Shown here: positions 1-64,000 of the stretch, in pieces | Layout: each line of letters starts with the position of its first letter | How positions within the stretch are numbered: position 1 is the stretch's first letter | Assembly: GCF_022024035.1 (NCBI RefSeq) | Contig: NZ_CP091787.1 | Coordinates: 1 to 64,000, forward strand | Source of the DNA: Prevotella sp. E13-17 | GTDB taxonomy: Bacteria > Bacteroidota > Bacteroidia > Bacteroidales > Bacteroidaceae | Direction: 5' to 3' | Length of the DNA: 64,000 nucleotides | Notes under the pieces: model-generated | Database searches by the model: none | Told to the model about the DNA's origin: nothing | Seen by the model: the letters and a program-made list of their open reading frames with translations, nothing else | Position numbers and translations under genes: made by a program

Positions 1-56
1 ATCTTTTTCACAAGAAAAACTGTTGAAAAGTGACGTAAAAGCCCTGAATAAAGGTG

Positions 57-154
57 TTGATATCCACCCGTCTCTGGTGGTCTTTGGATAATCCACAAGT
101 TATTCCAGAGTTATTCTATAGTTATTAACAGGGTTATCCACTCCCTTATCCACA
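57..154. other. Cluster of DnaA-box-like sites (possible replication origin element)
   Basis: Within about 100 bp there are a perfect DnaA-box consensus TTATCCACA (146-154), TTATCCACT (134-142), TAATCCACA (89-97) and a shorter TATCCAC (61-67), all in the same orientation and set in AT-rich DNA. Such clustering is typical of bacterial oriC or DnaA-regulated promoters. The left edge of the window cuts off the flank, so the full element cannot be judged. It could equally be an upstream control region for the methyltransferase gene or a fortuitous cluster. Confidence 0.35.
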
Positions 155-232
155 CCCCTTTTCTCATCTAAAAAGAACAAACTTCTCACTTAAAAATCTC
201 ACCTCTCATCTTTCATTCTCACTTAAAATATA

Positions 233-240
233 TATCTTTG
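233..240 (+). promoter_or_regulatory. -7 promoter element of the TrmH-family gene
   Basis: TATCTTTG matches the Bacteroidota TAnnTTTG element. It ends only 8 nt before the ATG at 249, so the transcript would be leaderless or nearly so. No clear TTTG is seen at the -33 position. Confidence 0.6.
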
Positions 241-248
241 CAGAAGAA

Positions 249-779
249 ATGAGAAAATTACGTACTATTGAGATGAAGCGCCTTTCGGTAGAGGAGTTTC
301 ATGAAGCAGAGAAGTTGCCACTGACGGTGGTTATGGACGATGTGCGCTCGATGCACAATGTAGGTTCCGTTTTTCGCACCTGCGATGCCTTTCGTGCCGA
401 GGCAGTCTATCTTTGTGGCATCACGGGTTGTCCGCCTCATGCCGAAATCCACAAGACAGCCTTAGGTGCAGAAGAAAGTGTAGCGTGGCGCTATTTCCCC
501 ACAGCGCTCGAGGCCGTTCGCGAGTTGCAGAGCAGGGGAGTGGTGGTGCTCAGCATCGAACAGTGCGAGGGCAGCACCATGCTGAATCATTTCACGCCCG
601 ATTCCTCTAAGCGCTATGCCATCGTGATGGGCAATGAGGTGAAGGGTGTCCATCAAGAAGTGATAGACGCCAGCGATGGCTGTTTAGAGATACCCCAGTT
701 GGGCACCAAGCACTCGATGAATGTTTCCGTGACGGCGGGAATCGTTATTTATCAGTTTGCCGAACCTTATTTAAAATAG
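249..779 (+). CDS. TrmH/SpoU-family RNA 2'-O-methyltransferase
   Basis: A 176-aa protein of the SPOUT class that transfers a methyl group from S-adenosylmethionine to a ribose 2'-OH in tRNA or rRNA. Seen in the sequence: the N-terminal LTVVMDDVRSMHNVGSVFRT block (family motif N-x-G-S-x-x-R) and the C-terminal cofactor-knot motifs IVMGNEVKG and LGTKHSMNVSVTAG. The extra N-terminal RNA-binding domain of longer TrmH/RlmB proteins is missing, so the target RNA cannot be named. The start MRKLRT fits the family and places the ATG right after the promoter element, implying a leaderless mRNA. Its 3' end overlaps the convergent glycosyltransferase gene by 35 nt. Confidence 0.88.
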   Translation: MRKLRTIEMKRLSVEEFHEAEKLPLTVVMDDVRSMHNVGSVFRTCDAFRAEAVYLCGITGCPPHAEIHKTALGAEESVAWRYFPTALEAVRELQSRGVVVLSIEQCEGSTMLNHFTPDSSKRYAIVMGNEVKGVHQEVIDASDGCLEIPQLGTKHSMNVSVTAGIVIYQFAEPYLK

Positions 780-1815
780 CATCCAACTTCCCTACAATCA
801 TCTCGGGAGTGATGCCAGTCATGCAGTGATAGTCGCCAAAGACACATGGTTTTTGGCCATACACGCTGCATGGTCTGCAGTCCAGGTCCAGCTGTACGCA
901 GTTTTCCTCTTTTTGTTTGTAGCCCATAAATCCGGCCATGGGGTGTGTGGCACCCCAGATGCTGACCACGGGTGTGCCTGTCAGTGAGGCCAAGTGCATA
1001 TTGGCAGAGTCCATTGATATCATCACATCCAGATGGCTCATCAGTATCAGTTCCTGATGCATGTTTTCCAGATGCCAGCCCACGAATACACACTGTGGCA
1101 TTTCCTTCACCCATTTCTTGAAATGTCGGTCTTCCTCCTTGCCGCGTCCAAAGAGGAAGATGCGGCATTTCGGATACTTCTCTGTAAGTTGTTTCACCAC
1201 CAGTCCCATCTTCTCGGGAGGATAGATCTTGCCCTGATGTGCAGCAAAGGGCGCAATGCCTATCCACTGTTCCCAGTAGCGTTTTGGTCCGATGGCCTTT
1301 GGCAGCATGTTCAGGTTGCCTCCTTCAGCCGGGAACACCGAGTTGAAGGTCAGTTCCTTGATGGGGAACCCCAGTTTTTCGAACACCTCCATGTAGTTTC
1401 TCTGCTGTGGCGGCAGTGGTCGTCGCAGCTTGTTGTGAGGCTTCACCAGTTGGCGGCGGTCTTTACGGTGCTTGTCGATGTGTTGCACCTTGAAGTGCCC
1501 CATCATGAAGCGCAGTCTGAGGTAGTTGGAGCGCAGCACCGAGTGCAGGTCTGCCACGTGTGTGAACTGCTTTGCCACCAGTCGGCGGTAGAGCGAGTTC
1601 AGTCCTTTCATGCCTTGATATTCGCCTTTGATGTCGGCAGCCATGAAGTTCACATTGGGTGCCAGGTCTTCAAAGAAGCTGCGGGCAAACGGCTTACTCA
1701 GCACCGTGATTCTCAGTTCGGGATATTGCATGGCCAACGAATAGACCACGGGCACCATCATGGCCACGTCGCCTAACGCAGAGAACCGGATAATGAGTAA
1801 GTGCTGTCGTTTCAT
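745..1815 (-). CDS. Glycosyltransferase family 9 (heptosyltransferase-like)
   Basis: A 356-aa GT9 protein, the family that adds heptose or related sugars from nucleotide-activated donors to the inner core of LPS at the cytoplasmic face of the inner membrane. The N-terminus LLIIRFSALGDVAMMVPVVY is the classic GT9 start. The C-terminal half carries the donor-site region (SMDSANMHLASLTGTPVVSIWGATHP) and a Cys-rich tail (CRPCSVYGQKPCVFGDYHC) usual in Bacteroidota members. Its ATG overlaps the stop of the upstream DUF4254 gene as ATGA, so the two are translationally coupled. The exact acceptor is unknown. Confidence 0.88.
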   Translation of the reverse strand: MKRQHLLIIRFSALGDVAMMVPVVYSLAMQYPELRITVLSKPFARSFFEDLAPNVNFMAADIKGEYQGMKGLNSLYRRLVAKQFTHVADLHSVLRSNYLRLRFMMGHFKVQHIDKHRKDRRQLVKPHNKLRRPLPPQQRNYMEVFEKLGFPIKELTFNSVFPAEGGNLNMLPKAIGPKRYWEQWIGIAPFAAHQGKIYPPEKMGLVVKQLTEKYPKCRIFLFGRGKEEDRHFKKWVKEMPQCVFVGWHLENMHQELILMSHLDVMISMDSANMHLASLTGTPVVSIWGATHPMAGFMGYKQKEENCVQLDLDCRPCSVYGQKPCVFGDYHCMTGITPEMIVGKLDAILNKVRQTDK

Positions 1816-2417
1816 TTGTTGTTATACAGCACAGGGTTGGTGCTGGGGTCGTTGTACATCTTCATCTGGCGATACACCTTCATGTATTTGCGTCCAGCCT
1901 CGATGTCTTCCAGCAGTTGGTCGATGGCGGTAGAGAGATCGGCCTGCTGTTCCAGCAGCACGTTGAGCTTGGCGCGGCAGCGCTGGCGGTGTTCCTCGTC
2001 GGCATCCTCGCGCTCTACCTGTTCCTCCATGTGCCATATTTTCAGTGCCAGTATCGACAGTCGGTCCACGGCCCATGCGGGACTCTCGGTGTTCAGTCGT
2101 GCGTCTGGCAGGGGCTTCACGTCGCTATAGATATGACGGAAGTAAGAGTCGATGTTTTCCACTAGGTCTGTGCGGTCTTGATTTGAGTGGTCGATGCGGC
2201 GTTTCAGCGACAGCGCTTCTGTGGGGTCGATGTGTGGATCGCGTATGATGTCTTCATAGTGCCACTGTACGGTGTCTATCCAGCATTTCAGATAGAGGTT
2301 ATACTCTATTGACTCACGCTCGTAAGGGTTTCTCATGGGCGTGTCCACATTGTCTGTCAGGTGATAGTCGCGTATTGCCTGTTGGAAGATCTGATTAGCT
2401 TGTTCAGTAAAAGTCAT
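1812..2417 (-). CDS. DUF4254-type protein, partner of the GT9 gene
   Basis: A 201-aa, mostly helical, charged protein without signal peptide or membrane segment. I recognise it as DUF4254-like, a family usually found beside LPS glycosyltransferases in Bacteroidota; no activity can be read from the sequence. An upstream in-frame ATG at 2451-2453 lies inside the -7 promoter element, so translation most likely starts at 2417 (MTFTEQANQIFQ). It overlaps the GT9 gene by 4 nt, indicating one transcript and a linked role in LPS core building. Confidence 0.7.
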   Translation of the reverse strand: MTFTEQANQIFQQAIRDYHLTDNVDTPMRNPYERESIEYNLYLKCWIDTVQWHYEDIIRDPHIDPTEALSLKRRIDHSNQDRTDLVENIDSYFRHIYSDVKPLPDARLNTESPAWAVDRLSILALKIWHMEEQVEREDADEEHRQRCRAKLNVLLEQQADLSTAIDQLLEDIEAGRKYMKVYRQMKMYNDPSTNPVLYNNK

Positions 2418-2450
2418 CACTAATTTTTTTATAGTATTATTTTCAAACTG

Positions 2451-2482
2451 CAAACTTACAAAAAGTTTCTTAATTCACCAAT
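2451..2482 (-). promoter_or_regulatory. Promoter of the DUF4254-GT9 operon
   Basis: Read on the minus strand: ATTG at the -33 position (2479-2482), 20 nt, then TAAGTTTG (2451-2458), a TAnnTTTG match. It decides the start of the DUF4254 gene, because an upstream ATG falls inside this element. Confidence 0.6.
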
Positions 2483-2509
2483 TTTTTTCATTCTTATTTG
2501 AAAAATACA

Positions 2510-4720
2510 TCAAAATTCAAAGCCCAGGTTCAAGTAGAAATACAGTTGTTTTGTCTGGTTGCTATATCCCATGGTTGCCCCTGCAGGGCCCAGCAGCGTG
2601 CGATAGTAGTAGGCCAGCTGTGTGCCCAGCAGTGTCTTGTTTTCGAGCAGGCTTTTCAGGTGGTGGGCCTGTTGTCCGCCGGCCATGCGTAGCATCACGA
2701 AGTGGTTGGTGCCTATGCGTTGTTGAGCTTGCAGCTGGGCTGCCACAAATTGATGATCCACATATTCCATGTTGCCGATGCCGGCAAAAGGCATCTGCTG
2801 TTCCACGTAGTGACCGAACCACTCGCCACCGATGGTGTTGCCCATCACGAGTGGCACGTTGTCGCCCAGCAGTATGCGTCCGTAGAACATGGGTTGCAGT
2901 GTGAAGCGGCTTCCCATGGTGAACGAGATGCGCCAGTTGGCGTTCACGTCGCTGACGCCCGGCTTGCCGTCCAGTTTGGCGAAGTTGTCGGTCAGGTAGG
3001 CATACTCAGCCTTGAAGCGTGCACCACGAGTGGGGAAGTACCAGTTGTCTTCGCTGTTATAGTTCAGTAGGGCGCGGTAGCTGTAGAAGTGTTCGTTCTT
3101 CAGTGTCAGCTGTATCGATGATTCTGATCCCAGTTTGTTGCGGTAGTGCAGATGATCCCATCTGACGCCCATCTGCAGGTTGAAGTGCCGCAGGTTGAGG
3201 TTGATGGGTGTCAGCTCGGCTTGAAACTGATTGTACCGTATGTTGTAGTCGCGGTCGCCATCTGCGTAGATGTCTATGTCGTTGCGATAGAAGGTGCAGC
3301 GCAGCGTGGGTCGCGTGAAGCTCAGTGGGTGGATGGTCAGTTCGCCGCGTGCCATCAGTCGTTTGCCCAGTCTCATGGTAAAGTCGGTGTTGATTGGTAT
3401 GGCGCTCTTCATGGGCACGTCCAGTCCCAGTTGCACGGCGGCATACTCTTCGTTGTCGTAGCGTGCGCCGGCATGAAAGCGACTTCGTCTGCGTTGTCCT
3501 GCAATGATTCTCAGCACCTGTCCGTCTTTGGTGGGCTCCAGTTGGCACTTGGCTGTCTGGTAGAACAGATCCACACGTATGGAGGTGGTGATCTGCTGTT
3601 CCAGTGTGGCGTCGATGCTGTCCAGTCTGTCCAGGTGGAACTTCTGTTTCAGGAATCGCTCGTCCTGCGGTGTCATATCTACAAACGCGCAACTGTCTAT
3701 CTTCTGTTTCATGGTCATCACCCTGGGGCTCAGCGGGTGCAGGATGGTGGGCTTGAAGTTGTCGTCTATGCCGATGCGCTTTTTCAGTGCCACGATCTCG
3801 TCCCAGTGGCGCATGGCCTCGTCTTCGCCGCGCTGTATCAGTGTGTCGATGGCGGTGGGCGAGAAGCTGGCGGCGGTATAGCCCTCAGGATCTACGTAGA
3901 GGTAGAGGTCGGTGTTGTCTTTATTCTCGTCAAACTTGTTCTTACAGTTCATGTTGATAATCTGGTTCAGCACGCTCATGGTGCCCCACACGTCGTCATA
4001 GCCCATGGGGTGGTCGCTCACCGAGACACCTATCACGATGTCGGCACCCATCTCTCGTGCTATATCCACCGGATAGTTGTTGCGCAGACCGCCATCCACC
4101 AGCACCTTGTCGTCGAGTCTCACGGGCGAGAAGACGGCAGGTATGGCCATCGAGGCGCGCATGGCTTGTGGCAGTCGGCCGCTGTGGAAGTCGTACTCCT
4201 CGTAGTTGATGATGTCGGTGGCCACACAGGCAAACGGTATGGGCAGGTCGCGCGAGAAGTCGAGCGAGTCGGTGTAGCCCACGCAGAGCTTGTTGAACAG
4301 TTCAGAAATGTTCTTGCCGGTGATCAGTCCGCCCGCATTCTTGTTGCGCCTCACCACGGTGGTGTTGGTCGATATGAAGTAGGTGTTCTGCTTCTCGCGG
4401 TCGCTCAGGCTCTGGTTTTTCAGATTCTCGCGGTCGGTGATCACGTAGGTCCAGTCCTGGTTGCGCACCAGCGAGTCGAGCGAGTGGGCATTATAGCCAA
4501 TGGCATAGAGTCCGCCCACGATGCTGCCCATCGAGGTGCCAGTGATGATGTCAACGGGTATGCCGGCTTTTTCCAGCACCTTCAGCACCCCGATGTGTGC
4601 CACGCCTTTGGCGCCTCCGCCACTCAGCACGACAGCCACTTTCTTTCTGTGTGACTGTTGTTCTGCATTCACGCTGCTGATGGTCAGCAAGCAAGCCAGT
4701 AGAAATATGATTCTCTTCAT
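2510..4720 (-). CDS. Patatin-like phospholipase with C-terminal outer-membrane beta-barrel
   Basis: A 736-aa envelope protein. After a signal peptide (MKRIIFLLACLLTISSVNA, about residues 1-19) comes a patatin domain with the oxyanion motif GGGAKG (34-39), nucleophile S63 in GTSMG, and the catalytic Asp in DGG (D209). The second half is rich in alternating aromatic and polar residues and ends in Phe (LNLGFEF), the hallmark of a BamA/TamA-type barrel. This resembles type Vd patatin autotransporter architecture. Likely role: lipid acyl hydrolase anchored in the outer membrane; substrate unknown. The start is at 4720, where the signal peptide begins; 37 in-frame codons upstream overlap the promoter region. 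Confidence 0.88.
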   Translation of the reverse strand: MKRIIFLLACLLTISSVNAEQQSHRKKVAVVLSGGGAKGVAHIGVLKVLEKAGIPVDIITGTSMGSIVGGLYAIGYNAHSLDSLVRNQDWTYVITDRENLKNQSLSDREKQNTYFISTNTTVVRRNKNAGGLITGKNISELFNKLCVGYTDSLDFSRDLPIPFACVATDIINYEEYDFHSGRLPQAMRASMAIPAVFSPVRLDDKVLVDGGLRNNYPVDIAREMGADIVIGVSVSDHPMGYDDVWGTMSVLNQIINMNCKNKFDENKDNTDLYLYVDPEGYTAASFSPTAIDTLIQRGEDEAMRHWDEIVALKKRIGIDDNFKPTILHPLSPRVMTMKQKIDSCAFVDMTPQDERFLKQKFHLDRLDSIDATLEQQITTSIRVDLFYQTAKCQLEPTKDGQVLRIIAGQRRRSRFHAGARYDNEEYAAVQLGLDVPMKSAIPINTDFTMRLGKRLMARGELTIHPLSFTRPTLRCTFYRNDIDIYADGDRDYNIRYNQFQAELTPINLNLRHFNLQMGVRWDHLHYRNKLGSESSIQLTLKNEHFYSYRALLNYNSEDNWYFPTRGARFKAEYAYLTDNFAKLDGKPGVSDVNANWRISFTMGSRFTLQPMFYGRILLGDNVPLVMGNTIGGEWFGHYVEQQMPFAGIGNMEYVDHQFVAAQLQAQQRIGTNHFVMLRMAGGQQAHHLKSLLENKTLLGTQLAYYYRTLLGPAGATMGYSNQTKQLYFYLNLGFEF

Positions 4721-4757
4721 CCACTTTCGGTTTTTAAACGATCGATTTCCCCGTCGG

Positions 4758-4765
4758 CAAAAGTA
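4758..4765 (-). promoter_or_regulatory. -7 element of the patatin gene
   Basis: On the minus strand TACTTTTG, a TAnnTTTG match 37 nt upstream of the ATG at 4720. No clear -33 TTTG. It shows that the reading frame upstream of 4720 is not translated. Confidence 0.5.
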
Positions 4766-4806
4766 GAAAATAATTTTGAAATAATCATCATGAAGAAAAT
4801 AAATAT

Positions 4807-5175
4807 TTACTTTTTTGCGATTTGTTGCCATAGCGGGTTGGCGTGCATGCCGAGCAAAAACAGATAGCGATCCATGTAGGGGCGGTTGCGGAAGCCCTGT
4901 CGCTGACTGCCCTGCGAGGCATATTTATACGGATTGCGCGGCATGCGCACATGCAGCAGACTGCAGGCCTGCTGCACGATGGCCGTGAACGAGAGGTATT
5001 GTCCCTCGTCGTTGGTCAGTGTGTTGGTCAGAAAGGCAATGTGGAGTGCCTCCATCAGATCTACGGTCGTGCCTTTCCATGTCAGTTGGTCCTCCTGACG
5101 GTGATTCTTAAACAGTTGCTCCACCTCTGCTGCCAGATGGAGTCTTGCCTCGCGGCTGGTGTACGTTTGGTTCAT
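4807..5175 (-). CDS. Small protein with an RteC-like C-terminal domain
   Basis: A 122-aa soluble protein. The segment LTWKGTTVDLMEALHIAF, followed by a helical stretch and a basic region ending near MDRYLFLL, resembles the C-terminal part of RteC, the regulator of Bacteroides conjugative-transposon excision (there: LTWTGSK-type start, then a helix-turn-helix-like fold). The N-terminal RteC portion is absent and no mobile-element genes are next to it. On the minus strand TACTTTTG (5208-5215) sits upstream as a -7 element. Function unknown; a small DNA-binding regulator is an inference from the resemblance. Confidence 0.5.
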   Translation of the reverse strand: MNQTYTSREARLHLAAEVEQLFKNHRQEDQLTWKGTTVDLMEALHIAFLTNTLTNDEGQYLSFTAIVQQACSLLHVRMPRNPYKYASQGSQRQGFRNRPYMDRYLFLLGMHANPLWQQIAKK

Positions 5176-5289
5176 AGTCTTAATATCAATGATTGTTATA
5201 ACGGTGGCAAAAGTAGTCTATTAGTGTGCAAAATATGTTCACTTAGTCGATTATTTATGTTAAATTCCTTCGTTTTTAAAATCATTTAA

Positions 5290-5715
5290 CTACTCAGGTT
5301 TCTGGTAGTGAGGCATTTCCACGAGGCGTGTGCCGTCGGTCAGGGCATGTCGCTTCACGCCGTTGCGCGTCTTGTAGGTGTCGGGCTGAAACACCACGTG
5401 CACATTCACCACGTCGCGGTCTGTCCTGAAGTCCTTTGTGTGGTCGCATCCCCTGCTGCTGATGCCCAGCATGAAGGTGCCGATGCCCTCCAGATAGACC
5501 TTGTGCCCGTTCTGCAGTTCGGTGGTCATGGCGTCGGCCAGTTCGCTCAGCACGGCCAGGATGTCCGACCGCTTCACCGTGCTGTTGCACTGCATCTGTT
5601 CCGACAGTTCGCGGATGCCCACCGTTTCGGTGTGGACGGCTCGTGCAAACCACTTCTTGTAGGCCTTGGGAGTAGTAACGTCTGTGTTCTGTCTGAATTT
5701 ATAAAAAAGTGACAT
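5290..5715 (-). CDS. HU-like DNA-binding protein (Bacteroidota HU-related family)
   Basis: A 141-aa protein of the long HU/IHF-related family. It shows the conserved pattern KKWFARAVHTETVGIRELSEQ, a central block (KRSDILAVLSELADAMTTEL) and GHKVYLEGIGTFMLGISS, corresponding to the HU dimerisation body and the start of the DNA-binding arm, plus a family-specific tail (FQPDTYKTRNG). It probably bends or compacts DNA. On the minus strand TAACTTTG (5768-5775) serves as -7 element. A second member of the family is at 22693-23136. The gene diverges from the EamA transporter across a repeat-rich 388-nt spacer. Confidence 0.82.
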   Translation of the reverse strand: MSLFYKFRQNTDVTTPKAYKKWFARAVHTETVGIRELSEQMQCNSTVKRSDILAVLSELADAMTTELQNGHKVYLEGIGTFMLGISSRGCDHTKDFRTDRDVVNVHVVFQPDTYKTRNGVKRHALTDGTRLVEMPHYQKPE

Positions 5716-5833
5716 AGTTGTGTGTTTTAATGGTAATGATAAAGTTAAACCTATTGATTTCTGAGTGCAAAGTTACGCTTTTAGCATGCAAAACTTAAGC
5801 TTTAATGTGGTAGAATGGTTGGTATAAAAATGT

Positions 5834-6010
5834 ATCTAGCCCCTAGAATGGTCAATTCTAGCCCCTGGAGAGACCAATTCTAGGGGCTGCATGAGGTGAA
5901 TCTAGGGGCTAGAATGAACCATTCTAGGGGCTAGACGGCATCCAATAGTGCCACTCTTGCGCGCTGATAGTAGCACTCTTGCCGCCTCATAGTGCCACTG
6001 TTGCGCCCCA
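5834..6010. repeat. Cluster of about eight 22-nt palindromic and direct repeat units
   Basis: Five units built on ATTCTAGGGGCTAGAAT (itself ATTCTAG-GGG-CTAGAAT), in both orientations, start near 5834, 5856, 5877, 5900 and 5921. The outermost arms, 5836-5852 and 5918-5934, are a perfect 17-bp inverted repeat. They are followed by three direct units of 21-22 nt (TAGTGCCACTCTTGC type) near 5945-6010. The cluster lies between the divergent HU and EamA genes and upstream of the EamA promoter. No coding frame is evident. Confidence 0.8.
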
Positions 6011-6047
6011 AAACAGCCTGTGTGAACCCTTAAAAAACACTATATTA

Positions 6048-6079
6048 TTTGTCCGTATCGCCAAAAGAGCGTACCTTTG
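6048..6079 (+). promoter_or_regulatory. Promoter of the EamA transporter gene
   Basis: TTTG (6048-6051), 20 nt, then TACCTTTG (6072-6079): a full Bacteroidota promoter. It settles the start of the gene, because an in-frame TTG at 6077 lies inside the -7 element and cannot be the initiator. Confidence 0.8.
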
Positions 6080-6103
6080 CATTCCGTTTTTTCTTATCAT
6101 GTT

Positions 6104-7000
6104 ATGAACAAACTGGTTTATCACTTAGTAGCCTTTCTTGTGGTCGCCATCTGGGGCACCACGTTTATATACACCAAACTGCTGCTCATGGCAGGACTCA
6201 CGGCAGCCCAGATTTTCACCCTCCGATTCATCATCGCCTATGTGCTGTTGCTGGCCTATGCCCTGCGTCGCCGCTCCTTCCGCTGGTTTGCCGCATCGTG
6301 GCGTGACGAGCTGCTCATGGCCGCCCTCGGTCTCAGCGGTGGCACCCTCTACTTCCTCACCGAGAACACCTCCATGGTCTATACCACCACCACCAATACC
6401 TCGCTCATCGTCTGTCTCAGTCCGCTGTTTGCCACCGGACTTATCAGTCTCTTCTATCGCTCCCAGCGACTGCGTGGCATCCAGATTGTGGGCACGCTGA
6501 TGGCAGCCCTGGGTGTTGTTGTCGTCGTGCTCAACGGCCATTTCGTGCTCCACCTGTCGCCTCTGGGCGACGCCCTTGCCCTGGGTGCCTGTCTCTGCTG
6601 GGCGTTCTATTCGCTGCTGATGATACCCGCCAGCCAGCACTATCGCACCCTGTTCATCACCCGTAAAGTGTTCTTCTACGGACTCGTGTTCATGGTGCCC
6701 TACTTCCTCATGCGCCCCGAGGAGACATGGATTTTCACCCCCCGCGTGTTCCACGTGTTCACCCTCCAGATGGTGCTCAACCTCCTGTTTCTGGGCTGCA
6801 TAGCCTCCATGCTCTGCTTCATTGCATGGAACTGGTCTCTCAAGAAGCTCGGAGCCGTCGTAGCCACCAACTACGTCTATTTCAACCCCGTCACCACCGT
6901 CCTCTTTGCCTGGCTCATGCTCTCCGAGCGCATCACCCTCTACTTCCTCGTCGGCACGATGCTCATCCTCACCGGCATGTTCTTTAGTAACAAGCGATAG
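6104..7000 (+). CDS. EamA/DMT-family transporter
   Basis: A 298-aa inner-membrane protein made almost wholly of hydrophobic helices, arranged as two EamA repeats of about five helices each. The first starts LVAFLVVAIWGTTFIYTKLLL and includes the FTLRFIIAYVLL segment; the second ends VATNYVYFNPVTTVLFAWLMLSERIT, the usual PV...AWLxLxE signature. Drug/metabolite transporters of this type export or exchange small metabolites, and the substrate cannot be predicted. ATG at 6104 is chosen because the promoter element ends at 6079. It stands alone as a transcription unit. Confidence 0.88.
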   Translation: MNKLVYHLVAFLVVAIWGTTFIYTKLLLMAGLTAAQIFTLRFIIAYVLLLAYALRRRSFRWFAASWRDELLMAALGLSGGTLYFLTENTSMVYTTTTNTSLIVCLSPLFATGLISLFYRSQRLRGIQIVGTLMAALGVVVVVLNGHFVLHLSPLGDALALGACLCWAFYSLLMIPASQHYRTLFITRKVFFYGLVFMVPYFLMRPEETWIFTPRVFHVFTLQMVLNLLFLGCIASMLCFIAWNWSLKKLGAVVATNYVYFNPVTTVLFAWLMLSERITLYFLVGTMLILTGMFFSNKR

Positions 7001-7020
7001 CGTGTCAGGCAATTCCGTTG

Positions 7021-7064
7021 AAAATTGTTATTTATATTGGGCGGAAACTTGATTTTTTTATAGG
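7021..7064. repeat. Left copy of a 44-bp direct repeat flanking the ATPase gene
   Basis: Identical over 44 nt to 8822-8865, starting AAAATTGTTATTTATATTGG and continuing into GGCGGAAACTTG and a T-run. This copy has only the left half of the GGGCGGAAAC hairpin; the right arm is absent and the sequence diverges at 7065. Confidence 0.9.
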
Positions 7065-7228
7065 ATACATATGCAAACCATTTTGGCTGCAAAGATACAA
7101 AAATCAAGTGCGTTGACTCAAAAATTCTCTGTAACTATATTTCAATTATTTCAAAGAACGCTTAGCGATTTTTAGTGGACAGCAATGTTATCACGTTTAC
7201 GTTGAATAGTCTGTCTTTATTTATACGT

Positions 7229-8644
7229 TTATCCAAACAGTTCTTCCATCGTAATAGGCACAGGCGATATTTCCGAATACATGTTCTCTTTGAGTCCGTA
7301 TGTCGTTACAAGGCTTACTTGCACACCACCTTTGTGTCCTGTTTCCTTTTGGAAGGTTTCCATGCGACGGATGATATTTCTATACTCTTTTTCATCAAGA
7401 GTATAATCATCCTTGGAATATTTCATTTCACAGATGGTAACGATACCGTCAGCACGATCTATAACCAAGTCAATCTGAACGGCAGGTTGGCTGTTCTGAC
7501 TGCGCCATGCATAGTATTCATGCCTTATGGCATCAAGACGCAAACCATGTACAATCTGCCTTACATGCCAAAGGCAGACCTTCTCAAATGTCAGTCCATA
7601 CCAGTTGTTTTGCTCAGGGGTGCCGAGTGTGTTGCGCCAAAAATGTTCATCCGTCACTCTGCGAGTTCCAAAACGATAGTGGAAGAGAGAGAAGAAATCT
7701 ATCAACTGGTATATTCCGTTCTTCTGTAATGAACCATTGTTATAACGGCGGATAAAGTCACAATGTTCCAAATCATCCAACATGTCACTAAGATGGCCAT
7801 TGTCCGCAATCTTCAACTCTTTCGCTATCTCTGAACGAGTGTAACCATCTCGATGTGTGCTGAGTAGTCGGACAATCTCCATATATGAATCAGCATTTTT
7901 GAAGAGAGATTTGAAAAGTCTCTGGTACTCATTCTCCAGTTCTGGCTCTGCCGAGAAGAAAAGAGTATCGATGTTGTCTGGCACATTCTTCTTCGGATCA
8001 AGCAGACTCAGATAGTATGGTACTCCACCAAGCACCATATAAGCCTGCAATACGGTAATTCTTGGCCAACGGAATTTCCTGCTTTTTAGATATTCCTCTG
8101 TTTGTCCAAGAGAGAAAGGACGTAGGTGCATGGTGTGAGTGGTGCGCTTATGGAGTCCTGCCTTGTTGTTGACAATATTGCGCATCATCCATGATGTTGC
8201 AGAACCGCACACAACGAAATAGATGTTATCTATCCATGAGGCGCGACTGTTCCAAAACAAATCCAATGCTTGCAAAAATCCAGAACGACGTGTGTCGAAA
8301 CAAGGTAATTCATCAATGAACACAATCAGACGACGCTTGCGGTTCTTGTTTTTCCTCTCCAAGAGTTCCGCGAGTTGTGTAAAAGCCTCAATCCATGTGG
8401 AAGCTTTGTCTCCTTTATGGCCATAGCGTACCAATGCATTATGGAAGGCCTCCATCTCAGTTTCTCGTGACCCGTCAATGACTCCTGTTGCATAGAAGTC
8501 AAACTGATCCTTAAAGAAACTTCGGATAAGGAATGTTTTACCTACACGTCGACGACCGTATAAGGCTATGAATTCACTCTTTCCTGACTCAAAGTAGTCA
8601 GAAAGTTTTTCTAATTCAGATTCCCTGCCAATAATTCTTTCCAT
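7229..8644 (-). CDS. AAA+ ATPase with winged-helix and C-terminal DUF234/PD-(D/E)XK-like region
   Basis: A 471-aa protein. Walker A GRRRVGKT lies near residues 30-37 and Walker B LIVFIDELP near 105-113, followed by sensor-like VVCGSATSWM. A winged-helix region (GYTRSEIAKELKIADNGHLSDMLDDLE) follows, and the C-terminal part QIDLVIDRADGIVTICEMKYS has the D...ExK pattern of a PD-(D/E)XK nuclease fold. This matches the archaeal/bacterial ATPase family with DUF234, often found in accessory and defence regions; its cellular task is unknown. On the minus strand TATCTTTG (8716-8723) is the -7 element. The gene is bracketed by an exact 44-bp repeat, suggesting arrival as a module. Confidence 0.82.
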   Translation of the reverse strand: MERIIGRESELEKLSDYFESGKSEFIALYGRRRVGKTFLIRSFFKDQFDFYATGVIDGSRETEMEAFHNALVRYGHKGDKASTWIEAFTQLAELLERKNKNRKRRLIVFIDELPCFDTRRSGFLQALDLFWNSRASWIDNIYFVVCGSATSWMMRNIVNNKAGLHKRTTHTMHLRPFSLGQTEEYLKSRKFRWPRITVLQAYMVLGGVPYYLSLLDPKKNVPDNIDTLFFSAEPELENEYQRLFKSLFKNADSYMEIVRLLSTHRDGYTRSEIAKELKIADNGHLSDMLDDLEHCDFIRRYNNGSLQKNGIYQLIDFFSLFHYRFGTRRVTDEHFWRNTLGTPEQNNWYGLTFEKVCLWHVRQIVHGLRLDAIRHEYYAWRSQNSQPAVQIDLVIDRADGIVTICEMKYSKDDYTLDEKEYRNIIRRMETFQKETGHKGGVQVSLVTTYGLKENMYSEISPVPITMEELFG

Positions 8645-8715
8645 TTTGACCTTGTATTTAGCAATTCAAATAATAATAGATTAAGATATTGTCATCCTAT
8701 CATAAATTACTGATG

Positions 8716-8723
8716 CAAAGATA
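8716..8723 (-). promoter_or_regulatory. -7 element of the ATPase gene
   Basis: On the minus strand TATCTTTG. The 14-bp-arm palindrome 8749-8791 lies just upstream, where the -33 region would be, and could act as an operator; this is inference. Confidence 0.5.
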
Positions 8724-8748
8724 CTAAGAATATTTTAAATAAATGTCT

Positions 8749-8791
8749 TTTCGGGCGGAAACTCACGTTTTTTTAATGTTTCCGCCCGAAA
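8749..8791. repeat. GGGCGGAAAC hairpin 1 (14-bp arms)
   Basis: Arms 8749-8762 and 8778-8791 (core TCGGGCGGAAAC / GTTTCCGCCCGA) are perfectly complementary around a 15-nt loop containing a T7 run. Same core as hairpin 2 at 8838-8876 and the half-hairpin at 7021-7064. Confidence 0.85.
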
Positions 8792-8821
8792 TAAATCATA
8801 TTTCAACACAAATTTAGGCAT

Positions 8822-8876
8822 AAAATTGTTATTTATATTGGGCGGAAACTTGATTTTTTTATAGGTTTCCGCCCAA
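8822..8876. repeat. Right copy of the 44-bp repeat carrying complete hairpin 2
   Basis: Positions 8822-8865 repeat 7021-7064 exactly. Here the hairpin is complete: arms 8838-8849 and 8865-8876 (TTGGGCGGAAAC / GTTTCCGCCCAA, 12 bp). Confidence 0.88.
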
Positions 8877-8907
8877 AATACTTCATTTGTGTTTATCAGT
8901 TTCGGAT

Positions 8908-8939
8908 GTTGTGATTTGCTAAAAAGTTTGTATCTTTGC
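8908..8939 (+). promoter_or_regulatory. CRISPR-repeat-like promoter of the broken rhuM copy
   Basis: 30 of 32 nt match the first 32 nt of the CRISPR repeat at 13706-14454, including the tracrRNA-pairing half and the -7 element TATCTTTG (8931-8938). It lies 70 nt upstream of the rhuM fragment. Its relation to the array is discussed in the findings. Confidence 0.75.
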
Positions 8940-9008
8940 CACAGAATAAGAGAAACCTGGATGAAGCTGCTTTTGGCGGCTGTGGGTTGAATTATAAACT
9001 AATCGTCT

Positions 9009-9141
9009 ATGCCTAAGAAATTCGAGATAAGAAACAGTACAGCCGGAGTTCCTGATATTTCAAATAGAAGATAAGGAACAAGGGGTTGAGGTGTACTATA
9101 TTCACCGTGGCAAAATGGTTACGATAAAACGTGTGAAATAA
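9009..9141 (+). pseudogene. Truncated, frameshifted rhuM remnant
   Basis: The first 31 codons match the start of the intact rhuM gene at 12618 at nucleotide level (ATGCCTAAGAAATTCGAGAT onward). An extra G after codon 12 shifts the frame; correcting it gives EFLIFQIEDKEQGVEVYY, almost the same as the intact protein. After the Tyr-Tyr the homology stops and 13 unrelated codons lead to TAA at 9139-9141. The rest of the gene, including the catalytic or binding core, is gone. Upstream spacing and the CRISPR-like promoter are also shared with the intact copy, so this is a decayed duplicate cassette. Confidence 0.8.
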
Positions 9142-9142
9142 A

Positions 9143-9191
9143 AAAGCACATCCGCCGAGGCATCTGAAAAGAGTCTCGGCGGATGTGCTTT
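9143..9191 (-). terminator. Strong hairpin terminator of the GH32 operon
   Basis: Arms 9143-9159 and 9175-9191 form a perfect 17-bp stem (AAAGCACATCCGCCGAG and its complement). Read on the minus strand it is followed by a T-rich run, placing it 56 nt after the GH32 stop. It may also stop plus-strand reading from the rhuM remnant. Confidence 0.8.
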
Positions 9192-9246
9192 GTCAGGATT
9201 AATGTCCCTGGTGATTCTGGTCATTTTACCCGAATGAAGTAGCTAA

Positions 9247-10833
9247 TCAATCCTTCTTCCACACCCTGTTTAGGTTTCTGATTTTCGACTTAGCCTTCTG
9301 TCCGCTTACCATCAGTTGGTCATAGATGAAGTCAGGGAACACCAGTGTTGACATGATGACCGAGCCATCGTCGGTAGTCACCTCAATATTCGACTGATCT
9401 ACATACAGGCAGAGTGTCACCTTTTCCTTGTTTGAGAAGACAGATGAGCGCATGTCGGGGATGGCGAAGTTGGGATGGAAGCCCGTGTTTCCTGTCTTGG
9501 CACCTCGGTTGATGACAAGTTCCCTCGTTGCCGCCAGATATTTCACGGTGTAGGCCTGTTCCACGCTGTTAGACAGCTTTATCTCGCAGTCAGCACTCGT
9601 GTCTATCGTTACATTTATCTGATAGGCATCGAGCGATGGTTTTGTGCCATTCATACCCATGGGAAGTGCCCCAAGCAAGGATGATATAGAGGCTGTCTGC
9701 CCCTTCACCGAGTGCCAGTCATCGGCGATGCCTTCAATCTCGCTGACGATGGTGGTCTTCAGCAGTGGCTGTCCATCGTGTTCCTCCAGCACCATTTCGC
9801 GAGGCAGCGTCATGCAGCAGCGCCAAGGTGACACCGGATAACCGCCATACGCCTGGTTGTTCATCCAGCCGATGCACACCGTTCTATCGCCCGTATTGCT
9901 CCAAGTCACGCTGGCATAGTCGTCCATGCCGTGGTCTTCCCAGAGGGGGTAGTTATAGTGGTCAGCAACAAAACGTTTGCCGTTGAAATCACCCACAAAG
10001 TACATGGTGCCCGAGCCAAGGACAGGGCCGCCGCCGCTGATGTTCACCGTGAGCACCCATTTGCGTTCGCCTTTGTACTGCATGGGAAACAGGTCGGTAC
10101 ATTCCCATATACCATCGTTGCATTTTGGATATGCGCTGGCATTGAAGGTGCTGCAGATGCTCCATTCCCTGAGGTTGGCCGATTTCCATATCTGCGCGGT
10201 GTGCTCTCCGCCCAGCGCGAAGACGCAGTACCACATGCTGGTCACGTCGTCCCACACCACTTTGGGGTCGCGATAGTCGCCATGGGTGGTGTTTTTGATG
10301 ACAGGGTTACCTTCATACTTAGTGAAAGTCATGCCCCCGTCGGTGCTGTAGGCGATACACTGCTGTTCGTGAGCACCATGCGCGGTGTACATCGCCACGA
10401 TGGCATTCTCGCCAAAGCCGGCGGTATTGTTTTTGTCGAGCACGGCCGATCCTGAATAGATATAGCCCAGCTCGTCGGGTTCGAGCACCACGGGCTGTTC
10501 TTTCCAGTGAAACAGGTCGGTAGAGGTGGCGTGGCCCCACGAGATGTTACCCCAGTCGTGTCCGTAGGGGTTGTATTGGTAGTAAAGATGCCAAATGCCG
10601 TTGGCATACACCATGCCGTTGGGGTCGTTGATCCAGTTCTTCTCTGGTGTGAAGTGTATCTGTGGACGGTTTTTCTCCCTGTACCATCCGTTGTCAATGG
10701 TGGGAATGTTTTGTTCCACGTTCACTGATGTTCCGCTCACGAATGCGCGCTCTTGTAGTATCACATTCGGATCTTCTGTCTTGCAGGCCACTGCGATGAG
10801 AGCCATTACTGCTATTATTATATTCATTTTCAT
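9247..10833 (-). CDS. GH32 family beta-fructosidase (levanase/inulinase/invertase type), lipoprotein
   Basis: A 528-aa enzyme hydrolysing beta-fructosidic bonds in fructans or sucrose. The signal peptide ends in lipobox LIAVAC (Cys17), so it is membrane anchored. The five-bladed propeller carries the GH32 triad: nucleophile D70 in WINDPNG, D189 in the RDP motif, and acid/base E244 in WECTDLF (most members have WECPDLF). A C-terminal beta-sandwich follows. It is the second gene after the DUF4960 protein, 6 nt downstream, as in Bacteroides levan loci (BT1760/BT1761 arrangement). No SusC/SusD or fructokinase is present here, so the locus is a fragment. Exo or endo action cannot be decided. Confidence 0.92.
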   Translation of the reverse strand: MKMNIIIAVMALIAVACKTEDPNVILQERAFVSGTSVNVEQNIPTIDNGWYREKNRPQIHFTPEKNWINDPNGMVYANGIWHLYYQYNPYGHDWGNISWGHATSTDLFHWKEQPVVLEPDELGYIYSGSAVLDKNNTAGFGENAIVAMYTAHGAHEQQCIAYSTDGGMTFTKYEGNPVIKNTTHGDYRDPKVVWDDVTSMWYCVFALGGEHTAQIWKSANLREWSICSTFNASAYPKCNDGIWECTDLFPMQYKGERKWVLTVNISGGGPVLGSGTMYFVGDFNGKRFVADHYNYPLWEDHGMDDYASVTWSNTGDRTVCIGWMNNQAYGGYPVSPWRCCMTLPREMVLEEHDGQPLLKTTIVSEIEGIADDWHSVKGQTASISSLLGALPMGMNGTKPSLDAYQINVTIDTSADCEIKLSNSVEQAYTVKYLAATRELVINRGAKTGNTGFHPNFAIPDMRSSVFSNKEKVTLCLYVDQSNIEVTTDDGSVIMSTLVFPDFIYDQLMVSGQKAKSKIRNLNRVWKKD

Positions 10834-10839
10834 AAGGAT

Positions 10840-12381
10840 TTATCGTGTTTTAAGGTACTCTATTGCGTTTCTTGCCATTTTTAAAACATTTGACTGGTAC
10901 TGACTATTGTGCGGATAAGCATTCTTGTCGGGCGTGCCGTCGCTATTCTTGTAAGAGAACTCACAGCCACCGTTGCCTATGCATAGCAGCGTGCCCCGAC
11001 ACTCGGTATTGCCCTGACGGGCTTCCCATACGTTGAGCTGACTCACCCAGTCTATCTGTGAGTCCCATACCCCCAATGGGTAGATGCCGTAAATCTCAGT
11101 CAGTGCATCGTAGCAGCGGGGGTCCTGGTTGTTGTAGCCTGTTATCAGACTTGGCAGGTTATGGAACACAATATTATGGTCTTCAGTCCATGCCGGTCCT
11201 TTCACGGTCACATACTTAGAACGTCCGTCGGTGCGCACATCTACATCCTTATAGAGAGGATGAGAGGAGAAGTCCTCCACGAAATAGCTGCCAGGGTTTA
11301 TCTGTACTGCCATGTGCCAGATGCCTCCATTCCAGCTGCCGTTGCCTATGGTCACCCGGTGATCCACACTGCGCATCATGTCTCTGTCCATGCGCCCCAG
11401 GTCGGTGATGAATGCCACGGCGTGCTGCCACAGTACCATGTTTCCACCCGCCTTATACCACTCGCGTATATAGGGCGTGGCCTGCTGAATGCTAACTGGC
11501 TGGTTCCATGCGTCGTCTTCGTTTCCGCTGTCTATATCGCGTATATAGAAGAGCACCCGATAGTCGGCAAGATCCTCAGTTGCTTTGATGTCGGAAGCGC
11601 TGAGAAACTTGCTGTTGGGATATGTTTCGTGAAACCACAGCCATGCGCTGGCTTCATCGTCATCGCCCATGTTCACGCACTCCTCTGGTGAGGCATACTG
11701 GCTCAGGAAAGCCACCTTTTGTTTGCCCGACTTGAAGATGGTGGTCACAGGCAGCGAGCTACCCTTTTCATTGAGTGCCGTCAGCTCGAAGGTCCACGTC
11801 TCGTTGTCGGTAATTTGATCTATCGTATATGTGGTGGCATCGCCTTTCAGTGTTTCCTGTACCATTCGGATGCCATTGGTTCCTTTCAGCAGAATCTCGG
11901 TTGCGTCGTAGCTCGGTGTCCAGCTGACCAACAGTTCGTAGGCGTCGGTACCCTCTTGCTGTTCAACGCAGAGCTGTTGTGGTTTTGTGGCTCCCTGGCG
12001 GGTGTAGGTCTTCATGATAGCATCGCTGTAGTGGGTGCCGTCGAAGAGTCGGAACAGGTAGTCGTAACGCACATTAGTATCAAGATCCTTTTGAATGAGG
12101 GTTGTGGCGCGTGTAGTTTCATGGCAGTAGGGAATGCCGTTGCAAGTGATGGTGATGTCCATCTGCATGTTGTCAGGAAGGAGTGACCACGTCCAAACCA
12201 CCCCATTGTCCTGTTCTGTGCTACTGATGTAGCCCGTGTAGAAAGCATCAAGAGTAAGTGATGCTGGTGGAATGATGATGTCGTCGGCCGCTTTTGTGCA
12301 GCCCATCAGTGCCATACAGATCATCGCTAATGGAAAGCCGAAGAACCGTTGTCGGCAGAAATAATAAATAGTTCTTTTCAT
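10840..12381 (-). CDS. DUF4960-type surface glycan-binding lipoprotein
   Basis: A 513-aa predicted lipoprotein (lipobox ALMGC). The first half shows fibronectin-like strands (PQQLCVEQQEGTDAYELLVS; TYTIDQITDNETWTFELTALN) and the C-terminal half the DUF4960 pattern (NMGDDDEASAWLWFHETYP ... MVLWQHAVAFITDLGRMDR ... GTLLCIGNGGCEFSY). The related BT1761 of the Bacteroides levan locus binds fructan on the cell surface; this assignment rests on recognition and on the adjacent GH32 gene. The start at 12381 gives a proper signal peptide. On the minus strand TACTTTTG (12430-12437) is the -7 element for the two-gene operon. Confidence 0.75.
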   Translation of the reverse strand: MKRTIYYFCRQRFFGFPLAMICMALMGCTKAADDIIIPPASLTLDAFYTGYISSTEQDNGVVWTWSLLPDNMQMDITITCNGIPYCHETTRATTLIQKDLDTNVRYDYLFRLFDGTHYSDAIMKTYTRQGATKPQQLCVEQQEGTDAYELLVSWTPSYDATEILLKGTNGIRMVQETLKGDATTYTIDQITDNETWTFELTALNEKGSSLPVTTIFKSGKQKVAFLSQYASPEECVNMGDDDEASAWLWFHETYPNSKFLSASDIKATEDLADYRVLFYIRDIDSGNEDDAWNQPVSIQQATPYIREWYKAGGNMVLWQHAVAFITDLGRMDRDMMRSVDHRVTIGNGSWNGGIWHMAVQINPGSYFVEDFSSHPLYKDVDVRTDGRSKYVTVKGPAWTEDHNIVFHNLPSLITGYNNQDPRCYDALTEIYGIYPLGVWDSQIDWVSQLNVWEARQGNTECRGTLLCIGNGGCEFSYKNSDGTPDKNAYPHNSQYQSNVLKMARNAIEYLKTR

Positions 12382-12429
12382 GATTAATTTAGTTATTGCG
12401 TAAAAAACAAATGAGTTGTAAAAACATTG

Positions 12430-12437
12430 CAAAAGTA
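12430..12437 (-). promoter_or_regulatory. -7 element of the DUF4960-GH32 operon
   Basis: On the minus strand TACTTTTG, 49 nt upstream of the ATG at 12381; no clear -33 element. Confidence 0.5.
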
Positions 12438-12526
12438 GTTTCTGTCATTTGAACTGTTTGAAAATAACAGGTCAAATAGGAACGTGATTTTTCCAATGAA
12501 CGAAATATCATAGCATATGAAACATT

Positions 12527-12567
12527 TTTGCTAAAATATTAGTATCTTTGCACCGTACATAAACAAC
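12527..12567 (+). promoter_or_regulatory. CRISPR-repeat-like promoter of rhuM
   Basis: 37 of 41 nt match positions 8-48 of the CRISPR repeat, including the TATCTTTG element (12543-12550) and the CATAAACAAC tail, which is not part of any promoter consensus. The first 7 nt of the repeat are not conserved. The ATG of rhuM is 67 nt after the -7 element. Confidence 0.78.
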
Positions 12568-12617
12568 TTAGTGAACACTGTGATTCCGTCACAAGGTTAA
12601 TAACAAGCTAATCATAT

Positions 12618-13643
12618 ATGCCTAAGAAATTCGAGATAAGAAACAGTACAGCCGAGTTCCTGATTTTCCAACTAGAAGGTAAAGAACAGGGTGTTGAGGT
12701 GTACTATAAGGATAAAACTGTATGGTGCACCCAGAAGGCCATGGGGGTGTTGTTCGATTGTTCGGCAGATAATATTGGACTGCATCTGAAGCACATCTTT
12801 GCGAGCGGTGAATTGGAGAAAGATTCAGTTACCGAGAAAATCTCGGCAACTGCTTCTGACGGCAAGAATTACCTGACTCAATTCTACAATCTCGATGCCG
12901 TCATCAGCGTGGGCTATCGTGTGAACAGCATCCGTGCCACCCAGTTCCGCCAGTGGGCCACAAGCGTGCTTCGAGAGTATGCCATCCGTGGCTATGTGCT
13001 TGATAGGAAGCGCATGGAGAATGGAACCTTCTTGGGCGAGGATTACTTTGAGCACCTGCTGGCAGAGATTCGAGAGATTCGTCTTTCAGAGCGTCGTTTC
13101 TACCAGAAGCTGACAGACATCTATGCCACCAGTATGGACTATAACAAGGATGCACCCACCACGCGGCTGTTCTATAAGCGCATTCAAAACAAGATGCACT
13201 ATGCTGTGCATCAGCATACGGCAGCGGAGCTCATCATGGAGCGGGCTGATGCCGAAAAGGAACATATGGGCCTAACCACCTGGGAGAATGCGCCCGATGG
13301 CAAAATAGTTAAAACGGATGTTTCTATCGCCAAAAATTATCTGAACGAGATGGAACTCGAAGATATGGGGCATATCGTAACTGCTGTGCTTGACTTTGCC
13401 GAGAGCCGTGCCAAGCGCCATATCCCTATGACGATGGAGGATTGGGCCAAACGTATTGATGCCTATCTGAGCAGCGACGAGCGCCCTTTGTTGAACGATG
13501 CTGGTAGTGTAACTCACGAAGAGGCTGTGCTACATGCTGAAACTGAGTTTGAGAAGTATCGTATCGTGCAGGACCGCCTGTTCCAAAGCGACTTTGACAA
13601 ATACCTAGGCGAACTGCCATTTGAGGAGAAAGACTCCGAATAA
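12618..13643 (+). CDS. rhuM: RhuM-family protein
   Basis: A 341-aa cytoplasmic protein recognised by its N-terminal block (EFLIFQLEGKEQGVEVYYKDKTVWCTQKAMGVLFDCS), the central HLKHIFASGELEKDS ... VGYRVNSIRATQFRQWATSVLREYAIRGYVLD region and the C-terminal TTWENAPDGKIVKTDVSIAKNYL. The family is named after a Salmonella pathogenicity-island gene and is widespread in accessory and defence regions; biochemical activity is not established, and a toxin- or nuclease-like role is only suspected. The gene ends 62 nt before the first CRISPR repeat, and its promoter resembles that repeat. A decayed second copy of the cassette is at 8908-9141. Confidence 0.85.
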   Translation: MPKKFEIRNSTAEFLIFQLEGKEQGVEVYYKDKTVWCTQKAMGVLFDCSADNIGLHLKHIFASGELEKDSVTEKISATASDGKNYLTQFYNLDAVISVGYRVNSIRATQFRQWATSVLREYAIRGYVLDRKRMENGTFLGEDYFEHLLAEIREIRLSERRFYQKLTDIYATSMDYNKDAPTTRLFYKRIQNKMHYAVHQHTAAELIMERADAEKEHMGLTTWENAPDGKIVKTDVSIAKNYLNEMELEDMGHIVTAVLDFAESRAKRHIPMTMEDWAKRIDAYLSSDERPLLNDAGSVTHEEAVLHAETEFEKYRIVQDRLFQSDFDKYLGELPFEEKDSE

Positions 13644-13705
13644 GAATTAAATTAGTCATTTAGACCAGTGTGAGCCACAATTTTGTTGCTCTGGCACAGC
13701 AACCA
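13644..13705 (+). other. Short leader between rhuM and the CRISPR array
   Basis: 62 nt containing a 6-bp hairpin (GTTGCT 13685-13690 / AGCAAC 13698-13703) directly before repeat 1. No -7 promoter element is seen here, consistent with transcription starting inside the repeats. No T-run terminator for rhuM is present. Confidence 0.5.
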
Positions 13706-14454
13706 GTTGTGATTTACAAAAAAATTAGTATCTTTGCACTGAGCATAAACAACTTTTTACCTTTCAACAAAAAAGACCACACAGTTGTGATTTGCTAAAA
13801 AATTAGTATCTTTGCACTGAGCATAAACAACTATCCAAGTAAACAAGTACATAACGTCTATGTTGTGATTTGCTAAAAAATTAGTATCTTTGCACTGAGC
13901 ATAAACAACATGGTTGCTCCACTTCCAAAGTAACCCCACGTTGTGATTTGCTAAAAAATTAGTATCTTTGCACTGAGCATAAACAACGTTGGTGAGCGCG
14001 AGGCCGCTCACAAAATGGTTGTGATTTGCTAAAAAATTAGTATCTTTGCACTGAGCATAAACAACCGTCAGCACATCGGGCGTATAGAAAAAGGTGTTGT
14101 GATTTGCTAAAAAATTAGTATCTTTGCACTGAGCATAAACAACTTTCTCATTAAACTGGTGTATGTCCTGTTGGTTGTGATTTGCTAAAAAATTAGTATC
14201 TTTGCACTGAGCATAAACAACAAGCACCAGACGCAATAACATTACTAGTTAGTTGTGATTTGCTAAAAAATTAGTATCTTTGCACTGAGCATAAACAACT
14301 AAGAAATTCCTGATAAAACAAAGAATTAGTTGTGATTTGCTAAAAAATTAGTATCTTTGCACTGAGCATAAACAACATTTTTTAACCTTCTTTGTCGCTT
14401 AGTGCAGTTGTGATTTGCTAAAAAATTAGTATCTTTGCACTGAGCATAAACAAC
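13706..14454 (+). CRISPR. Type II-C CRISPR array, 10 repeats of 48 nt and 9 spacers
   Basis: Repeats start at 13706, 13784, 13862, 13940, 14018, 14096, 14174, 14252, 14329 and 14407. Spacers are 30 nt, except spacer 8 (14300-14328), which is 29 nt. Repeats 2-10 are identical; repeat 1 differs at positions 11 and 13 only. The repeat opens GTTGTGATTTGCTAAAAA and ends GAGCATAAACAAC. Its 5' half pairs with the anti-repeat of the tracrRNA at 20291-20312, so crRNAs are read on the plus strand. Positions 1-4 (GTTG) and 24-31 (TATCTTTG), 19 nt apart, form a Bacteroidota promoter inside every repeat. Spacer 4 contains a GTGAGC/GCTCAC inverted repeat. No spacer clearly matches elsewhere in the window. 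Confidence 0.97.
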
Positions 14455-14526
14455 TCGAGCTGAAAAATGTACTGATTATCAGTGAGTTGCAAAGAAAATT
14501 AGAAAAAGAAAAATGGTGCAAAAAAA

Positions 14527-14561
14527 GAGGAGAATCTCACATTAGATGCGAGTTTCTCCTC
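14527..14561. terminator. Bidirectional terminator between CRISPR array and cas2
   Basis: GAGGAGAATCTC (14527-14538) pairs with GAGTTTCTCCTC (14550-14561) with a single T-T mismatch. It is flanked by an A-run on the left and T-rich DNA on the right, so it can stop both the plus-strand array transcript and the minus-strand cas9-cas1-cas2 transcript. Confidence 0.75.
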
Positions 14562-14603
14562 TTCTATTTAATTACCTCTTAATAACACCAGCAAGAAGCG
14601 GGA

Positions 14604-15874
<1,271 letters not shown>

Positions 15875-15887
15875 AGACAAAATAGTT

Positions 15888-18800
15888 TTAGTATTCACCA
15901 ATTGAAACAATTTGGCCAACATGATTAACCCGAACCTTAAGAATTCCTGTAATACCATTAAGTCCTAATTGTGGTTTATAGGTTATTCCTTTTAGTTCTT
16001 TTGGCTCAGCCACTGTCGTTTCCAAGTGGTGTCTAAAGAAGTAGTTTTTTGTGGCAATCTTTTGTATTCGATATAGGTTTGGACTGATCACAGCATAGTT
16101 CTCCGGATTGCGGTACCAGTTTTCATCATAATCCAATGGATTAAATATCATATTTCCTTCGTCATCATATCTTGGAAATACAAAATATTCATTTTGTTTC
16201 ATGGTAAAGAGAAATTGCCATCCATCTTCTTTTTTATACTCCTTATCAATTATAGGATATCCAAGGTTTGCACGTGATGTAGCTTCAAAGAAAGAAACAA
16301 CTTTTTCGTCTAATTCGTATAATGGTTCTCCATCGTCTGCAAATAATTGCTTACCATTTTTATCGGCTTTGGGTTTACGATAGATTGCCACATGATGATT
16401 GTTTCCTGTGTTGACAAAGCTTGTAGGTTGCTTCTTTCCATTCTTGTCAAAAATGAGTTTTCCGTCTTTGTCCCTTTTGTCATGTAGTGCTATCGCATTA
16501 CTAATACCAGTTATTGTAACTCGTTTAATGGATATTCCCTTTTCCTTATTAAGCCATATAGGGTTTTCTTCGAGGTTTGAGAATGCCTTTTTACTGTCAC
16601 CGTTATATTTCTCAAGGCGTTCTTGAAGTATAGTTCTTATTCTATTGTCAATGACCTTATCTATTTTTAGTTCAGGCGTGATTTCCTTCCTGATGGTATA
16701 AATATCTTCATATGTAATTGTCTTTACCTTTTCTGGAACTTTTTCTGTATGTTCGCGATTTATCCAAACAGGGTTCTTCTCCAAGCTGTTTTTGCCTGTA
16801 AATGCTTTTTTAGGATTATCTCCAAATTGATGTATTCTATTTGTGAGAGCTTCGCGGTATGCTTTCTTACAGACAGAGAGAATTTTGTTCATGTCAAAAG
16901 AAGCATTGATCTTTTCTTCTCTAATAACAGGAGATTTACTCATTCCATAAATGGTCTCAAGATGTAGCTGACCACGTGGTGTTAGTTGAATGGTACTTTT
17001 TGTTCCATTCTTTTTCTTCGTAATGTTGGTATTACGTGTTGCAACTTTGTTTTTAGCTTTGTTCGAAACAATGATACTCTCTAGATGTCGTTTAGCTTCT
17101 TTTCTAAACTCATCAATAGGCATTGGAGGTATAAAGCGCAATCTACCATTTCTGTCACGCAGTAACTCTTTTTTCTCTATAGCGTACATAACTTCTGAGC
17201 GTTGATTTTTGTCCAGTGTGGCAAGATTGATCTTGTCTAAATCAATATACTGATTAACACTCTTTTGTACTCTTGCATTCAGATTGTTGAGATACTGGAT
17301 ATAGCTTTGTTTTGTAAATGCTATTGTCAAAGCGTCCATTGCGTGATGGCGATGGTCATTACGCTTCGTCCAGTCTTTGATACGTGGAATACGCTGACCG
17401 TCCCGACCGATTTCTATTTCAGTTAATCCGAGCTTATTATATTTTTTCCAGTTCAACTCTTGCATGATATTTACAAGCTGCCAGTCATCACGTAATCTGT
17501 CGGTTACACTTCCAGTTGTTGGCACAACGACAGCCACGTATTCCTCAAGAATTTCTCTGGCTTTTTTCGCAATATACTGAGAGTCACGAAGGTCACGATT
17601 AATGAAGCCACTGGGAATCTCTGCTTCCTTCATTAGTAGTTTTTCTCTTTTTGTCTTGCTTATTGCGCCACTGTTGAATAGGTCTTCTATCTTGCTGGCA
17701 TATTTCGTAGCATACTCTTTGCCATAATTACTTTCAATAAAGTCAAAGGCAGTCATGTCTCTTTTATCCAGATTGACTTGACGGGCTTCAAGTGTTTTAT
17801 TGGAGAGGGAGTCATCAAAGAGTTTGGCTTTAGGTACAATATGCTCAATCTCAAATTCTTTGCTGAAAAGTTTTTCCTGTGCTATGTAAGTATCAGAATA
17901 AAGTGTTTTGAATGCATTTTTCTCCAGTTCCAAATATAATTTATAACGTATAATATCGTTGTGACTTACATGAGAAAGGTAGAAAGGAGCTCCCTTTAGT
18001 GTTTTGACGTATTCTTCGTGTAGTTTTGTTGTCGCATTAATAGATTTGGTCATCTCTTCACGCTCTTTGGCTGACTTCTTGAGTTCGCGGGCGAGTTCAA
18101 TGCGAATCTCATCCGGTTTTCCATATGTAGCCGAAATTTCATTGACCACGTTAATCATTTGGTTTAGAATCTTTTCTACTACAGGATTGCGCAGACTGTT
18201 ACGTGGAAGGAGATCTAGTTTATCCTTTAAGGCTTTGTTCTCTATCTCTTCTTTTGTAAGTGATCTAGCGGAATGTCGGTAGCCTGCGTATTCACAAGCG
18301 ACACTGTAGTCATTGCCGTCCTTCATGTAAGGAAGAATTTTGCGTATGGCCTTAGCACTTAAGCTGGCATAATCTGGTTTGAATACTACATCAGATAGAA
18401 TTGTAGCGCAATCTTTGTCGAAACCAAACTGTTCGGAAATTTTTTTTATCAATAATTCATTTCCCATAATAGAGTCATCTCCCTCAAACGAATAAAGTAG
18501 ATGCCATAAGCGGTATGATGCTTGTTGCTCAATAGCATGTCCGTTAATTGAGGAATCAAATGTGAGTATATCAGTATTGAATCCAAGCCCAAAGAAAATA
18601 TCCTTAACTATGTTTACGACATCATGTGTATCCATTTTTGCAAAGTCGTAACTACCATGTCCAGTCACTTCAATAATCGTTTGATAGGCCTTGAAGAGTT
18701 CTGCTTGGGTTGTATTTCCGTCCAGCATTTTGAAATTCATGTCATACTCTTTTGGCTTATCAAAAAGAATTTTGAGTATATCAACTTTTGATAACTTTTC

Positions 18801-20198
18801 TTTGTAGCTCAGTTCTTCAAATAACCTTTCTTTTTCCTCTTGATATAATGGACGTTTTCCATCCTTGAACGATACTACGTTGTCGAACAAGTCATGTTGA
18901 GATACAGGAATAACCTTTCCTGATATGACGACGTCATTAAGCTTTTGCCATATTTTGAACTCTTGAAATAATGGAGATGACTTTGGACATCCCTTTAGTC
19001 CGATGGTCTTTTTCTTAGGCTTGCCTTTGATATCAATCGTAACTTTCCTGCTTTCAAACTCGCAGAATGAAATGAGTCCTTTTTGTGATTTTAACGGTCT
19101 TTGATAGAATATGATAATATCTTTGATGGTTTTCTTTAATTCTTCTGTCAGTTCTTTGTGAAATTTAGCCTGTGTTTCCCAAATCGTTTCAAATTCATTG
19201 AGATAGTCTTGCCTATAGAATACCTTGTTTTTCAAACTGAAATTGGGATTCTTTTTTAATTCTGACATAAGGTATTGGCCGACAGTCTGCTTGTTAAAAT
19301 AAAGAATCTTACTACGGTCGCTTATACCTCCAAGATAGCCGCTGGCACTACTGATTTGTCCATTAATCTCTTGTAGTACAATAGCAAGCTTTTCTAATTC
19401 CATTTTCTGTGAAAGGGCTGAAACACGCCATTGGTATGTTTCAATTTTCTGTTCAAGACCTTTGGTTTGTCGTTTGAAACCAACAATCATAAAAGGCTTT
19501 TCACAAATTGCCCATGTCTGACTCTTGTTCTTCCCACTTAGTTCGTCTTTTAGTTTATCTGTCAGAATTTCAGAGTAGAACAGTTGCTGTTTATTCCAGA
19601 CTTTATTGAACTCGTCTGTTAAATCTGAGCGATAATACTCAGGAAGATACTTCTTTCCATTCTGAAGCATGCGCAATGAAAGCTGCCCAGGCGTAATATT
19701 TTCATTGTGTAGTTGCATGGCTATTTCCATCCCATCTATAAGTTGGCCTTCTTCTGTTGTTTTGGCTTTGCGACTGCTTTTATAACCACGCTTCTTATTA
19801 ATCTGTAGCAATATACGAGCAAATTCAGACAAGCTTACCTCTTCTGTTGCAGCCTTAGCCCTTAGCCTGTAGGTCTCAAATGTCGTATCATTGCCATTCT
19901 CTGATAATATGGTCTCATCATTGATAAAACCATGTTGCTTCAATATAGAAATCAGGTAATCGCGACGTAACTTATATCTCTGCAAATTCCTGCGCATGCC
20001 ACGCTTTAAGGTTCTATTAGCATTGGTAGTTATGCTTTTCCCCTTTTCGAAATTTATACTTTCATCAATGGTCAATGGATTGACTCTGACGCCTAATCGT
20101 ATGATGGATGAATTTTCTGTGTCATGTTTCTCTTTTTCATTGACTAGCGCCCATCCTATGCTTGTTGTTCCTAAATCAAGACCGAGTATCTTTTTCAT
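15888..20198 (-). CDS. cas9: RNA-guided endonuclease Cas9, type II-C (Bacteroidota group)
   Basis: A 1436-aa effector that cuts DNA matched by the crRNA:tracrRNA pair. All catalytic motifs are present: RuvC-I with D8 in GLDLGTTSIGWA, an Arg-rich bridge helix near 59-80 (NANRTLKRGMRRNLQRYKLR), RuvC-II with E701 in IRIELARE, HNH with H786 (FEIEHIVPKAK) and N800, and RuvC-III with H952 and D955 (HRHHAMDALTIAF). The REC region is long, as usual for Bacteroidota Cas9, and the C-terminal PAM-interacting part is rich in Asn/Lys. Nothing suggests inactivation. The upstream 92-nt region before the tracrRNA holds TATTTTTG on the minus strand (20228-20235) as a possible -7 element. The PAM cannot be read from sequence. 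Confidence 0.97.
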   Translation of the reverse strand: MKKILGLDLGTTSIGWALVNEKEKHDTENSSIIRLGVRVNPLTIDESINFEKGKSITTNANRTLKRGMRRNLQRYKLRRDYLISILKQHGFINDETILSENGNDTTFETYRLRAKAATEEVSLSEFARILLQINKKRGYKSSRKAKTTEEGQLIDGMEIAMQLHNENITPGQLSLRMLQNGKKYLPEYYRSDLTDEFNKVWNKQQLFYSEILTDKLKDELSGKNKSQTWAICEKPFMIVGFKRQTKGLEQKIETYQWRVSALSQKMELEKLAIVLQEINGQISSASGYLGGISDRSKILYFNKQTVGQYLMSELKKNPNFSLKNKVFYRQDYLNEFETIWETQAKFHKELTEELKKTIKDIIIFYQRPLKSQKGLISFCEFESRKVTIDIKGKPKKKTIGLKGCPKSSPLFQEFKIWQKLNDVVISGKVIPVSQHDLFDNVVSFKDGKRPLYQEEKERLFEELSYKEKLSKVDILKILFDKPKEYDMNFKMLDGNTTQAELFKAYQTIIEVTGHGSYDFAKMDTHDVVNIVKDIFFGLGFNTDILTFDSSINGHAIEQQASYRLWHLLYSFEGDDSIMGNELLIKKISEQFGFDKDCATILSDVVFKPDYASLSAKAIRKILPYMKDGNDYSVACEYAGYRHSARSLTKEEIENKALKDKLDLLPRNSLRNPVVEKILNQMINVVNEISATYGKPDEIRIELARELKKSAKEREEMTKSINATTKLHEEYVKTLKGAPFYLSHVSHNDIIRYKLYLELEKNAFKTLYSDTYIAQEKLFSKEFEIEHIVPKAKLFDDSLSNKTLEARQVNLDKRDMTAFDFIESNYGKEYATKYASKIEDLFNSGAISKTKREKLLMKEAEIPSGFINRDLRDSQYIAKKAREILEEYVAVVVPTTGSVTDRLRDDWQLVNIMQELNWKKYNKLGLTEIEIGRDGQRIPRIKDWTKRNDHRHHAMDALTIAFTKQSYIQYLNNLNARVQKSVNQYIDLDKINLATLDKNQRSEVMYAIEKKELLRDRNGRLRFIPPMPIDEFRKEAKRHLESIIVSNKAKNKVATRNTNITKKKNGTKSTIQLTPRGQLHLETIYGMSKSPVIREEKINASFDMNKILSVCKKAYREALTNRIHQFGDNPKKAFTGKNSLEKNPVWINREHTEKVPEKVKTITYEDIYTIRKEITPELKIDKVIDNRIRTILQERLEKYNGDSKKAFSNLEENPIWLNKEKGISIKRVTITGISNAIALHDKRDKDGKLIFDKNGKKQPTSFVNTGNNHHVAIYRKPKADKNGKQLFADDGEPLYELDEKVVSFFEATSRANLGYPIIDKEYKKEDGWQFLFTMKQNEYFVFPRYDDEGNMIFNPLDYDENWYRNPENYAVISPNLYRIQKIATKNYFFRHHLETTVAEPKELKGITYKPQLGLNGITGILKVRVNHVGQIVSIGEY

Positions 20199-20254
20199 AA
20201 TTTTTATCGTTTTTAGTTATTCTGCCACAAAAATACAATATTATTCTGAATATG

Positions 20255-20286
20255 TTTGGAACATTCAAAGAAATTATTTATCTTTG
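20255..20286 (+). promoter_or_regulatory. tracrRNA promoter
   Basis: TTTG (20255-20258), exactly 20 nt, then TATCTTTG (20279-20286). This canonical promoter predicts transcription from about 20291-20293, where the anti-repeat begins. It lies back to back with the cas9 start. Confidence 0.85.
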
Positions 20287-20290
20287 CATC

Positions 20291-20377
20291 ACTAATTTTT
20301 AGCAAATCACAATAAGGATTATTCCGTTGTGAAAACATTAGGTCCCGGCCCATCGTCCTTCAACGGTGGGCCTTTTC
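20291..20377 (+). ncRNA. tracrRNA
   Basis: About 87 nt. The anti-repeat (20291-20312, ACTAATTTTTAGCAAATCAC plus AA) is complementary to repeat positions 2-24 with one A skipped. A short nexus region (TAAGGATTATTCCGTTGTG) follows, then a terminator hairpin: GGCCCATCGT (20347-20356) with ACGGTGGGCC (20363-20372), including one T-G pair, then TTTT. It is transcribed divergently from cas9 and would form the guide duplex that Cas9 uses; RNase III is expected to trim the duplex. The 5' end is inferred from the promoter. Confidence 0.92.
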
Positions 20378-20730
20378 TTCTTGCGGGGAAATGGCAAGAC
20401 ACACTAGGGACGGTTGCGGGTGTTTGTGGCGCTTTGGTTTCTTCTTGCGGGGAAACCGCAAGACACACTAGGGACGGTTGCGGGTGTTTGTGGCGCTTTG
20501 GTTTCTTCTTGCGGGGAAATGGCAAGACACACTAGGGACGGTTGCGGGTGTTTGTGGTGCTTTGGTTTCTTCTTGCGGGGAAACCGCAAGACACACTAGG
20601 GACGGTTGCGGGTGTTTGTGGTGCTTTGGTTTCTTCTTGCGGGGAAACCGCAAGACACACTAGGGACGGTTGCGGGTGTTTGTGGTGCTTCGGTTTTTTC
20701 TTGCGGGGAAACCGCAAGACATGCTAGGGG
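20377..20730. repeat. 64-bp tandem repeat, about 5.5 copies, each with a hairpin
   Basis: Copies start at 20377, 20441, 20505, 20569, 20633 and (partial) 20697. Each begins with CTTGCGGGGAAA followed by CCGCAAG (copies 2, 4, 5, 6: a perfect 7-bp stem) or TGGCAAG (copies 1, 3: a 5-bp stem). The other variable site is GGCGCTT/GGTGCTT. The period is not a multiple of three, so the array does not code. It starts at the tracrRNA terminator and ends about 120 nt before the RAYT transposase, so REP-type sequence linked to that gene is the likeliest identity. Confidence 0.85.
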
Positions 20731-20851
20731 GCGTATTGGTTGTTTTTTATGGGGTATCTGCATTTTTTTTGATGATGATGGGCGGCGGTTTGCAGGAAAA
20801 CAGGTAACTTTGCGGCTCTAAACTATACTTGATAATATATAAAAAAGGTGT

Positions 20852-22003
20852 ATGGAAAAGGGGCATAATATGAAACGGCGATGTGAGTTTCATGACTATA
20901 GACGGACGGGCATCTACCATATTACTCTTGTACTAAACGATAGAAGAACGCAGGCTTTGGGACGTATCGTGGGTGATCTGAATAGGGATGATGATGATCC
21001 GAATGGTCCTCATGTGGCTTTGTCGGCTATTGGCTTGATGGTGCAACGAGAATTGCGGAATAGTATCTCTAAGTACTACCCGATGGTTGAGATTCAGGAT
21101 TATGTGATTATGCCAGATCATGTGCATTTTATTGCTGTGGTACATAGGGATGTGGTTAGCAGAAATGGTCATGTGATGCATCTGGGACATGTGATTGCTG
21201 GTTTTAAGAAGGGGTGTAATAGGCTCTTTTGGGAAATGACTGGGATGGAAAGGCAGACGGATGGCTATGTGGAAGGTGAAAAGGTGCCATCGAAGGCGTG
21301 TAGTGACAGACCTTCTCTTTTTGACTCAGGCTATGTGGACGTGATGCCTCTGCAAAGCGAACAGTTGGAGCAGCAGCGGCAATATATCAGGAAGAACCCA
21401 AGAATGCGCTTGATTCGTATGTCAAGCTGTGGGGGACTGAGGATTCAGAAGGGTGGTGTTGATACAGCATTGACATTTCCTGCTCTGCATGGCTATCTGG
21501 AACGGGAGTGCGATGCCTCGCAAATGGATAACGGGACTTGGCTGATGCTGAAGGAACGGTTGCTGGATGAAGGTGGAAAGGTGGGTTGTAACACTTATGG
21601 TCACAGGAGCTTGTTGCAGAAACGGCTGTTGCCAGTGGTGTGTCATCGTAAGGACAAGTCCCTCTTTGGACGACAGAAGCAGCGGTGTCTGCAGGCGGCC
21701 AGGGATGGGGCTGTGTTGGTGTCTGCCCGCATAGCCAAAGGCGAGCAGGATATTATGGCGGCAGTGATGGCGCAAGGCTCTGCTGTGATTATTGTGCTAG
21801 ATAATGGTTTTGCGGAGATGTATCATCCTTCGGAAGAGAAGATGCAGGCCTGCCTTGAGGGTCGGCTACTGTTTGCGACGCCTTGGCATTATCGCTACCA
21901 TCGCAGGGATGAGAAGATATCAGTGGCAGAGTGCAAATCGATGAACTGTATAGTGCAGGCATTATGCCGCCGACGTGACGACTGGTGGCAATATGATGAA
22001 TAG
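20852..22003 (+). CDS. REP-associated (RAYT/IS200-like) transposase family protein
   Basis: A 383-aa protein with the Y1 transposase fold: the start RRCEFHDYRRTGIYHITLVLNDR, then QDYVIMPDHVHFIAVV with the HUH metal-binding pair (HVH), and IAGFKKGCNRLFWEMTG with LFDSGYVDVM and RQYIRKNPRMRLIR. These match a Bacteroidota RAYT subgroup. No Tyr is found at the usual nucleophile position in the helix after HUH (FKKGCN); Y in DSGYVD is a candidate. The C-terminal ~190 residues have no recognised domain. The gene sits behind a tandem hairpin repeat, as expected for a RAYT. TAACTTTG (20805-20812) is a -7 element. Domesticated or still active is undecided. Confidence 0.78.
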   Translation: MEKGHNMKRRCEFHDYRRTGIYHITLVLNDRRTQALGRIVGDLNRDDDDPNGPHVALSAIGLMVQRELRNSISKYYPMVEIQDYVIMPDHVHFIAVVHRDVVSRNGHVMHLGHVIAGFKKGCNRLFWEMTGMERQTDGYVEGEKVPSKACSDRPSLFDSGYVDVMPLQSEQLEQQRQYIRKNPRMRLIRMSSCGGLRIQKGGVDTALTFPALHGYLERECDASQMDNGTWLMLKERLLDEGGKVGCNTYGHRSLLQKRLLPVVCHRKDKSLFGRQKQRCLQAARDGAVLVSARIAKGEQDIMAAVMAQGSAVIIVLDNGFAEMYHPSEEKMQACLEGRLLFATPWHYRYHRRDEKISVAECKSMNCIVQALCRRRDDWWQYDE

Positions 22004-22008
22004 TGTAA

Positions 22009-22036
22009 TGCCGTGGTTCCCCCACGGTATTTTTTT
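22009..22036 (+). terminator. Terminator after the RAYT gene
   Basis: TGCCGTGG (22009-22016) pairs with CCACGGTA (22022-22029) with one G-T pair, around a TTCCC loop, followed by a run of T residues. Confidence 0.85.
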
Positions 22037-22087
22037 TCTACCATTATCTCTACCGCGAAGGTGCTTGCTTTGGCTTGTGAATTGTTG

Positions 22088-22095
22088 TACCTTTG
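22088..22095 (+). promoter_or_regulatory. -7 element of the M15-HU-smalltalk operon
   Basis: TACCTTTG, with TTGC 19 nt upstream as an imperfect -33. It gives a 5' untranslated leader of about 70 nt before the ATG at 22173. Confidence 0.6.
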
Positions 22096-22172
22096 CACCG
22101 TCGAAAGGAATGAGAGACATCCCGACAAGGATATACCAACCTTATATACCTTAATAATTATAATAGAAAACC

Positions 22173-22616
22173 ATGAGAACACAAACACAACTGACGGAGC
22201 ATTTCTCGCTCCAAGAAATGACGGCTTCGGGAACGGCCATCCGGCTGGGACTGAAAAACGAGCCTGGACAGAAAGAGGTGGAAGCGCTGAGGCATCTCTG
22301 TGAAGATGTGCTGGAACCACTGAGACAACGATTCGGACGTGTCATCATTGCAAGCGGCTATCGCTGTGAAGCAGTAAACAGTGCTGTGGGGGGAGTAGCG
22401 AACTCACAACACATGCGCGGCGAGGCGGCCGACATTCACTGCGGATCAAGGCAGACGGCACAGCGCTACTTCCTCTTTATCAGCGAGCAGCTGGAGTTCG
22501 ACCAACTGCTGCTGGAGCGACGACTCAGCAATGGCTGCTGCTGGATTCACGTGAGCTACATCTTCCAGCCGGGAAGAAGGCCTAACAGGCGTATGGCCAG
22601 GGAACTCGATGTTTAA
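22173..22616 (+). CDS. M15-family peptidase (D-Ala-D-Ala carboxypeptidase/endolysin-like)
   Basis: A 147-aa zinc peptidase domain without signal peptide. Zinc ligands are clear: H80 and D87 in SQHMRGEAADIH and H126 in WIHVSY; SGYRCEAVNSAVGG precedes them. Family members cleave peptide crosslinks of peptidoglycan and are common as phage or prophage lysins. Here it precedes an HU-like gene and a smalltalk peptide, a cassette usually carrying an N-acetylmuramoyl-alanine amidase. Lack of a signal peptide suggests export or release by another route, or a cytoplasmic role. Confidence 0.88.
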   Translation: MRTQTQLTEHFSLQEMTASGTAIRLGLKNEPGQKEVEALRHLCEDVLEPLRQRFGRVIIASGYRCEAVNSAVGGVANSQHMRGEAADIHCGSRQTAQRYFLFISEQLEFDQLLLERRLSNGCCWIHVSYIFQPGRRPNRRMARELDV

Positions 22617-22692
22617 GAGAATAATCAATGTGCAGAGGCACAAACATAGTAAACAACAAATTTTTTTAACCATTTAAAACACACAAAAAATT

Positions 22693-23136
22693 ATGAAACT
22701 GTTTTTTAAGAAGTATGTCAACGAAGTGAAGAATTCAAAGATGTTCGGTAAGTGGTATGCCCGCGTGGCCATCACCGAGACCGTGGGTATCGAAGAGATT
22801 GCCGTGAAGATGCAGGACAGCTGTACGTTGAAGCGTGCCGACATCCTGGCTGTGCTGAGTGAGTTGGGTCCCACGGTGCGCGACCTGCTTCAGGACTCAA
22901 AGCGCGTGAAGCTGCCCTATCTGGGTTCATTTAAGTTGGCCATCAGCACCACTGGAGCCGATAGTGCCGAGGCATTTACAGCCAGCAACGTGAAGAGCGT
23001 GAGGGTGGCTTTCCAGCCTGAGACCCACATCTCGGCCGACAAACACCGCGTGAAGGAGCTGACCAGTGGCTGCCGACTGATGGAGTTGCCCGAGTATGGC
23101 TACTCGAAGGGCGAGGATGTGGAGAATAACGACTGA
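22693..23136 (+). CDS. HU-like DNA-binding protein (Bacteroidota HU-related family)
   Basis: A 147-aa protein, paralogous to the one at 5290-5715. It has NSKMFGKWYARVAITETVG, the block LKRADILAVLSELGPTVRDLL and SKRVKLPYLGSFKLAIST, then the family tail FQPETHISADKHRVKELTS. These are the HU body and arm regions of the long Bacteroidota form. It is the middle gene of M15-HU-smalltalk, and the strand and spacing indicate one transcript. It probably binds DNA non-specifically; a regulatory role in the cassette is possible but unproven. Confidence 0.85.
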   Translation: MKLFFKKYVNEVKNSKMFGKWYARVAITETVGIEEIAVKMQDSCTLKRADILAVLSELGPTVRDLLQDSKRVKLPYLGSFKLAISTTGADSAEAFTASNVKSVRVAFQPETHISADKHRVKELTSGCRLMELPEYGYSKGEDVENND

Positions 23137-23168
23137 TCTGGTGGAATAAACGAAACAAGGCGCAGATT

Positions 23169-23270
23169 ATGAAGAAGATGGATATTTGGAAGTTTATACT
23201 ACAGACCACCATTGCCGTGCTGACGGCTATTGCCACCTCGCTGGGTGTGATATCGTGTGTGGCAGGATAG
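23169..23270 (+). CDS. Smalltalk family small protein
   Basis: A 33-aa peptide (MKKMDIWKFILQTTIAVLTA, then IATSLGVISCVAG). The basic start, WKFILQ, a hydrophobic stretch and a Cys near the end match the smalltalk family, tiny proteins found beside HU-like and cell-wall hydrolase genes in Bacteroidota. One membrane helix or a small lipoprotein-like anchor is likely. Function is unknown; by context it could act with the M15 peptidase. It ends 21 nt before a strong terminator. Confidence 0.78.
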   Translation: MKKMDIWKFILQTTIAVLTAIATSLGVISCVAG

Positions 23271-23291
23271 GCAGCCACGCTGACAACAGAC

Positions 23292-23329
23292 AACTTGGAC
23301 CATGGCGCACTGAGGCTGTGGTCCAAGTT
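23292..23329 (+). terminator. Terminator of the M15-HU-smalltalk operon
   Basis: AACTTGGACCA (23292-23302) and TGGTCCAAGTT (23319-23329) form a perfect 11-bp stem, followed by TCTTTGTTTTG. Confidence 0.85.
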
Positions 23330-23393
23330 TCTTTGTTTTGTTAATAAATCATAAGAATAAGGGGGTGGGGTAGTGGTTCTTTCGTGAATAATC

Positions 23394-23401
23394 TACTTTT
23401 G
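23394..23401 (+). promoter_or_regulatory. -7 element of the hybrid sensor gene
   Basis: TACTTTTG. It overlaps the GTG-initiated upstream extension of the reading frame and so supports the ATG at 23423 as the start. Confidence 0.5.
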
Positions 23402-23422
23402 TATAATAATAGTGGTAGTAAT

Positions 23423-26400
23423 ATGAATATGTGTTGGTTGCGCTACATGGGGCTGCTGTTGCTCCTGATATGTAGTGGTTTAAAAGCTTCGGAATATCAA
23501 TTCAGACATTACGACACCAACAACGGGTTGTCGCAGAACTCGGTGATGTCTATCATTCAAGACAGCATGGGTTTTATGTGGTTTGGCACCAACGATGGCA
23601 TGAACCGCTTTGACGGTCGTTCGTTTAAGGTCTATCATAAGGGTAGTGGCGCTAACCAGTTGGGTAGCGACCGTATTGGTGTGATGTATGAAGCACCCAA
23701 CCACGAGTTGTGGGTGGGTACGGATCACGGTATCTATATCTATTCGCCAACGACCGATTCCTTTCGCAGGTTTACCACAAAGACTGCTATTGGCGAGAGC
23801 ATTGAGCGTCAGGTCAACGTGATTACGGGCGATGCGCACCGTGTGCTGATAGGCTGTAATAACGAGGGTGTGTATATCTATGACTTACAGCATGGACAGT
23901 TGGTGCATCATAAGCTGGAGGGCTATCCGGCTGTGTCGAGCATGTATGTGGACAGCGAACAGACCATCTGGATAGGCTTCTATGAGAGTGGCCTCTCGTT
24001 TACACGCAATCTGTTTAAGACGATAGTGAGCTTCACGGGGGCTAATGGACGTAATATCATGGAGCACCAGACGATCATGGGAATGACCTCTACTGAGCAG
24101 GGACGTTTCTTTATCTGCTCGTCGGCATCGGGACTGTCTGAACTGAACATCCCCGAGAAGCAGCTGAAACCACTCATCTCTTCTCTTGACGGAAAGGAAC
24201 TTTATGCCAGAGACCTTATCAAGAGCGATGACCAACTGCTCATGGCTACAGAGAGTGGGCTGTTTGCCTACAATATGAGCAGCAACACTTATACGCACTA
24301 TAAATATGAAGCCACCAATCCTTTCTCTCTGTCGGACAACTCGTTGCAGAAGGTGTTCAGAGACAAGGATGGAGGTATCTGGGTGGGTTCTTATTTCGGT
24401 GGCGTGTGCTATGCACCACGTATGGCGTATGCTTTCAACAACTATATGCCGCGCGTCGATGTGGCAGGCTCACTGCATGGCAGGCGAGTGGGACAGATGG
24501 TTGAGGCTGCCAACGGACATATTCTGGTGGCCACCGAGGATGGCGGACTGAACCGACTGGACCCTGCGACAGGACGCTTTGAACACCTGGCAGCCAGTGT
24601 GGCCTTCCCCAATGTGCAGAGCCTGTGTCTGGTGGGCAACGAGGTGTGGGCAGGCACACTGAACAACGGTTTGAAGGTGATGGACGTCAACACCGGGCGC
24701 TTGTTGCGCAGCTATGAGTCGAGCAGTGAAGACGGACAGTTGCACGACAACTTCATCCTGACGCTAGAGAAGGCCAGGCAGAGCAACAACGTCTATGTAG
24801 GAACGCTGGGCGGCGTGTATTGCTACGACCCGGCACAGGACAGATTCAACCACCTCAAGGAGTTGCCGCAGCAGATTGTGAAAGACATTATGGAGGACAG
24901 ACGACACAACCTGTGGGTGGCTATCTATGATTGTGGCGTGTTTCTGCGCAAAGCAGGTAGCAAGCAGTGGCAACATTTCCGTGAGGCAGATGGCACGCTG
25001 GCCAGCAATAATGTGGTGGGCCTCTGCGAGACATCGCATGGCGATATATGGGTTTATACCGACTGTAACGGTGCCAGCCTGTATGACAAGAAGAAACGCC
25101 GCTTTGAGCACGTGCCCATACCCAGCTTCTGTTCGCAGCGCGTGGTGCAGAGCATGGTGGAAGACAGGATGGGACAGCTATGGCTGACCACCAACGAAGG
25201 ACTGATGTGCTACAACCCCGACGACCGTTCTACCCGCATCTATTCCACCGCTAACGGTCTGCTGGATAACAATTTCAGCAGCAACTCTTCGCTGTGCAGC
25301 TCTAAGGGACAAATCTATCTGGGATGCCAGTCGGGCTTGGTGGCCTTCTCGCCCGAGAGTTTCCTGGGGGTGGCTTCGGCCCCGGTCATCATTGCCACAG
25401 AGCTGATGTTGCAGGGAAGCGTGGTGGACAACTTTACGCCAGAGTCTCCACTGACAGAGAGCATCACCGTGACACGTGAACTGACGCTGAACCACAATCA
25501 AAACGCATTCTCGCTGAAGATATCGGTGCTGTCCTATCGCGATGCACACATGCGGCAGATAGCCTATTACCTGGAGGGTTTCGATCATGAATGGCAAAAC
25601 CTGTATAGTGATAACTATATCAGATACACCAACCTGCCGCCAGGTAATTATGTGTTGCACGTGCAGGACATGTCGAACATCGGTAAGACCGCAGAGCCCT
25701 ATACGTTGCGCATCACCGTACTGCGCCCTTGGTATCAACGCTGGTGGGCATGGCTGCTCTATCTGTTGCTGATGACAGGTGTCGGTCTGGTGGTCTATCG
25801 TTATCTCAAAGAGCGTTCGCGCATGAACAGGCAACTGGCCATGGAGAAATTTGAGCACGAGAAGCAGCAGGAGCTATACCAGAGCAAGATCAGCTTCTTC
25901 ACCAATGTGGCTCATGAGATACGTACGCCGCTGACACTGATAAAGGGGCCACTGACGGATATACTGCAGAAAGATATTCGTGATGATGAAGACCGCGAGA
26001 ATCTGAACATCATGGACCAGAACGTGACGCGATTGCTGGATCTGACTAACCAGTTGTTGGACTTTCGTAAGATTGAACGCGACGGACTGCGACTGAACTT
26101 CCAGCATTGTAACATCGGACAGATCGTGAATGATGTGTATAAGCGCTTCGGACCACTGATGCAGCAGCGTGGCATTGAGGGAAACATCGTGCTGCCTGAA
26201 ACACCACTGATGGCATGGGTGGACCGTGAAGCACTGACCAAGATCGTGAGCAACTTGCTGACCAACGCCACGAAGTACTGTGAGCATCAAGTCAGCGTGG
26301 AGGTGAAAGCCAGCGAAGAACAGGTGGAGATCATCACACGCAATGACGGACGGCTGATCGATGCTCAGCTGCGACAACAGATCTTCAAGCCGTTCTATCG

Positions 26401-27394
26401 TGCAGACAATGCCGAGGCCAAGACGGGTACAGGCATTGGTCTGGCATTGGCTCGCTCTTTGGCCGAGTTGCACGGAGGCAACCTGGAGATCATAGACGAT
26501 GCCGCACTCAACGTGTTCCGACTGCTGCTGCCCATAGAGCAACAAGACCATGTGATGAGGCTGGACGAAGAAGTGGTTGTCGCCGACACGGAAATAGTGG
26601 AAACGGACGAGCAGTCCGACCGCAATCAACTGCCAACGGTATTGATAGTAGAGGATAATGCTGCCTTGCTGGCTCATGAGAAGAACCACCTGCAACGCCA
26701 TTATCGTGTGCTGACAGCCATCAATGGCGAACAGGCACTGAAGGTGCTGACCGATAGTGACGTGGACATCATCGTGTCGGATGTGATGATGGAACCTATG
26801 GATGGCTTCGAACTGTGCCAGTACGTGAAGAGCGACGTGAACTTCAGTCATATACCCGTGATTCTGCTGACGGCCCTGACACTGGACTCAGCAAAGATAC
26901 AAGGTATGGAGAGTGGTGCTGACAGCTACATAGAGAAACCGTTCTCAATGGACTACCTGCTCAGTGTGATTCAGAACCTGCTCCGTTCGCGACAAAGCAT
27001 CAAGCAGGCTTATGCCACTTCGCCATTCCTGCAACAAGACACGGTGTCGATATCGAAGGCCGACGAAGAGTTCATGAAACGACTGGAGAAGGTGATGACT
27101 GCCAACATGACGAATAATGATTTCGACATTAATGCGCTGGCCAGTGAGATGTGTATGAGTCGCACGAACTTAAACAGGAAAATGCGTGGCTTGTTTAACC
27201 TTACACCCAATAATTATATTAAGGTGGAACGACTGAAACGGGCAGCGCTGTTGCTCAAACAAGGCGAGACAAAGATCAATGAGGTGTGCTACATGGTGGG
27301 ATTCAGTTCGCCCAGCTACTTCACGCAGTGCTTCCAAAAACAGTTTGGAATGTTGCCTAAGGAGTTCGTCAACCAGAAAAATGCACGAGAATAG
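23423..27394 (+). CDS. Hybrid two-component system regulator (HTCS) of the mannan PUL
   Basis: A 1323-aa one-protein sensor and regulator. Order: signal/membrane anchor (MGLLLLLICSGLKA); periplasmic propeller repeats (SIIQDSMGFMWFGTNDGMNRFDG, VFRDKDGGIWVGSYFGGV and many alike); Y_Y_Y domain (YYLEGFDHEWQ ... YTNLPPGNYVLHV); membrane helix (WWAWLLYLLLMTGVGLVVY); HisKA with H831 in NVAHEIRTPL; HATPase (NLLTNATKY, GTGIGLALA); receiver with D1120 in IIVSDVMM; and AraC-type HTH at the end. HTCS proteins bind an oligosaccharide in the periplasm and switch on the neighbouring locus, so this one probably controls the genes downstream. Confidence 0.95.
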   Translation: MNMCWLRYMGLLLLLICSGLKASEYQFRHYDTNNGLSQNSVMSIIQDSMGFMWFGTNDGMNRFDGRSFKVYHKGSGANQLGSDRIGVMYEAPNHELWVGTDHGIYIYSPTTDSFRRFTTKTAIGESIERQVNVITGDAHRVLIGCNNEGVYIYDLQHGQLVHHKLEGYPAVSSMYVDSEQTIWIGFYESGLSFTRNLFKTIVSFTGANGRNIMEHQTIMGMTSTEQGRFFICSSASGLSELNIPEKQLKPLISSLDGKELYARDLIKSDDQLLMATESGLFAYNMSSNTYTHYKYEATNPFSLSDNSLQKVFRDKDGGIWVGSYFGGVCYAPRMAYAFNNYMPRVDVAGSLHGRRVGQMVEAANGHILVATEDGGLNRLDPATGRFEHLAASVAFPNVQSLCLVGNEVWAGTLNNGLKVMDVNTGRLLRSYESSSEDGQLHDNFILTLEKARQSNNVYVGTLGGVYCYDPAQDRFNHLKELPQQIVKDIMEDRRHNLWVAIYDCGVFLRKAGSKQWQHFREADGTLASNNVVGLCETSHGDIWVYTDCNGASLYDKKKRRFEHVPIPSFCSQRVVQSMVEDRMGQLWLTTNEGLMCYNPDDRSTRIYSTANGLLDNNFSSNSSLCSSKGQIYLGCQSGLVAFSPESFLGVASAPVIIATELMLQGSVVDNFTPESPLTESITVTRELTLNHNQNAFSLKISVLSYRDAHMRQIAYYLEGFDHEWQNLYSDNYIRYTNLPPGNYVLHVQDMSNIGKTAEPYTLRITVLRPWYQRWWAWLLYLLLMTGVGLVVYRYLKERSRMNRQLAMEKFEHEKQQELYQSKISFFTNVAHEIRTPLTLIKGPLTDILQKDIRDDEDRENLNIMDQNVTRLLDLTNQLLDFRKIERDGLRLNFQHCNIGQIVNDVYKRFGPLMQQRGIEGNIVLPETPLMAWVDREALTKIVSNLLTNATKYCEHQVSVEVKASEEQVEIITRNDGRLIDAQLRQQIFKPFYRADNAEAKTGTGIGLALARSLAELHGGNLEIIDDAALNVFRLLLPIEQQDHVMRLDEEVVVADTEIVETDEQSDRNQLPTVLIVEDNAALLAHEKNHLQRHYRVLTAINGEQALKVLTDSDVDIIVSDVMMEPMDGFELCQYVKSDVNFSHIPVILLTALTLDSAKIQGMESGADSYIEKPFSMDYLLSVIQNLLRSRQSIKQAYATSPFLQQDTVSISKADEEFMKRLEKVMTANMTNNDFDINALASEMCMSRTNLNRKMRGLFNLTPNNYIKVERLKRAALLLKQGETKINEVCYMVGFSSPSYFTQCFQKQFGMLPKEFVNQKNARE

Positions 27395-27458
27395 TGCGAT
27401 TGGTTCTTTTTTGATGCTTTTGTGTTCTTTTTTTATAGTCGATAATTGGAATAGTACG

Positions 27459-27466
27459 TACTTTTG
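27459..27466 (+). promoter_or_regulatory. -7 element ahead of the PUL genes
   Basis: TACTTTTG 50 nt upstream of the ATG at 27517. No TTTG at -33, as expected if an activator such as the HTCS is needed (inference). Confidence 0.45.
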
Positions 27467-27516
27467 CAGCGTGTTCAATTTACCAATTTATTTAGTAACC
27501 TAAAAACAAAAACATT

Positions 27517-28248
27517 ATGCAAAAAGTTTACTTTTCAAGTGTACGCAGAATGGTAGCCGCAATGGCTCTCTGCGTGGTGGCTATGAGTGCACAGGCTACT
27601 CCCTACAAAAACATTCATGTGCAGCTGGTGGCTAACGAGACAGGACGCGGTGTGGTCTATATGAAGACAGAAGACCCATCCAACCAGCAGACCCGAAAGG
27701 CTGAGTCGATCACGCTGAAGGCTACGATTGGCGAGAACGGCAACGACCTGACTCGTGAGGAAGGTGATCCGCTGCGCGGATTCTATCAGGTGGGACTTTT
27801 CGGAGAACCAGAGGACGGCTACGTGCTGGCTGGCTTCAGTCTTGTGAAGAAGGCAGACAACGAGTACACAAAGGCCGACCTGCTTGTGGCCCCCACAACC
27901 GATAGTAATGGATGGACAGACCCTTACGTTGCCGATGGTGGACTGGTGTTCAATGCTAACTGCCCGCGTGATGTCGATGCCCAGACAGATGAAAATGCTG
28001 GATATACTTCTGATATGGCGCGTGAGGATGCGCGAGCCAAGGATAACTGGAACGTAGAGCCAGACCATGTGGTCTATGCGGTGTTCTTGCCAGAGGGCAC
28101 TGTGCTGCCTGATGGTGACAATCCTGACAAGATCAACAACGTGGTGCGTCAGACTTCTAAGGCGCAGGTATTCACGCTCAGTGGTCAGAAAGTCAGCGCC
28201 ATGCGCAAAGGTATCTATATATTCAATGGAAAGAAGATCATAAGATAA
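27517..28248 (+). CDS. Secreted protein of unknown function with C-terminal sorting-type tail
   Basis: A 243-aa exported protein: signal peptide (AAMALCVVAMSAQA), a polar beta-rich body (VQLVANETGRGVVYMKTED ... GFYQVGLFGEPEDGYVLAGF), and a tail VFTLSGQKVSAMRKGIYIF followed by NGKKIIR. That tail type is very common on secreted Prevotella proteins and resembles a type IX secretion signal, which is inference. No enzyme motif is seen. It is the first gene after the sensor, and the next gene starts directly at its stop, so it belongs to the PUL transcript. A surface or periplasmic glycan-related role is possible. Confidence 0.6.
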   Translation: MQKVYFSSVRRMVAAMALCVVAMSAQATPYKNIHVQLVANETGRGVVYMKTEDPSNQQTRKAESITLKATIGENGNDLTREEGDPLRGFYQVGLFGEPEDGYVLAGFSLVKKADNEYTKADLLVAPTTDSNGWTDPYVADGGLVFNANCPRDVDAQTDENAGYTSDMAREDARAKDNWNVEPDHVVYAVFLPEGTVLPDGDNPDKINNVVRQTSKAQVFTLSGQKVSAMRKGIYIFNGKKIIR

Positions 28249-29451
28249 ATGTTTTTAAGGAAGGTTTTTATTCGGCTCATCGTTGTGGCAACGGTCTTAT
28301 GGCTGTTGCCCGCGATGGGCTTTTCTCAAACCGACGAGGATGGGCTGGCCACTGATATCAAGACATCGCTACTCAGTGTGGCTCCCGGCTATACCATCTA
28401 TACGGCACATGGTCATTGCGCCTTGCGTCTGCAATGTCCGTCGGCAGGATTAGATCTTTCTTTCACTTATGGACTCGATGATACGGCAGGTAATCGGCTG
28501 GCATTCTTTACCGGTGATGCCATGGGGGAATACTCTGTTGCGCATACCAGTGATTATCTGCAAGACTACATCAACGAGGGGCGACAGGTGGTGGAGTATG
28601 AGTTGAACCTCAGTCTGCAACAGAAGAGACGACTGTGGGAACTGCTTGATAACGAGCTGGCACGTGGTGCCTTTCGTCAATATAACTACCTGACGACCAA
28701 CTGCGCCAGCATGTGCGCTTATGCCGTGACCAGTGCATTGCAGAACGATACAAAGCTGGTGTATGATTCTATCTCGCCGATACTGAATGGTACCTATCGC
28801 AACTTTGTGCATCACATCTCTAAAGACCGCCCATGGGTGGACTTCTTTTGGAACACTCTCTTGGGGGCCGAGGGCGACAAAGTGGGACAAAAAGGGCAAA
28901 AGTATTCGCCATCGCTACTCGTGGAGACATGGCAGCATGCGTCTGTTGTGGATACGATGGGCAGCCGACGCCCGTTGCTGTTAGAGAACAACGGGCATGT
29001 GCTGATAGCTGGCAATGACGGTCATGACACAGGGTGGTTTACGCCGACCCGGTGTTTCATCATCGTGCTGCTATTGATGGTGGCGCTCACCATAGCCGAG
29101 CAACAAGGACGTTTGCGCAAACTGACAATAGCAGTCGATGGGTTACTGCTACTGTCGCAGGCGGTGATAGGACTGGCCTTGTGCTACACCACATTCTGTT
29201 CTTCGCTTGACGGAACATCGGGTAATTGGTATGTGTTGGTGTTCAACCCGTTGCCGTTATTGTTATGGCTCGTTCTTCACCAGTGGTCGGGATTCCGTCA
29301 CTTGGTATTAGGCTATTTCTTATTATTGATTGTATTCATATTGCTCACGCCTTTTGTTTCTCAGATTGACACTTCTCATGGTTTAGTCGTAATGATACTG
29401 GCAGTAAGATGTCTGTCGAATGCTAAGAGGAAGAAGACTGTTAACGGATAA
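28249..29451 (+). CDS. DUF4105 (Lnb N-terminal-like) integral membrane protein
   Basis: A 400-aa membrane protein. After a signal/anchor helix the periplasmic part shows the DUF4105 pattern: VAPGYTIYTAHGHCALRLQ, LDLSFTYGLDD, DYLQDYINEGRQVVEYELNL, NYLTTNCASMCAYAV. About four hydrophobic helices follow (CFIIVLLLMVALTI, LLLLSQAVIGLALCY, and others). From memory, DUF4105 was renamed after Lnb, a Bacteroides lipoprotein N-acyltransferase, with His and Cys in GH.A and NC.S as likely active residues; both are present here. The ATG directly follows the previous stop. Its place in a glycan locus may mean a modified lipoprotein-processing role or an unrelated activity. Confidence 0.68.
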   Translation: MFLRKVFIRLIVVATVLWLLPAMGFSQTDEDGLATDIKTSLLSVAPGYTIYTAHGHCALRLQCPSAGLDLSFTYGLDDTAGNRLAFFTGDAMGEYSVAHTSDYLQDYINEGRQVVEYELNLSLQQKRRLWELLDNELARGAFRQYNYLTTNCASMCAYAVTSALQNDTKLVYDSISPILNGTYRNFVHHISKDRPWVDFFWNTLLGAEGDKVGQKGQKYSPSLLVETWQHASVVDTMGSRRPLLLENNGHVLIAGNDGHDTGWFTPTRCFIIVLLLMVALTIAEQQGRLRKLTIAVDGLLLLSQAVIGLALCYTTFCSSLDGTSGNWYVLVFNPLPLLLWLVLHQWSGFRHLVLGYFLLLIVFILLTPFVSQIDTSHGLVVMILAVRCLSNAKRKKTVNG

Positions 29452-29457
29452 TTAACT

Positions 29458-31857
29458 ATGATGACACGACTATTAAAAATCTTACTGTGTTCTACGTTTG
29501 TTTTGACTGTTGAGGCGCAGCCCAGAAACTTCTTTGTAGATGGCTTTCATGGCGGACTTTACGGTCACTATCCTCTGGACACCTACACGCAGTTTATGGT
29601 AGATCAGTTAGAACGGCATCCCGACTGGTGTATTGGTTTGGAGATAGAACCCGAGACATGGGACACCGTGGCGGTGCGCACTCCCGAAGCCTACCGTCTG
29701 TTTCAGAAGAAAATGTTGAGTTCGCAGGTTGAGGTGACCAATCCTACCTATGCGCAGCCCTATCTATATAATATCAATGGTGAGAGCATCATTCGCCAGT
29801 TTCAGTATGGCATGCAGAAGTTGCGCAGCCATTTTCCCGGTATCACGTTTAATACCTACAGCAGTGAAGAGCCTTGTTTCACAAGTCAGTTGCCACAGCT
29901 GCTGAGACTGTTGGGCTTTAAGTATATGGTGCTGAAGTGTCCCGACACCTGTTGGGGTGGTTATACGGAAGCACATGGCGGTCAGCTGGTGAATCTTGTG
30001 GGCCCAGACGGTAGCAAGATGATAGCTGTGCCACGCTATGCCTGCGAGAAACTGCAGGAAGGGTCGGTGTGGCAGACCATTGGTTGGACTAACTCTGACG
30101 AATATATCCAAATATGTGAGAAGGCAGGCATCCAGAATCCTGTGGGCATGTGCTATCAGGATGCCGGTTGGAACTATGGCCCCTGGTTGCGAGACCGCAA
30201 GGGAAAGACGCAGTATGTGAGATGGACGGACTATATAGACCGTTACACCCAGAAGAAGAATGTGGAGGAATGGCGGTGGACTCAAGAGGATGTCCATCCA
30301 GGGCTGATGTGGGGCTCACAGGTGATGCAACGCATAGGCCGACAGGTGCGCCAGGCTGAGAACATGCTGGTGCAGGCCGAGAAACTCAGTGTGCTGACGG
30401 GCTACCACATAGACCAGCCACTGTTGGACGAGGCGTGGCGCACACTGATGCTGGCGCAGCACCACGACTCGTGGATTGTGCCTTATAACATGTTGAAAAG
30501 CTATGGCACATGGGCAGACGCTATCCACATGTGGACCGACAGTACCGTGGCGACAGCTTGCAGGATGATGAATGATGCTAAGGTCGTTGGCAACGGTGAT
30601 GGACCTTACGTCACGTTTTACAATACAACGGCTCATCGCCGACAAGAGGTGGCTAGTACAGAAGACGGCCGACTGCTATGGGTCGATGTGCCTGCGTTTG
30701 GACAGGTGACATGTAGGGTCGATACGGCCATTATACCACAGGCACGTACGGACAGATGGCATGGTGAGACTACGGCTGTCTTGGAAAACGACCAATATCG
30801 ATTGACGTTCGACCTGAAGCGAGGGGGCGTTATCAGCAGTTGGATAGATAAACAGCAAGGCGGACGAGAACTGGTTAGTCAGGTTGACACGCCATGTTTT
30901 GGTGAGCTGAAAGGCTATTTCGAGAATTGCGGGGGCATACGTTCCTCTACAGAGAACGTGGCGACGGCAACATGTTTGGCAGACCACCCACTGAAACAGC
31001 AGATCCGTATAGACGGCATGGTGGCAGGTGTCCCTTTCTCGCATACCGTCACATTGATACCGGGACAGCGCCGCGTGGACTGTCAACTGGCAATCCACTG
31101 GACGGAAGACACCTCCGTGGGTGATCCCTTCCGCTATCGCAGTAATGCCAATCGCACACCTTATTACGATACACGCTACATGTTGCGATTGCTCTTTCCT
31201 GTAGCCCTGCAGCAACCCCGGTTGAGCAAGGATGCACCATTTGATGTCTGCGAGAGCAGGTTGGAAGACACTTTCTTCAACCGATGGGACAGCATCAAAC
31301 ACAATGTGGTGCTGAACTGGGTGGACCTCAGTGAAGGAAAAAAAGGACATGGCTTTGCTGTGTTGACAGACCATACCACCAGCTACTCTTATGGTGCAGA
31401 CGAGCCTCTGGCGCTGACCGTACAGTATGCGGGCGATGGACTATGGTGGCGACGCTACCCTATAGATGGTGAGTCGATGATGAACTATGCACTGATACCT
31501 CATCAAGGAAAATGGGACCAGGCAGGACTGTCACAGATGGTGGCAGATTGGCACAACCCATTGGTTGCCTCGGCATGTCATGCTCAGCAGCAAGCGGCAC
31601 GTCAGATGCTTTCTGCCACTTGTCAGCTCAGTGCAGCCATGATGCAGGCTGATGGTGCCGTCATGCTGAGGCTTTTCAATGCTGACGGGACCACAGGACG
31701 CGAACAACTGAAACTGGGTTTCCCCGTGAAAGATATTGTTGAGGTTGACCTCAACGGAAGGCCGTTAGCTCACTATCAACCTGATGCGAAGGGTACCGTC
31801 AGCATGAAGATGCCACGTTTCGCCATTAAGACACTGAAAGTATATCCGATAAGATAA
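29458..31857 (+). CDS. GH38-like alpha-mannosidase, divergent
   Basis: A 799-aa secreted enzyme (signal peptide ending VEAQ). The overall pattern is GH38: an N-terminal barrel (DGFHGGLYGHYPLDTYTQFM, LEIEPETWDTV), LGFKYMVLKCPDTCWGG, the helical mid domain with LAQHHDSW, and a C-terminal beta domain. The usual N-terminal HxDxGW zinc motif is not present in that form, and the nucleophile motif (D-P-F-G type) corresponds to SSEEPCFTS. So it belongs to a divergent branch, and metal use and linkage preference are uncertain. It stands first among the mannose-directed enzymes and presumably removes alpha-mannose from oligosaccharides. Confidence 0.75.
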   Translation: MMTRLLKILLCSTFVLTVEAQPRNFFVDGFHGGLYGHYPLDTYTQFMVDQLERHPDWCIGLEIEPETWDTVAVRTPEAYRLFQKKMLSSQVEVTNPTYAQPYLYNINGESIIRQFQYGMQKLRSHFPGITFNTYSSEEPCFTSQLPQLLRLLGFKYMVLKCPDTCWGGYTEAHGGQLVNLVGPDGSKMIAVPRYACEKLQEGSVWQTIGWTNSDEYIQICEKAGIQNPVGMCYQDAGWNYGPWLRDRKGKTQYVRWTDYIDRYTQKKNVEEWRWTQEDVHPGLMWGSQVMQRIGRQVRQAENMLVQAEKLSVLTGYHIDQPLLDEAWRTLMLAQHHDSWIVPYNMLKSYGTWADAIHMWTDSTVATACRMMNDAKVVGNGDGPYVTFYNTTAHRRQEVASTEDGRLLWVDVPAFGQVTCRVDTAIIPQARTDRWHGETTAVLENDQYRLTFDLKRGGVISSWIDKQQGGRELVSQVDTPCFGELKGYFENCGGIRSSTENVATATCLADHPLKQQIRIDGMVAGVPFSHTVTLIPGQRRVDCQLAIHWTEDTSVGDPFRYRSNANRTPYYDTRYMLRLLFPVALQQPRLSKDAPFDVCESRLEDTFFNRWDSIKHNVVLNWVDLSEGKKGHGFAVLTDHTTSYSYGADEPLALTVQYAGDGLWWRRYPIDGESMMNYALIPHQGKWDQAGLSQMVADWHNPLVASACHAQQQAARQMLSATCQLSAAMMQADGAVMLRLFNADGTTGREQLKLGFPVKDIVEVDLNGRPLAHYQPDAKGTVSMKMPRFAIKTLKVYPIR

Positions 31858-31875
31858 AATCCCTATCATACAGTT

Positions 31876-34179
31876 ATGCAGACACGAGAATACCTATCAC
31901 ATTGGGCTTTGATACCCATTGTTGGAAGCTTGCTATGCTTTTCAAATATAAAAGCTCAAACCCCTGCGGATGTTGTTAATCCATTTATTGGCGCATCGAC
32001 AAATGTGGATGCCGCAGGAGCTTATCATGGACTGGGAAAGACCTTTCCTGGTGCGACAACACCTTTTGGATTGGTTCAGGTTAGTCCACAGACTATCACA
32101 GGCGGTGACAACGGTTCTGGTTATAGTTATGAACACAAGACAATAGAAGGCTTTGCCATGACGCAGATGAGCGGTATAGGATGGAATGGCGACCTTGGCA
32201 ATTTCCTGGTGATGCCTACTACAGGACCAATGAAGACCATTGCAGGCATTGAAGGAAAACGGCCGGGGTGGCGCTCGCATCTGGATAAGTCGAAAGAGGT
32301 GGTTTGTGCAGGCTATTATTCTGCCGAGTTGACGGATTATGATATACGGGTAGAGGCCTCTGCCACGCCTCATGGTGGCATCCTGAGGATGACATTTCCG
32401 AAAAATGACCAGTCTCGTATTCAGATTGATCTGGCACGAAGAGTGGGGGGAACAGCCGAGGAGGAGTATGTCAGAGTGATCGATGAGCACACCATCGAGG
32501 GATGGATGCGATGCACCCCAGACGGTGGAGGCTGGGGCGACGGACAAGGCAAAGGCTTATACACGATATATTTCCACGCAGAGGTGTCGCAACCGATGAA
32601 GGACTATGGTTTCTGGTCGGCAGCAATTACTGATGACATGAGCAGACACAATGATGATGTGGTGAGCAACAAGTATTTGGACATCGTCGAAAAGGCTGAG
32701 ATCATTCGTGGTCGTCAGTCGTTGCAGGGCCGACATATTGGTTTCTTCACTCAATTTGCCACCGACCCCAACGAGCAGGTAGAGATGAAGGTTGGCATCT
32801 CGTTTGTGGACCAAGAAGGCGCACGCAAGAACTATGAGGCGGAATTGCGAAACAAAGACTTTGAGGCTATTCGACAAGCTGCCAAAGCAATGTGGAACAA
32901 AGAACTGAGTCGCATAGAGGTGGAAGGCGGTACTGCCGATGAGCGAACCATTTTCTACACTGCCCTTTATCACACGATGATTGACCCTCGTGTCTATACC
33001 GATGTGGATGGACGCTACGTGGGGGGTGACTATCAGATACACCGGAGCGATGGCACGTTTACCAAACGCACCATCTTCAGTGGATGGGATGTGTTCCGTT
33101 CGCAGATGCCCTTACAGACGATCATAAATCCTACGTTGGTTAATGATATGCTGGGCTCGCTGATTTCTTTGGCCGAGCAGAGTGGGAAAGAGTATTATGA
33201 GCGCTGGGAGTTTCTGAACAGCTACTCGGGATGTATGCTCGGCAACCCAGCTATCTCGGTGTTGGCAGATGCCTATGCCAAAGGTATTCGTGGCTATGAT
33301 ATAGAAAAAGCCTACCAGTATGCAAAGAACTCGTCGGCAAAGTTTGGCAATGACAAACTTGGATTTACGCCAGGCACACTTGGACTGTCGCACACATTGG
33401 AGTATGCTTATACCGATTGGTGTGTGGCTCAGTTGGCTAAAGCACTGGGGAAGAAGTCCGACGAGAAGACGTTTATGAAGAAAAGTCAGGCCTACAGACT
33501 GATGTTTGACAAGGAGAAAGGGTGGTTTCGTCCGCGCAACGAAGACGGTACGTGGGTGGAATGGCCCGAGCAGGGACGCCTGCAGGAGTGGTATGGCGCA
33601 ATGGAGAGCAATGCCCTGCAGCAAGGCTGGTTCGTGCCACATGATGTGAAGGGAATGGTTGGTTTGATGGGTGGCAGAAAAGCCGTGCTGAAAGATTTGC
33701 AATGGATGTTTGAACAGACGCCTGAGGATATGTTTTGGAACGTGTATTACAATCATGCCAACGAGCCAGTTCATTTCGTTCCATATCTTTTCAATCAGTT
33801 GGGTGCCCCTTGGCTGACGCAGTATTGGACTCGCTACATTTGTGCGCATGCCTATAAAAATAAGGTAGAAGGACTTTGTGGAAATGAGGATGTGGGACAG
33901 ATGTCGGCATGGTATGTGCTGACGGCCTCAGGCATTCATCAGGCATGTCCCGGTGACACACGTTTTGAGATTACGTCACCAGTATTCTCAAAGGTAACTT
34001 TCCACCTGCCAAATGGCAAGACATTCTGTATCAAGGCAAGCAATAATTCTCAGGATCATATCTACATAGAGAAGATGACCCTTAATGGCAAAGCCCATAA
34101 ACAGTGCTTTATCGATTTTAAAGATATAGAACAGGGCGGGCTGTTGGAAATGCAGATGAGTAGTAAGCCGAATAAGTAA
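31876..34179 (+). CDS. GH92 alpha-mannosidase (first of three)
   Basis: A 767-aa calcium-dependent exo-alpha-mannosidase with a signal peptide (ends NIKAQ). It shows the GH92 start VNPFIGAS, the GATTPFGLVQVSPQT segment, SGWDVFRSQMPL, the acid-catalyst region with E630 in NHANEPVHFVPYLF, and the calcium/base region CGNEDVGQMSAWYV near 680. These match the family that removes terminal alpha-1,2-, 1,3- or other mannose with inversion. It follows the GH38 gene by 18 nt. Linkage preference cannot be read from the sequence. Confidence 0.93.
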   Translation: MQTREYLSHWALIPIVGSLLCFSNIKAQTPADVVNPFIGASTNVDAAGAYHGLGKTFPGATTPFGLVQVSPQTITGGDNGSGYSYEHKTIEGFAMTQMSGIGWNGDLGNFLVMPTTGPMKTIAGIEGKRPGWRSHLDKSKEVVCAGYYSAELTDYDIRVEASATPHGGILRMTFPKNDQSRIQIDLARRVGGTAEEEYVRVIDEHTIEGWMRCTPDGGGWGDGQGKGLYTIYFHAEVSQPMKDYGFWSAAITDDMSRHNDDVVSNKYLDIVEKAEIIRGRQSLQGRHIGFFTQFATDPNEQVEMKVGISFVDQEGARKNYEAELRNKDFEAIRQAAKAMWNKELSRIEVEGGTADERTIFYTALYHTMIDPRVYTDVDGRYVGGDYQIHRSDGTFTKRTIFSGWDVFRSQMPLQTIINPTLVNDMLGSLISLAEQSGKEYYERWEFLNSYSGCMLGNPAISVLADAYAKGIRGYDIEKAYQYAKNSSAKFGNDKLGFTPGTLGLSHTLEYAYTDWCVAQLAKALGKKSDEKTFMKKSQAYRLMFDKEKGWFRPRNEDGTWVEWPEQGRLQEWYGAMESNALQQGWFVPHDVKGMVGLMGGRKAVLKDLQWMFEQTPEDMFWNVYYNHANEPVHFVPYLFNQLGAPWLTQYWTRYICAHAYKNKVEGLCGNEDVGQMSAWYVLTASGIHQACPGDTRFEITSPVFSKVTFHLPNGKTFCIKASNNSQDHIYIEKMTLNGKAHKQCFIDFKDIEQGGLLEMQMSSKPNK

Positions 34180-34190
34180 TTGTATAGGAG

Positions 34191-36893
34191 ATGAAGAACA
34201 TAATAGTAGCGATAGTATGTAGCTTGATGAGCAGCCTCTATGTGGTTGCTCAGGTGCGTGTGATGTCACTGAACTCTGACGATAAACAGGTGGTGTGGCA
34301 TGTAGCTCCGCAGGATGAGGTGAAGGCTAAAGGTCAGGAGGTGTCGTCAGCAGGATATACTTTTGACGATGATATTATGGCAACAGTTCCGGGTGTGGTG
34401 TTTGCCGATTATGTGAATGCGGGCAGAGAGAAAAATCCAGATGTAGCAGATCATATCTATCGTGTTGACGAAACGAAGTATAGCAGGCCTTATTGGTATC
34501 GTACAGAGTTCTGTGGGATGACATTAGAGGAGGGGCAACATGTGTGGTTGTGTTTTGACAACACAAACCGTTACGCTGATTTCTATTTCAATGGTCATAA
34601 GATTTCTGGCACAGAGGAATCGACAAAGGATGTCAGCGGACACATGCTTCGCTCGCGATTTGATGTGACATCCTATTATAAATCGAATGACAAGAACGCG
34701 ATTGCAGTGCTCATCTATGACGTCGATCAGAAGAAAACACGCAAGGATGAAGGACCTTATGGCGTGGCCTGCAGCCCCAGCTATTTGGCAGCAGCTGGTT
34801 GGGACTGGATGCCTTATGTGCCCGGCAGACTGGCTGGCATCACAGGTCATGCGAGAATAGAGATTACGGGCGATGTGGTGATGAACGATCCATGGATTCG
34901 TTCTTTCCTGCCTTCAAACCAGCAGGCTGAACTCTCGGTTTCGAGCGAGCTTAGAAATCTCTCTTCAGAGAAAAAGAAAGTCGTGGTGGAAGGGGTCATT
35001 CAGCCAGGGAATATCCGTTTTCAGAAGACTGTTGAGATCAATGGGGGCGAGACGCAGATGTTAGGAATCAATCACCATGATGCCGAGGCGCTTCTTGTCA
35101 ACCAACCCAAGTTGTGGTGGCCTAATGGCTATGGTGAACCAAATCTTTACACCTGTCAATTGCGAACCATTGTAGATGGTCAGCAGACGGATGTGCGTAG
35201 TTTTCGTTTTGGTATCAAGAAATATGAGTATCGCATAGAAAAGAATGCGGTCGGTATGCCGGTACTGATTTTCTATGTAAACGGGCAGCGCGTCTTTGTG
35301 AAAGGTGGCAACTGGGGCATGAGCGAGTATCTGCTCAGAATGCATGGCGCACAATATGAACTGCCCATCCGTCTGCACCGTGAAATGAACTATAACATGA
35401 TACGCCTATGGACAGGATGCGTCACGGATGACGAGTTCTATGATTACTGTGACGAGTATGGTATCATGGTGTGGAATGATTTTTGGCTATATGTGGCATG
35501 GAACGATGTGGCAGAGCATGAAGCTTTCAAGGTGAATGCACGCGACAAGGTGCGCCGCCTGCGCAACCATCCAAGCATTGCCCTGTGGTGTGGAGCCAAC
35601 GAAACACATCCGGTGGCAGACATAGATCAGGCACTGCGCATGATCGTGATGGAAGAGGATGCTAACGACCGTCTCTATACCAGCTGTTCAAACCAAGATG
35701 CAAAATCGGGGAGCGGGTGGTGGAAGGACATGCCGCCACGTCATCATTTCGAGACGTCGGCATCGAATTTAGCATTTAATACGCCCAGCTATCCTTATGG
35801 CTATAACTATGGTTACGGATGCCGTTCGGAGATAGGTATGGCAACGTTCCCCACCTTTGAGTCTGTACGTGAGTTCATTCCTGAAAAAGACTGGTGGCCA
35901 CTGCCCACCGACGAACAATTGGAGAAGGACGATGATACCATGTGGAACAAGCACTTCTTTGGAAAGGAAGCCTGGAACGGTGGTCCTATTGACTATAAGA
36001 AGTCGGTCAACGAGCGCTATGGAGCATCAGAGACGCTCGAAGCATTCTGTGAGAAAGCTCAACTGATAAACCTGGAAGACATGAAGGGTATGTATGAAGC
36101 GTGGAACGACAAAATGTGGAATGATGCTTCTGCTCTTTTGATATGGATGAGTCATCCTGCCTATCCTTCGTTTGTATGGCAGACATACGATTATTATTAT
36201 GACCCTACGGGCTGCTACTGGGGTGCCAAACAGGCATGCGAACCACATCATGTGCAGTGGAACTGTCTGACAAACAGTGTCAAGGTGATTAATGCTACAA
36301 GCACACCATTGGAGGATGTCATCGTCACTGCGCGTATCTATGATATCAACGGAAAGGAAGTGCCAGCACTGACAAAAACAAAGCGTGTGCCTCTTGTAGA
36401 GGCTTCAAACGTTAAAGAGGCTTTCGTGTTGAGTTTTGCTGATGACGACATGCTCTCGCCCGTGCACTTCATCCGATTGGAGCTAACCCATCGGGAGCAG
36501 TTGTTATCGCAAAATTTCTATTGGCGCAATGGGGAGAATGAACTTGACTATCGGGCACTTCTCACCCTGCCAGAGGCTAAGTTGAAGACCGTTGTCGGTC
36601 AACCTCTTGTCAGTGAGCAGTCCAAATATACTACATTCAATATCACACTTACCAACATCTCTAAAACGGTTGCTTTTGCCAATCGCCTGCGCGTGGTGAA
36701 CAGCAAGACCGGCGAACGTGTGCTGCCTGCCATCATGAGTGATGGCTATGTGACGTTGATGCCCGGCGAACAGCGCACTTTGCGTGTAGAGGTGCCTAAC
36801 GAAATGATGGCGAACGGACTGAACATTCTGGTGAAACAGTTTAATCAAAAGGAGCGTATGTGCGCTCAAGTCAAATACAAAAACAAACGATGA
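34191..36893 (+). CDS. GH2 beta-mannosidase
   Basis: A 900-aa secreted enzyme (signal ends YVVAQ). Domain order: N-terminal sugar-binding sandwich (HVWLCFDNTNRYADFYFNGH), immunoglobulin-like domain, TIM barrel, and C-terminal sandwich. Acid/base E471 is in CGANETHP and nucleophile E547 in RSEIGMATFP. The AGWDWMPYVPGRLAG motif and WNDFW region favour beta-mannosidase-like members over beta-galactosidase. In a mannan or N-glycan locus it would cleave the Man-beta-1,4-GlcNAc core or beta-mannose. It is 11 nt after GH92 and overlaps GH78 by 4 nt. Confidence 0.88.
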   Translation: MKNIIVAIVCSLMSSLYVVAQVRVMSLNSDDKQVVWHVAPQDEVKAKGQEVSSAGYTFDDDIMATVPGVVFADYVNAGREKNPDVADHIYRVDETKYSRPYWYRTEFCGMTLEEGQHVWLCFDNTNRYADFYFNGHKISGTEESTKDVSGHMLRSRFDVTSYYKSNDKNAIAVLIYDVDQKKTRKDEGPYGVACSPSYLAAAGWDWMPYVPGRLAGITGHARIEITGDVVMNDPWIRSFLPSNQQAELSVSSELRNLSSEKKKVVVEGVIQPGNIRFQKTVEINGGETQMLGINHHDAEALLVNQPKLWWPNGYGEPNLYTCQLRTIVDGQQTDVRSFRFGIKKYEYRIEKNAVGMPVLIFYVNGQRVFVKGGNWGMSEYLLRMHGAQYELPIRLHREMNYNMIRLWTGCVTDDEFYDYCDEYGIMVWNDFWLYVAWNDVAEHEAFKVNARDKVRRLRNHPSIALWCGANETHPVADIDQALRMIVMEEDANDRLYTSCSNQDAKSGSGWWKDMPPRHHFETSASNLAFNTPSYPYGYNYGYGCRSEIGMATFPTFESVREFIPEKDWWPLPTDEQLEKDDDTMWNKHFFGKEAWNGGPIDYKKSVNERYGASETLEAFCEKAQLINLEDMKGMYEAWNDKMWNDASALLIWMSHPAYPSFVWQTYDYYYDPTGCYWGAKQACEPHHVQWNCLTNSVKVINATSTPLEDVIVTARIYDINGKEVPALTKTKRVPLVEASNVKEAFVLSFADDDMLSPVHFIRLELTHREQLLSQNFYWRNGENELDYRALLTLPEAKLKTVVGQPLVSEQSKYTTFNITLTNISKTVAFANRLRVVNSKTGERVLPAIMSDGYVTLMPGEQRTLRVEVPNEMMANGLNILVKQFNQKERMCAQVKYKNKR

Positions 36894-39427
36894 GAAACTA
36901 TCTGCTATTTTTAGCAGCCTTCATGACACAGGTTGTTGCTGCCGATGTCGTAAAGCTGCGTTGCGAAGGAATGAGGGACCCACTTGGTATCGACACGACG
37001 ACACCTCACTTCAGCTGGCAAAACACACTGACACACCGAGGACAGCGACAGACTGCCTACGAAATAGAGGTGGCAAAGGATAGCTTTGCTCTGAGTAAAG
37101 GGCAACTTCTCTTGTGGAAAAGTGGTCGTATAGAATCGGCCAACCAGGTGATGGTGCCCTATGAGGGACCGGCACTTCAGTCGCGTCAGCTTTGCTTTTG
37201 GCGTGTACGAACGTGGGATGAGAAAGGCCGCTGCTCTTCATGGAGTCGAATAGGGCGATTCGCGATAGGCGCTCTTGATGGTATAAAAGGACAATATATC
37301 ACAGCTGTGTCAGGCAAGCAGATGGCTCCAACGAGCAAAGTGCGAAAGTCTTTTGTTGTCAACGAATTGGAGAAGCCAGTTTTTGCCTATGTCAACTCAT
37401 TAGGTTACCATGAACTATATGTGAATGGTCAACGGGTAGGCAATCTGGTGTTGCAACCCGCAATGTCGCAGTTGAACACGCATTCCTTGATTGTGACTTA
37501 TGATATCACCCCCTATCTTCGTAAAGGCGAAAACGAACTGCTGCTGTGGATAGCACAAGGATGGAATAGAGCGATTACTTTTAAAACCCAGTTTGAGGGA
37601 CCTCTGGTCAAGGCTGAGGTGTGCCAACAGCATGATAATCATTGGCAGACAATGCTGCAGACAGATGATTCGTGGCAGGCAACAATTTCTCCCTATAGCT
37701 ATACGGGCAATTGGTTCCCACTGCAGTTTGGTGGTGAGCGTTATGATGCCAACGTTACCGATGTGTGGACAACGGCAACGGCATTCAAAGTAGATCATAT
37801 TCGCGCCACGCCGCAACTCTTCGAGGGCAATCAAATAATTGACACATTGCAGCCCAAGACCATAAGTCGTCAGGCAGACGGTTCGCTCTTGATCGATTTT
37901 GGACGTGTTATTACAGGATGGCTCACGGTTGATTTTGAGCATCTAAAACATCAAGAGGAGGTGCAGATAGACTATACTGACTATATACCTCGCGGGGCTT
38001 CCTTTACCAAACAAGCGGATAGTGATCATGGTGATGTGTTTGTTGCCTCGGGCAGTATGCCGATAGAGCACTTTGAGAACAAGTTCCATCATCACGCTTT
38101 CCGCTATGTGAAGATCAGTACACAGCAGGTGAAACGCATACAGGCACTGCAGATTAGCGCCTTGCCAAAAGAGGGCGTTGATGTCTCGGCGTTTGTTTGT
38201 TCGGATGAGCGCCTTAACGCCATCCACCAGATGATTCATTACACGATGCAGTGCCTCACGATGTCGGGCTATATGGTGGACTGTCCGCATTTAGAGCGTA
38301 TGGGATATGGTGGTGACGGCAACTCCTCGACCATGACATTGCAGACGATGTATAGCGTGGCACCGACCTATCTGAACTGGCTATCGGCCTGGGAGGATGT
38401 GATGGACGAGGATGGTTCTTTGCCCCATGTGGCACCAGCTGGTGGCGGCGGTGGCGGCCCTTACTGGTGCGGTTTCATCGTAAAAGCTCCTTGGCGGTCT
38501 TATCAAAACTATGGCGACATACGATTTGTAGAGCGCTATTATCCATTGATGAAACGATGGATGTCGTATGTTGAGAAGTATATGGTCAACGGATTATTGC
38601 AGCCATGGCCCGACACCAAGAACAGAGTGTGGTTTCTCGGTGATTGGCTGGCGCCAGACGGCGTAGATGTTGGTGGAGAATCTGTTATTCATTCCAATAA
38701 TTGTTTTATCAGCGATTGTCTTCGTAATATGGCAGATATGGCGCGATTGCTCAATATAAAAGAAGACGCCAACCATTATGCTGCAATGCGTGACAGCCTG
38801 AATAAGCACATTCATGCCTCTTTTTATCATGCAGACACACACACCTATGCCAACGGGACCCCTCTCGATATGTCCTATGCCATGTTGGCTGGCGTTGTTC
38901 CTGATTCACTCTATGACATCGTTAAAGAACAACTCATCACGGACTCCTATCATAAATATAAAGCACATATTGCTGCAGGTCTTTTTGGCGTGCCCGTCTT
39001 CACAGAGTGGGCTGTTCGCAATCAGCAGTCAGACCTCATGGCTACGATTCTCAGACAGCCCGATTATCCGGGTTATCTGCACATGATCAATAACGGTGCT
39101 ACTACCACTTGGGAATATTGGAATGGAGAAAGAAGCCGTGTGCACAACTGCTATAATGGCATTGGCACGTGGTTCTATCAAGCCTTGGCAGGCATAACAA
39201 CTGATCCGCAGCAACCTGGCTATCGTCATATAACCATTCGTCCGCAGCAACCCGCTGGTCTCAAATGGGTACAGGCCACAGTACCCACGCCTTATGGCAT
39301 TGTTTGCGTGAAGTGGAATAAGAAAACGCTGCGCGTGCGAATGCCCGTCGGCATGACGGCAGATGTGAAATGGGGAGAAAAACAGCATGTCATAGGCAGT
39401 GGAGAGTGGCGCTTTAACAAGGATTAA
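36890..39427 (+). CDS. GH78 alpha-L-rhamnosidase
   Basis: An 845-aa secreted enzyme (MRNYLLFLAAFMTQVVAADV signal). It starts with the fibronectin-like domain (GIDTTTPHFSWQ), then the rhamnosidase N-domain (FAYVNSLGYHELYVNGQRVG), a concanavalin-like domain and the alpha/alpha barrel with DCPHLERMGYGGD (D464-D476), FLGDWLAPDG and TTTWEYWNG. These match GH78. ATG at 36890 overlaps the GH2 stop (ATGA); an in-frame start at 36860 would lack a leading signal sequence. A rhamnosidase in a mannose-directed locus suggests a mixed glycan target, such as a rhamnose-capped plant or microbial mannose-rich polymer (inference). Confidence 0.88.
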   Translation: MRNYLLFLAAFMTQVVAADVVKLRCEGMRDPLGIDTTTPHFSWQNTLTHRGQRQTAYEIEVAKDSFALSKGQLLLWKSGRIESANQVMVPYEGPALQSRQLCFWRVRTWDEKGRCSSWSRIGRFAIGALDGIKGQYITAVSGKQMAPTSKVRKSFVVNELEKPVFAYVNSLGYHELYVNGQRVGNLVLQPAMSQLNTHSLIVTYDITPYLRKGENELLLWIAQGWNRAITFKTQFEGPLVKAEVCQQHDNHWQTMLQTDDSWQATISPYSYTGNWFPLQFGGERYDANVTDVWTTATAFKVDHIRATPQLFEGNQIIDTLQPKTISRQADGSLLIDFGRVITGWLTVDFEHLKHQEEVQIDYTDYIPRGASFTKQADSDHGDVFVASGSMPIEHFENKFHHHAFRYVKISTQQVKRIQALQISALPKEGVDVSAFVCSDERLNAIHQMIHYTMQCLTMSGYMVDCPHLERMGYGGDGNSSTMTLQTMYSVAPTYLNWLSAWEDVMDEDGSLPHVAPAGGGGGGPYWCGFIVKAPWRSYQNYGDIRFVERYYPLMKRWMSYVEKYMVNGLLQPWPDTKNRVWFLGDWLAPDGVDVGGESVIHSNNCFISDCLRNMADMARLLNIKEDANHYAAMRDSLNKHIHASFYHADTHTYANGTPLDMSYAMLAGVVPDSLYDIVKEQLITDSYHKYKAHIAAGLFGVPVFTEWAVRNQQSDLMATILRQPDYPGYLHMINNGATTTWEYWNGERSRVHNCYNGIGTWFYQALAGITTDPQQPGYRHITIRPQQPAGLKWVQATVPTPYGIVCVKWNKKTLRVRMPVGMTADVKWGEKQHVIGSGEWRFNKD

Positions 39428-39520
39428 CGTAGTAGGTTAGTGGTTGAAGGCACCTTAATCGTGAAACTATTATAATCTCTTGAAGGAAATAACTCAATAA
39501 CTTAACTATAAATGTACGCA

Positions 39521-41374
39521 ATGAAAGCAAAAGGAAACTTTTTTATACTATTGCTGAGTATGCTCGGTGTAGTCTCTTGTAATGACAGTTTCCTCGATCA
39601 GACGGCAACAACCGACCTTAATGAGGAAAGTGTCTTTGCTGACAGTGCTTATGCGACAGGATTCCTGACGGAAATCTATGCCGACATAGGTTTTGATTCA
39701 GAATTGGACCGTTTTGGTGAGGGTGGATTGCAATGTGCCACAGATGAGGCAGAGCCGCGAGCTTCGTCTCGTATCACGACAGGTGTCGCATTTGCCATGG
39801 GCACCATTAATCCTGTCATCGTAACGGATGATGTGTGGAGTCGTTGTTACACCAATATCCGTCGTTGTAATAAGTTCATGCAGCTTGCCGACCGTGCTCC
39901 TATCGCTGCTGCCACACTCAAGCAGTATAAGGCAGAAGCCCGGTTCCTGCGTGCGTGGTATTATTATATGTTGTTGCGTCATTATGGTGGCGTGCCTATT
40001 GTATATGACAAGATATATGGAGCCAATGACGAGATTGATGCCACCCGACAGACTTACGAGACGTGTGTGAACTATATCATCGATGAGTGTAATGCAGTGC
40101 TTGCCGAGAATGTGTTGCGTCCACGCAACTCTGGTCGTAGCAATGGTCGAATCAGTCAGGCTGCTTGTTTGGCACTGATCATGCGAGTCACCCTAGATGC
40201 TGCCAGCCCGTTGCATAACGGAAGCGGTTTCGGAACAGAAGATACCAAGCTATTGTTGGGTTATGAAGATGCCGACCCTCAGCGCTGGCAGCGTGCCTAT
40301 GAGGCAGCGAAGCGTTGCATGCAGATGCAGGGTGACTATCGGTTGTTCGAATGTCATACGCGTCATAAGTTCCCAGACGACGCTCCAGAACCAGGTTGGG
40401 GCTTTTATGCCGTTCAGTCGCCAGCAGAGTTTGTTAATGTGACGACAGACGATACGAGTCGTGGCTCATTCAGTTATCCGTATGCTTCTTATCAAGAAAT
40501 AATCCTGATGAGGAAGATGCCTTTGAGCATTCATACTTGCCAGCTGTTAGACCCGCCATCGTGTGGCGGTAATGGTGGTGCAGGCTATGCCTATTACGAC
40601 CTGGCCAAATGCTTCCCCATGATTGATGGTAAGCCTATCGACCAGAGCTCTTATACCTACAACCCACTTCAGCCTGCCCAGAATCGCGACCCACGTTTCG
40701 ATATCTCTATAGTCTATAATGGCAGTAAGATATGCAACCAGCAGAATTATGCCTACTCGGTTTATACCTATCAGGGCGAGAACTCTACGCAGGATGCCGT
40801 CTATTCTGGTACGCCGACAGGACTTTATACGCGTAAGATGTTGCCACGTGCTGCATCGGGCAACTGGTGGGTAGAGCCACCTCAATCACGTCCGCTCATT
40901 CGTTTTGCAGAGGTATTACTGAGCTATGCTGAGGCTGCCAACGAGTGGAAGGGACCAGATTTCCAGGAGACACTCTCTGATGGCAACACCTATGGTCCTC
41001 TTGAGGCACTGAAACTGATACGTCGTCGTGCAGGCATAGAGCCCGGAGCCGATGGCATGTATGGTTTGAAAGCTGGAATGACACAACAGGAGATGCGCGA
41101 AGCCATTCAACTGGAGCGCCGTATAGAACTGGCTTTCGAAGGGTTCCGTTTCTATGATGTGCGTCGTTGGATGATTGCAGAGAAGACCGAGAACCAGCCA
41201 ATGCACGGACTTGAAATCACACGCGTTATGGGTGATGACAATAAAGTGACTTATGTACCTCGTGAATTTGTGGTTCGTACACATGTGTTCCGCAAGGCCA
41301 TGTACTTCTGGCCTATTCCCTATGCGGAAATTGTGAAAACACCGACACTTGTTCAGAACCCTTATTATGAATAG
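39521..41374 (+). CDS. SusD/RagB-family outer-membrane glycan-binding lipoprotein (first)
   Basis: A 617-aa lipoprotein (lipobox GVVSC). SusD features: FLDQTATTDLNEESVF near the start, the helical repeat core with EARFLRAWYYYMLLRHYGGVPIV, NRDPRFD, and the C-terminal RRAGIEPG ... EMREAIQLERRIELAFEGFRFYDVRRW. SusD proteins cap a SusC channel and bind the glycan outside the cell. It precedes two accessory proteins and a SusC, the reverse of the usual C-then-D order. An ATG 9 nt upstream (39512) is an alternative start. Confidence 0.93.
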   Translation: MKAKGNFFILLLSMLGVVSCNDSFLDQTATTDLNEESVFADSAYATGFLTEIYADIGFDSELDRFGEGGLQCATDEAEPRASSRITTGVAFAMGTINPVIVTDDVWSRCYTNIRRCNKFMQLADRAPIAAATLKQYKAEARFLRAWYYYMLLRHYGGVPIVYDKIYGANDEIDATRQTYETCVNYIIDECNAVLAENVLRPRNSGRSNGRISQAACLALIMRVTLDAASPLHNGSGFGTEDTKLLLGYEDADPQRWQRAYEAAKRCMQMQGDYRLFECHTRHKFPDDAPEPGWGFYAVQSPAEFVNVTTDDTSRGSFSYPYASYQEIILMRKMPLSIHTCQLLDPPSCGGNGGAGYAYYDLAKCFPMIDGKPIDQSSYTYNPLQPAQNRDPRFDISIVYNGSKICNQQNYAYSVYTYQGENSTQDAVYSGTPTGLYTRKMLPRAASGNWWVEPPQSRPLIRFAEVLLSYAEAANEWKGPDFQETLSDGNTYGPLEALKLIRRRAGIEPGADGMYGLKAGMTQQEMREAIQLERRIELAFEGFRFYDVRRWMIAEKTENQPMHGLEITRVMGDDNKVTYVPREFVVRTHVFRKAMYFWPIPYAEIVKTPTLVQNPYYE

Positions 41375-41403
41375 TATTATTAATACCATAGAATGATTTC
41401 CTT

Positions 41404-41859
41404 ATGAATAATATGATAAAGAATACTGGTAGAGCACTACTGATGGCTTTGTTGCTGACGAGTTGCTCACAGTTCGCAGACGACACATCACCTTATAGTG
41501 TGCCGGAAGCTGTAAAGAATGTTAGTGGTGTGTGGACACTGAAGAATGTGACACGTAATGATATCGATATTACTTCAGACATGGACTTCAGTAAGTTCGA
41601 GCTACACATCACAAATGATGGACGCTATCACATTGAAAACTATTTGCCTTTTGTCGTAGAGAAAGACGGAACCTGGACGACTGATGATCCGCTCTATCCT
41701 TATCAACTATCCTTTCATGAGGATGGGGCAACCAGTCGTGTTACCGTCAACTTCAACTTCCCCGTTGTGAATGGACAACGAACTTTGTTGATTACACTCT
41801 CACCGGGTTGCGCAAGTAATGTTTATACGTATGTTTTGGAACGAAAAAACAACCCATAG
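41404..41859 (+). CDS. Small lipocalin-like lipoprotein (DUF5004-like)
   Basis: A 151-aa lipoprotein (lipobox LLTSC). The body shows VSGVWTLKNVTRNDIDIT, MDFSKFELHITNDGRYHIEN and DGTWTTDDPLYPY, the strand pattern of DUF5004/lipocalin-like proteins often encoded in SusC/D loci. Likely exposed on the surface, where it may bind glycan or stabilise the SusC/D complex (inference). It is 29 nt after SusD and 3 nt before the next gene. Confidence 0.6.
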   Translation: MNNMIKNTGRALLMALLLTSCSQFADDTSPYSVPEAVKNVSGVWTLKNVTRNDIDITSDMDFSKFELHITNDGRYHIENYLPFVVEKDGTWTTDDPLYPYQLSFHEDGATSRVTVNFNFPVVNGQRTLLITLSPGCASNVYTYVLERKNNP

Positions 41860-41862
41860 TAT

Positions 41863-42942
41863 ATGAAAAAGAAGTTTTTAAGACATATAACATATGTGAT
41901 GGTGCTGGCCATGGCCGTGGCACTGTCAGCTGCTGACTGCGTGTTTATCGACCGCTACCAGATAGCCCAGAAAGACGAGAGTGGGCGTGAGGTTTTTTAC
42001 GCCAAGGCACAGTCGGATGTGACTTTCACCCTGGACGGCAAAATCCAGTGTCGTACAACAGACAATGATGGCTGTACCACGAAGTTTGTTTTTGCCATGT
42101 TGGTTCCCAAAGATTGGGACTTGGCCCATCAAGGAGTGGTGACTTACAAATGCGATTTGTCTGATGATCGTAGCGAACAGCTCCCAATGTCAGTCATTCC
42201 AGAATCGCAGCTCCCGAAGAATGGCGAAGGACGCACATGGACTCAGTGCCTGCTTTCAGAATATGGAGTCGGCCCTAATGTGCTTGATGATATGGAGTGG
42301 GTGGTTTTCCAGACTAACAAGACATGGAACATTCGCAACAACCAAGATCCAACCTATCAGATACAGGTTCGCACACGTGTCGGAAAACGTAATCTGAAAT
42401 GCAAGCTGGGCTTCTTTGTGAACCATACAGACGATGGCTTCAGCAATGGCACAGAGCATAAGAAGGTTATTTTTGCCAACGAATGTTTTGAGGTGCTCGG
42501 AGGCAAAGGAATGACAATAGATTTCTGTAATCGTCATTTTAATCGCGTGTCACCATTGACCGCCCTGCAGGATGACTATATCACCATTAGCTACCTGGCC
42601 GATGTCGATCTCTCTTTGACGAGTAATCCTCTGGCGCAAACAGATGAAGTCTATTTGCAAGGAAAGGCAGTAACCGTCGATGGGCGTGAGTATCAAGCTC
42701 CGGCAATAGGTCCTCAGACGCAGATGCACAGGCAAAACACACAAAACCGCACATTCAATCTAACCATTTGGCCTTCTGGTTTCTTCAACGTGCCAACAGA
42801 TGAGTTGATAGATCACATAGACTACTACTTCGTCAATGCCGACGGGACTCGTTTCGTCAACCAGTCAACCGATGATCTGGTGCAACTTGGGTCGGCAGAC
42901 CGTGACAACGAGCCATTTAACCTAAAGCTTGAATGTGAATAA
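41863..42942 (+). CDS. Secreted PUL accessory protein, DUF4961-like
   Basis: A 359-aa exported protein with signal peptide and possible lipobox (LSAADC). Beta-rich body: FTLDGKIQCRTTDNDG, KFVFAMLVPKDWDLA, WTQCLLSEYGVGPNVLDDMEW, then a second half IDHIDYYFVNADGTRFVNQS. This resembles DUF4961 proteins found between susD and susC in other Bacteroidota loci; the match is from memory and should be checked. Probably a surface glycan-binding protein in the SusE position. The N-terminal part of the 61288-63351 protein (LFGIRVPEGWEVDG) looks similar in style. Confidence 0.5.
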   Translation: MKKKFLRHITYVMVLAMAVALSAADCVFIDRYQIAQKDESGREVFYAKAQSDVTFTLDGKIQCRTTDNDGCTTKFVFAMLVPKDWDLAHQGVVTYKCDLSDDRSEQLPMSVIPESQLPKNGEGRTWTQCLLSEYGVGPNVLDDMEWVVFQTNKTWNIRNNQDPTYQIQVRTRVGKRNLKCKLGFFVNHTDDGFSNGTEHKKVIFANECFEVLGGKGMTIDFCNRHFNRVSPLTALQDDYITISYLADVDLSLTSNPLAQTDEVYLQGKAVTVDGREYQAPAIGPQTQMHRQNTQNRTFNLTIWPSGFFNVPTDELIDHIDYYFVNADGTRFVNQSTDDLVQLGSADRDNEPFNLKLECE

Positions 42943-42962
42943 TCACTAACAACTATTAAGCA

Positions 42963-45806
42963 ATGAAAGCAATATCTCGAACATCATTTGCACTCATCGC
43001 TCTTGCAGCTATTAGCACGCAGGGGTTGGGAAAGCCCAGTAGCCAGCAAAAAGATTCAGCGACGGTTGAATTCGCTTCGGCATCGGCCCCGTCGGTGAGT
43101 GGCCAAGACATGGAGAAATATCTCTCTACAGATATATTGACATCGTTACAGGGACGCATCGCAGGCTTTAATATTGGCCAGTATCGTGGTAGCGACTTGC
43201 CTCGTATTTCGGTTAACACTTCCGCAGACCTGATTGGTTACCGACCAGCTTCTTATGGTCAGCTTCCCTATGGCGACAATACCCGTTTTACGCTCTCAAG
43301 CCGCGGACTGGCACCCGTCATTATTGTTGATGGCATCGAGCGTGACATGGTGTCGCTTGACCCTGAGGCCATTGAAAGTGTAACGCTGAAGCGTGATGCT
43401 CTTTCATCAATGTTCCTTGGCATGAAGAGTTCACGCGGTGCTTTGGTTATTACAACGAAGACACCAACCAGCGATCGCCTTCACTTTGGTTTCACCGCCA
43501 AGTGGGGTATTCATGGCAACACGTTTAATCAGAAACCCTTGTCTTCAAGTCAGTATGCCTACTTGTTGAATGAAGCTCTTCAGAACGATGGCCGTTCACC
43601 CATCTATAATGCTCAAGACCGTGATGCCTATCGAGATCAGACTTCGCCATTTACTCATCCAGACGTGAACTGGTACGATGAGCTGATGAACAAGAACGCC
43701 CTTTCTCAATCGTACAATCTGAATGTGACAGGCGGTGGAAAGGTGGCACAGTTCTTTGTTTCGTTAGGCTATACCGGCGAGGATGGTCTCTTCAAGACAA
43801 ACAACGACAACGGCTACAACACGAACTTCGATATCAACAGATACATGATCTCGTCGAAGGTCAATATCAACATCACCGAAGATTTCACAGCTTCAATGAC
43901 AGCCATCGGGCGCATTATCGAAGGCAATCAACCTGGCGGTTCTGGTTCTGGCTATAGCGACTTGCTGCTGAACATCTGGCGCACACCGAATAATGCCTAT
44001 CCCGTACATAATCCAGATGGAACATGGGGCGGCACAATTGCCTTTACTAATAACCTGGCATCGCAGGCTTGGGAGTCGGGCTATATCAACGACAACATGC
44101 GTGATATCATGGCAACGTTGTCTTTGAAGTATGATTTCAATAAACTTGTGAAGGGCTTGTCGGCAACGTTTACAGGTCATGTGACACATCAGACACGTAC
44201 GGCCATTGTACGTACGAAGCAAAATCCCGTCTATCATTTTTCTATCGTAGATGGTGTTCCCACTTATCTGCGCTATGGTAATTCTATTTCCCAAAGCAAT
44301 AATTTCACGGCTGTCTCAACCTATCAGAATCTCTATGGTCGTTTGTCGGTTGACTATACCCGTCAATTCGGGCTGCATCATGTTGCCTTAGGAGCAATGG
44401 GTGACACTCGTCATGAAGTGGTTCAGTACGATCTACCCATGATTCCTTCAGACATCATGGAAAGTGTGCGCTACGACTATGATCGTCGCTACTTTCTGGA
44501 GGCTGCAATGACACAAAGCTACTTTAATCGTTATGCGCCAGACAACCGATGGGGTCATTTCTTTGCCCTCGGTGGAGCGTGGATGGTTAGCCGCGAGAAT
44601 TTCATGCAGGGCACTTCCGATTGGCTTCAGGAGCTGAAGTTGCGTGCCACTTATGGTCATACAGGTAATGGCATTGACAATTCTGGTTACTATCAGTATC
44701 GTCAGCGATTCTCGCAGAATGCTACTGCAGCCTATCCTCAGGGAACATCAATGGGCACCTCTGGTGGTATTTTCACCAGCGAGACGATGCCGATGGCTAA
44801 TCCGTTCATAACCTATGAGAAAGCTCGTAAGTTGAACATTGGTATCGATGCAACTTTGTTGAATGGTCGTCTGTCAGCAACAGCCGAGTACTATAATGAC
44901 AAGTATGTTGACTTGTTGCAGACCCGTGGTAAGAGCATCGAGTTGATTGGTGCCACCTATCCTACGGAAAACATAGGCAAGTCGCGCCGTCAGGGTGTCG
45001 ATATCAGTCTTAGTTGGCAAGACCATGTAGGACCTGTTTCTTACTATATTGCCCCTAATTGGAGCATAGAGTTCACGAAGTTGCTCTTCATGGATGAACA
45101 GAAACAACCCTTTAACTATCTTCGCCAGACAGGCCGTCCACTCGGTGTCGTCTATGGATTGAAAGCCCTGGGCTTCCTCAGTGCCGAGGACATCGCCGCT
45201 AATTATCCTGTCATGCAGGGTGTGGAAGTGCAACCTGGTGATGTTAAATATGCCGATTTGAATGGCGATAAAATCATTGATGAGTACGACCGCACCGTCA
45301 TCGGTGGTGATAAACCACTTCAGTACTTTGGTCTTGACCTCGGTCTCAGTCTCTGCGGTTTCGAATTCTCTATGCTCTGGCAGGGCGTTTATAATCGCGA
45401 CCTTTACGTTGACGACCGTACCCTTGTTGAAGGCTTCCAGAGCATTGGCAACACCTATGGCCAGGCCTATCAGAACATTCTTGGACGCTGGACGCCAGAA
45501 ACGGCTTCCACTGCAACCTATCCAAGACTGTCGGCAGGAGGCAACACGTATAACTATGGTGGATATTACGGTTCTTCATTGTGGATGCACAAGGGAAATT
45601 TCATTCGTCTGAAGAACATGCAGCTAGCCTATAATCTACCTAAGCAGCTCTGCCAGAAGCATCTTGGTGGTATTGGTGTGAAGGTATTCTTCAATGCTCA
45701 AAATGCCATCACCTTCTCAGCTTGCAAACTGGTAGATCCAGAAGTCTCTTTCACTTCTTCGCCTTTACAGCGATGCTTCTTTACTGGTATCAATCTCAAC
45801 TTCTAA
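42963..45806 (+). CDS. SusC/RagA-family TonB-dependent transporter without N-terminal carboxypeptidase-like domain (first)
   Basis: A 947-aa outer-membrane transporter. It has a signal peptide and a plug domain (LSTDILTSLQGRIAGFNIGQYRG, APVIIVDGIERDMVSLDPEAIESVTLKRDALSSMFLG, RGALVITTK), then a 22-strand-type barrel with TYGHTGNGI and LSWQDHVGPV and an aromatic C-terminus (TGINLNF). The CarboxypepD_reg-like domain normally in front of the plug is absent, unlike the second SusC here. It imports oligosaccharides using TonB energy. It is followed 16 nt later by a SusD. Confidence 0.92.
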   Translation: MKAISRTSFALIALAAISTQGLGKPSSQQKDSATVEFASASAPSVSGQDMEKYLSTDILTSLQGRIAGFNIGQYRGSDLPRISVNTSADLIGYRPASYGQLPYGDNTRFTLSSRGLAPVIIVDGIERDMVSLDPEAIESVTLKRDALSSMFLGMKSSRGALVITTKTPTSDRLHFGFTAKWGIHGNTFNQKPLSSSQYAYLLNEALQNDGRSPIYNAQDRDAYRDQTSPFTHPDVNWYDELMNKNALSQSYNLNVTGGGKVAQFFVSLGYTGEDGLFKTNNDNGYNTNFDINRYMISSKVNINITEDFTASMTAIGRIIEGNQPGGSGSGYSDLLLNIWRTPNNAYPVHNPDGTWGGTIAFTNNLASQAWESGYINDNMRDIMATLSLKYDFNKLVKGLSATFTGHVTHQTRTAIVRTKQNPVYHFSIVDGVPTYLRYGNSISQSNNFTAVSTYQNLYGRLSVDYTRQFGLHHVALGAMGDTRHEVVQYDLPMIPSDIMESVRYDYDRRYFLEAAMTQSYFNRYAPDNRWGHFFALGGAWMVSRENFMQGTSDWLQELKLRATYGHTGNGIDNSGYYQYRQRFSQNATAAYPQGTSMGTSGGIFTSETMPMANPFITYEKARKLNIGIDATLLNGRLSATAEYYNDKYVDLLQTRGKSIELIGATYPTENIGKSRRQGVDISLSWQDHVGPVSYYIAPNWSIEFTKLLFMDEQKQPFNYLRQTGRPLGVVYGLKALGFLSAEDIAANYPVMQGVEVQPGDVKYADLNGDKIIDEYDRTVIGGDKPLQYFGLDLGLSLCGFEFSMLWQGVYNRDLYVDDRTLVEGFQSIGNTYGQAYQNILGRWTPETASTATYPRLSAGGNTYNYGGYYGSSLWMHKGNFIRLKNMQLAYNLPKQLCQKHLGGIGVKVFFNAQNAITFSACKLVDPEVSFTSSPLQRCFFTGINLNF

Positions 45807-45821
45807 AAACACGAACGTGCA

Positions 45822-47594
45822 ATGAAACAAATAAAATATCTCATACTCCTGGTAGTGGGCTCGCCAATGATGCTGACGTCCTGTATGGATAACTATGAAA
45901 CGCTCCCTGCCGATGAGTTCACTACCGACTATCTGTTTTCCACAACCGATTCGTTAGGTAAGCAGGCACGCCAGTACCTGAACACCATTTACGATATTAT
46001 GGAGAATGGTCACAACCGTGTGGGTGGCGACTATCTTGATGCTGCTTCTGACGATGCCATCAGCATCGATATGGATGGCGAGCCCGATGTGTTGCGTTTG
46101 GTTACCGGACGCTACACTGCCAGCAATGGCGTGGGCAGTGATATGCGCTGGGGACAGTATTATACCGGTATTCGTAAGGTCAACATCCTCATCTCCGGTA
46201 TTGACAGGGTGCCATTTCGCGCTACTTATAAAAATGCCGTCGGACAGATTCGTCCACTCGGTGTGACTTTTAAGGCCGAGGCTCGCTTCTTGCGTGCATG
46301 GTTCTACTTCCAGCTGTTGCGTCGCTATGGTGGCGTGCCTATTGTCGGTGATCGCGTGTTTAATATTAATGATGACGTAGAGTTGCCCCGCAACACGTTT
46401 GGCGAGTGTGTGGATTATATCGTGAATGAGCTGGACGACATTCAGGATTCCTTGCGTTCGGTTGGTACCATGAGCAATGTGTCCGAGTTTGGTCATGCAC
46501 CCACCAAGCAGGCCTGTCAGGCATTGAAGTCGCGTGTGCTGCTCTATGCCGCTTCGCCTCTGTTCAATGGTCAGACCCTCGAGGCCGGCAATGAATTGGT
46601 GGGCTATGCCACTTACGACGCTGCTCGTTGGAAGCGTGCTGCCGATGCTGCTCGTGACTTGATTGAAGGCGAGGGCCATAAGGGCAAAGACAGTCTCACA
46701 CTGACCGAAGACGTCCGCAACGTGTTCCTCAACTTCTATGACTATGGTGCCAATCCCGAGCTCATCTTCTTCCGTCAGGGCGGCAATAACACCAGCATCG
46801 AGAACAGCAATGGACCTCTCGGATTCACAGGTCCTCGTATGGGTAACGGACGCACCTGTCCGACTCAAAATCTTGTTGACGCATTCCCTATGGCCGACGG
46901 ACGTATGCCAGGCGATAGTCCTCTCTATCCTTATTCAGATGCAGATCCCTATTCGAATCGTGATCCCCGTCTTGACAAGACGATTCTGCATAATGGGTCT
47001 CAGTGGTTAGGTGGCAAGCTCGCCACATGGCAGGGTGGAACCAATAACCCTGCCAACGGCACGGATTATTCACTTACCAGCTATTACATGTGTAAGTTTA
47101 TGGGTCAGTTTGCCGACAAGAGCGAATATTCTTCCGTGATTCATGTCTGGGTCATGTTCCGCTATGCAGAAATACTGCTCAACTTTGCCGAAGCCGAAAA
47201 CGAGTCTGTCGGTCCCACATCCGAGGTGTACGATGCTCTTTATCTCTTGCGCAAGCGTGCCGGTATCAAGAAAGGAACGGTGTCTGGTTACAGCTATGGC
47301 CTGAAAGACAACATGACGCAGGCTGAGATGCGCGAAGCCATTCACAATGAGCGTCGCATAGAGCTTGCATTCGAGGAGCACCGCTACTATGACATCCGTC
47401 GCTGGCGTATTGCCGAGGATGTGTTTGCCAAACCCTTGCAGGGAATGCAGGTTGTTGAGAGCTCGGGCACTACTACCTACACACGTGTTAACGTGCTCAA
47501 GGCCAATTTTGCTGCTCGCAACTATCTCTACCCAATACCCTTCAGTGAAGTCAACAAGAATAGGAACATGGTTCAGAACCCCAATTGGAAATAA
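45822..47594 (+). CDS. SusD/RagB-family lipoprotein (second)
   Basis: A 590-aa lipoprotein (lipobox MLTSC). It shows FTTDYLFSTTDSLGKQARQYL, the SusD signature FKAEARFLRAWFYFQLLRRYGGVPIVGD, RDPRLD and the C-terminal KRAGIKKGT ... EMREAIHNERRIELAFEEHRYYDIRRW. It lies between two SusC genes, so its partner is uncertain: by usual order the upstream 947-aa SusC, by closeness either. Binds glycan at the surface. Confidence 0.93.
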   Translation: MKQIKYLILLVVGSPMMLTSCMDNYETLPADEFTTDYLFSTTDSLGKQARQYLNTIYDIMENGHNRVGGDYLDAASDDAISIDMDGEPDVLRLVTGRYTASNGVGSDMRWGQYYTGIRKVNILISGIDRVPFRATYKNAVGQIRPLGVTFKAEARFLRAWFYFQLLRRYGGVPIVGDRVFNINDDVELPRNTFGECVDYIVNELDDIQDSLRSVGTMSNVSEFGHAPTKQACQALKSRVLLYAASPLFNGQTLEAGNELVGYATYDAARWKRAADAARDLIEGEGHKGKDSLTLTEDVRNVFLNFYDYGANPELIFFRQGGNNTSIENSNGPLGFTGPRMGNGRTCPTQNLVDAFPMADGRMPGDSPLYPYSDADPYSNRDPRLDKTILHNGSQWLGGKLATWQGGTNNPANGTDYSLTSYYMCKFMGQFADKSEYSSVIHVWVMFRYAEILLNFAEAENESVGPTSEVYDALYLLRKRAGIKKGTVSGYSYGLKDNMTQAEMREAIHNERRIELAFEEHRYYDIRRWRIAEDVFAKPLQGMQVVESSGTTTYTRVNVLKANFAARNYLYPIPFSEVNKNRNMVQNPNWK

Positions 47595-47597
47595 GTT

Positions 47598-50500
47598 ATG
47601 AAACGACTGATAATCATCTTTGCGTGTCTGATGACATGCATGCTCATCACAGCTCAATCGCTCACAGTGAGCGGTGTCGTTACTTCGCAAGAGAATGGCG
47701 AACCTCTGATAGGTGTCACCGTCAAGGCCGGCTCTGCCGGTGTAGGTACTACCACCGATATTGACGGACGTTACTCCTTGACTGTTCGTCAGGGCGAGCG
47801 TCTCACGTTCTCCTATGTGGGCTACCGTCAGTTCGTCGCCACGGTCAAGGGTGCCAAGCTCGATGTGGTGATGCAAGACGACAATAGCTTGCTCAACGAG
47901 GTCGTTGTGGTTGGTTACGGCCAGGCCAAGCGTATCACGCTGACGGGTGCCGTCAGTGCCATCAATGGTAAGGAACTGCAAAAAGTACCTGTCAGCAGTG
48001 TTCAGAACGCGTTGGCTGGAAAACTTCCTGGCTTCTTCTCACAGCAGCGTAGCGGCCAGCCCGGTAAGGATGCCAGCGACTTCTTCATTCGTGGCGTCAG
48101 CTCACTGAATAGCGATGGCAACAAGCCGCTTATTATTGTCGATGATGTGGAGTACACCTACGACCAACTATCACAGATTAACGTCAACGAGATTGAGAGT
48201 ATCTCTATTCTGAAAGACGCTTCAACCACGGCTATCTATGGTATCAAGGGTGCCAATGGTGTTCTGGTGGTCAAGACACGTCGTGGCGAGAGTGGGGTGC
48301 CTAAGATCAATGTGCGCATGGAGACAGGTGTGCAGATGCCTGTTCGCACCCCCAACTTCCTGGGCAGCTACGAAACGGCCACACTGGTCAACGAGGCACG
48401 TGCCAACGACGGACTGACGCCTTTGTTTACCGATGCCGACCTCGAACATTTCCGTACGGGCGATGACCCCTATGGCCATCCAGATGTCAACTGGTACGAT
48501 GAGATTTTCAAGAAGACGGCACAGCAGTCGAATGTCAATGTTGACGTGTCTGGTGGCTCCGACCGCTTGAAGTATTTCGTGTCCGTGGGCTATTTCAGTC
48601 AGAATGGTCTGGTGCGCAATTTCGATTCTGGCGACGAGCTGAAGAGCAACTATCGCTATCGCCGTTTCAACTTCCGTTCAAATCTCGACTTTCAAGTCAC
48701 CAAGAATCTCTCTATGCGTCTCGACATCACGTCACGTTTCATGAACATCAACGAGCCGCGTGGTATCAATGCGACTGGCGAGATCTATAACTTCTCGGCC
48801 ATGCATCCCTATTCTGCACCTGTCATGAACCCCGACGGCTCTTATGCCTATCTTTACGATACCGACACACGTCGTCCAACACTCAATGCCCGACTGGCCA
48901 ACGAGGGCTATGTGCGCTCACGTCGTAACGACAACAACCTGCTTTACCAGGCTACTTGGAATATGGACTTTTTGACAAAGGGTCTGTCTTCAAATGTACG
49001 ACTGGCCTATTCTACCATCGACGAGAATGCCCGTTCTGCATGGCGCACAGAATTTCCCACATGGCATTACAACTCAGCTAATGGCACCTATACAATCAAC
49101 CCAGACAATGTGTTTACAAAGGGTGTGCCTGCCATCACCGTTGAGCCTCGCACTGCCATCAAGGATATGAACCTGATGGCATCGCTGAACTATCATCGTG
49201 TGTTCAATGAGGCACATGATGTAGAAGGTATGCTTTTCTACAATCGCGAAAGTACCACCACCGAGCTCAATACTCCTGCATTTGTTGGTCAGCCAAAGGT
49301 ACCCGAGAAGTTTATGGGTACTACCCTTAAATTAGGCTACAAATACAAGAATCGCTACCTGCTCGATTTCAATGTGGCATACAATGGTTCAGACCGTTTC
49401 CAGGCCGACCACCGTTTCGGTTGGTTCCCCGCTGTGGGCGCAGGTTGGGCTATCTCAGAAGAGCCCTGGTTCCGCGACCATGTGAAGGGTGTCGAACTCT
49501 TGAAAATTCGCACCAGCTACGGCCTTGTAGGTTCCGATGTGGCCATGGGCAATCGCTACCTTTATAATCAGGTCTATGAGCGTGGCAACAGTTACCAGTT
49601 TGCCGAATACGAGGAAGAGTGGTTTCAGGGCTATCGTGAGGGTGCCCTGGGCAACGATCACGTGACGTGGGAGAAGGCCAAGAAGTTCGACCTCGGTGTT
49701 GACATCAACCTCTGGAACTGCGTGTCTATGACGCTCGACTATTTCCACGACAAGCGCTACGACCAGCTGGTCTATCGCAACGACATCCCCTTGATGCTCG
49801 GTGTCGGCACCTCACCTATCAATGTGGCTCGCACCACCAATCAGGGCTTCGACGGCCAGATTGGCTACCGCAACCATTGGGGCGATTTCAGTTTCAACAC
49901 CAACCTGGTGTTCTCGTATGCCAAGAACAAGATTGAATACATGGCTGAGGCTCAGCAAAGACATCCGTGGTTGGCACAGACAGGTCATAGCATCGGTCAG
50001 CAGTTCGGTTATACGTGGATAGGCTATTACACTCCCGAAGATATCGCTCTCATCAAGGCTGGAGCCGAAGGTGCTCCCGCTGTACCCAACACCGATATCC
50101 CCGTACAGGCAGGCGATCTGAAGTATAAGGACCTGAACGAAGATGGCGTCATCGACGACTATGACAAGAGTGCTATCGGTTTGCCCAATCTGCCCAACAC
50201 CACCATGGGATGGACCATTGGCGGCTCTTGGAAGGGCTTCACATTGAGCGTGTTGTTCCAAGGCTCTTTCAACTATAGCTTCAGCGTTGTTGGAACAGGC
50301 ATCGAACCCTTCAAGAGCCAGTTCCAGCCACTGCACAAAGAACGTTGGACCTTGGAACGCTATACCAATGGCGAACCCATCAACTTCCCTCGTCTCACCA
50401 GCAACCCGTCAACCATCAACAGTGCACAAGCCTATATGTCAAACTTCTGGTTGATCGATGCCTGGTATGTACGTCTGAAGACCATCGATCTGAGCTATGA

Positions 50501-50684
50501 CTTCCCTCGTAAATACACGCCCAGCTTCCTCAGCTCGCTGCGTCTGTACATGAATGCCTATAACCTGTTTACGTGGACCAGCTACGACAAGTATCAGCAG
50601 GATCCCGAGATACAGACCAACTCGGCTGGCGACACCTACATGAACCAGCGTGTCTTGAACTTCGGTGTTTCTATGGCATTCTAA
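47598..50684 (+). CDS. SusC/RagA-family TonB-dependent transporter (second, full length)
   Basis: A 1028-aa outer-membrane transporter with full SusC architecture: signal peptide, CarboxypepD_reg-like domain (VSGVVTSQENGEPLIGVTVK, TTTDIDGRYSLTV), TonB-box-like DNSLLNEVVVVGYG, plug (ALAGKLPGFFSQQRSGQPGK, PLIIVDDVEY, ILKDASTTAIYG) and barrel ending VLNFGVSMAF. It starts 3 nt after the second SusD stop. It imports oligosaccharides released at the surface. Confidence 0.95.
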   Translation: MKRLIIIFACLMTCMLITAQSLTVSGVVTSQENGEPLIGVTVKAGSAGVGTTTDIDGRYSLTVRQGERLTFSYVGYRQFVATVKGAKLDVVMQDDNSLLNEVVVVGYGQAKRITLTGAVSAINGKELQKVPVSSVQNALAGKLPGFFSQQRSGQPGKDASDFFIRGVSSLNSDGNKPLIIVDDVEYTYDQLSQINVNEIESISILKDASTTAIYGIKGANGVLVVKTRRGESGVPKINVRMETGVQMPVRTPNFLGSYETATLVNEARANDGLTPLFTDADLEHFRTGDDPYGHPDVNWYDEIFKKTAQQSNVNVDVSGGSDRLKYFVSVGYFSQNGLVRNFDSGDELKSNYRYRRFNFRSNLDFQVTKNLSMRLDITSRFMNINEPRGINATGEIYNFSAMHPYSAPVMNPDGSYAYLYDTDTRRPTLNARLANEGYVRSRRNDNNLLYQATWNMDFLTKGLSSNVRLAYSTIDENARSAWRTEFPTWHYNSANGTYTINPDNVFTKGVPAITVEPRTAIKDMNLMASLNYHRVFNEAHDVEGMLFYNRESTTTELNTPAFVGQPKVPEKFMGTTLKLGYKYKNRYLLDFNVAYNGSDRFQADHRFGWFPAVGAGWAISEEPWFRDHVKGVELLKIRTSYGLVGSDVAMGNRYLYNQVYERGNSYQFAEYEEEWFQGYREGALGNDHVTWEKAKKFDLGVDINLWNCVSMTLDYFHDKRYDQLVYRNDIPLMLGVGTSPINVARTTNQGFDGQIGYRNHWGDFSFNTNLVFSYAKNKIEYMAEAQQRHPWLAQTGHSIGQQFGYTWIGYYTPEDIALIKAGAEGAPAVPNTDIPVQAGDLKYKDLNEDGVIDDYDKSAIGLPNLPNTTMGWTIGGSWKGFTLSVLFQGSFNYSFSVVGTGIEPFKSQFQPLHKERWTLERYTNGEPINFPRLTSNPSTINSAQAYMSNFWLIDAWYVRLKTIDLSYDFPRKYTPSFLSSLRLYMNAYNLFTWTSYDKYQQDPEIQTNSAGDTYMNQRVLNFGVSMAF

Positions 50685-50702
50685 ACGATGGAGGTTGTTG
50701 TC

Positions 50703-52949
50703 ATGAATCGATTAAGGACCATACTGTCTCTCCCCATTCTGCTAGGCATGTTTTCCATCGTGCATGCTTCTGCCGACGACCTGACACATTTTGTCGATAC
50801 CCGTCAGGGCACCGATTCCGATTTCGGGTTGAGTCGTGGCAATACCTATCCAGCCACAGGTATGCCTTTTGGCATGCACCTCTGGTCGCCACAAACAGGG
50901 CTTAATGGCGATGGATGGAAATACCAATGGAAGGCCGATAGCTTGCGAGGTCTCTCTCAGTCGCACCAATGTAGTCCGTGGGTAGGCGATTATGCGGTCT
51001 ATTCCCTGATGCCCGTTACCGGAAGGTTGCGTACGGATGAAAGGGCGCGTGCTGCTGCATTCACTCATGACAACGAAACAGCTCTTCCACATTATTACCG
51101 TGTACGTCTGAACGATGGTACCATAGCGGAGGTGGCCCCCACAACACGTGGGGCTCACTTCCGTTTTTCATATCCACGCGGTCAGCAGGCATGGCTGGTG
51201 CTCGATGGCTATCATGGTCAGTTCGACATGAAGGTCGATGCCGCCCGTCGGCAGATTGTTGGCTGGGTTAACAACCACCGTTTTGTCAACCATCCCGAGA
51301 CGTTCCGTTGCTATTTCATTCTTCAGTTCGACAAGCCTTTCACCTCACAAGGAAAGTGGGCCGAAGGCGTATATGTTGGCTTTGCCCCTGGCACCAAGGT
51401 TCAGGTCAAGGCTGCTTCGTCGTATATCAGTGCAGAGCAGGCTCGCTTGACCCTTCAGACCGAGTTGGGCAGCGATCGTTCTCTGAATCAGACCCGTGAG
51501 CGCGGGCGTAAGACCTGGAATCAGCTACTTGGTCAGGTCCGTGTGCAGGGTGGCACAGAAGAACAGCTGCGCACTTTCTACTCTTGTCTGTTCCGTGCCA
51601 ACCTGTTCTCGCGTAAGTTCTATGAACGTCGCTCCGACGGCACATCTTATTATTATAGTCCCTACGACGGACGTGTACACGATGGTTATATGTACACCGA
51701 CAATGGCTTTTGGGACACCTTCCGTTCGCAGTTCCCCCTTACATGTTTACTTCATCCCACCCAGCAGGGCCGCTATATGGAGGCACTGCTTCAGGCTCAG
51801 CATGAGTGCGGTTGGCTTCCGTCATGGTCTTTTCCCGGAGAAACGGGCGGCATGGTGGGTAATCATGCCATCTCTCTTTTGGCCGACGCATGGGCAAAAG
51901 GCATCAGAACAGTTTCTGCTGACAGCATCTTGAAGGCCTATGCTCACGAGGCTATGAACAAAGGCCCTTGGGGTGGAGCCAACGGACGTGCAGGGTGGAA
52001 GTCGTATTTCACCCTGGGTTATGTTCCTTTTCCCGAGTCGCATGGCAGCGTCACCCAGACATTAGAATATGCTTACGACGATTTCTGTGCGTGGCAGTTG
52101 GCGCGCTCTGCGGGTTTGAAACATTGGGAACGCGTGTTCGGCCGACAGATGATGAACTATCGAAACCTGTGGGATTCTGAGACGCATTTCATGCGTGGCC
52201 GCTCTTCCGATGGTCGTTGGACAGAACCCTTCGATCCCTTGGAGTGGGGCGGTCCCTATACCGAGGGCAATGCCTGGCATTACATATGGTCTGTCTTTCA
52301 CGATGTGCAGGGACTTATCAACCTTTTTGGTAGTGATCAGGCCTTTGTGGAAAAGATAGACAGTGTCTTCACGATGGAAAACACCGTGAAGCCCGGATGG
52401 TATGGTGGCATCATCCACGAGATGAAAGAGATGCAGCTTGCCGATATGGGACAGTATGCCCATGGCAATCAGCCTATCCAGCACTTGCCTTATCTCTACA
52501 CCTATGCCGGTCAGCCATGGAAGACCCAGTATTGGGTACGTCAGATTATGAATCGCCTTTATAACAGTGGCCCTCAGGGTTTCCCAGGCGATGAGGACCA
52601 GGGTGGCATGTCTGCATGGTATGTGCTCAGTGCCATGGGTCTCTATGCCGTAACTCCTGGCACTGATCAGTATGTGATTGGCAGTCCGCTCTTCAATAGC
52701 ATGACGCTGACCACCGAAGAAGGCCGACACTTTACGATCGAGGCACAGAACAATAGTGCCGAGAATGTGTATATCGAGTCTGCCACGTTGAATGGTCAGC
52801 CCTTTGGGCGCAACTACCTGACCTACGATGAAATCAACCGTGGCGGGACACTTGTCCTTCAGATGTCATCGGAGCCCAATCGCCAGCGTGCCATTTCCAA
52901 ACAGGCAGCGCCATTCTCTCTTTCCAGAGCCAGGGCCAGCCGACGCTGA
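50703..52949 (+). CDS. GH92-family glycosidase with Gln at the acid-catalyst position (second)
   Basis: A 748-aa secreted GH92 protein (signal MNRLRTILSLPILLGMFSIV). Family motifs: FVDTRQGTDSDFGLSRGNTYPATGMPFGMH, NGFWDTFRSQFPL, HGNQPIQHLPYLYTYAG and PGDEDQGGMSAWYV. In most GH92 the HGNxP motif has Glu (the general acid); here it is Gln (Q590). From memory, a GH92 that uncaps mannose-phosphate-mannose linkages carries the same change, since phosphodiester cleavage needs no acid. So this enzyme may act on phosphomannosyl groups rather than plain alpha-mannosides. ATG at 50703 is chosen for its signal peptide; 50688 is an alternative. Confidence 0.88.
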   Translation: MNRLRTILSLPILLGMFSIVHASADDLTHFVDTRQGTDSDFGLSRGNTYPATGMPFGMHLWSPQTGLNGDGWKYQWKADSLRGLSQSHQCSPWVGDYAVYSLMPVTGRLRTDERARAAAFTHDNETALPHYYRVRLNDGTIAEVAPTTRGAHFRFSYPRGQQAWLVLDGYHGQFDMKVDAARRQIVGWVNNHRFVNHPETFRCYFILQFDKPFTSQGKWAEGVYVGFAPGTKVQVKAASSYISAEQARLTLQTELGSDRSLNQTRERGRKTWNQLLGQVRVQGGTEEQLRTFYSCLFRANLFSRKFYERRSDGTSYYYSPYDGRVHDGYMYTDNGFWDTFRSQFPLTCLLHPTQQGRYMEALLQAQHECGWLPSWSFPGETGGMVGNHAISLLADAWAKGIRTVSADSILKAYAHEAMNKGPWGGANGRAGWKSYFTLGYVPFPESHGSVTQTLEYAYDDFCAWQLARSAGLKHWERVFGRQMMNYRNLWDSETHFMRGRSSDGRWTEPFDPLEWGGPYTEGNAWHYIWSVFHDVQGLINLFGSDQAFVEKIDSVFTMENTVKPGWYGGIIHEMKEMQLADMGQYAHGNQPIQHLPYLYTYAGQPWKTQYWVRQIMNRLYNSGPQGFPGDEDQGGMSAWYVLSAMGLYAVTPGTDQYVIGSPLFNSMTLTTEEGRHFTIEAQNNSAENVYIESATLNGQPFGRNYLTYDEINRGGTLVLQMSSEPNRQRAISKQAAPFSLSRARASRR

Positions 52950-52984
52950 CTTTTCTTTCTAAGAATAATATTAAAAAAGATTGT

Positions 52985-55123
52985 ATGCATCAAAGACTAT
53001 TTGTTATTATCCTTTTTGCAGCCCTTGGTCTGACCTCGTGGGCTGGTTCCCGTGCCCGTATGGTCAACCCGTTCATCGGTACACAGGGCGTAGGCCTTGC
53101 CTCAGGCTATCTCTTTCCTGGGGCTACCTATCCTGGTGGCATGGTGCAGTTCACCCCCACCTATTTTGCCAAGAATGCAGGTTTTGTTGTTAATCAGAAT
53201 AGTGGCGGCGGTTGCGAGCATATGGGCAACTTTCCCACCTTCCCTGTGAAAGGTGCGCTCACGGCGTCTCCCGATAAGATACGTAACGCCCGTTTTCAGG
53301 TCAGCGGCGAGAAAGCCCATGCAGGCTATTACGAGGCGCATGTCAATGACGATGTCAAGGCAGCGCTCACCGTCACCGAGCGCACGGGCATGGCAGAATA
53401 TGTCTTTCCCGACTCTTCCCACCTGAATACCGTCATCATCGGTGCCGGTATAGCAGCCACCCGCATCACCGAGGCCGCACTGGTTGTCACATCGCCTCAC
53501 AGTGTTGAAGGCTATGCCGACGGAGGCTATTTCTGTGGTATCCGCACACCGTATAAGGTCTATATGGCTGCACAATTCGATGCCGATGCCGTTGCCATCG
53601 GTACTTGGAAGGGAGATCGGCTTCATCCTGGCGACACCTTTGCCGAAGGCGAGTTCTCGGGCGTCTATTTCACGTTCGATACCAGTAAGCAGTCTGTCGT
53701 TCATTATAAAGTGGGCATCAGCTACGTTTCCGTAGAGAATGCCAAGGAGAACCTGCGTCAGGAAAACCCCGGCTGGTGCTTTGAATCCGTCTGTCAGCAG
53801 GCAGAGGATGCTTGGGAGAAGATGCTCTCTCTCATCGAGGTGGAAGGCGGCCATGCCAGTCGCACGTCGCAGTTCTATACCCACCTGTATCGCGCCTTTA
53901 TCCATCCCAGTGTGGCCAGCGATGTCAATGGCGAGTATATGGGTGCCGACTTCAAGGTGCACAAGACCAACTCCAAATACTATTCTCAGTTCAGCAACTG
54001 GGACACCTATCGCACCCAGATACAGTTGTTAGCCCTGCTTCAGCCCGACTGGGCCAGCGACATCGTCGTCTCCCACCAGTTGTTTGCCGAGCAGTCGGGA
54101 GGCTCTTTCCCGCGCTGGGTGCTGGCCAACATCGAGACCGGCATCATGCAGGGTGATCCCTCGTCCATCCTTGTCAGCAATGCGTGGGCATTCGGTGCAC
54201 GCCGTTACGACCCCAAGCCGCTCTTCGACATCATGCGTCGTGGTGCCGAGGTGCCAGGTGCCAAATCCCAGCAGGAGGAGACGCGTCCCTATCTCCAGCA
54301 GTATCTGGAGAAAGGCTATTGTCCGGCCTCCATTCAGTTGGAATACACCTCTGCCGACTTTGCCATCGGTCAGTATGCCCTCCATGCTGCAGGCGACGAG
54401 TTTGCCTCGTGGCGCTATTTCCACACGGCCCGTTCATGGAAGAACCTCTATAATCCTGAAACAGGCTGGCTGCAGTCGCGCCATGAGGACGGTTCATGGA
54501 AACCGCTCAGCGAGGATTTCCGTGAGGCCACCTATCAAGACTATTTCTGGATGGTGCCTTACAACTTGAAAGGCCTTATTGACATCATTGGCGGACCAGC
54601 CAAGGCCGAACAGCGACTCGACGAATACTTCAGGCGCCTCGATGCCGGTTATGGCGACACGTGGTTTGCCTCGGGCAACGAGCCCAGTTTCCAGGTGCCT
54701 TGGGTCTATAACTGGGTTGGCTGTCCGTGGAAGACGTCGCAGGTGGTGCGCCGCACGCTCAACGAGCAATACAGCGACCGTCCCGACGGTCTGCCGGGCA
54801 ATGACGACCTCGGTTCCATGGGCGCCTGGTATGTCTGGGCCTGCCTTGGCATGTATCCCATGATTCCCGGCGTGGGCGGTTTCGCACTGAACACCCCCGT
54901 CTTCCCCAAGGCCACCATCCACCTGCCTCATGGCGATGTTATCATCAAGGGTGGCTCAGAACAGAAGATATATACCACGCGCCTCACCGTCAACGGACAC
55001 GAGCATCCGTCCACCTGGTTGGACCTGAAGACCATCGTTGATGGCGCCACACTTCAATATCAAACCGCTGCCAGTCCCCATCGTAAGTGGGGCACGCAGA
55101 TAGCACCTCCTTCCTATGAATAA
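52985..55123 (+). CDS. GH92 alpha-mannosidase (third)
   Basis: A 712-aa secreted GH92 enzyme (signal ends TSWAGS). It shows MVNPFIGTQGVGLASGYLFP, NWDTYRTQIQLL, the acid region with E566 in SGNEPSFQVPWVYN, and the calcium/base region PGNDDLGSMGAWYVWACLG. It differs from the first two in the start (LASGYLFPGATYPGGMVQFTP), a subgroup feature. Removes terminal alpha-mannose. Its stop overlaps the GH130 start by 8 nt. Confidence 0.93.
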   Translation: MHQRLFVIILFAALGLTSWAGSRARMVNPFIGTQGVGLASGYLFPGATYPGGMVQFTPTYFAKNAGFVVNQNSGGGCEHMGNFPTFPVKGALTASPDKIRNARFQVSGEKAHAGYYEAHVNDDVKAALTVTERTGMAEYVFPDSSHLNTVIIGAGIAATRITEAALVVTSPHSVEGYADGGYFCGIRTPYKVYMAAQFDADAVAIGTWKGDRLHPGDTFAEGEFSGVYFTFDTSKQSVVHYKVGISYVSVENAKENLRQENPGWCFESVCQQAEDAWEKMLSLIEVEGGHASRTSQFYTHLYRAFIHPSVASDVNGEYMGADFKVHKTNSKYYSQFSNWDTYRTQIQLLALLQPDWASDIVVSHQLFAEQSGGSFPRWVLANIETGIMQGDPSSILVSNAWAFGARRYDPKPLFDIMRRGAEVPGAKSQQEETRPYLQQYLEKGYCPASIQLEYTSADFAIGQYALHAAGDEFASWRYFHTARSWKNLYNPETGWLQSRHEDGSWKPLSEDFREATYQDYFWMVPYNLKGLIDIIGGPAKAEQRLDEYFRRLDAGYGDTWFASGNEPSFQVPWVYNWVGCPWKTSQVVRRTLNEQYSDRPDGLPGNDDLGSMGAWYVWACLGMYPMIPGVGGFALNTPVFPKATIHLPHGDVIIKGGSEQKIYTTRLTVNGHEHPSTWLDLKTIVDGATLQYQTAASPHRKWGTQIAPPSYE

Positions 55124-56237
55124 ATCACTTGTTTTAGCCCTATTTGTCTTGCTCGCCCTGACGGGGTGCAAGCATTCTTCTCAACAGTCCAAGTCATGGG
55201 CACTTGGTCCCTTTAAACGTCCGGTCAATGTGGGGGCCGTCATCTCGCCCGACACCAACTCCGTCTTCTTCTGTCCCATGCGTGGCGAAGCGGTGGAGTG
55301 GGAGGGCAGCGACACCTTCAATCCTGCTGCTGCAGTGATCAACAACCGTGTGGTGCTGCTCTACAGGGCAGAAGACAACTCGGCCGTCGGCATTGGTCAG
55401 CGCACATCGCGCATCGGTTATGCCTCGTCGGCCGACGGACTGTTCTTCCAGCGTCATGGTGCCCCAGTTCTGTTCCCGTCGGCCACCGACGAGCAGGCCG
55501 CCAACGAGTGTCCTGGCGGTTGCGAGGATCCACGTGTGGTGATGACCGACGACGGACTCTATGTGATGATGTACACGCAGTGGAACCGCAAGCAGGCACG
55601 ACTGGCCGTTGCCACCTCTCGCGACCTGGTCACGTGGCAGAAGCACGGACCTGCTTTCGCGAAAGCCTATGGAGGTCGTTTCAAGGACGACTTTTCCAAG
55701 TCGGCATCTGTCGTTACCCGCCTTCAGGGCGACCGTCAGGTCGTAGCCCGTATTGGTGATAAATATTGGATGTACTGGGGCGAACAGTTTGTCAATGTGG
55801 CCACGTCCGACAATCTGATAGACTGGACGCCACTACTTGATGAACAGGGTGAACTGCTGCGTGTCATGGAACCACGCAAGGGACATTTCGACAGTCAGCT
55901 CACTGAGTGCGGTCCGCCAGCCGTGCTTACCAGCCAGGGCATTGTGCTGATCTATAACGGCAAGAACCTGGAAGGCGCTGACGGCGACCCGCGCTATGTG
56001 GCTAATACCTATTGTGCGGGGCAAGCCCTTTTTAGTGGAGAGGACCCCACACGGCTGCTCGATCGGCTCGACGAACCCTTCTTTGTTCCAGAGGCCGACT
56101 ACGAGCGCAGCGGACAGTATCCTGCTGGCACGGTTTTTGCAGAAGGATTAGTGTATCATAATAAGCGTTGGCTGCTTTATTATGGTTGTGCCGATTCGCG
56201 TGTCGGCGTTGCTGTGTGTAATACCAATCATAAATAA
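55116..56237 (+). CDS. GH130 beta-mannoside hydrolase/phosphorylase, lipoprotein
   Basis: A 373-aa propeller enzyme with lipobox LLALTGC, so it is membrane anchored. GH130 motifs: FNPAAAVINNRVVLLYRAEDN, GCEDPRVVMTDDGLYVMMYTQ, KGHFDSQLTECGPPAV and FVPEADYERSGQYPAGTVFAEG. Cytoplasmic GH130 members are mannoside phosphorylases, while exported lipoprotein members in Bacteroides mannan loci are beta-1,2-mannosidases; the signal peptide favours the latter. It overlaps the upstream GH92 gene, hence one transcript. Confidence 0.88.
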   Translation: MNKSLVLALFVLLALTGCKHSSQQSKSWALGPFKRPVNVGAVISPDTNSVFFCPMRGEAVEWEGSDTFNPAAAVINNRVVLLYRAEDNSAVGIGQRTSRIGYASSADGLFFQRHGAPVLFPSATDEQAANECPGGCEDPRVVMTDDGLYVMMYTQWNRKQARLAVATSRDLVTWQKHGPAFAKAYGGRFKDDFSKSASVVTRLQGDRQVVARIGDKYWMYWGEQFVNVATSDNLIDWTPLLDEQGELLRVMEPRKGHFDSQLTECGPPAVLTSQGIVLIYNGKNLEGADGDPRYVANTYCAGQALFSGEDPTRLLDRLDEPFFVPEADYERSGQYPAGTVFAEGLVYHNKRWLLYYGCADSRVGVAVCNTNHK

Positions 56238-56254
56238 TAGTAAGTATAACCAGA

Positions 56255-58381
56255 ATGAAAAGATTATTTCTCTCGCTGCTGACGGCTCTGTCGCTCACGG
56301 CATCAGCACAAGTGTCCACGATGGTAGGCGACCGTGTGGCTGTCTTCTATCCTAAGAACTACGATGCTGCCAACCACCAACCATCACCTATCTTTGTTCA
56401 CGAACTAACACCCACGGCCCTGCAATTGCCAGCCAACTGGCAACTGAAGCCCGTGTTCACCCAGGAGAACGGGCATAGCATTGCCACTATCCAGGTGGGC
56501 GATGCCGACCTTTACGGCACTGGCGAGGTCTATGGCGACCTGCGTCGCAATGGTGAGACCATCGGCATGTGGAACAAGGACAACGGTCTTTATATGACCG
56601 AGGGCGGCAAGCGCCTCTATCAGACTCACCCTTGGGTGCTGGGCGTCAGAAAAGACGGCACCGCCTTTGGCATCATTGCCGACAACACGTGGAAGTCTAA
56701 GCTGACAACAGGTCGTGAGGTGCGCTTCGACAGCGAAGGTCCTGCTTTCCGCGTCATCATCATCGAGCGTGAGACACCAGCCGAGGTACTGAAAGAACTG
56801 GGCCGGTTGAGTGGCACCATGGAGATGCCCCCACTTTGGTCTCTCGGCTTCCACCAGTGTCGTCATAGCTACGTGCCCGACACGTGGGCCATGGAGATTG
56901 CCGACACGTTCCGCGAGAAACAGATTCCCTGCGACGTGATCTGGATGGACATCATCTATATGGACGGCTTCCGCATCTTTACGTTCTCACCTGAGCAGAT
57001 GCCCGACCCCAAGAAGTTCAATGACTATCTGCACAAGAAGCACTTCAAGTCGGTGTTCATGATTGACCCAGGTGTCAAGGTCGATTCCACCTATTTCGTC
57101 GATCAGCAGGGCATGGCCGGCGACTACTATGTGAAGAAGGCCAATGGCGAGAACTTCGTTGGCAAGGTATGGCCAGGCGACTGCCATTTCCCCGACTTCA
57201 CCCGTCAGGATGTTCGCTCTTGGTGGAGCACGCTCTATAAGGATTTCATGGCAACAGGTATCGATGGCGTGTGGAACGATATGAACGAGCCTGCCGTCTT
57301 TGACGGTCCTGACAGTTCGATGCCTGAGGACAACCAGCATGGCATCGCTTCGCCTGCCAGCACTGTCGAGGTGGCCGGTTCTCACCTGCGCTATCACAAT
57401 GTCTATGGCTACAACATGGTGCGCGCCACGCGTCAGGGCATCCTGACAGCCAATCCGCAGAAGCGTCCTTTCGTGCTGTCGCGTTCCAACTTCTTGGGTG
57501 GTCAGCGCTATGCTGCCACGTGGACGGGCGACAATGCCTCTACCTGGGAGCACATGAAGGCCAGTATCCCCATGACGCTGAACATGGGACTCACCGGTCA
57601 GGCGTTCAACGGTCCTGATATTGGTGGCTTTGCCCGCGATTGTAATGGCGAGCTCTTGGCTCACTGGACAGCCATCGGTGTCTATTTCCCCTTCGTGCGC
57701 AACCACTGCAGTCTGGAGGAGGTACAGCAAGAGCCTTGGGCCTTTGGCGAAAAGGTGGAGAAGGTGTGCCGCACGGCTATCAACCGCCGCTACCGTCTGC
57801 TGCCCTATGTTTACACGCTCTTCCGCGAGTCGAGCGAGACCGGTCTGCCAGTCATGCGCCCTGTCTTCATGAGCGACACCGAGGACCCGAGTCTGCGCAG
57901 CGAGCAGCAGGCATTCATGTTGGGCAGCGACCTGCTCATCGTGCCACGTTGGGCCGAGAACCCTGCACTGCCAAAAGGCAACTGGAAGACCTTCACCATG
58001 GAACAGGGCGACGATGGCTATCAGGCTCGTCTTTCTTTGCGCGAAGGCGCAGTGCTGCCTTTGGCCAATCTGAGCCAGAACACCGAGGAGTACAGCACCG
58101 ACTCGCTGACCGTCTTGGTCAACCTCGATGCCAAAGGCGAGGCTTGCGGCCGTCTCTATGAGGATGCCGGCGAAGGTTTTGGTTACCGTCATGGCGACTA
58201 TGCTGACTATGAGGTGCAGGCAAAGGCCGAAGGAAAGGTGCTCACCGTGTCGCTTGAGCAGAAGGCCGGTCGCCGCGAGCACCCCGTTCGTTGGTTGCGC
58301 ATCGGTCAGCTGACAGGTGGCAAGGTCGTCTATTCTCCTTGGCAGAAAGGCACTTCGGCAACAGCTAAGCTGAAAAAATAA
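56255..58381 (+). CDS. GH31 alpha-glucosidase-type enzyme
   Basis: A 708-aa secreted enzyme (signal ends LTASAQ). GH31 motifs: nucleophile D342 in GVWNDMNEPAVF, acid/base D426 in TWTGDNAST, and VIWMDIIYMDGFRIF and FVRNHCSLEE. GH31 covers alpha-glucosidases, alpha-xylosidases and relatives; the motif set favours alpha-glucosidase. In this locus it may remove glucose caps from high-mannose-type glycans (inference). It is the last gene before a terminator. Confidence 0.9.
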   Translation: MKRLFLSLLTALSLTASAQVSTMVGDRVAVFYPKNYDAANHQPSPIFVHELTPTALQLPANWQLKPVFTQENGHSIATIQVGDADLYGTGEVYGDLRRNGETIGMWNKDNGLYMTEGGKRLYQTHPWVLGVRKDGTAFGIIADNTWKSKLTTGREVRFDSEGPAFRVIIIERETPAEVLKELGRLSGTMEMPPLWSLGFHQCRHSYVPDTWAMEIADTFREKQIPCDVIWMDIIYMDGFRIFTFSPEQMPDPKKFNDYLHKKHFKSVFMIDPGVKVDSTYFVDQQGMAGDYYVKKANGENFVGKVWPGDCHFPDFTRQDVRSWWSTLYKDFMATGIDGVWNDMNEPAVFDGPDSSMPEDNQHGIASPASTVEVAGSHLRYHNVYGYNMVRATRQGILTANPQKRPFVLSRSNFLGGQRYAATWTGDNASTWEHMKASIPMTLNMGLTGQAFNGPDIGGFARDCNGELLAHWTAIGVYFPFVRNHCSLEEVQQEPWAFGEKVEKVCRTAINRRYRLLPYVYTLFRESSETGLPVMRPVFMSDTEDPSLRSEQQAFMLGSDLLIVPRWAENPALPKGNWKTFTMEQGDDGYQARLSLREGAVLPLANLSQNTEEYSTDSLTVLVNLDAKGEACGRLYEDAGEGFGYRHGDYADYEVQAKAEGKVLTVSLEQKAGRREHPVRWLRIGQLTGGKVVYSPWQKGTSATAKLKK

Positions 58382-58409
58382 TAAAACAGTCAAACTAGGT
58401 GAAAATCGG

Positions 58410-58457
58410 ACCAAAGAGCCTGCTAATAGGCATTTTGGTTCGATTTTTGCTTTTTTG
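58410..58457 (+). terminator. Terminator at the end of the main PUL operon
   Basis: ACCAAA (58410-58415) / TTTGGT (58434-58439) with an inner GCCT/AGGC stem, followed by T-rich DNA (CGATTTTTGCTTTTTTG). It closes the run of co-directional genes ending in GH31. Confidence 0.7.
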
Positions 58458-58493
58458 TGTTCGATTTTTATGTAGTGTCATGGGCTTATTGAC

Positions 58494-58501
58494 TACCTTT
58501 G
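58494..58501 (+). promoter_or_regulatory. -7 element of the ECF sigma gene
   Basis: TACCTTTG. An in-frame TTG at 58499 is part of it and therefore cannot be the start; translation begins at 58535. Confidence 0.6.
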
Positions 58502-58534
58502 CCACCGAAAACCAATAAGCTAAAAACGGCATTC

Positions 58535-59026
58535 ATGAATTTTAATCAACTCTACACGGAACTTTTCCCACGACTGGTGCAGATGGCATCGGCCTGGATA
58601 GCTCGTGAGGATGCTGAAGACCTGGTTCAAGATGTACTGGTGAAACTGTGGGAACGACGCGACGGCCTGTCGTTCATTGCCAATATACACACCTACGCCA
58701 GTGCTGCCGTGCGCCATAAGTGTCAGGACTATCTGAAGCATCAGGCTTATGTGCGCGAGTATCGTCACGGTCTGTGGGCCAACCTCCATCTGGCATGCGA
58801 GTTGGAGAGCCCTACACGCTATGTGGAGTATCGCGAGTTGCACGACCGGGTGGAGAAAGCTGTCAACCAGTTGCCCCACCGCAACCGACTTGTCTTCATG
58901 CTCAGTCGCTATGAGGACAAGAGCAATGCGGAGATTGCTCAGGAACTTGGCATCTCGGTCAACACCGTAGAGTGTCATATGACCAAAGCGCTGAGTCGTC
59001 TCCATTCTTATCTGAATGTTTCCTAA
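58535..59026 (+). CDS. RNA polymerase sigma factor, ECF type (Bacteroidota family)
   Basis: A 163-aa sigma-70 family factor: region 2 (FNQLYTELFPRLVQMASAWI, EDAEDLVQDVLVKLWERRDGL) and region 4 (KAVNQLPHRNRLVFMLSRYEDKSNAEIAQELGISVNTVECHMTKALSRL). It directs polymerase to its own promoter set. Usually an anti-sigma (FecR-like) gene follows in Bacteroidota; none is found here, and the next gene is an SGNH hydrolase 14 nt downstream on the same strand. It may control the three downstream genes or distant targets. Confidence 0.92.
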   Translation: MNFNQLYTELFPRLVQMASAWIAREDAEDLVQDVLVKLWERRDGLSFIANIHTYASAAVRHKCQDYLKHQAYVREYRHGLWANLHLACELESPTRYVEYRELHDRVEKAVNQLPHRNRLVFMLSRYEDKSNAEIAQELGISVNTVECHMTKALSRLHSYLNVS

Positions 59027-59040
59027 AATAATATATCGAC

Positions 59041-60429
59041 ATGAAAAAGAATATCCTGATCTCACTGCTGCTGTTGGCAGGCATGCCTCTGGCCATGAAG
59101 GCACAGCAGGTAGCACCCTTTAAGAAGGGCGACCGCGTTTGTTTCGTAGGTAACAGTATCACCGATGGCGGTCATTACCACTCTTACATCTGGCTTTACT
59201 ACATGACGCATTTCCCCTTCGAGGAGATGTGGATGGCCAACTGTGGCGTGGGCGGCGACACCAGTCTTGAGATCCTGAACCGTCTGGATGGCGATGTGTT
59301 TGCCAAGCGGCCTAATGTCATCACCCTGACATTCGGCATGAACGACAGTGGCTATTTTGAGTATAACGGTCCCGAGCCTGAGAAGTTTGCAGCCGAGAAG
59401 CTGGCCACCTCAAAGAAATACTTCTACCAGATCGAGAAGCGACTGCAGAATCGTCCGGACACGCGTATGGTCATGATTGGCACGTCGCCCTACGACCAGA
59501 CTTCTACCTTCAACGATAATGTGTTCCGCAACAAGAACAACACCATTGGCCGTATTGTGGCTTTCCAGGACTCGGCAGCTAAGGCTAACCATTGGGAGTT
59601 CGTGGATTTCTGGGCACCGATGACTAAGATCAACGAGGAGCAGCAGAAGCTGGATCCTAAGTTCACCATCTGCGGCAACGACCGCATCCATCCCGACAAC
59701 GACGGTCATCTGGTCATGGCCTATCTGTTTCTGAAGGCTCAGGGCATGGCTGGCAAGAAGGTGGCCGACGTCGAGGTCAATGCCAAGAGCAAGAAGGTGA
59801 TGAAGAGCGACAACTGCACCATCACCAATGTCGAAAACCGTAGTGGTGTGGTCAGCTTCGACTACCTGGCCAACTCGCTGCCCTTCCCACTTGACACCAT
59901 CTCACGTGGATGGGAATACAAGCGCAAGCAGGCTGATGCGCTGAAGGTGATTCCTCAGTTTATGGACGAGATGGACAATGAGGCTTTCTGCGTGACAGGC
60001 CTGAAGGGCAACTACCAATTGCTCATCGACGGTCAGCTCATCGACACCTTCACCGCCGCACAGCTGGCTAAGGGCATCAACCTGGCCACCTATCGCCACA
60101 CGCCTCAGTATCAGCAGGCGAAGACCATCATGGAACTCAACGAGAACCGTTGGGAGATAGAGCGTCAGTTCCGCGACTATGCCTGGTTGCAGTACAACTT
60201 CTTTATGAAGCGTGGCATGCTCAACCAGAACGACGAGCAGGCTGCCCGCACCTTCCGTGCCGGACAAGACGATGGCTGGGTGGCTGCCAAGCGTGGTCTC
60301 TACGACAAGATGATCCATAAGGAGGTGCGCGACATGCACCAGCGCCAGATGGACCTCATCGTGGAGCGTATCTATCAGATCAACAAGCCACAGGTGCGTA
60401 AGATTGTGCTCACCCCTGTGAAGAGATGA
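59041..60429 (+). CDS. SGNH/GDSL-family hydrolase (putative carbohydrate esterase)
   Basis: A 462-aa secreted protein (signal ends AMKAQ). SGNH motifs: S39 in FVGNSITDGG, Gly in GVGGDTS, Asn in TFGMNDSG, and the DxxH dyad in NDRIHPDNDGH. About 200 residues of unassigned sequence follow, ending in a helical stretch (MHQRQMDLIVERIYQINKPQ). Related enzymes remove acetyl or other ester groups from polysaccharides; here it may deacylate the glycan attacked by the PUL (inference). Confidence 0.85.
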   Translation: MKKNILISLLLLAGMPLAMKAQQVAPFKKGDRVCFVGNSITDGGHYHSYIWLYYMTHFPFEEMWMANCGVGGDTSLEILNRLDGDVFAKRPNVITLTFGMNDSGYFEYNGPEPEKFAAEKLATSKKYFYQIEKRLQNRPDTRMVMIGTSPYDQTSTFNDNVFRNKNNTIGRIVAFQDSAAKANHWEFVDFWAPMTKINEEQQKLDPKFTICGNDRIHPDNDGHLVMAYLFLKAQGMAGKKVADVEVNAKSKKVMKSDNCTITNVENRSGVVSFDYLANSLPFPLDTISRGWEYKRKQADALKVIPQFMDEMDNEAFCVTGLKGNYQLLIDGQLIDTFTAAQLAKGINLATYRHTPQYQQAKTIMELNENRWEIERQFRDYAWLQYNFFMKRGMLNQNDEQAARTFRAGQDDGWVAAKRGLYDKMIHKEVRDMHQRQMDLIVERIYQINKPQVRKIVLTPVKR

Positions 60430-60465
60430 GAAATATGATTAATATGTAATTAAGGGTTTTGGTTC

Positions 60466-61284
60466 ATGAACATGGTGAAAAGATTGTTTTCTCTTGTGTC
60501 CTGCCTGACTGTCGTAATGATGGTCAGTGCAGGACGCATTGATTCTAAGAAGGTGTTCAGCAAGGCCATGAACCGCGAGGTAGAGGTGACCATCGTGTCC
60601 CCTACTCAAGGCGATGGACCTTGTCCTGTGATATACCTGTTGCATGGCGCCTTCGGTCACGAACGGTCGTGGCTCGAGATACGTCCTGACTTGGTCGATG
60701 TGGCCGACCGCGAGCATGTCATCTTTGTGACACCTCGTGCCTATAACACCTGGTATTTCGACAGTCCCCGACATCCTGAGGTGCGCTACGAGACCTTCCT
60801 CTCTTCCGAACTCATCAGCTACGTCGATAGCCACTATCGCACCATCGCCACGCGGCAGGGACGTGCCATCACCGGACTCAGCATGGGTGGTCATGGTGCG
60901 CTCCACACGGCATTGCGCCATCCCGACATGTTTGGTGCTGTGGGCAGCACCAGCGGTGGCGTGGACTTCCGTCCGTTCCCTCAGAATTGGAACATCCAAG
61001 ACGAGTTGGGCGAGATGGCTGCCAACAAGCAGGTGTGGGACGAGCATGTCGCCGTGAACCTCATCGACCGCATCCAGAACCATCAGCTGGCCATCATCTT
61101 CGACTGTGGCGAAAGCGACTTCTTCCTGGAGGTCAACAAAGAACTGCACCAGCGCCTGCTGGGCCGTGGCATCGACCACGACTTCATTCAGCGTCCCGGC
61201 GGTCACAACAGTGAATATTGGGCGAATGCCATCGACTATCAGATTCTGTTTTTCCAAAAGTTTTTTCATCATAACAAACGCTAA
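60466..61284 (+). CDS. Alpha/beta-hydrolase esterase (esterase D/CE1-like)
   Basis: A 272-aa exported esterase. It has a signal peptide (LFSLVSCLTVVMMVSAG), VIYLLHGAFGHERSW (oxyanion region), nucleophile Ser in ITGLSMGGHGAL, Asp in CGESDFF and His in PGGHNSEYW. The layout matches the esterase D / CE1 group, including feruloyl and acetyl esterases. Substrate unknown; next to the SGNH enzyme it suggests removal of ester decorations. A later Met (60472) is an alternative start. Confidence 0.86.
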   Translation: MNMVKRLFSLVSCLTVVMMVSAGRIDSKKVFSKAMNREVEVTIVSPTQGDGPCPVIYLLHGAFGHERSWLEIRPDLVDVADREHVIFVTPRAYNTWYFDSPRHPEVRYETFLSSELISYVDSHYRTIATRQGRAITGLSMGGHGALHTALRHPDMFGAVGSTSGGVDFRPFPQNWNIQDELGEMAANKQVWDEHVAVNLIDRIQNHQLAIIFDCGESDFFLEVNKELHQRLLGRGIDHDFIQRPGGHNSEYWANAIDYQILFFQKFFHHNKR

Positions 61285-61287
61285 CTT

Positions 61288-63351
61288 ATGAATCGCAAAC
61301 GTTTCCTGTTTATCAATGTTGCCTTGTTGGCTGTGGCAGTCTGTCTCTGTTGGTCGTGCTACAAGATCACCCTTGTTGTCCAGGCTCACAGCATTGTCAA
61401 GGGCAATGTGTTCAATGGCAAGTTGGTCATCAAGGACACCAATAATACCGCTGGCGGTATGGAACATGTCTATGGTCTCTTTGGCATTCGTGTGCCTGAG
61501 GGGTGGGAGGTCGATGGGCAAATCGTGATGACTCAGGTGGCCAAGGCTACGACCGATACGGGCGACCCTGACTATAACCAAACCATCACGCGTAGCCTGG
61601 AGACGAGTCAGGCCTATACCGACCTGCTGAACCGCTGCTATCCGCGCAATGGTTATACGTGGTTGGGATTTGTCACCTCCAGCGACTTCAAGACGTTGCT
61701 CAGCGGCAATGATGCGGCAAAACGTGTGGACAGCATCTACGTAGATTTCACTATTGCTACCTCAAGTGACAAGACGGGTGTCTATTATCTGGACTATGTG
61801 GCAGGTCATATTGCTCACGACAAGGTCAACCAGATAGGTGCCGTGGACCGCGATTGGGCCACCCGTGTGGCTACCTTCCAGGCCGACAGCATCAGCAACT
61901 TCTATCTCACCGACACCAGCATCCGTGTCACGAATACAGATGGCAGCATGGACGAGCCTGGCGATCTGGAGTGGGCCACACCTGTTGAGTGGGACTTGGA
62001 GGCTATGCCCAATGCTACTTATGCCGGTACGGCTCGCGCCTACAAGGACTTGAAGTATAATAAGTTGTTCACACGTGCCCTCGGATGGAACGGCGGCGAC
62101 GGTGTGCTTACCGTGGGGCTGCCCAATGGCGATGTGCTGTGGACCTTCAACGACAGTTTTTATGGCGTTGTCAACGATCGTCTGCGTGCGCGTGGCAGTT
62201 GCAGCTTCCCGCGCAACAGCATCATGGTGCAGAAGTGTCGCGACGGCGTGCTGGGCGAGACGCCTCAGGACCTGGTGTGGCTGGCCGACTATGTCAACTG
62301 GACCGATGCTAGCGCTGACCGCTATTTCCATGCCCGTACACACCTGCGCCACCCCCAAGGCGAGAAGACCGATGCCGAGATTGCAGCCGGCGACATCGAC
62401 CAGACGAAGGTCTATTGGTCGGGCGATGGCACGGTCTATAACGGAAAGCTGCAGATGATATGGGTGGGCGTGGAGTCGGCCGAACTGCTCAACCTCGACG
62501 GTTCGCTGGCCACCTATAGCCTGGATGGCAACGAGCCCGAGGGTTACTATCTGCCCACCATTCCCGACTACCTGCCTCACGAGGGCGACTACCTCTATCG
62601 CGAGAGTCACACACCCAACAAGTTTGTGGGTCCTTGCGCCTATGGTTCCACCCTGTGGGAGGACGAAGATGGTCACTGCTATCTCTATGCCGTAGAAAAT
62701 ATGGGCACGGTGGTGGCACGTTCGCAGACCCGCGACCTCTATAGTCCTTGGCAATACTATATCAAGGATGCCAACGGACAGTGGAACTGGCAGGACACCT
62801 ATCCTACTGAGGAGGAGCGCCGTCGGTCCAACATCATGGCATCCAGCAGCTATGCCATCATGCTGCCATGGGTGTTCAAGCAGGGCGACTGGTATTTCAT
62901 GACGTCGCAGGCACCTATCTTCTCACCCGATGTCTATATCTATCGTTCCAGAACGCCTTACGGTCCTTTCGACGAGCGTAAGCTGCTGTTCCGCTTGCCC
63001 GACCATCTTGACAAGCTTGGGTCGCAAGCCTATCACTGGCTCTACATGGTGAACCTGCATCCAGCCCTCTCGCGCCAAGGCGAGCTGGTGTTCTCGACCA
63101 ATAGCGACCCCGATGATTTCTGGATGAACTTCAACGCCAGAGGTTCGGCCGACTACTATCGTCCGTTCTTCTATCGCGTGTTCGACTGGCAGAAGGTCTA
63201 TAGCGACCTGCCCACGTCAACATCGGTCGTTGCGCCTGTCGTCACAGACAGGGTTCACGACAACTCTTATTACAATCTGCAAGGGCAGCGCATCGATCAT
63301 CCTCGTCGCGGACTCTATATTAAAAACGGTAAAAAGGTCTTCATCAAGTGA
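61288..63351 (+). CDS. Secreted DUF5005-like beta-propeller protein with sorting-type tail
   Basis: A 687-aa exported protein, possibly a lipoprotein (Cys in CLCWSC). The N-terminal ~220 residues are a beta-rich module (GLFGIRVPEGWEVDGQIVM). From about 260 a propeller follows with LFTRALGWNGGDGVLTVGLP, DVLWTFNDSFYG and GKLQMIWVGVE, typical of DUF5005, which is related in fold to GH43/GH130-type propellers. The tail YYNLQGQRIDHPRRGLYIK then NGKKVFIK is the common Prevotella C-terminal signal. No proven activity; a glycan-binding protein or new glycosidase is possible. Its stop codon lies inside a terminator hairpin. Confidence 0.65.
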   Translation: MNRKRFLFINVALLAVAVCLCWSCYKITLVVQAHSIVKGNVFNGKLVIKDTNNTAGGMEHVYGLFGIRVPEGWEVDGQIVMTQVAKATTDTGDPDYNQTITRSLETSQAYTDLLNRCYPRNGYTWLGFVTSSDFKTLLSGNDAAKRVDSIYVDFTIATSSDKTGVYYLDYVAGHIAHDKVNQIGAVDRDWATRVATFQADSISNFYLTDTSIRVTNTDGSMDEPGDLEWATPVEWDLEAMPNATYAGTARAYKDLKYNKLFTRALGWNGGDGVLTVGLPNGDVLWTFNDSFYGVVNDRLRARGSCSFPRNSIMVQKCRDGVLGETPQDLVWLADYVNWTDASADRYFHARTHLRHPQGEKTDAEIAAGDIDQTKVYWSGDGTVYNGKLQMIWVGVESAELLNLDGSLATYSLDGNEPEGYYLPTIPDYLPHEGDYLYRESHTPNKFVGPCAYGSTLWEDEDGHCYLYAVENMGTVVARSQTRDLYSPWQYYIKDANGQWNWQDTYPTEEERRRSNIMASSSYAIMLPWVFKQGDWYFMTSQAPIFSPDVYIYRSRTPYGPFDERKLLFRLPDHLDKLGSQAYHWLYMVNLHPALSRQGELVFSTNSDPDDFWMNFNARGSADYYRPFFYRVFDWQKVYSDLPTSTSVVAPVVTDRVHDNSYYNLQGQRIDHPRRGLYIKNGKKVFIK

Positions 63352-63362
63352 AGACCTTTTTT
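63331..63362 (+). terminator. Terminator overlapping the end of the propeller gene
   Basis: A13-bp stem pairs 63331-63343 (AAAAAGGTCTTCA) with 63349-63361 (TGAAGACCTTTTT), followed by T residues. The stop codon TGA (63349-63351) is the first triplet of the 3' arm. Confidence 0.88.
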
Positions 63363-63445
63363 CGTATGTTCTATGCAGAAGCTTCGTTAATAATCGTATG
63401 ATTGCTGTTTTTTATAAATCAGATATCTTTTTAAGAAATAATGTA

Positions 63446-63453
63446 TACCTTTG
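63446..63453 (+). promoter_or_regulatory. Orphan -7 promoter element
   Basis: TACCTTTG with no gene within the next 400 nt. It may be a remnant promoter or drive a short RNA; nothing in the following sequence supports either. Confidence 0.3.
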
Positions 63454-63639
63454 CAATTGAACAAAGACCATCAGACATTAATTTAAATGTGTTTTTAATA
63501 AAAAAAAACAAGAAGTACATTGGGATTATAGGAATCCAGGAGTACCTTTAAATAAAATATGCAAATCCTTCTTAGACATGGTCGATAAGTTAGAGCCTTT
63601 ATGGAATACATAATCATCATGGAGCCTGATTTCGTATCG

Positions 63640-63698
63640 TTTGGCGGCGCTATTCACACCGAATAGTGCCGCTATTCTTTTGGTTTGGCGCTGCTATT
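63640..63698. repeat. Short inverted and direct repeats (GGCGCTATT / AATAGTGCC)
   Basis: GGCGCTATTC and GAATAGTGCC form an imperfect inverted repeat, followed by GCTATTC and GGCGCTGCTATTG. The TAGTGCC word is shared with the direct units at 5945-6010. The rest of 63352-63775 is AT-rich and shows no gene. Confidence 0.5.
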
Positions 63699-63775
63699 GA
63701 CTCGCAAGAGTCAGGATGTTCGGATGAATCAGTATAATAATAACTATTAATTTTTGCACGGAAATCAAAGAATTA

Positions 63776-63807
63776 TTTGGTATTCTGTGCAAGATTTTGT
63801 AGATTTG
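63776..63807 (+). promoter_or_regulatory. Promoter of the DUF2442-like gene
   Basis: TTTG (63776-63779), exactly 20 nt, TAGATTTG (63800-63807): canonical Bacteroidota promoter. Confidence 0.75.
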
Positions 63808-63863
63808 TAGCGAATAGTATCCAAAACATAAGTTGAATGAAATAAAGAAAATAGTAGAAAAAT

Positions 63864-64000
63864 ATGCAGACAGATTTAAGGAACAATTCAAGCAGCACAT
63901 CGGCAAGCGTATTGATGATTAATGCGCAAGGCATTATGCTTTCTGTGCTTGGTAATGATTATTTCCTATCCTATAATCGTATACCTTGGATGAAAGATGC
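63864..64000 (+). CDS. Partial DUF2442-like protein, cut by the window end
   Basis: The 45 visible codons start MQTDLRNNSSSTSASVLMIN and continue with AQGIMLSVLGNDYFLSYNRI and PWMKDA, running past position 64000. The GIMLSV..NDYFLSYN..PW pattern resembles DUF2442 proteins, small proteins often paired with DUF4160 in accessory gene pairs. A full promoter lies 57 nt upstream. An overlapping frame (63833-63922, TTG start, 29 residues LNEIKKIVEKYADRFKEQFK...) could be a short leader or upstream gene. Identification is by pattern only. Confidence 0.5.
   Translation, partial: MQTDLRNNSSSTSASVLMINAQGIMLSVLGNDYFLSYNRIPWMKD

Follow-up and report, generated by a model that had tools for sequence, protein, structure and literature searches.

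CRISPR repeats have been reused as RNAs, tracrRNA, scaRNA and CreA being the known cases, and in the type II-C arrays of Neisseria a promoter is contained in every repeat. Promoters embedded in the repeats are likewise reported for the II-C arrays of Flavobacterium in the accessible part of PMC10309648.

The stretch of 64,000 nt from Prevotella sp. E13-17 analysed here (hereafter, the window) contains a solitary repeat-like element, R0, upstream of the gene rhuM. R0 and the repeats of the nearby array resemble those of Flavobacterium, as far as these are covered by the accessible text (PMC10309648), in having a putative embedded promoter of the Bacteroidota type directed to the leader (variable) end, the difference being that crRNA is made there, whereas R0 would presumably give rise to a protein-coding mRNA. 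In the literature searched, which was mostly free of subscription and partly available as excerpts, no CRISPR repeat acting as the promoter of a protein gene was found.

A degenerate repeat outside the array, next to a candidate toxin gene, is what R0 has in common with CreTA (PMC9458426). Compared with CreTA as described in the accessible part of that report, however, R0 has neither a creA-like repeat-spacer-repeat unit nor a matching guide, rhuM is a protein gene whereas the CreTA toxin is a toxic RNA, and R0 sits on rhuM's own promoter and persists where no Cas9 is found. The type II setting and an exapted repeat near a promoter are shared with the scaRNA and long tracrRNA controls (PMC9458426, PMC8730458); unlike what the excerpts of these reports describe, no RNA combining a pairing repeat with a rhuM guide was found here and the local tracrRNA promoter leaves almost no 5' extension. 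Finally, an ORF with a RhuM domain adjoins the II-C system also in B. fragilis (PMC5704556), where it lies between cas1 and cas9, a repeat-derived promoter not being mentioned in the available part of that report. The analysis described below makes it likely, in our judgement, that the rhuM promoter of the window derives from a repeat and that rhuM is not under the control of Cas9.

The type II-C locus and its repeat class

The array of the window (13706-14454, plus strand) comprises 10 repeats of 48 nt, having the sequence GTTGTGATTTGCTAAAAAATTAGTATCTTTGCACTGAGCATAAACAAC, and 9 spacers; repeat 1 (13706) is degenerate, so that its side can be taken as the trailer end. The array is followed on the minus strand by the leader (14455-14603), which includes a block common to 11 of 13 relatives aligned, by cas2 (14604-14942; profile match), by a type II cas1 (14939-15958; TIGR03639) and by a cas9 of 1436 aa (15888-20198; profile match), and on the plus strand by a tracrRNA gene (20255-20400, its end being approximate) with a promoter at 20255-20286 and an anti-repeat at ~20291-20313 that, compared with positions 1-24 of the repeat, is shorter by one base. 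The locus has all the components of a II-C system, namely cas9, cas1, cas2, tracrRNA and array, the absence of csn2 and cas4 being judged at the locus, where no further cas gene lies among cas9, cas1 and cas2 since these genes abut. The window's genome consists of a single contig of 3.45 Mb, and rhuM is found on the side of the array opposite cas2. The Rfam family CRISPR-DR49 matched all 10 repeats at 27-30 bits, i.e., under its gathering score of 41, and gave no match with R0.

The relatives of Cas1 belong mostly to Prevotella and kin (best 80 of 221 loci). Sixty-four of these best 80 loci gave an array and 16 none; the repeats start with GTTGTGA in 62 of the 64 arrays and contain TAnnTTTG in 48 (16 being without), while CATAAACA[AT]C is present in 10 and the exact CATAAACAAC in 3 of the same arrays. 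When R0 was aligned with these repeats, the best score (33) was obtained with the window's own repeat, followed by those of loci L109 (32), L167, L120 and L115 (30 each). Because the leader block is on the cas2 side (the exceptions among the 13 relatives being L113 and L120) and degenerate repeats are found at the end away from the leader, as in the window, L112, L113, L116 and L117, R0 and rhuM can be placed at the old end of the array.

rhuM and its upstream sequences in other genomes

The rhuM gene (12618-13643, plus strand) encodes a protein of 341 aa of the Virulence_RhuM family (PF13310, E 9.2e-106), and its best PADLOC matches are the PDC-S05 models, which we take to be phage-defence candidates. 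Its 5' leader (12568-12617, plus strand) can be aligned with that of a second rhuM copy described below, and its predicted fold (12556-12640) is no more structured than those of shuffled sequences (z -0.21).

Fifty rhuM loci from 299 genomes, gathered as 30 + 20 with remoter matches left out and with a few start codons extrapolated, were compared. The element is present at two of them only, those of the window and of a sister genome, G277; in 48/48 other cases the upstream sequences are unrelated to R0. Since, on the other hand, the repeat class occurs in the arrays of many species, the repeat represents the wider and presumably the older element. A descent of the array repeat from the promoter of rhuM, one of the possibilities put forward in the earlier note, is thereby left unsupported and very unlikely: repeat and rhuM promoter do have a common promoter layout, but the head of the repeat pairs with the anti-repeat of the tracrRNA, which is a property of CRISPR, and an origin at rhuM is at odds with the GTTGTGA start of so many arrays and with the 48 unrelated upstream sequences.

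The presence of rhuM in a genome is not significantly associated with that of the array, rhuM being found in 8/12 array genomes vs 143/299 overall (Fisher p 0.24); array genomes are here those having at least two core matches among 298 other genomes, as tallied by hand, and the table counts the window's genome as array-less, the corrected count being 9/13. RhuM matches were found at 5/80 II-C loci (best 80 of 221 Cas1 loci). One such locus is L113, where a fragment resembling rhuM (7782-8298; 55% identity over 86 residues) adjoins another II-C array on its trailer side.

R0 compared with ordinary promoters

The near copy described in the earlier note is real: R0 (12527-12567, plus strand) equals repeat positions 8-48 at 37/41 nucleotides, its tail being identical at 11 of 14 positions. 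Also the 62-nt gap between rhuM and the array is as claimed, the gene ending at 13643 and repeat 1 starting at 13706; R0 itself is 1.1 kb from the array. By contrast, the seven nucleotides before R0 (12520-12526, plus strand), AAACATT where the repeat has GTTGTGA, match repeat positions 1-7 at 0/7, and the head that pairs with the tracrRNA is absent from R0.

The promoter consensus of sigma-ABfr consists of TAnnTTTG at -7 and TTTG near -33 (PMC7366714, accessible part). The box TATCTTTG inside R0 (12543-12550, plus strand) fits the former, whereas at the usual spacing R0 has AAC instead of the -33 TTG. The -33 TTG is present in the array repeat and in the promoter of the second rhuM copy, its end lying 19 nt upstream of the -7 box; among 97 promoter-like sites in a 400-kb sample of the genome, a TTG ending 19-20 nt before the box is present in 32 and lacking in 65.

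A likeness of this kind could in principle arise by convergence, R0 being an ordinary promoter that resembles the repeat through a common consensus. Indeed, the 15-mer core TTAGTATCTTTGCAC is a promoter box found all over the genome, with 161 sites at ≤2 mismatches, of which 11 are rhuM and the array, compared to 12 for the reversed pattern. A match to the core alone is thus no proof, and R0 was consequently scored against other promoters. Twenty other core sites (≤1 mismatch) reach at most 29/41 vs the repeat, and the 97 promoter-like sites (TAnnTTTGCA), together with every other position of the 400-kb sample, at most 27/41. In the complete list of 32 sites from the whole genome (3.45 Mb), the pattern TTTGCACnnnnCATAAACAAC at 0-1 mismatch is confined to rhuM and the array. 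Of 398 genomes of the genus, 29 have a site ≤2 mismatches from the 27-nt core and at least one place was inspected in each of them; seven turned out to be ordinary promoters without repeat head, and these look-alikes reach only 27-30/41, with 2-5/14 in the tail. The earlier remark that the tail goes beyond what a promoter consensus demands therefore holds, the tail pattern being moreover unique in the genome outside the array.

R0 is degenerate, lies outside the array and has an identity to the repeat exceeding that of all background sites compared, as befits an ectopic repeat. Since its tail CATAAACAAC recurs in the repeats of other species and the second rhuM copy keeps the head GTTGTGA, R0 is to be regarded as a decayed II-C repeat; homology to the array repeat is shown by these sequence comparisons, and convergence, in view also of R0 lying 1.1 kb from the array, is very unlikely.

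A second, truncated rhuM copy

A 5' fragment of a second rhuM (9009-9100, plus strand; ATG at 9009), truncated and frameshifted, is present in the window and is identical to rhuM at 102/116 positions over 8985-9100, which corresponds to a divergence of ~12%. It is preceded by a promoter, GTTGTGATTTGCTAAAAAgTTtGTATCTTTGC, in which the -33 TTG is present, and by a leader (8908-9008, plus strand); this promoter matches the repeat at 34/48 positions and at 30/34 over positions 1-34. The head GTTGTGA is kept and the tail decayed, R0 being the reverse. Aligned over promoter and leader together, the two copies score 20 vs a maximum of 9 in 300 shuffles, whereas the leaders alone, with 5.0 vs a shuffle maximum of 4.5, are barely above background. 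Given that the head matches the repeat in one copy and the tail in the other, the two elements would be most simply explained as decayed daughters of one full repeat, the simplest ancestor being a complete repeat before rhuM.

The sister genome G277 and the exchange of CRISPR type

In G277 (an assembly 99% complete, in 30 contigs) rhuM is 98% identical and the 41 nt of R0 are identical to those of the window. Behind rhuM, G277 has type V-A repeats (three full, one truncated), cas2 and a Cas12a of 1264 aa; in this genome the Cas9 RuvC_III family gave no match and the II-C repeat core was not found a second time within 3 mismatches, and conversely no Cas12a match was found in the window's genome. 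The identity between the two genomes is 98.1% over 9236-13666, 82-88% in the left flank, 95% in the tracrRNA region, 93% over 20650-23270 and 85% beyond. The segment 9236-13666, which contains GH32, DUF4960 and rhuM, has probably been exchanged recently between the two lineages.

The tracrRNA region of G277 is 95% identical over 159 nt, the -7 box, the anti-repeat and the 3' part that follows being unchanged in the compared stretch, and its retention indicates that a II-C system was formerly at this site. This gene (L104, contig C14, 19406-19573) stands beside the Cas12a locus in a genome without Cas9 match, as would result from an exchange in place of II-C by V-A; in the literature searched, mostly outside the subscription journals, no reports of orphan tracrRNAs were found. 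The window, in turn, carries directly behind rhuM (13645-13665, strand not assigned) a V-A (Cas12a) repeat remnant that matches the G277 V-A repeat at 20/21 positions, the best background matches being 16/21 within 400 kb of sequence and 15 among the 3' flanks of 48 other rhuM loci. From the V-A locus with leftover tracrRNA in G277 and the V-A half-repeat in the window it follows, on a comparison of two genomes, that the site held both CRISPR types, or swapped pieces with one that did, with rhuM and its repeat being retained. The second rhuM copy, the half-repeat behind rhuM and the exchange of CRISPR type add to what the earlier note had described.

Is rhuM guarded by Cas9?

The earlier note had also raised the prospect of a rhuM guarded by Cas9. 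According to this model, Cas9 together with an array guide or with an RNA like scaRNA or CreA would repress rhuM via R0, and the loss of Cas9 would free the toxin. The model draws on the proposal that RhuM is a toxin domain (PMC3710099, accessible part) and on the fact that degenerate ectopic repeats are marks of CreTA and scaRNA (PMC9458426, accessible part). Furthermore, spacer 8 matches the start of rhuM at 20/29 nt, exceeding all 50 shuffles of this spacer (maximum 19). When all nine spacers are counted, however, 22/300 surrogates reach 20/29, the match of spacer 8 does not extend to the PAM-proximal end and all of 100 surrogates attain the best value (9) for a 12-nt seed; overall, none of the 9 array spacers matches 12301-13705 above chance, where a CreTA guide would be expected. 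R0 lacks the head for pairing with the tracrRNA, lies upstream of the expected transcript start and is not accompanied by a second repeat behind a spacer, so that, with seed matches at the level of chance, the features of a scaRNA-type element are missing as well.

The CreTA principle that the toxin is tolerated only along with its Cas effector does not apply to this candidate toxin as far as sequences can tell, given that G277 has an intact rhuM frame and an identical R0, yet neither a Cas9 match nor an array made up of the II-C repeat. Moreover, the element is absent at all 48 other rhuM loci compared. Control of rhuM by Cas9 is not supported; having no guide and no pairing head, and with G277 doing without Cas9, the regulated-toxin model was rejected, the residual probability that it is correct being very small.

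Probable origin and predicted activity of the rhuM promoter

Since the repeats of this class include a promoter of the Bacteroidota type (GTTG...TATCTTTG), rhuM is probably transcribed from a captured repeat, from which the -33 TTG is now missing. R0 would once have been a repeat of a II-C array of the same class, in which crRNA synthesis would normally start from a Bacteroidota promoter within each repeat. At the old (trailer) end of the array, rhuM would then have arrived immediately behind one of the repeats and with the same orientation as the latter, this founding insertion being deduced from the present arrangement. RNA polymerase would start within the tail of the repeat and read through a leader of ~60 nt into rhuM. 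With time R0 would have drifted, losing in the intact copy the head GTTGTGA, which comprises both the -33 TTG and the start of the pairing with the tracrRNA, and keeping the -7 box and the tail. The loss of the -33 TTG means that R0 is perhaps weak or superseded by another promoter; we infer that it works, though less strongly, with the transcript starting in the tail. rhuM would thus probably be an independent gene on a borrowed CRISPR promoter, presumably with weak constitutive expression, and would have stayed in place while the adjoining module changed, this being II-C with Cas9 in the window and V-A with Cas12a in G277.

Of the possibilities considered in the earlier note, the entry of rhuM into an old array fits best: the trailer position, the decay being more advanced than that of repeat 1 and the complementary part of the repeat kept in copy 2 all agree with it, the insertion itself being the part that goes unseen. 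The neighbouring DUF4960 gene occurs in 68/299 genomes and, of the 20 loci compared, only those of the window and G277 have rhuM; the 18/18 others (47-65% identical, flanks ≤1.5 kb) have neither repeat nor rhuM and, being distant, offer no empty array site.

Alternatively, a ready-made cassette, consisting of repeat-promoter and rhuM or of rhuM and a V-A system, may have been transferred to the array's trailer, the tie between R0 and rhuM having been formed elsewhere. That the repeat-rhuM unit may have arisen elsewhere is suggested by the ~12% separating the two rhuM copies, which have promoter and leader in common; the V-A half-repeat directly behind rhuM and the high identity of 9236-13666 to G277 compared with the left flank point in the same direction. 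Against this stands the fact that no free cassette was found among the 50 rhuM loci from 299 genomes. We regard the cassette as a possibility of some weight, albeit somewhat short of an even chance, and it is compatible with a repeat-derived promoter free from Cas9 control, insofar as it disputes only where the unit was formed.

Split-off and ectopic repeats elsewhere

Other repeats separated from their arrays were looked for in those 41 arrays (from the best 80 of 221 Cas1 loci) whose distal flank was 1 kb or longer. In five of them (L115, L124, L134, L141 and L147) a repeat at least 80% identical is split off by >500 nt, and a weaker case (74%, 0.3 kb) is found in L184. The gap contains a Fic gene and a fragment of EcoRI methylase in L115 and HicA in L124, while in L134, L141 and L147 the content has no Pfam match. 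The gap ORF has the direction of the repeat in the last three and not in L115 and L124, so that with 3/5 split arrays only no orientation bias is shown; in L141 and L147 the ORF begins 30-40 nt behind the split-off repeat, in the same direction. In L124 (12496-13555) the HicA toxin gene is accompanied, between the array end and the split-off repeat, by a HicB-like ORF without Pfam match that is presumably HicB, and in L134 (13775-15405) an ORF of 531 aa lies between II-C repeats and may be either a gene-sized insert or an assembly join.

Among the ectopic elements, that of G366 (L258, 1494-1540), a case similar to R0 as are L141 and L147, matches the local repeat at 45/47 positions and lies ~61 kb from the array on the same contig; a NUDIX gene follows it at a distance of 78 nt, with further promoter-like boxes between repeat and gene. 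Solitary elements with the full repeat head were found in G217, G032 and G155; in the latter (L255, 1494-1620) a full-length II-C repeat stands directly before a sequence resembling the 3' part of tracrRNA, with no evident anti-repeat, and may represent a repeat acting as a promoter.

What a repeat-derived promoter would mean

In R0, a CRISPR repeat has apparently been reused as DNA, namely as the promoter of a protein gene. For a degenerate II-C repeat found before a gene, promoter reuse offers a simple alternative to regulation by Cas. The pair formed by the window and G277 presents a CRISPR site with Cas9 and Cas12a systems in turn, and with a tracrRNA gene left without a Cas9 match. Tentatively, and as a generalization that we rate as rather unlikely, the II-C repeats of Bacteroidota may be portable promoters for genes landing in the trailer of an array, with rhuM being a lasting second-line defence gene that would have been kept through the exchange of Cas9 and Cas12a on a promoter of the crRNA type.
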